Part shown: piece by piece, positions 1 to 20,735 of the stretch
How positions within the stretch are numbered: the stretch's first letter is position 1
How the letters are laid out: each line of letters starts with the position of its first letter
IMG/VR virus record: IMGVR_UViG_3300031851_000245
Coordinates: 1-20,735 of that record
DNA length: 20,735 bases
DNA from: a virus
Reading direction: 5' to 3' (one strand)
Translations under genes and position numbers: made by a program
Notes under the pieces: model-generated
The model's database searches: none
What the model saw: the letters and a program-made list of their open reading frames with translations, nothing else
What the model was told of the DNA's origin: nothing

Positions 1-48
1 AGTCCACGGCATGTCAAATAAATGTATCTTCTCATTAGTCAGATTCAT
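1..48 (-). CDS. N-terminus of an unknown gene, cut by the window edge
   Basis: An open frame starts with ATG at 48-46 on the minus strand and runs off the left edge, giving 16 codons that begin MNLTNEKIHLFDMPW. I do not recognise the product. The start is supported by a well-formed sigma70-type promoter immediately upstream, whose -10 box ends only 7 nt before the ATG. No Shine-Dalgarno lies in front of this ATG. A second in-frame ATG at 12-10 also lacks one. If the ATG at 48 is right, the message would be leaderless or nearly so. Only the N-terminus is visible, so no function can be given. Confidence 0.55.
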   Translation of the reverse strand, partial: MNLTNEKIHLFDMPWT

Positions 49-55
49 AGTGTAT

Positions 56-83
56 AGTATAACAGATAGATCTGTTTTGTCAA
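56..83 (-). promoter_or_regulatory. Strong sigma70-type promoter with palindrome in its spacer
   Basis: On the minus strand a perfect TTGACA (83-78) is followed by a 16-bp spacer and TATACT (61-56). The spacer is almost filled by the 16-bp palindrome AACAGATAGATCTGTT (61-76, 7-bp arms around AG), which is where a repressor could block RNA polymerase. It points at the gene starting at 48; transcription would begin at about 49-48. Confidence 0.75.
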
Positions 84-109
84 CCTGTTATTTGTTTAAT
101 TGGTCCTGA

Positions 110-376
110 TTATAATTGGTCTTTACCAACAGCCGCTAATATAGTTTCGAGTGCGTCGAACTTATCGGATTCGTCAGTAAATGATGCCTTATGAGCAACC
201 TTAACGGCCTTCATAAGAATAGCAGGTTTAATATCCATTTCTTCTGCGATTGCTTTCACAGTTTCACGGAGTCCTACTTGTAGTGAATCAACTTCATAAA
301 GGACTTGGTCTCCTTCTTTAATGAGTCGATCTAATCTTGCGATTTCTTCTTGGTTAAATGTTTTGTTAAATGCCAT
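110..376 (-). CDS. DsbA-like small protein (possible dsDNA-binding late-transcription factor)
   Basis: An 88-residue acidic, helical protein without Cys. Its length and character match T4 DsbA (89 aa), a double-stranded-DNA-binding protein that helps late transcription, and similar proteins in T4-like marine phages; I base this on general resemblance and length, not on a diagnostic motif. The first third (about residues 8-50) looks like an amphipathic helical pair and the second part ends in a Leu/Ile-rich helix (DALETILAAVG). The start at 376 is preceded by TAGGAAA about 9 nt upstream, a good Shine-Dalgarno. It has its own sigma70-type promoter overlapping the end of the gene upstream. It could instead be another small helical phage protein. 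Confidence 0.55.
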   Translation of the reverse strand: MAFNKTFNQEEIARLDRLIKEGDQVLYEVDSLQVGLRETVKAIAEEMDIKPAILMKAVKVAHKASFTDESDKFDALETILAAVGKDQL

Positions 377-414
377 AATTTTTATTTCCTACATGTATTT
401 AATTGGTGAACACT

Positions 415-443
415 AGTATAACATCAGTTTATGGCTAGGTCAA
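415..443 (-). promoter_or_regulatory. Sigma70-type promoter for the DsbA-like gene
   Basis: Minus strand: TTGACC (443-438), 17-bp spacer, TATACT (420-415). It lies over the last codons of the upstream glycosyltransferase-like gene and leaves a leader of about 30 nt that carries an AGGA ribosome-binding site before the ATG at 376. Confidence 0.75.
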
Positions 444-1613
444 GAACTTTTGTAAAAAGTCTTCCCATTCTTCTAAAATAATATCTTTGTTATATAAATT
501 ATTGCTATTATGTAGACATTTATCTAATGTAATATCTGTAATACAGTTGCTATCAAAGTTAAGTATGCTGGAACATATACTGTCAAATTGATTATCGTAA
601 GGGTCGTGTATCTCATCAAACATTTCAAAACCCAAACCTTTCAAATAATCACAGTTACCAACCGGAGCAAATTGTATAGACGGATGTCCGTACAGCATTG
701 GCGTATATGTTTTTTCGGTTACTAGATAATCAAAAGTACAATCCTTTTTACCTTCGTATGCTGTTTCTGGCACCACAGTAAAATAACTATTTCTATAAAC
801 AGTCGTCTTCCATCGATTAGAATCAAAATAGTATTCGTTCTCGTAATCTTCTATTGTATATTTTTCTATTAAGTCTTTGATATGCTCTACATTTCTTAAG
901 TTAGTTAGCATTGGTGCGTGACCAATAGATATATAGTTGTCGTCTATGTTATTATCTATACAGTAATTTAAAAAATTCATTCTGTATTGTCTATGCGGTG
1001 TACCCAAACATGCTATAAAATTCTTAGACTTTTGCTCGTTAAACTGTCGTTTGATATGCGAGTCGGTATAGATCTTTTTATAGTCATCTGTGCCTAAGTA
1101 TTGTATGTTGCTAGTTAGCAATACAGTATTTAAGAACCAATAGTTAATATCTTGATTACGAATAGTAGTAAAATTACTTGTCTCAATACCTTTGCTATTT
1201 AACACCTCTTTAAATTCGGTTAAAGTAACATCAGTGTCATATGCTTCGTCTACATCATCAAATAGCACTACAGACCCTTGTAGTGCTTTACAATGCTCTA
1301 TAGTTAAGTACTTTATCTGAGTATACTCAATAACTATAATGTCACAACTACCTACATGATCTATAAGTATATTGTCAACACTTATGCGATGATATCTATT
1401 TAAAAAGGGTAGATACTTTTTAAGTAAAAAGGTTGTTTTGGGTTCGTAGTGTAAAGGCCCGTCTTTATGCCTATTATAATGAGGGCCATGTAATTCTAAG
1501 TTAGGCTCTTGCTCTATTGTTCTTATATCAAGACCACCATATGTTGGACCTGACATAACTTCATCTCCTAACTCAGTTACCGGTGTGAATACACCTACTT
1601 TGAGTTCGATCAT
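435..1613 (-). CDS. Putative glycosyltransferase (GT10/fucosyltransferase-like C-terminus)
   Basis: A 392-residue protein with no signal peptide or membrane segment. The C-terminal part (about residues 285-345) has the pattern VVPETAYE, then VTEKTYTPMLYGHPSI, then GLGFEMFDE. This resembles the donor-binding end of GT10-like fucosyltransferases and related phage/marine glycosyltransferases (a TEK box, then a His-Pro, then LGF..F). The middle (about 200-220, FIACLGTPHRQYRMNFL) also fits such proteins. The N-terminal half is not recognised. Its ATG overlaps the stop of the gene upstream by one base (TAATG at 1611-1615), so translation is probably coupled. The likely role is sugar transfer onto a virion fibre or host surface glycan, but acceptor and donor cannot be told. 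Family assignment is by motif appearance only. Confidence 0.5.
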   Translation of the reverse strand: MIELKVGVFTPVTELGDEVMSGPTYGGLDIRTIEQEPNLELHGPHYNRHKDGPLHYEPKTTFLLKKYLPFLNRYHRISVDNILIDHVGSCDIIVIEYTQIKYLTIEHCKALQGSVVLFDDVDEAYDTDVTLTEFKEVLNSKGIETSNFTTIRNQDINYWFLNTVLLTSNIQYLGTDDYKKIYTDSHIKRQFNEQKSKNFIACLGTPHRQYRMNFLNYCIDNNIDDNYISIGHAPMLTNLRNVEHIKDLIEKYTIEDYENEYYFDSNRWKTTVYRNSYFTVVPETAYEGKKDCTFDYLVTEKTYTPMLYGHPSIQFAPVGNCDYLKGLGFEMFDEIHDPYDNQFDSICSSILNFDSNCITDITLDKCLHNSNNLYNKDIILEEWEDFLQKFLT

Positions 1614-1918
1614 TAGTATTCTGTACTTGCTTCAAAATCCCAATTTTCTACATTTAATTCGGCGGCTAGTATGTCCGCAATTTCTGTTCCTTCTTCTGCA
1701 GTTATATCTTCTTGGGTAAGTACTTCGTACACTTGTACATCGTCTGATTCATAATGTACGACTTCTGCTTTAACTTTGTTTCCACTTCCGTCGTAAGATG
1801 AAAACACTTTCGTTGGTGTGACACTTTGAACTACATCAAAGAAGTCTACTATATCGTCACGCGATATTTCATTGTCTGTGACAATGCGTACAAAGTGTTT
1901 TCTAACCTTATCAACCAT
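1613..1918 (-). CDS. Unknown small acidic protein
   Basis: A 101-residue, acidic protein that I do not recognise. The first half is rich in charged and beta-branched residues (KHFVRIVTDNEISRDDIVDFF), suggesting a small alpha/beta fold; the tail is Glu-rich (EDITAEEGTEIADILAAEL). There is no Cys, signal or TM segment. It starts 5 nt after the stop of the two-TM gene, with AAAGGTAAG as a probable ribosome-binding site inside the end of that gene. It ends in a TAATG overlap with the glycosyltransferase-like gene. It therefore belongs to a late operon headed by the 461-aa structural protein, and may be a structural accessory or fibre-assembly factor. Confidence 0.7.
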   Translation of the reverse strand: MVDKVRKHFVRIVTDNEISRDDIVDFFDVVQSVTPTKVFSSYDGSGNKVKAEVVHYESDDVQVYEVLTQEDITAEEGTEIADILAAELNVENWDFEASTEY

Positions 1919-1923
1919 TGTAA

Positions 1924-2250
1924 TTACTTACCTTTGCTAAATGCTTGAGCACCAAAGAATGCGGCTACGATACCGGCAACGGCTACAAAGTATGTAGCGG
2001 CCATATCGCCTAGTATCTCACTTGCTTGGTTTAGTCCAGCCAATACTGCTATGACTACCGCAAAAGGATACAGTAACATTCCACTTAGAGCAAACCAAGC
2101 CATGCTACGTTGAGCATCTCTCATTGCGTCTAAGTCTTCTAATTCTTTTCTTTTAAATTCCAAATACATTTGCTCTTCTGCTTTTGAAACTTTTCCATCT
2201 CCATTTGTATCAGCCGGATGGTGTACTGCTGTTTTTGTTTCTTCTGTCAT
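1924..2250 (-). CDS. Two-TM protein with an EF-hand calcium-binding loop (holin candidate)
   Basis: A 108-residue protein in three parts. Residues 14-25 (DTNGDGKVSKAE) form a textbook 12-position EF-hand loop, with Asp at 1, Asn at 3, Asp at 5, Gly at 6, a hydrophobic residue at 8 and Glu at 12. Residues 26-48 form a charged helix. Two hydrophobic segments follow at about 50-72 and 82-103, and the tail is short and basic (SKGK). Small size, two TM segments and a charged N-terminus are seen in class II holins, and no other holin candidate is visible here, but the lysozyme and spanin-like genes lie 13-18 kb away. A virion or membrane protein of other function is equally possible. A strong ribosome-binding site, TAGGAGAAC, precedes the ATG. 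The same 13-mer TTAGTAGGAGAAC also precedes the HAD gene. Confidence 0.7.
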   Translation of the reverse strand: MTEETKTAVHHPADTNGDGKVSKAEEQMYLEFKRKELEDLDAMRDAQRSMAWFALSGMLLYPFAVVIAVLAGLNQASEILGDMAATYFVAVAGIVAAFFGAQAFSKGK

Positions 2251-2263
2251 TTATGTTCTCCTA

Positions 2264-3649
2264 CTAACTTATGACTGCTCTGTCTGTTACACGGCGCCAG
2301 TTACTGCCATCACTAAATGCCATCACTGATCCACCAGTTTCATTGGACACATAAATCATATGTCCTGTGTATGCTGAGGCACTTGGTACCCCTGCTACTG
2401 TATATTGTGGGAACTCAACTGGTCCACCACTTGATTCAACAACACCATAATCGCTGTTTACTAATGCTACAACGGATTCTGTTAATAGTCCGTAGTCAAC
2501 ACTATCTGTTGCTGAAGTTGTAATTGCTCCGTAATCACTTACGGTTTCAAATAAAATTGATGCTACAGAACCACCTACTGAAAGTTTGGCTTCTGATTCA
2601 TCATATGTAAATGTGCTACTGCCACCAAATGAACCACTGTCATTATATTGTACATGAGTATTACTACCGCCTGGTGTAGCATTTACAGTACCAAAACTTA
2701 ATGTTCCGGAACCGTCTGTTGTTAATACTTGATTAGCACTTCCGTCGCTTGTTGGAAATGTATATGCTGAATTTATATTAACTGTACCTGTAACAGTAAT
2801 ACCTGTGCTAGTTGTTTCAAACTTTTGATTATTATTGTGATATAATGTTTGAGCACCACCTGAGGCAAATAATGCCGATGTTTTACTTCCTGCTAAATTG
2901 GAAATTGTAAGTGTACCAGATCTAAGTTTAATAGATCCTGTACCAGCATCATCAATGTAACTGTTACTACCATCGTGATATATTTGTAAATCATCACCAT
3001 CACCAAAGTTTGCTTTAGCATTATCGCCAAATTTTGCTGTAGCAGTTGAACCTCTTACTATTAAAGTATTTGCTCTTACAACGTTAGGTACTCCATTTGG
3101 TTGTATACTACCTGTAACATTACCACTTAGGTTACCTACAAAAGTACCAGCACTAAATGTTTGACCATTAACTGTCCACTCGCCTTCATCCTCGTCCCAA
3201 CGTACATATACGTTACCTTCGTTACCTCTGTTGACTAAAATACCTGCGTTAGCAGTTGCGGCTTGGTTAGATGCTAAATCACTATTAAGAACTATTTCGT
3301 TATCGGCAATATTGAGAGTTTGTGTATTGACTACTGTTTGCGTACCATTTACAGTTAAGTTACCTGATATGACAACGTCAGTAGCAAATGTTGGTGTTTG
3401 GTCAACTCTGGCAAAAGATGTACTATTGATTCCGTCAACTGTACCGGCGTCAAGCATATTCCATGCTACGTCACTTCCTGATACTGTTGCTATTTTTAGT
3501 AATGTATTACTAGAATCAAACCAAAGGTCGCCTGTAGAGATATTATTGACGTCACTAGGTGCGTCAGATGTCCCATAAATTCTAGAACCGCGTTTTCCGA
3601 TTCTAAAACTGCTTTGCGAGGTTCCTTTGGCATTCAATATGACTGCCAT
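2264..3649 (-). CDS. Virion structural protein, probable tail fibre
   Basis: A 461-residue Gly/Ser/Thr/Asn/Val-rich protein with no Cys. It is built of modules typical of marine T4-like phage fibre proteins. Residues about 90-155 (NLTVNGTQTVVNTQ, then GILVNRGNEGNVYVRWDE) are a beta module also found in the 624-aa protein. Residues about 215-290 carry the DDLQIYHDGSNSYIDD and LYHNNNQKFETTSTG repeats. Next comes TSDGSANQVLTTDGSG, which recurs in the 1156-aa protein. The tail ends SDGSNWRRVTDRAV, a common C-terminal signature of these fibres. It is transcribed from the GATAAATA late promoter at 3731-3738 through a leader with three tandem hairpins, and has the ribosome-binding site CGGAGAG. Fibre versus other virion decoration cannot be settled from sequence. 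Confidence 0.8.
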   Translation of the reverse strand: MAVILNAKGTSQSSFRIGKRGSRIYGTSDAPSDVNNISTGDLWFDSSNTLLKIATVSGSDVAWNMLDAGTVDGINSTSFARVDQTPTFATDVVISGNLTVNGTQTVVNTQTLNIADNEIVLNSDLASNQAATANAGILVNRGNEGNVYVRWDEDEGEWTVNGQTFSAGTFVGNLSGNVTGSIQPNGVPNVVRANTLIVRGSTATAKFGDNAKANFGDGDDLQIYHDGSNSYIDDAGTGSIKLRSGTLTISNLAGSKTSALFASGGAQTLYHNNNQKFETTSTGITVTGTVNINSAYTFPTSDGSANQVLTTDGSGTLSFGTVNATPGGSNTHVQYNDSGSFGGSSTFTYDESEAKLSVGGSVASILFETVSDYGAITTSATDSVDYGLLTESVVALVNSDYGVVESSGGPVEFPQYTVAGVPSASAYTGHMIYVSNETGGSVMAFSDGSNWRRVTDRAVIS

Positions 3650-3674
3650 TCGTTACTCTCCGATATTTACCTGT

Positions 3675-3725
3675 CTAGCATTCTGCTAGTCTAGGCTTAA
3701 AGCCTAGTCAAGTCCATATGGACTT
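3675..3725 (-). repeat. Three tandem hairpins in the late 5' leader
   Basis: Three consecutive inverted repeats: CTAGC/GCTAG (3675-3679 and 3685-3689), CTAGGCTTAAAGCCTAG (3691-3707) and the perfect 16-bp palindrome AAGTCCATATGGACTT (3710-3725). They fill most of the leader between the late promoter and the ATG at 3649, so the message would begin in a chain of stem-loops. They could protect the 5' end of the mRNA. Confidence 0.7.
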
Positions 3726-3730
3726 AACTA

Positions 3731-3738
3731 TATTTATC
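3731..3738 (-). promoter_or_regulatory. T4-like late promoter for the 461-aa structural gene
   Basis: GATAAATA on the minus strand, followed by TAG. It is one base off the T4 late consensus TATAAATA and identical to three other sites in this window, all upstream of structural genes. No -35 box is needed for gp55-type late promoters. Confidence 0.7.
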
Positions 3739-3756
3739 ATTTTACTAAATATATGT

Positions 3757-4428
3757 ATGGGTACGGATTTCACACAATATACAGTAGACAAAGTAATGAC
3801 GTCTACTTTAATAGACACACCAAAACTATCTGTTATGGACATTGAAAACTTTATGCACCCTGAACTATACAATAAGGTTATGGCAGAATTAGAAACCTTT
3901 AATGGTTGGCACCAAAGCGAGATACAAGGACGCAAACCATATCATTTAGGACACGATGATAACATGCCTGAAGTATTTCAAATAGCAAGAGATAGTGTGT
4001 GGCGTAATGAGTTAGTCAATGACGCAATTAGAACAAGGTTTGACTTCCAATCAGATATTAATATAGGCGATCCGTTATTGTGGCAAGATGATAATACAAA
4101 TAATATCAGCGATGTACATGTTGATAGTCCAGCATACTATTACACTTATCAACATTGTCTAGCAACTGATGACGAGTTTGCTCATACAGGTACTAAGTTT
4201 TGGGAGGTTGATTGCTCTTATGATGAAGCAATAGATGAAGGATTAGATCCTACGTTTGGCGAAGATAGTAGAGTTGTGAACTTAGGACATCAAATGCCAT
4301 ATGTACCTAATAGAGCATACATACTTCCACGTTCTAGTCGCGGGTGGCATTCGTGTCCGGATTTAACTGTTGAAGCAGACCATATGGTTAGGACCATGGT
4401 CTACAATATTGTTACGAGGGAAACTTAA
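3757..4428 (+). CDS. 2OG-Fe(II) oxygenase-like protein
   Basis: The only plus-strand gene: 223 residues from the ATG chosen here. The residues that mark the double-stranded beta-helix fold of 2-oxoglutarate/Fe(II) dioxygenases are present: the iron-binding HxD (His121-Val-Asp123, ISDVHVDSP), the distal His198 (SRGWHSC) and the 2OG-binding Arg212 (MVRTMVYNIV). Such enzymes hydroxylate protein, nucleic acid or sugar substrates and are common beside tail-fibre genes in marine T4-like phages. The start is uncertain. ATGs at 3718, 3757 and 3796 are all in frame and none has a clear Shine-Dalgarno; 3718 lies in a palindrome and would add a spurious hydrophobic stretch. The 3' end overlaps the convergent 250-aa gene by 17 bp. 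Its promoter is unclear. Confidence 0.65.
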   Translation: MGTDFTQYTVDKVMTSTLIDTPKLSVMDIENFMHPELYNKVMAELETFNGWHQSEIQGRKPYHLGHDDNMPEVFQIARDSVWRNELVNDAIRTRFDFQSDINIGDPLLWQDDNTNNISDVHVDSPAYYYTYQHCLATDDEFAHTGTKFWEVDCSYDEAIDEGLDPTFGEDSRVVNLGHQMPYVPNRAYILPRSSRGWHSCPDLTVEADHMVRTMVYNIVTRET

Positions 4429-5164
4429 CCCTATTCAAATATGTTTCTCGACCTTTTGATTGTTTACCCATTGTGTGGTCTTTTACATATCCTGTAATAG
4501 TAGCAGTATCGCCTTTCTTAATACCAGACTCATTACAAAAGAATTTAATCAAGTTGTTGTTTTCATCTACACAAACAAACAAATAACTTTGGCTTCTCCA
4601 GATGTATTTGACATGTAAGAAAGTTACAGTAAACTCTCCTCTCTCATGTAGGGTACCAACGTGATCGCTAGTTTGAGCAAGTTCTTTTTCAACCTTGTTG
4701 AATGCTTTTTGCTTTTGGCCATTAGCATACACATTAGGCAAACTAGCAATAACACCAACATCCTTGTACTCAACAAACTCTTTACCAATAAGGCCTAAGA
4801 TAGTTTGTTCGAAGTCACTAATTTGTCGCTTGATTGCCTTAAGACTAAGACCCTTAAAGTATTTGACCATGTGCTCAACATTTTCGTAATCCTCATCTAG
4901 GACTTCGATTGTTGGGTAATACTTTTTAAGAGTAGAATCAATTGATTTAGTCTTAAACTTTTCAATACCAAGAGTGTTATTGATGATGAACAAATTAGGT
5001 AACTTGGTAGCAACGCCATTATCATCAGACTCAATTTGCTGATCCTTTTTGACGTACCCTTTATTGATACGAGTCACAGCATTAGACAGAGTTAAAAGAT
5101 CTTTAAGATTAAAACGATCTTGAAACCACTTGCCAGTGTTTGATTTGATAATTTCGACTTTCAT
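4412..5164 (-). CDS. Unknown protein with OB-like C-terminus
   Basis: A 250-residue lysine-rich protein not recognised by name. The last about 75 residues (HERGEFTVTFLHVKYIW to TYLNRVKFPS), with the run KGDTATITGYVKDH followed by a basic turn and LNRVKF, look like the end of an OB-type beta barrel as found in many phage nucleic-acid-binding proteins. The N-terminal 150 residues are helical and charged. It is the last gene of a three-gene operon joined by TAATG overlaps (here at 5162-5166), driven by the sigma70-type promoter at 5668-5696. This suggests an early gene and perhaps a nucleic-acid role; both are inferences. Its 3' end overlaps the opposite-strand oxygenase gene by 17 bp. Confidence 0.65.
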   Translation of the reverse strand: MKVEIIKSNTGKWFQDRFNLKDLLTLSNAVTRINKGYVKKDQQIESDDNGVATKLPNLFIINNTLGIEKFKTKSIDSTLKKYYPTIEVLDEDYENVEHMVKYFKGLSLKAIKRQISDFEQTILGLIGKEFVEYKDVGVIASLPNVYANGQKQKAFNKVEKELAQTSDHVGTLHERGEFTVTFLHVKYIWRSQSYLFVCVDENNNLIKFFCNESGIKKGDTATITGYVKDHTMGKQSKGRETYLNRVKFPS

Positions 5165-5376
5165 TAAGAAACTCCGTTTGCTTTACAGTAAGCATCAGCA
5201 AAAAAGTTAAATTTCTTGTAATGCTCTTTGTCATTAATTCCGTCATCACGGCCGTTAACACACATATCCATATAAACATCAGCATCAACAAAGTTCCAAT
5301 TAATAGAACCATCTTCATTGATGTTTTCTGAATTAGTAACAGCCTTGTTAAAAGACCTAGCAAAGATATCTAACAT
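5164..5376 (-). CDS. Unknown small acidic protein
   Basis: A 70-residue acidic protein, rich in Asp/Asn and aromatic residues (SINWNFVDADVYMDMC, then KKFNFFADAYC), with two Cys. I do not recognise it. Both of its borders are TAATG overlaps: its ATG shares a base with the stop of the 85-aa gene (5374-5378), and its stop with the ATG of the 250-aa gene (5162-5166). The arrangement makes it a genuine member of the operon despite its size. A longer 84-aa frame over the same bases in another phase lacks these links and is rejected. Confidence 0.7.
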   Translation of the reverse strand: MLDIFARSFNKAVTNSENINEDGSINWNFVDADVYMDMCVNGRDDGINDKEHYKKFNFFADAYCKANGVS

Positions 5377-5633
5377 TATACTACCTCCAACATTGAAAGT
5401 GGTACATTGTAACGACCTTGCGGTAAAGTTACAATAGCATTTTTGACTTTGACTTTTTCAACAACACCCAAAGTCTTTTTAGTCTTTTGGACTACATAAA
5501 CTTGGTCGCCAACAGCAATGCTAGACTTAGCATTAAGTACTTTGACTGAGTTGATGAAAGTGCCTAACTCATTGAGTTCTGCTAATTTAAAGTTACCGTT
5601 CTTTACGGCTTGTTTGATTTCAATTAAGTTCAT
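5376..5633 (-). CDS. Small KOW/SH3-like protein
   Basis: An 85-residue basic protein. Residues 1-30 form a helical lead. Residues about 38-85 (SIAVGDQVYVVQKTKK, GVVEKVKVKNAIVTL, YNVPLSMLEVV) have the alternating pattern of a small five-strand barrel of the KOW/SH3 type: a VGDxVYV strand, a basic turn, a GVVxKV strand and a closing strand. Similar short proteins occur in T4-like cyanophages, but no function is known to me. It is the first gene of the operon, with ribosome-binding site GGTAGGAG 5 nt before the ATG and a leader of about 30 nt from a consensus promoter. A nucleic-acid or ribosome-related role is possible but only inferred from the fold. Confidence 0.65.
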   Translation of the reverse strand: MNLIEIKQAVKNGNFKLAELNELGTFINSVKVLNAKSSIAVGDQVYVVQKTKKTLGVVEKVKVKNAIVTLPQGRYNVPLSMLEVV

Positions 5634-5667
5634 AAAAACTCCTACCTTTTTGTTAAACTATGTGCAT

Positions 5668-5696
5668 ATTATACCACATTTTGTGGTCAAGGTCAA
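5668..5696 (-). promoter_or_regulatory. Consensus sigma70-type promoter with operator-like palindrome
   Basis: Minus strand: TTGACC (5696-5691), 17-bp spacer, TATAAT (5673-5668). The -35 hexamer is directly repeated (5685-5690). The spacer carries the palindrome ACCACATTTTGTGGT (5673-5687, 6-bp arms), placed as a repressor site would be. It drives the 85/70/250-aa operon. Confidence 0.8.
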
Positions 5697-5697
5697 C

Positions 5698-6279
5698 CTA
5701 TTTTGTCACTAAATTGTAAATTTCTTCCCAATTTTTAACAATATTTGCTGATCCTGTGTAGTTCATGTTATGTCCATGCTCTACTAATACACCTTCTAAC
5801 CCGGCATCAATACCCCAATTCACGTTCTCAGGCTTGTCTTCTAGCCAGTATGCTCCTGGGTACTTAGCACCATATTCTTTAAGTATTTCGTCCTTATCTG
5901 CGCCAGTATCTAGACATACAACTTCTGTGAATGCGTCGCCCATTAACTTCTTAAGGTTTCTTTCCCTTAGATACTTTGCGTATGGGTCTAGGCTTAGACT
6001 TGTTATTGCGATAAAGTGATATCTATGCTTTTCATGTAGCAGTTTTATGTAATATTGTGCGTCACGCAATGGAGGTAAAAATCCTATTGCGGCACTTTCG
6101 TTAAATTGCTTAACCATTTTGCTACCGGCTTCGTATGTCATACCATACCTATCACCAATAGTGTACATAAATTGATAGCCATCGACTTTACTATGTCCAT
6201 GGTGTTCCATCCAAACTGAGAATCCTTCTTCCCAGTCTAACACTACTCCGTCTATATCTGTAAGTATTACTTTCTTCAT
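5698..6279 (-). CDS. HAD-superfamily hydrolase
   Basis: A 193-residue protein from the ATG at 6279, which has the strong site TAGGAGAAC before it; an upstream in-frame start at 6312 would run through the promoter and is not favoured. HAD motif I is DIDGV at residues 8-12, where Asp8 would be the nucleophile and Asp10 the acid/base. Motif II is the Thr/Ser of FIAITSLS near residue 100, and the acidic motif IV is YWLEDKPENVNWG near 158-170. The size fits small phage HAD phosphatases, such as 5'(3')-deoxyribonucleotidase-like proteins, that may act in nucleotide salvage. A polynucleotide 3'-phosphatase role is a weaker alternative. It is transcribed from its own sigma70-type promoter. Confidence 0.75.
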   Translation of the reverse strand: MKKVILTDIDGVVLDWEEGFSVWMEHHGHSKVDGYQFMYTIGDRYGMTYEAGSKMVKQFNESAAIGFLPPLRDAQYYIKLLHEKHRYHFIAITSLSLDPYAKYLRERNLKKLMGDAFTEVVCLDTGADKDEILKEYGAKYPGAYWLEDKPENVNWGIDAGLEGVLVEHGHNMNYTGSANIVKNWEEIYNLVTK

Positions 6280-6303
6280 TCGTTCTCCTACTAATTTAAT
6301 TGC

Positions 6304-6332
6304 AGTATACACGAATTGCTCCTATTTGTCAA
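6304..6332 (-). promoter_or_regulatory. Sigma70-type promoter for the HAD gene
   Basis: Minus strand: perfect TTGACA (6332-6327), 17-bp spacer, TATACT (6309-6304). The -35 box lies over the stop region of the sulfotransferase-like gene. A leader of about 18 nt carries TAGGAGAAC. Confidence 0.8.
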
Positions 6333-7077
6333 GTGAATTATAAAGATCTATCTCTTTAGCAAATTGCTGATCTTTTTCTATTAGTGCTTTGTTATTATTA
6401 AAAAAATGTAAAGAACAATCAATACGAAATTTGTTAATTTCTTTAGTTGTATTATCCCATTGCTCTGGATTAGTATCGCGAGTAAAATCAGTGTGAGTAA
6501 CTTTTTCTACATCAATACCTTGTGTCCATAGTGGAGCACTAGGTACATGCTTACCATCTATGTTGTAAATGTCTTTTAGTATAGAATTTATGTGCTTCAT
6601 ATGTACATATTTACATTCTATATTTTTAGTTCTATATAGGAATGGTTTAACATGATAGTCGTATTCATCATCATTATATGCTAAATTCCATAAGTCATTT
6701 AAAGTACATTCGCCTTGCTGATATTTGTTCCACTCGTCATTGTGCCACCAATTAATAAGAGTTTCAAACCCACTAATTGCTCTTAGTATTGGTTCTCTAA
6801 CAAACACATAGTTCTTAAAACCTTGTTGCTCATACAATTTTCTATACATTAAGTACGAGTCCGCGACAGGCAATGAATACCAAAAGTCTTTATTACTAAT
6901 AAGTTCTTGTATGTTAGCAGGCAAAGTACTACTTGATATAAACTTTAAACGTTCTGCTCTAAAGAACTTGTCATCAGGTTCAGTAGTTAAATGTTGTAAG
7001 TTGTAACCTAATGCTGTAGAGCCACACTTACCTGGAGCAAATAAAGTTATTTGTCTATCGAAATCGATTATTAGCAT
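6322..7077 (-). CDS. Sulfotransferase-family protein
   Basis: A 251-residue protein starting at the ATG at 7077. A TTG at 7092 in the same frame would add five residues and sits against the terminator, so I prefer the ATG. Residues 12-23 (LFAPGKCGSTAL) match the 5'-phosphosulfate-binding loop of PAPS-dependent sulfotransferases (P-K-CGST-type). Residues 91-105 (VFVREPILRAISGFE) match the 3'-phosphate-binding motif (VREP..R..S.F), with Arg94 and Ser102 as the expected contacts. Such enzymes move sulfate from PAPS to a sugar or protein hydroxyl. With the glycosyltransferase-like and oxygenase genes nearby it probably modifies a surface or fibre component. It lies just downstream of a strong terminator, so it needs readthrough or a promoter I could not identify. 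Confidence 0.7.
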   Translation of the reverse strand: MLIIDFDRQITLFAPGKCGSTALGYNLQHLTTEPDDKFFRAERLKFISSSTLPANIQELISNKDFWYSLPVADSYLMYRKLYEQQGFKNYVFVREPILRAISGFETLINWWHNDEWNKYQQGECTLNDLWNLAYNDDEYDYHVKPFLYRTKNIECKYVHMKHINSILKDIYNIDGKHVPSAPLWTQGIDVEKVTHTDFTRDTNPEQWDNTTKEINKFRIDCSLHFFNNNKALIEKDQQFAKEIDLYNSLDK

Positions 7078-7090
7078 AACACTACTTATC

Positions 7091-7120
7091 AAAAAAAAGC
7101 ACCCCGGAGGGTGCTTTTTT
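7091..7120 (-). terminator. Rho-independent terminator, symmetric
   Basis: Stem GCACCC/GGGTGC (7099-7104 and 7109-7114) with loop CGGA, flanked by eight A on the left and six T on the right. It works by shape in both directions. On the minus strand it lies about 45 nt after the stop of the 624-aa structural gene and ends the structural operon. Confidence 0.9.
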
Positions 7121-7165
7121 CGTATTGTTATTTGTATAGTCTAACTATTCAAATGAGTATTACAA

Positions 7166-9040
7166 TTATTGCGTATACTTATATTCAACAACACCAACTA
7201 CGACACCTGCTGTAGGTGTAGCCGCAGTAGATCCATTTGATTGAACGAATTCAACCTGGATTGCCGCGTTTTTAGTTAATGCACTTGCGAATGGTAAATC
7301 TACAACATAAGTTCCAACTGCGATATCGTTTGCCGTAGCCGCTACAAGAGTGTTACCACTACCTGCGTTGTCTTTAACAACCATACCGTCAACTGATCCA
7401 CCTGCTAACAACGTTGTAACGTCAAGAATAACTCTACTTGCGTAATATGTTCTTCCTGATACGTTTGGTACTGTACCGATATTAAAAGAGTTATCACTGC
7501 TGTTTGCTGTGAAACTTGCTCTTACTGTAAGTCCATCACCACCATTGTTATCAACATAGTCTTTAACTGCCGCTGATGTTGGTAAAGTAGTATCGTTATC
7601 GTTATTACTAATTCCATCACCTTCGTCAACAAATTTAGTTACAGCAATGCTTTCGCCACTGTCAGTCAAAGTACCAAATGATACTACGCCTGAAGCAGTT
7701 ACGTTTACTAAGCCTGTAGCACTTCCAGAGGCGATACTTGCTGTACCGTCTGTTAATGTACCTGCTGATACTTGTCCTGAGAAAGTACCTGCTGTCATTC
7801 CAGTAAGTGTAGTATTCATCGCGAAAGTAACGTCATCACTTGAGTTACTTGATGTAATGTTTAATCCACCTAATAGTTTTAACTTATCAGATGCTAATGC
7901 TACGACGTTATCTGCCGCGTCATCAGACTGAATTGTTAATGATGTTGAAATACTTGCTGTACCTGCCGCTGTAATTCTACCTTGTTGATCAACTGTAAAA
8001 GTTGGTACTAAAGATGAACTACCATATGAACCTGGAGTTACTGCTGTATCGTCTAAGTCTATGCTAACACCTTGGTTAGCCGCTGTTGTAGTAATACCGG
8101 TAGCACCAGTAATAGATAAACTCTGTGCGTCTAAATCTACTGTTCCTGTACCACTATCACCTGCTATGCCTAAGTCGTCGTCTCTATCCAAAGCATCAAC
8201 GTATGCTTTCATGTTAGTGTTAGCCGTTGTTATTGCTGAGTTTAGAGTAGTTACTTGACCATCTACGAATGCTTTAACTGATTGCTGTGAAGGTAATCTA
8301 GTAGCACTATCAGAAGCCATATTGTCTTCATCAATTAATGCCGCTTGTATTCTAGCATCCGCTCTTGCGTTTGTATAATACAAGTTACTTGAACCTTCAG
8401 CCGCGTCATCAGTTGTTTGAGCGTCAACATAAGCCTTAACACTTTGTTGTGTTGGAACTGCTGTTGCTGAGTTAGTCGCCATGTTATCTTCATCTAAGAA
8501 TGCTGTGATTGAAACACCACTAGCACCAGTAAATGTTGAACCTTTAACGTCTGCCGCTTCAAAGTCTGCCGCCGTAATAGATAAAGAACCAGTACTAGAA
8601 CCTGTGAAGGTTCCTGTTCCTGCTACAACTTTATCTGCTGATTCGTCCCATCCGATAAACACGTTATTACTTGAACCACGTTCGATAACAATACCGACGT
8701 CGTTTGACGGTGTACCAGAAGTACCCGTTGCTAATTCTAAAATAGAATCGCTAATAGTTGTGTTAGTCGAAGAAACTGTTGTTGTTGAACCGTTAACAGT
8801 TAGGTCACCAGTAATAACTGCGTCACCATTTACGTTAACCGTTGTCGCTGTAATGTCATTTGAAAGTAGTGATCCTTGTACGTCAACGTTGGCGGCTCTA
8901 ATTGCTTTTAGAGTTGAACCGTCTGATCCAGTAGCCTCGTACCTATCTTGAGCACTATTCCACTTGAATCTTCCGCCACCTTTGCCGAATTGTACATCGT
9001 TGGATATACCTTTTAGACCAAAATTCTTTACATCTGCCAT
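7166..9040 (-). CDS. Virion structural protein, probable tail fibre (624 aa)
   Basis: A 624-residue Ser/Thr/Gly/Ala/Asp-rich protein with no Cys. The N-terminal module (VQFGKGGGRFKWNS) is followed at about residues 75-140 by GDLTVNGSTTTVSSTN and VGIVIERGSSNNVFIGWDE, homologous to the module in the 461-aa protein. Residues about 180-265 hold two copies of DEDNMA.(N/D)SAT..P(T/S)QQSVKA(Y/F)VD, with a degenerate third copy near 475-500 (VDEGDGISNND, LPTSAAVKDYVD). These are short segments typical of trimeric fibre shafts. The C-terminus (VVGVVEYKYTQ) looks like a beta domain. It is transcribed from the late promoter at 9138-9145, has a strong AAGGAGAAG ribosome-binding site, and is followed by a terminator. 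Fibre or other decoration protein is the best guess. Confidence 0.8.
   Translation of the reverse strand: MADVKNFGLKGISNDVQFGKGGGRFKWNSAQDRYEATGSDGSTLKAIRAANVDVQGSLLSNDITATTVNVNGDAVITGDLTVNGSTTTVSSTNTTISDSILELATGTSGTPSNDVGIVIERGSSNNVFIGWDESADKVVAGTGTFTGSSTGSLSITAADFEAADVKGSTFTGASGVSITAFLDEDNMATNSATAVPTQQSVKAYVDAQTTDDAAEGSSNLYYTNARADARIQAALIDEDNMASDSATRLPSQQSVKAFVDGQVTTLNSAITTANTNMKAYVDALDRDDDLGIAGDSGTGTVDLDAQSLSITGATGITTTAANQGVSIDLDDTAVTPGSYGSSSLVPTFTVDQQGRITAAGTASISTSLTIQSDDAADNVVALASDKLKLLGGLNITSSNSSDDVTFAMNTTLTGMTAGTFSGQVSAGTLTDGTASIASGSATGLVNVTASGVVSFGTLTDSGESIAVTKFVDEGDGISNNDNDTTLPTSAAVKDYVDNNGGDGLTVRASFTANSSDNSFNIGTVPNVSGRTYYASRVILDVTTLLAGGSVDGMVVKDNAGSGNTLVAATANDIAVGTYVVDLPFASALTKNAAIQVEFVQSNGSTAATPTAGVVVGVVEYKYTQ
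7545..8500 (-). repeat. Internal protein repeats in the 624-aa fibre gene
   Basis: Two clear copies of a segment of about 25 residues beginning DEDNMA and ending SVKA(Y/F)VD are encoded near 8425-8500 and 8260-8340, spaced 162 bp. A weaker copy lies near 7545-7625. They are diverged at the DNA level, so they are old duplications and not a recent slip. Confidence 0.6.
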
Positions 9041-9067
9041 TTTGTCTTCTCCTTGGAGTTTTAAGTT

Positions 9068-9109
9068 GGGGTTATTCAGGCCCCATACAATTTTTACATT
9101 GTTCCGGAA
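9068..9109 (-). repeat. Hairpins in the leader of the 624-aa gene
   Basis: Three inverted repeats lie between promoter and ATG: GGGG/CCCC (9068-9071 and 9081-9084), ACAAT/ATTGT (9087-9091 and 9098-9102) and TTCCGGAA (9102-9109). Like the 461-aa gene, this late message has a structured leader. The stems are short and only suggestive. Confidence 0.4.
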
Positions 9110-9137
9110 TAATGTGTGTCGATGTATTGTGTACTAG

Positions 9138-9145
9138 TATTTATC
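9138..9145 (-). promoter_or_regulatory. T4-like late promoter for the 624-aa gene
   Basis: GATAAATA on the minus strand, followed by CTAG, in a 155-bp gap between two structural genes. It leaves a leader of about 90 nt. A weak hairpin (TGCCA/TGGCA, 9150-9166) lies just upstream. Confidence 0.7.
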
Positions 9146-9195
9146 TAACTGCCAGAAATATTGGCATATAGAGTAAATTAAAAAATGTTTTTTTA

Positions 9196-11208
9196 TTAGA
9201 CGTATGTTACTTTGACTGTTACGTTGCCTGCTGTGGCACCGTAATGATTGATTCTTAGATTTATATCATACTCGGTAGAAGAACCCGAAGGATGAACAAA
9301 CTCTGGATTTGAAATGTATGTTCCTATTTCAGTTGTGTCATTTTCTGTACCAGCATGTAGTTGATCATTATCAGTTGTGGTACCAACTTCGATGGTTGCT
9401 TCTTGTGAACCACCTGCGAATGCTGTATGTACGTCAATACTTATACTTTGTATTTTACCACCTGGTGATACACTACCCATTGCTACGTTTTGACTATTAC
9501 CAAATCCACTAAATGGAGCAGTAACAGTATTGGTTAATGTTTGAGCATCTGTGTTCGCACTATCCTCGTCTGATACTTTGGACCATGCTGATCCATCATA
9601 TAAGTATAATGCCCATTCACTGTCGCCGGCATCAAGAACGTATGCTTGGTCACCAACTGTAGGACTCATATTGTTTCTAGCACTTATATCACTTACCACT
9701 GTTACAGTAGCATTCTTAAGTCCTTGTTCAACATTCATTGCTAATGGGAACGAACCATTGTGTACACTAAAGATACCACAGTTTGCTTCAAATGTTCCTG
9801 CGGAATCAAATATGTTTATTGGTCCACCATCTGTTCTTGTAAGTGTAAGTTTATTACCTGTACTTGCTGATGTAAATGATGGTAAGCCTGAAACATTACT
9901 TGCTCCTACAAATGTTTTACTATTCTGGTCACTACTGCCATTAAAAATGTTTATAGCATTACCATTTGCTTCTGTTAGTGTAAGTACACTACTTGTAAAT
10001 GTTGCTGTTAAATTAGGAATACTTGCGGCATTAATATCTGTTGCCATGTCTTCTGGAATAGCAACTGCTTGTCCGTATGCGGCCTGCCCTGCTGTATTAG
10101 TTGTAAAACTAACTGTAGTATTACCACTACCGCCATTAAAGATAGCACTAAAGTTAGTGTATCCTCCAACCAATCCGTATGCTGTACCACTAGCACTTGA
10201 ACTAACACTTGTCGGTGCTGGAGTTGTACTTGCTGTAATACTTGTAGCACTTAGTCCGTTAATCTGACTTACTATTTCTGATAATGAACTTTCAGTACCG
10301 GAACCATTAAACGTATGTGATACGCCATTAAATGTAACTACGGTAGAATCTGCTACTGTTGGATCTATTGCTGAACCAGTAGTAGTTGTTTGAACTGCGT
10401 TCTTAATTTTTAAGAACATTATTTTACCAGTGTTAGTAGTTGTTAAGTCACCATCTGTATCAGCATATACATAGTCACCTGCGTTACCTGGTATTGCTGG
10501 TACAAAGTCTATAATTCTATTGTTAGGTGATACCATAAAACTATTTGGTCCTGGTCCACTTTCAACTACAACACCAAATGATTTATCTACTAAGGCACTA
10601 TTTGCTTTTACAAATGTTCCTGTATTACTAACAGCAATAACGTCACCTACACCAAATCCATGTGCTGTTTTTTCTAACAAATAATTAAGTTGTGGATTTA
10701 AGTATTGGAATCTACTATTGACGTTTGCGTAAAAGTCTGAACTAACAATACCACTTGGAAGTGGATCTAGCATTGGATGACCGCTTTCGTTAAGTGTAAA
10801 TACTACAGCACTCCCTGAACCAAAGATACCATTACCTGTGTTACTTTTAAATGTATTGTAACGTGCTACGTCTTCAACTACACATGTAACTGCTGTTGTG
10901 CTTTTACTTGATATACTTACAATCTTAACACACTTACCATCTGAAGCACCTGCTATCCAATCACCTACAGAAACATCTAAGCCGTTAAACTCTCTGTCTT
11001 TTCTTGATAAATGAGAACCATGTGCCTGTGCTGTAACAGTCATTACAATAGTCCATTGGTAATTTTTGGGACTTGAACCGCCCTGTGCCCATCTGTCTGC
11101 TGAACCGTTTTGATGTTGCCAAATAGTTTTACCAGCAATGCTACTTACACTTACTCCTAAAACTCTATTTGGTACATTTAGTTCTATGTGACTTGTCTTA
11201 TAAGACAT
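9196..11208 (-). CDS. Virion structural protein (670 aa)
   Basis: A 670-residue protein rich in Ser, Thr, Gly, Asn and Val. The first 260 residues (from MSYKTSHIELNVPNRVL) look like an ordered domain with unusual Trp content (TIWQHQNG, YQWTIVM, GDWIAG). The middle (about 270-480) is low-complexity beta repeats, with TVVTFNGVSHTFNGSGT and two related stretches, ALTEANGNAINIFNG-like and TLTRTDGGPINIFDS. The end (about 560-670) is another beta domain that finishes NVTVKVTYV. It starts 4 nt after the stop of the collagen-like gene and shares its late transcript. No enzyme motif is visible. It is probably a tail-fibre or baseplate-periphery component, assigned by composition and position. Confidence 0.75.
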   Translation of the reverse strand: MSYKTSHIELNVPNRVLGVSVSSIAGKTIWQHQNGSADRWAQGGSSPKNYQWTIVMTVTAQAHGSHLSRKDREFNGLDVSVGDWIAGASDGKCVKIVSISSKSTTAVTCVVEDVARYNTFKSNTGNGIFGSGSAVVFTLNESGHPMLDPLPSGIVSSDFYANVNSRFQYLNPQLNYLLEKTAHGFGVGDVIAVSNTGTFVKANSALVDKSFGVVVESGPGPNSFMVSPNNRIIDFVPAIPGNAGDYVYADTDGDLTTTNTGKIMFLKIKNAVQTTTTGSAIDPTVADSTVVTFNGVSHTFNGSGTESSLSEIVSQINGLSATSITASTTPAPTSVSSSASGTAYGLVGGYTNFSAIFNGGSGNTTVSFTTNTAGQAAYGQAVAIPEDMATDINAASIPNLTATFTSSVLTLTEANGNAINIFNGSSDQNSKTFVGASNVSGLPSFTSASTGNKLTLTRTDGGPINIFDSAGTFEANCGIFSVHNGSFPLAMNVEQGLKNATVTVVSDISARNNMSPTVGDQAYVLDAGDSEWALYLYDGSAWSKVSDEDSANTDAQTLTNTVTAPFSGFGNSQNVAMGSVSPGGKIQSISIDVHTAFAGGSQEATIEVGTTTDNDQLHAGTENDTTEIGTYISNPEFVHPSGSSTEYDINLRINHYGATAGNVTVKVTYV

Positions 11209-11212
11209 GATA

Positions 11213-14200
11213 TTAGTCCGCCATAATAAATGTTAGCCAGGCATGTGTTGACTGACCAAACGTTCTACTGGCTCCTGTTATCGCTTCTGAAACTTTTAAG
11301 TCTATATTTGAAAAACTTCCGAATGCGTTAGGGGAACCTTGTGATCCGCCGCCGTCAATTGTCCTAGTAGTCCAGTCACCACTAACAGCATTAAAGTTAT
11401 ATTTGTTTTGGCTATAGTTATAACCATAAGCCATAATTGCTCCTGGTGGATAACTAAATCCTGTAAATTGTATTTCTACTTCAGCACCTGCGGCACTGGT
11501 AATAGTAGTTGCGTTTATTCCTGATGTAGCATCTGATATACTTGCTAAGTCGCCTGATGTGTTATAGTTTAGTTTTAATCTTTCAACTGCGGCACCTGAG
11601 CCTCCGCCCCCGCCACCGGCTTCACCTTTCTGTCCTTTATCACCTGCTGATCCATTACTACCTGCCGAACCTGCTGGCCCTGTTGCTCCTGCTGGACCTG
11701 TTGGTCCTGCTACTGTTGAAGCCTCTCCTTTTTGTCCTTTATCTCCGTCTGATCCATTTGAACCTGCTGATCCATTTGAACCTGCTGGACCTGTTGCTCC
11801 AGCCTCTCCTTTTTGTCCTTTATCTCCTGTAGGTCCTGTTGGTCCACCTAACTCACCTTTTTGTCCTTTATCACCTGTTGGACCAGTACCACCTGTAGTA
11901 CCCTGAGGACCGTTTGGACCCGTAGCACCTACTGTACCTTGAGCACCAACTTCACCTTTTTGTCCTTGTGAACCTTGCGTACCTGTATTACCTTGTGGAC
12001 CTAATTCACCTTTCTGACCTTTGTCTCCATCATTTCCATCTGAACCATTTGATCCATTTGAACCTGCTGGTCCTTGAGCACCTTTATCTCCCTGTGGACC
12101 TGCTGGTCCTGTATTTCCTTGTGGGCCTTGTGGTCCTACTACAGTACTATCTGCTCCTGCTGGTCCAGTTGCTCCTGTACTTCCTTGTAATCCTTGAGCA
12201 CCAACTTCCCCTTTTTGTCCTTTATCTCCTGCGGTTCCTTGTGGTCCTTGAGCACCAGTGGCTCCTTGTGTTCCTTGTGGACCTGTATCACCGGTAGCAC
12301 CCTTATCTCCTTGTGTGCCACTTGGGCCTGCTACAGCACTTGGTTCACCCTTAGTACCTTTATCTCCAGCATTACCGTCACTACCTGCGGCACCTGTGTT
12401 ACCAATATTACCTTGTGGTCCTGCTGGTCCAGTTGCTCCAGTATCTCCTTTTTGTCCTTGTGGTCCAGTACCGCCATTACTACCTGCGGTTCCTTGTGGT
12501 CCTACTTCACCCTTATCACCCTTGTCGCCGGCACTTCCTGCCGCTCCAGTATCACCTTGTGGGCCTTGTGGTCCAGTACCACCTGCGGCACCTGTTGCTC
12601 CTTGTATTCCTTGAGTACCTTGATCGCCTTTTTGTCCTTTGTCGCCAGCCGGTCCAGTAGCACCTGTACTACCGGCACTTCCTGCCGATCCTGTAGCACC
12701 TGTGGGTCCTGCCGCTCCTACTTCACCCTTTTGTCCTTTTGCTCCATCACTTCCATTGCTACCGTTTGAACCAGCCGCTCCAGGCTCACCTTTCGTTCCT
12801 GATCCTGTGCCTGTAGCATCAATAGTAATTGTACTGCCACTAGCACTAATTGTTGCGTTAGCACCTGCTGTAAATGTTAATGTATCAGTGGGTCCACTAG
12901 CAACTACTGTATTACTACCTGTTACAGCAACGTTTTTAAATACATCACTAGCACCACCGCTACCTGCTCCGCTATTAGTAATAATAACTTTATCGCCGGA
13001 TTGGTCAGTTGTTAATGTAATACCCGAACCTGCCTCAAATGTTAATGTATCTGAAGTAGAGTCTGCTATAATTGTTTGTTGCCCTAGTACAGAAACATTT
13101 TTAAATGATTCTTGTGGCTGGTTAGAATTTGTAATGGTAACTGTATCACCTGTAACTACAGTATCAATACCTGAACCACCGACAATGTTAAATGTATCGT
13201 CTTTGGTACTTGCGGCTGTTGAACCTGTGTCACCTGCTACAGTTTTATAAAATCTTAATGCGTCTACATTACCTGATACTATTGTGTTGACTTCACTCTT
13301 AGTGTATTTGTCAATAGCAGTATCGTCTAGTGTTGCGTCTATAACAACACTATCACTACCAGTATTTGGTGTGAAACTAATGTTAGCACCACTAGTAAAT
13401 GTAATTGTATCCTGATTAGTGTCTGCCGTAATAACAGTACCATCAAAGTTAAAGTTCTTAAATGTACCTGTTATAGCATCAGACTTAGAAATTTGTATTG
13501 TGCTGTTACCAGCATATTGATTTAAACTAATACCTTCGCCACCTTCAAATCTAATTGCTGATGTGGCTGTTGCGGCATTAATTGTGTTGGCTGAACCAAC
13601 TGTATTAACTTGGCTTATAGCATTTTGTAATTGTGCGGCTGATATATTAGCATCAACTTGTGCTTTACTATAAACACTTAAATTTGTTCTTGCTGTTGCG
13701 ACACTGGCTAAATCACTTAGGTTAAGTGTTTTATTTGCCATATTGGCCAATGTAGCATAATCTATATTAGTTCCACTTGTACCAATTCTTAGAGCATAGT
13801 CCGCCGTTCCTTTGAAGTTACTAGCATATATGTTAAGATACTTTTTAGATGTACTACCTATGTCGTACGCCTGAGTAGTATTTGGTGTACTAGAAGCATT
13901 TTTTGGAATATAGTTTGCTAAATTGGCTGTAAGTTCTGCTGGTGATACACCGTCTGTACTTACACTTGTCCATGTAATGTTTCCACTACCATCTGTTTTA
14001 AGAACTTGTCCAGCACTACCATCTGATGTTGGTAAAGTGAAAACGTTAGCAATAGTTAAACTTCTATTACTATTAATTTTTAATGCTGGTGTTGTACTTG
14101 AACTGCTACCAGCATAAAATACAGTACTGTTAGCACTTCTAACTTCTATGTGCCCGTCTGTTGTACTTGTACTTAAAAATAAACTGTGTGCTGATTTAAG

Positions 14201-14683
14201 TTCGATGTCTGTGTTATCGTTAGATCCAATAATGAATCTAGTTTTAGCATCGAAGCCAGCACTTTGTGAATGAATTGGAAAGTTTGCGTTATTGTAAACA
14301 CCAGCATAAGCATCAACATTAGCATTGTCGCCAAAGTTTCTGCCTCTGTATATAAATGAATTTGCGTTTGTGGCTGTTGTTTGTAACGTGCTTGGTAAGG
14401 AATATGCTGTACTTGAAACAGTAATAACATTTGAGGATTCGGTAACTGTAGTAGAACCTGAACCAACAATCTTCTTAAATCTTAGTTGGTCGCCATCCTT
14501 AGCAGAAAATACTCCAATTCCTGATGCCCCTACGTTAGACGCACCACTTACTGCGGCATTGGCGTCTGCGGCTAAACTGTTCTGTGCTACAAAAACACCA
14601 GTACTAGCATCATAGACAAGTATCTGATTATCAGATACACTATCTATATTAAATGTTAAATTATCACCTGTAACGTTTGGCAT
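11213..14683 (-). CDS. Collagen-like tail fibre protein (1156 aa)
   Basis: A 1156-residue fibre in three parts. Residues 1 to about 625 are Ser/Thr/Asn-rich beta repeats, including [17 protein letters not shown] shared with the 461-aa protein and three copies of a FKN(V/F) unit followed by a DTITF or DTLTF strand. Residues about 627-1020 are a long run of Gly-X-Y triplets (near 130) with short breaks at ADSTVV, SAVA and STVA. The octet GDKGQKGE occurs six times exactly, plus variants. Lys-Gly-Glu/Asp triplets stabilise bacterial collagen triple helices without hydroxyproline. A Gly6 hinge leads to a C-terminal head of about 130 residues. A trimeric fibre with a collagen shaft and receptor-facing tip is the natural reading. 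It is transcribed from the late promoter at 14716-14723. Confidence 0.85.
11600..12805 (-). repeat. Collagen Gly-X-Y coding repeat tract
   Basis: About 1.2 kb of 9-base-periodic DNA encoding Gly-X-Y triplets. Copies of the GDKGQKGE block are nearly identical over 24 bases, with scattered third-position changes, so the tract is a natural place for recombination and length variation. Confidence 0.85.
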
Positions 14684-14709
14684 AGATTATTCCCATATAA
14701 ACTTTCTTA

Positions 14710-14750
14710 CTTGAGTATTTATCAAAAACTGATAAAATTAATTACTCAAG
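14710..14750. repeat. Long interrupted inverted repeat around a late promoter
   Basis: CTTGAGTA (14710-14717) pairs with TACTCAAG (14743-14750), and inside it TTTATCA (14718-14724) pairs with TGATAAA (14730-14736), leaving a 5-base loop and a 6-base bulge. It spans the end of the 119-aa gene and contains the late -10 element. It may end the upstream transcript while starting the next. Confidence 0.65.
14716..14723 (-). promoter_or_regulatory. T4-like late promoter for the collagen fibre operon
   Basis: GATAAATA followed by CTC on the minus strand, 33 nt before the ATG at 14683. It sits in one arm of an inverted repeat. It should serve the 1156-aa and 670-aa genes. Confidence 0.7.
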
Positions 14751-15097
14751 GTAACCTGAGATATCACACCATAAGCGGAATCATACGTTGAACCGTCGCC
14801 AACAGCAGATCTATCTACTGTTGCTCTAATATAAACGTAATTTCCTTTAAAAGTATGGATTTCTGTGCCTGTATATGCTGTGGGTTTCGTAATAAGTTTG
14901 ATATCTCCCCAATCTGCTTCAGCAGGATTAAGACTCAAACTTGCTTGTAGTTTTACAGTACCAACAAAAGCATTATACTTAATACTTACAGAATGGATTC
15001 CGTCAGTATAGCCATAATAACTATCTGATTTTGCTTTATCACCGGTTTTGTTCATATCTGAACCAGTGTTTGCTAATATTTCAATACTTCTTCTCAT
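14738..15097 (-). CDS. Small virion-associated protein (119 aa)
   Basis: A 119-residue protein without Cys, signal or TM. Its alternating pattern (SVSIKYNAFVGTVKLQASLSL, then NYVYIRATVDRS, then GVISQVTLSN) suggests a compact beta sandwich, as in small head or tail decoration proteins of marine myophages. I do not recognise a named family. It is headed by its own late promoter with a leader of only about 10 nt that holds the GAGGA ribosome-binding site, and it sits directly before the large fibre genes in transcription order. A structural role is inferred from promoter class and neighbours. Confidence 0.65.
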   Translation of the reverse strand: MRRSIEILANTGSDMNKTGDKAKSDSYYGYTDGIHSVSIKYNAFVGTVKLQASLSLNPAEADWGDIKLITKPTAYTGTEIHTFKGNYVYIRATVDRSAVGDGSTYDSAYGVISQVTLSN

Positions 15098-15102
15098 AGT
15101 GT

Positions 15103-15129
15103 CCTCAAATAGTATTTATCTCATTGAGG
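15103..15129. repeat. Inverted repeat enclosing a late promoter
   Basis: CCTCAA (15103-15108) pairs with TTGAGG (15124-15129); the 15-base loop contains the whole GATAAATA element. It is the second late promoter here built into an inverted repeat. Confidence 0.55.
15113..15120 (-). promoter_or_regulatory. T4-like late promoter for the 119-aa gene
   Basis: GATAAATA followed by CTA on the minus strand. Its end is 15 nt before the ATG at 15097, so the leader is about 10 nt and almost all ribosome-binding site. Confidence 0.75.
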
Positions 15130-15146
15130 CACTATAAGGAAGTTTG

Positions 15147-15617
15147 CTATACTTGTTCTAACCTCTCCATAAGTCTTTCAGCACGGTTAGTAACTTGCTT
15201 ATGCCACCTACTGTCTCTACCTTCTACTGCGGCAGTTTTCCAATCTTCTTCGATGATTGCGGCATGCATTTTCTTAAACTTACTTAATCGTGTACGACCC
15301 ATGTTAAACATCATGTTAACCAAGATTTGCTGGACTTCGTCGGGTAAGTCTCCAAACACCCCGTCTTCGTATAACAATTCACATTCACTGATTGCTGTGT
15401 CAAGGTCTTTTTCAAAACATTCTTTGACCCTGTCTTCGTCGACCGGCGTTCCAACTGCTTGTCCGTGCTCCGGGTCTGTCTCAAGGACAAGATGCCCGAC
15501 ACCGAATGTTGGGTAGCCAAGGTGGTCAAGGTAGATTTCATTTACTACTCCTTCGTCTATTTTCAGTTGTTCAAATACTGCTTCTCTGTCTAATTTTGTA
15601 TCTCTAAAAAATCCCAT
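15147..15617 (-). CDS. e: T4-type lysozyme / endolysin (GH24)
   Basis: A 156-residue enzyme close to T4 lysozyme (164 aa), which cuts the MurNAc-GlcNAc bond of peptidoglycan. The catalytic triad is intact with the T4 spacing: Glu22 (IDEG), Asp31 (YLDH) and Thr37 (YPTFGVGH). The C-terminal signature DSRWHKQVTNRAERL matches the T4 SRWYNQTPNRAKR region. There is no signal peptide, so it needs a holin for release. The ATG overlaps the stop of the 198-aa gene by one base (TAATG, 15615-15619). It is the last gene of the dnaJ-clpA operon. A near-consensus late element (AATAAATA at 15864-15871) about 250 nt upstream may give late expression. A baseplate gp5 lysozyme is unlikely, as no OB or needle domain is fused. 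Confidence 0.9.
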   Translation of the reverse strand: MGFFRDTKLDREAVFEQLKIDEGVVNEIYLDHLGYPTFGVGHLVLETDPEHGQAVGTPVDEDRVKECFEKDLDTAISECELLYEDGVFGDLPDEVQQILVNMMFNMGRTRLSKFKKMHAAIIEEDWKTAAVEGRDSRWHKQVTNRAERLMERLEQV

Positions 15618-16213
15618 TATGTCTCCATTGTTTCGCTGTATAGTTTACAGACTTTTAATTCTCTTACTGACTCTTGTTTTAGAACCAGTCTTATTTTTGC
15701 TATATCGTGCTTTTCGTTTGTATACAATATGTGTGTATAACCAGACTTGCTACGATGTATTCTATTAGAACCTTGTTTGTATAAATTGGTAATGATGTTT
15801 TGAATTTTCTTATTCTCACTTTCATTATTTCTCCAGTGTTTACTAAGTTCTACCCTGTACCTATATTTATTAAAATATAGTTTCTCTCTACAGTCTAAGT
15901 CGCCTTTCTTCAAGTCTTCCCATATCTCATTATTGTAAGGGGCATAAACTTTTGTTACTATGTCTTCGAAATTGTTTACAAACTTTTCTGCTATATCTAG
16001 TTTGCAAAAGTAAAAACTAAGTTCATTACGTTGTACACAGGTATAATCACTCCAAAGGTCGGGCAAGTTCTTTTCATCATGTAACCACTTAAACAATTCT
16101 TCAAAACGAACTGCGTCGTGGTCCCATTGATTGCCCTTAACAACTACTTTAAATGCGTAATTGTTGTAATAAATTTTTGGTATAGGTTGTACTTCTAAAT
16201 TAACTTTAAGCAT
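15617..16213 (-). CDS. Unknown protein between ClpA and lysozyme
   Basis: A 198-residue basic, aromatic-rich protein (many Tyr, Trp, Asn and Lys) with no signal, TM or recognised motif. Visible landmarks are YNNYAFKVVVKGNQWDHD near the start, a central WEDLKKGDLDCREKLYFNKYRYRVELSKHW, and a basic stretch RIHRSKSGYTHILYTN near 155-170. Its ATG lies inside the end of clpA (8-bp overlap) and its stop overlaps the lysozyme start, so it is translated with both. Because it is joined to clpA it could be an adaptor or substrate of the Clp machine, but this is only a guess from position. Confidence 0.65.
   Translation of the reverse strand: MLKVNLEVQPIPKIYYNNYAFKVVVKGNQWDHDAVRFEELFKWLHDEKNLPDLWSDYTCVQRNELSFYFCKLDIAEKFVNNFEDIVTKVYAPYNNEIWEDLKKGDLDCREKLYFNKYRYRVELSKHWRNNESENKKIQNIITNLYKQGSNRIHRSKSGYTHILYTNEKHDIAKIRLVLKQESVRELKVCKLYSETMET
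15864..15871 (-). promoter_or_regulatory. Possible internal late promoter ahead of lysozyme
   Basis: AATAAATA followed by TAG, one base from the GATAAATA element and with the same TAG continuation as the site at 3731-3738. It lies within the 198-aa gene. AT-richness makes chance matches likely. Confidence 0.3.
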
Positions 16214-18392
16214 TTGGCTCCTGTGGTATAAATTTAATTGTATCTTCTACATAGTCAACTGTGATTACACCGCTTGTAGTTTCTTCAAATAGTATTTGTT
16301 TACTAAGAGGCTTTTTAACTTCTTCTTCAAACAATCTCTTAAGTGGTCTTGCTCCCATTGTAGGGTCATAACCTTTCTCAGCAAGATACTTCTTGGCCGC
16401 GGCAGTAAGTTTAATCTTAATCTTAGTATCGTTTGCCTTAAGTAGTTCATTAGTATCTTTAATTGTTCTAGTAACAATAGACATAATTTCTTTAGGCCCT
16501 AGCACATTAAATCTAATAAATGCGTCAATCCTATTTCTAAACTCTGGTGTAAAAAATTCTTTGGTTGCTTGTATGTCAGCATCGGCATGTGTCTTTTCGC
16601 CAAACCCAATCTTAGCAGTATCTAGTTTTGCGGCACCTAAGTTAGATGTCATTAACAATATAACATTAGTAAAGTCAACAGTTTTGCCTGTGGCACCTGT
16701 AAGTCTACCATCGTCCATTACTTGTAGCAATACCTGTAATACTTCTGGTGCGGCTTTCTCTACTTCATCTAGTAATAAAATACAGTTAGGATTTTTATCT
16801 ACTTCTGATAGCAACATACCTTGACCCATTTCGCCTTCAGCATGTCCTACATATCCAGGAGGAGCACCAATCAGTTTACTTACACTATGTCTTTCCATGT
16901 ACTCAGACATGTCAAAACGTATAAGTTTAACGTCCATTGTTTCTGCTAACTGCTTTGCTGTTTCTGTTTTACCAACACCAGTAGGACCAACAAATAAGAA
17001 ACTACCAATTGGCTTGTTAGTGTCTCTTAGTCCTGCTTTACTTACTAAAATACTTTCTACTAGTTTATCAACTGCCGTGTCTTGTCCAAACACTTTAGAT
17101 TTAATATCTTTATCAAGTGTTTTATATCCTTTGGTGTCTTCGATATCAATAACATCTGCTTTCATCTTAGCAATTTTAGATACTTGCTGTAGTACAGTTT
17201 CCATTGTTACTTCTTTATTTTCTGCTATCTTAGTAACAGCACCGGATGAATCAATAACATCTAATGCTTTATCTGGAAATAATTTATTCTTAATATATCT
17301 GTCGCATAGTTCTACGGACTTTTGTATTAAGTCTTTTGTATATGTAACACCATGGAAGTCTTCGTAATGACTTTGTAGGCCTAAACATATTTTAATTGTG
17401 TCCTTTAATGACGGTTCAAGGATATCTAGTCTTTGGAACCTACGCATTAATGCTCTATCTTTTTCAAAGTTGCTGGCCCATTCATCTGGTGTAGTAGCAC
17501 CTACACATAATAACTTACCTTTGCCTAGCAATGGCTTTAACATGTTGGCGGCATCTACATTACTGCCACCGGCACTACCGGCACCCATTATCATATGTAT
17601 CTCGTCTATAAACAAAATAGCAGTAGGGTCGTTTTCGATTTGTTCAAGTACATTTTTTAAACGTTCTTCAAAGTCTCCTCTGTACTTTGTGCCTGCTAAC
17701 ATTGTAGCAATATCTAATTGGTATACAGTTTTATCTAGTAATATTTTAGGTACATCTTTTTGTACAATTTTATATGCTATGCCTTCAGCAATAGCAGTCT
17801 TACCTACACCTGGCTCACCAACTAAACATACATTGTTCTTTTTACGTCTAGCAAGTACTTCAACAACGTCTGTAACTTCTTCTGCCCTACCTATAAGCGG
17901 ATCAATAGCATTGTTGCCTGCTTCAATGTTTAAGTTTTTAAGGTAGTCTACATCTTCAAAGTCCTCTGATGCCGCACCACTTGATAAATGTTCGATTAGT
18001 TTCTGTCTGTCTAAACCATTAATAGCAATAAAATACTGAGCATGACTTTGCTGTTCGTTAGTAATACTTACAAGTACATCAATTGGATTAATGTTTTCTC
18101 TACCATTAAATATACTTTGTGCGAATGCTCTTTGAAATACACGTTCCACAGCCATTGTCTTTTTAGGATCACCAGTACTACCTGCTTCAGACTTTAAGTT
18201 ATTAAATTCATAGTCCTCTAAATATTGCTGTAGGTCTTTTCTTAAAGTATCCATATCTATTTCTAGTGATGTACATACTTTAATAATCTCTTCTTCTTCT
18301 AAAAGAGCAAGGGCAATATGCTCAATGGTAACGTACTCGTGACCGTAATTAATTGCCTGTGCTACTGAGTTTGCTAAGATTTTATCTATCAT
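16206..18392 (-). CDS. clpA: ClpA-type AAA+ unfoldase
   Basis: A 728-residue protein of full ClpA length (E. coli 758), with all parts present: a Clp N-domain (1-135) and two AAA+ modules. D1 has Walker A GEPGVGKT at 192-199, Walker B LFIDE at 260-264, pore loop KYRG at 236-239 and the Arg-rich RALMRRF at 313-319. D2 has Walker A GPTGVGKT at 469-476, Walker B LLLDE at 539-543, pore loop GYVG at 513-516 and sensor-2 GARPLKR at 680-686. No ClpB-type middle coiled coil is present. IGF at 595-597 corresponds to the IGL/IGF tripeptide that docks ClpP, and no clpP is visible here, so it probably borrows the host protease. It follows dnaJ by 8 nt and overlaps the 198-aa gene. Confidence 0.92.
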   Translation of the reverse strand: MIDKILANSVAQAINYGHEYVTIEHIALALLEEEEIIKVCTSLEIDMDTLRKDLQQYLEDYEFNNLKSEAGSTGDPKKTMAVERVFQRAFAQSIFNGRENINPIDVLVSITNEQQSHAQYFIAINGLDRQKLIEHLSSGAASEDFEDVDYLKNLNIEAGNNAIDPLIGRAEEVTDVVEVLARRKKNNVCLVGEPGVGKTAIAEGIAYKIVQKDVPKILLDKTVYQLDIATMLAGTKYRGDFEERLKNVLEQIENDPTAILFIDEIHMIMGAGSAGGSNVDAANMLKPLLGKGKLLCVGATTPDEWASNFEKDRALMRRFQRLDILEPSLKDTIKICLGLQSHYEDFHGVTYTKDLIQKSVELCDRYIKNKLFPDKALDVIDSSGAVTKIAENKEVTMETVLQQVSKIAKMKADVIDIEDTKGYKTLDKDIKSKVFGQDTAVDKLVESILVSKAGLRDTNKPIGSFLFVGPTGVGKTETAKQLAETMDVKLIRFDMSEYMERHSVSKLIGAPPGYVGHAEGEMGQGMLLSEVDKNPNCILLLDEVEKAAPEVLQVLLQVMDDGRLTGATGKTVDFTNVILLMTSNLGAAKLDTAKIGFGEKTHADADIQATKEFFTPEFRNRIDAFIRFNVLGPKEIMSIVTRTIKDTNELLKANDTKIKIKLTAAAKKYLAEKGYDPTMGARPLKRLFEEEVKKPLSKQILFEETTSGVITVDYVEDTIKFIPQEPNA

Positions 18393-18400
18393 AATACTAT

Positions 18401-19207
18401 TTAACTTTTACGTTTTCTCTCCTGTTGAATTTGTTGTAACATTTTTTTATGCTGTGGTGATAAGTCATCTGGTACAGATACTTTTACTAAAATTATAAAA
18501 TCTCCTACTATACTAGAATGAGCATTTGTAAATCCTTGACCTCTTAATTTAAGTTTAGCATCTGACTCTGTGCCTGGCGGTATAGATACATTTAATTGCT
18601 TACCTGATATATGTTGTACTACTACAGTTGTACCAAGGATAGCATTTATGTAATCAACTTCAATTGCTCCTATTAAATTAATACCATCTCTGCCAAATGT
18701 ATTATGAGGCATTACATTTATTCTTACCCTAAGATCACCTGATGGTAAACTAGGATCTTGTTTAGGTGCCTTGCCAGGTATATTGTAAACAGTACCCGGC
18801 TTTATGCCAGTAGGTACTTGTACTTCAATAGGACCTGTGCCTACATCAATTTGTCTCTTGGCACCAAAGTAAACATCTTCTAGTGAAATGTTTAGTTGTG
18901 TTTCAGCATTAAAGTTTTGCGGTCTTCTTTGTTGCTGTCTGCTAAACATATCGCCAAATATATCAGCAAAAGGATTACCTCTGCCAGCAAATGGATCGCC
19001 GCCCTGCTGTCTAAAAGGATTAGGATTATCGTATTCGTATTTTTTATCTGCGTCGCTTAGTGTTTCATATGCTCGTTGGATTTCTTTAAACTTTTCTGGA
19101 TCACCACCTTTGTCAGGGTGATGTTTACTCGCAAGTTTACGATATGCTTTTTTTATTTCGTCTGGTGTAGTGGTATGATTAACACCAAGTATTTCGTAGT
19201 AATCCAT
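18401..19207 (-). CDS. dnaJ: DnaJ-family co-chaperone, class B (CbpA-like)
   Basis: A 268-residue J-protein. The J domain (2-60) has the HPD that triggers Hsp70 ATP hydrolysis at residues 30-32. A Gly/Phe-rich linker (61-96, with [11 protein letters not shown]) follows. Then come two C-terminal substrate-binding beta domains (about 97-175, opening [16 protein letters not shown], and 176-250). The Cys-rich zinc finger of true DnaJ is absent, so it is class B. The start is anchored by the conserved MDYYEILGV. The -10 box of its promoter ends 6 nt before this ATG, which predicts leaderless mRNA. It heads the operon with clpA, the 198-aa gene and lysozyme. No dnaK is seen, so it must work with host DnaK, perhaps feeding clients to phage assembly or to ClpA. 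Confidence 0.93.
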
Positions 19208-19213
19208 TTGTAT

Positions 19214-19241
19214 ATTATACAGGATTTACTTGTAAAGTCAA
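19214..19241 (-). promoter_or_regulatory. Sigma70-type promoter for dnaJ-clpA
   Basis: Minus strand: TTGACT (19241-19236), 16-bp spacer, TATAAT (19219-19214). The ATG of dnaJ begins at 19207, just where transcription should start. An inverted repeat ACTTG/CAAGT (19228-19232 and 19239-19243) covers the -35 box. The promoter abuts the end of the lipoprotein gene. Confidence 0.75.
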
Positions 19242-19242
19242 G

Positions 19243-19653
19243 TTAATCTGTATCAGAAAGGTTGTCAAGGAAGGCACTTAATGATGATTTAGTTTCAGAT
19301 TTAGTCTGCTCTCCCTCGTAATATTTTTTATATTGCTCTAATTGGAATCTTAATTTCTGTATTTGCTTGTTATTTAACTGCATATTGTACTGTAGTTGTT
19401 GCCAGCCTAAGTCAGTAAACCCAAATACTACAGGATCAATTCCTTCTTCTTCAAGTCTAGCAAACACTTCTTTTTGATTCTTGCTTGTGATAACTATAAC
19501 TTCTATCTTATTCATTGTTTCAACAGTAATAGGATCTAAGTTAAGTTTTTCTCTTTCTACTTCAGTAGTAAAAATTTCTATTGGCTTGACGCCCATTGAT
19601 GAACAGCCTGTGATTAACATTACTAATATGATTGGTGCTAATAGTTTTTTCAT
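19243..19653 (-). CDS. Outer-membrane lipoprotein, o-spanin candidate
   Basis: A 136-residue lipoprotein. A lipoprotein signal with basic start and hydrophobic core ends in the lipobox LITGC (13-17); Cys17 would be lipidated, and Ser18 at +2 favours the outer membrane. The mature part has a small domain (VEVIVITSKNQKEVFARL-like, about 50-85) and a Gln/Lys-rich helix (about 88-115, LNNKQIQKLRFQLEQYKKYY). It follows the membrane coiled-coil gene with a TAATG overlap (19651-19655), the Rz/Rz1 arrangement of spanins, which fuse inner and outer membranes at lysis. It is longer than lambda Rz1. I recall similar lipoprotein and membrane pairs in marine phages. A virion-linked lipoprotein is the main alternative. 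Confidence 0.65.
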   Translation of the reverse strand: MKKLLAPIILVMLITGCSSMGVKPIEIFTTEVEREKLNLDPITVETMNKIEVIVITSKNQKEVFARLEEEGIDPVVFGFTDLGWQQLQYNMQLNNKQIQKLRFQLEQYKKYYEGEQTKSETKSSLSAFLDNLSDTD

Positions 19654-20141
19654 TAGTTACCCTCGTAATTGGGATTGGCACTCGGTGAACATATTGCGTT
19701 GTAGCCTGGGTCTGTTTTTAACTTAACTGCTTTCTCTTCTTCAGTAAGTGGACTACCCTGTGCTATTTCATTACAACGAATTTGGTTGTTCATATCATTA
19801 TTTAATATTCGCTCTACACTCATAGGACGATTTGCGGCTAGGTCACCTAAGTCTCTGACCTTACCGTCTGCGTTTGTTTTATTGAATCTTGTTTCTAAGA
19901 ACTTTCTTTCTCTTTCTAGTCGAGCATTCTCATTTTGTAACTCAGCATACATTTTCTTTTGTGCTTCGAAGTCTTGCTCACGTTGAGCCATTAGTTTCTT
20001 TTGTTCTTCGATACCTGTTTCGAGTTTGGCATTGTTAGCCTCTGATATGGCTAGGTTGGCTTGTAAGTTTTTAACATAAAGGAAACCACCACCGGCTACG
20101 CCGAGGGCAAGTAACATTAATATTAACTTAATTTTGAACAT
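19653..20141 (-). CDS. Membrane-anchored coiled-coil protein, i-spanin candidate
   Basis: A 162-residue protein with an N-terminal TM anchor (about 5-23, KLILMLLALGVAGGGFLYV), then a Glu/Gln/Lys-rich coiled coil (about 25-90), then a C-terminal segment (KVRDLGDLAANRPMSVERILNN and IRCNEIAQGSPLTEEE) with Cys123 and Cys151. One N-terminal TM and a periplasmic coiled coil are the hallmarks of i-spanins (Rz). The next gene is a lipoprotein overlapping by one base. The first 14 bases overlap the end of the ACP-like gene. In lysis the pair would bridge the periplasm after lysozyme has removed the wall. The assignment rests on architecture and pairing, not on a recognised family. Confidence 0.65.
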   Translation of the reverse strand: MFKIKLILMLLALGVAGGGFLYVKNLQANLAISEANNAKLETGIEEQKKLMAQREQDFEAQKKMYAELQNENARLERERKFLETRFNKTNADGKVRDLGDLAANRPMSVERILNNDMNNQIRCNEIAQGSPLTEEEKAVKLKTDPGYNAICSPSANPNYEGN

Positions 20142-20358
20142 TATGCTTCTCTACTAGGTCTAAAACTTGTTGAACAGTTTGTACATCAAAAGTTTCTTCT
20201 TCCGGAATAGTTATTCCTAGTTTTTCTTCAAGTTGCATGAAGATATCAACTACGTCTAACTCGTCCGCGCCTAGGTCATTAAGCATATTTGTCTCAGGTA
20301 ATATTTCCTTGTTTCGACCGAAATGGCCTTTTAAAATGTCTAAAACTGTGTCATTCAT
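20128..20358 (-). CDS. Acyl-carrier-protein homologue lacking the phosphopantetheine serine
   Basis: A 76-residue, strongly acidic four-helix protein with the ACP pattern. The conserved loop reads LGADELDVVDIFMQLEEKLGI; in active ACPs this is GADSLDxVE, with the Ser of DSL carrying the 4'-phosphopantetheine arm. Here that position is Glu33 (codon GAG), not Ser. The sequence elsewhere (IPEEETFDVQTVQQVLDLV) is intact, so the fold is probably kept but the protein cannot be charged in the usual way. It may bind ACP partners such as host fatty-acid or lipid A enzymes without carrying a chain. It lies in an operon with the spanin candidates: its ATG overlaps the stop of the gene upstream (TAATG), and its end overlaps the next gene by 14 bp. 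Confidence 0.8.
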   Translation of the reverse strand: MNDTVLDILKGHFGRNKEILPETNMLNDLGADELDVVDIFMQLEEKLGITIPEEETFDVQTVQQVLDLVEKHNVQN

Positions 20359-20735
20359 TATATTTTCTTTAGTAATAATACTTTATCACTATTCTCTTTT
20401 GTTATGGTAAATCTTTGGTCGCTAAAGTTATTAACAGTATAAAACTTACCTAAGCATCTTTCTAAAAATATATCTTCAGTTGTTCTATCTAATATAGGCT
20501 CCTGTGATATATCTTCCATTATGCCTTGGTCACCAAAGTTAACGAGTTCATAGTTAAAACTTTTACGTCCGTTGTTAATGGTAATTATATTGCTTTCTTC
20601 ACTTTCGTCAAGTGTAACATTAGAAATTAAACTTTCTAAGAAAAAGTTTCCTATGTTATTATTGTACTCGTTCTTTTCTTCTTTCATTTTATTCTCTTTG
20701 AATTCTTCTCTACTAACATACTTATCTGGGTCTGT
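20358..20735 (-). CDS. Unknown protein, 5' end probably beyond the window
   Basis: At least 109 residues from an ATG at 20687. The frame stays open through 16 more codons to the window edge (beginning TDPDKYVSREEF), with no Met among them, and the ATG at 20687 has only a weak AGAG before it, so the true start is probably outside. The product is acidic and Asn-rich, and I do not recognise it. The middle has a short beta-like region (NIITINNGRKSFNYELVNFG), and the end (KFYTVNNFSDQRFTITK, then VLLLKKI) looks like a closing beta hairpin. It is co-transcribed with the ACP-like and spanin-like genes, linked by TAATG at 20356-20360. Confidence 0.55.
   Translation of the reverse strand, partial: TDPDKYVSREEFKENKMKEEKNEYNNNIGNFFLESLISNVTLDESEESNIITINNGRKSFNYELVNFGDQGIMEDISQEPILDRTTEDIFLERCLGKFYTVNNFSDQRFTITKENSDKVLLLKKI

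Follow-up and report, generated by a model that had tools for sequence, protein, structure and literature searches.

A phage gene for an acyl carrier protein (ACP) is usually annotated as an auxiliary metabolic gene, one that would feed host fatty-acid synthesis. The ACP fold also serves as a subunit of larger assemblies, as in the mitochondrial iron-sulphur (ISD11) and MmpL5-AcpM complexes. Phage ACPs such as those of P-HM1, Erythrobacter phage R6L, Xanthomonas phage XF1 and Brevundimonas phage Bajun are homologues comparable to the protein described here, but all of them keep the serine. An ACP that cannot carry is represented by a laboratory mutant, the obligate apo-ACP of S. elongatus (Ser39Ala), whose overexpression suppresses the growth of E. 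coli (PMC4736557); likewise, apo-ACP in excess inhibits the E. coli glycerol-3-phosphate acyltransferase (PMC4736557, PMC3896788). Our literature searches found no paper describing a serine-less phage ACP beside a spanin. Here we analyze such a gene in a viral DNA stretch of 20,735 nucleotides (IMG/VR record IMGVR_UViG_3300031851_000245; hereafter the window). The lineage that holds it and its acidic relatives is that of marine T4-like large phages.

An ACP homologue without its attachment serine

The protein encoded by the ACP-like gene of the window (Table 1) matches the PP-binding profile PF00550 at 36.9 bits (cut-off 20.8) and phrog_5934, 'acyl carrier protein', at 55.4 bits. A profile of the family of its acidic relatives recovered dozens of ACPs as the top matches among solved structures (best E 3e-14). 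The AF2 model of the window protein (pLDDT 89.6, pTM 0.80) has the helical ACP fold, and Foldseek matched it to solved ACPs at a TM of about 0.8. A divergent acidic sub-clade (L090, L092, L113, L148), found in the same gene block, yielded an ACP model with a pLDDT of 96.3, and both sub-clades model as ACPs with TM values of about 0.8-0.95 to solved ones. The ACP homology proposed in the initial annotation is therefore well above chance by Pfam, PHROG, profile and structural searches, and the window protein is a member of the ACP sequence and fold family. It resembles bacterial AcpP (PF00550) in size, in the helical fold, in the GAD-x-LD entry to helix II, and in the acidic recognition face and high negative charge common to both. 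In contrast to AcpP, however, its family has Glu or Asp in place of the attachment Ser, often shows Phe or Ile for the Leu of the DSL motif, and is encoded, in the window, in a phage lysis/structural operon with no fab cluster nearby.

When aligned on the E. coli serine, the site in the window protein reads LGAD-E-LDVVDIF as against LGAD-S-LDTVELV; around Glu33 the sequence is LGADELDVVDIF, as against LGADSLDxVEL in bacterial ACPs. The Ser-to-Glu replacement at the 4'-phosphopantetheine position that had been read from the GAG codon is thus borne out, and, since the test for the defining Ser showed it to be missing, the protein falls outside the functional acyl carrier class. Moreover, no Ser occurs anywhere in its 76 residues, so no nearby Ser can hold the arm.

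The face by which ACPs recognize their partners had a different fate. Asp32, Asp35 and Asp38 of the window protein correspond to E. coli Asp35, Asp38 and Glu41, and across the 40 distinct proteins of the acidic family the first two positions are always Asp and the third is always Asp or Glu, i.e. the acidic helix II used for partner recognition is present throughout. The equivalents of E. coli L32 and V65 are also invariant, while Phe or Ile predominates at L37 of the DSL motif, and Thr or Glu at the pocket residue A59. The earlier statement that the rest of the helix II pattern is kept is thus supported for the partner-binding helix; the Leu of DSL is changed in most members of the family. 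Judged by these residues, the acidic family appears to have kept the surface of an ACP but not its carrier chemistry.

Table 1. The ACP-like gene of the window, its key site and the neighbouring genes.
Feature	Positions	Strand	Basis or remark
Virion structural protein, 3' part (cluster c4, phrog_13138)	20358..20735	minus	cut by window end
ACP-like protein gene, 76 aa	20128..20358	minus	ATG start; no Ser; Pfam/PHROG/AF2
Codon 33, GAG = Glu, at the phosphopantetheine Ser position (E. coli AcpP Ser36)	20260..20262	minus	
Recognition helix II, residues 33-47 in the model	20218..20262	minus	AF2 model
Rz-like inner-membrane spanin, 162 aa	19653..20141	minus	PHROG match; N-terminal hydrophobic stretch, then long polar/coiled region
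Lipoprotein, 136 aa, lipobox LITGC, probable outer-membrane spanin partner	19243..19653	minus	sequence
DnaJ-type co-chaperone	18401..19207	minus	same orientation
ClpA-type AAA+ unfoldase	16206..18392	minus	
Phage lysozyme (endolysin or tail lysozyme)	15147..15617	minus	

Fixation of the acidic residue

The two nearest relatives, from other metagenomes and 89% and 76% identical to the window protein, both have Asp at the site. A scan with two motifs that do not touch it (PETNMLN and IPEEETF) recovered 29 loci, with Glu or Asp in every one. The downstream spanin gene provides a bait that is blind to the ACP site: it recovered 80 viral loci, 52 of which encode an ACP-like protein. In 50 of the 80 this gene lies immediately upstream of the spanin gene, at a spacing from an overlap of 13 nt to a gap of 12 nt, and without exception these 50 encode Glu or Asp at the site. 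The two others (L100 and L101) have Pro, and their ACP gene is found about 0.6 kb downstream, beyond the end of the spanin gene. An ACP gene was not detectable in the remaining 28 loci, and wherever the upstream gene was examined among these it was a small zinc-ribbon-like ORF with a CxNCG..C signature or an endolysin. As some of the 80 loci are near-copies from related metagenomes, we counted distinct acidic-family proteins (n=40), which comprise 21 with Glu, 18 with Asp and one with Pro. Two motif scans, including one of 84,980 genomes considered below, used patterns that demand Glu or Asp and are not counted as evidence on the site; the Ser-type pattern in turn partly demands Ser, and its ratio of 79 Ser to one Thr gives a rough contrast only. 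That Thr belongs to a phage ACP of the Ser-type group (L305, AADTLDVVEL). The loss of Ser is thus fixed among the homologues, and close relatives that all bear Ser, the outcome set beforehand as contrary to the initial annotation, were not what we found.

In a maximum-likelihood tree computed with the site masked, the acidic and the Ser-bearing proteins are split by a single change (support 90/89); at least seven interchanges between Glu and Asp and no reversion to Ser are seen thereafter. The alignment has only 75 columns and long branches occur, and the deep forks are accordingly weak. All four codons for the two residues are in use (GAA 15, GAT 10, GAC 10, GAG 8), and dN/dS between the window gene and its nearest relative is 0.062 at a dS of 0.92; only this close pair was used, the all-pairs median of 0.47 being set aside as unreliable because most pairs are near saturation. 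Together, the repeated Glu/Asp swaps, the use of four codons and the low dN/dS indicate that acidity at the site is under selection; as read from these sequence comparisons, the pattern is one of constraint on acidity and not of drift.

A conserved lysis and structural gene block

The presence of lysis-type genes beside the ORF, also claimed initially, is upheld by the adjoining Rz-like spanin and lipobox lipoprotein, which may together form a two-component spanin (a PHROG match to Rz-like spanins and a lipobox in the next gene). The genes are tightly packed: the c4 and ACP-like genes share 1 nt (TAATG, with the ACP start on the upstream stop), the 3' end of the ACP-like gene covers the spanin start by 14 nt, and the spanin and lipoprotein genes overlap by 1 nt, which suggests translational coupling. 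Across 21 representatives the order is PhoH, c6, c4, (endolysin), ACP-like, Rz-like spanin and, later, DnaJ and ClpA. The spanin adjoins the ACP-like gene in all 21, PhoH is present in 20 of them in reverse orientation, and c6 and c4 are both virion structural proteins by PHROG; in the window contig the PhoH and c6 positions fall beyond the window end. A GH19-like/peptidoglycan-binding endolysin precedes the ACP-like gene in one clade. Pseudomonas phage PA5oct has the backbone PhoH-c6-c4-DnaJ-ClpA without the ACP and the spanin, and the lysis block may therefore have been inserted into an older structural/chaperone neighbourhood.

Several further features of these loci deserve mention. The ClpA-type unfoldase follows DnaJ in the window, and both occur in this block in PA5oct too; no ClpP was seen in the window. 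One sub-clade hints at late expression of the gene: a T4-type late promoter motif, TATAAATA, is found there 36 nt ahead of the start of the ACP-like gene (L071:5956, L074:5950, L081:5950). An ORF of 46-70 aa with a zinc-ribbon-like CxNCG...C pattern (e.g. CQNCGRxHEGRLIETFTDGDGKPIEIVVC) occupies or just precedes the ACP-like slot in certain loci (L092:2143-2286, L113:2159-2302, L115:2101-2259) and, in many of L102-L137, is found upstream of the spanin. Elsewhere in the window (11213-14683) a protein of 1156 aa with seven collagen triple-helix stretches (PF01391, E 3e-50) is probably a tail fibre.

Ser-bearing and other phage ACPs

Sister marine phages (L181, L183, L192, L197, L208, with L199 and L230 assigned by position) encode a Ser-bearing ACP, in the order c6, c4, a different inner-membrane spanin, a different lipoprotein, the ACP, DnaJ and ClpA. 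Their ACP (as in L181, L183, L192 and L208) thus has the spanin pair on one side and DnaJ on the other, in the genome block shared with the window family; however, it follows a different spanin pair, whereas the gene of the window family precedes and overlaps its own spanin gene (c2). The two arrangements imply that the association of ACP with spanins is twofold in this lineage, once with Ser and once without. Vibrio phage 277E43-1 encodes a 177 aa protein whose N-terminal ACP domain, like the window family, is devoid of the Ser and has Asn instead (L250, OX241464.1 53589-54122, FDNLD). Unlike the window family it is a single case, longer and in another context. A relative of it from phage P018-4 (28% identical) has the Ser, and the Asn may represent a second, independent loss of Ser among phage ACPs.

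A tblastn search of 50,697 phage records with three family members recovered no acidic relatives, only unrelated ACPs. The pattern scan of 84,980 bacterial and archaeal genomes likewise found none, its single match being a normal fab-cluster AcpP with Ser. Pelagibacter phage HTVC008M and Vibrio phages Va1 and phiKT1024, which have spanin homologues, show no PP-binding domain anywhere, and each acidic contig has only one. The contigs of L197 and L248 show a second, weak PP-binding match (G027:103138-103266, G031:50709-50837) in a 417-codon frame with one TAG. A search for ACP synthase (PF01648) in 22 contigs, all of them fragments, gave no match, which says little since host enzymes could serve.

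Functional interpretation

Several readings would leave the protein an ordinary carrier or no functional protein at all. A sequencing or assembly error that makes an ordinary DSL ACP appear to have Glu is refuted: no point in its favour was found, independent metagenome contigs at 89%, 76% and lower identity carry Asp or Glu, and the change from Ser to Glu takes more than one base. The PF00550 match and the ACP fold might be taken to mean an acyl carrier with its arm on another residue, but neither the window protein nor its 89% relative contains a single Ser, and the commonest Ser column is filled in only 45% of the family and lies before helix II, leading us to reject this option as wholly improbable. 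A decaying, functionless remnant of a once working phage ACP could account for the lost Ser and the altered Leu of DSL, and is largely refuted and very improbable, given that the acidic residue was held through at least seven Glu/Asp swaps, the low dN/dS, some 40 distinct proteins in which ORF and fold are intact, and a spanin adjacency kept across divergent genomes.

A more serious contender is that the ACP fold has been reused as a small acidic adaptor or structural subunit for the phage spanin, a virion protein, DnaJ or ClpA. The fixed adjacency to spanin and virion genes with short overlaps, the occurrence of DnaJ and ClpA later in the same block, and the presence among the Foldseek matches of ACPs acting as complex subunits all speak for it. 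It nevertheless appears somewhat unlikely: 28 of the 80 spanin loci have no detectable ACP gene, meaning that the spanins can function without the ACP; the sister phages that keep a Ser-bearing ACP have different spanins; and ACP partners account better for the retention of an acidic, host-type recognition face. The short predicted cytoplasmic tail of the inner-membrane spanin also makes direct contact between the two not obvious.

The permanent replacement of the attachment Ser by an acidic residue indicates that the protein probably acts by binding other proteins and not by carrying fatty acids. We accordingly favor, as the probable reading, a carrier-dead ACP that acts through protein binding in the late or lysis programme. 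The carboxylate would imitate the negatively charged phosphate of phosphopantetheine, or else the apo state, such that the acidic ACP docks on ACP partners and delivers nothing; perhaps it is a permanent mimic of apo-ACP and jams lipid enzymes of the host. In related phages a Ser-bearing ACP lies beside the spanins, and the arm may therefore have been used in the ancestral role.

The S. elongatus mutant is the nearest parallel in being carrier-dead, although it is a laboratory construct with Ala, whereas the window family is natural, fixed and acidic. From the effects of apo-ACP in E. coli, a natural apo-ACP mimic would plausibly hit envelope lipid synthesis late in infection. As specific targets, host acyl-ACP users of that pathway (glycerol-3-phosphate acyltransferase or lipid A enzymes) can be put forward tentatively; their inhibition would hold back membrane repair and growth at a late stage, helping the spanins to complete lysis. 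Of the other targets suggested initially, SpoT is weakened and now unlikely, being reported in a review not to bind apo-ACP (PMC3896788), and AcpS is a poorer candidate because the Ser and, in most members, the Leu of DSL are altered.

What sets the acidic family apart is that the sole residue permitting the carrier job is gone, and yet selection acts on the protein and its gene is linked to lysis genes. With the carrier residue lost family-wide, the automatic annotation 'acyl carrier protein' misleads when applied to these phages. Blocking ACP-dependent enzymes would be one ready use for a natural carrier-dead ACP; asking which ACP contacts matter without the arm would be another. It is conceivable, though somewhat doubtful, that a captured ACP was turned into a decoy, co-translated with the spanins and blocking host acyl-ACP-dependent envelope synthesis at lysis. 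If so, the decoy ACP would join holin, endolysin and spanins as a hitherto unrecognised fourth element of the lysis cassette in a large marine phage lineage.
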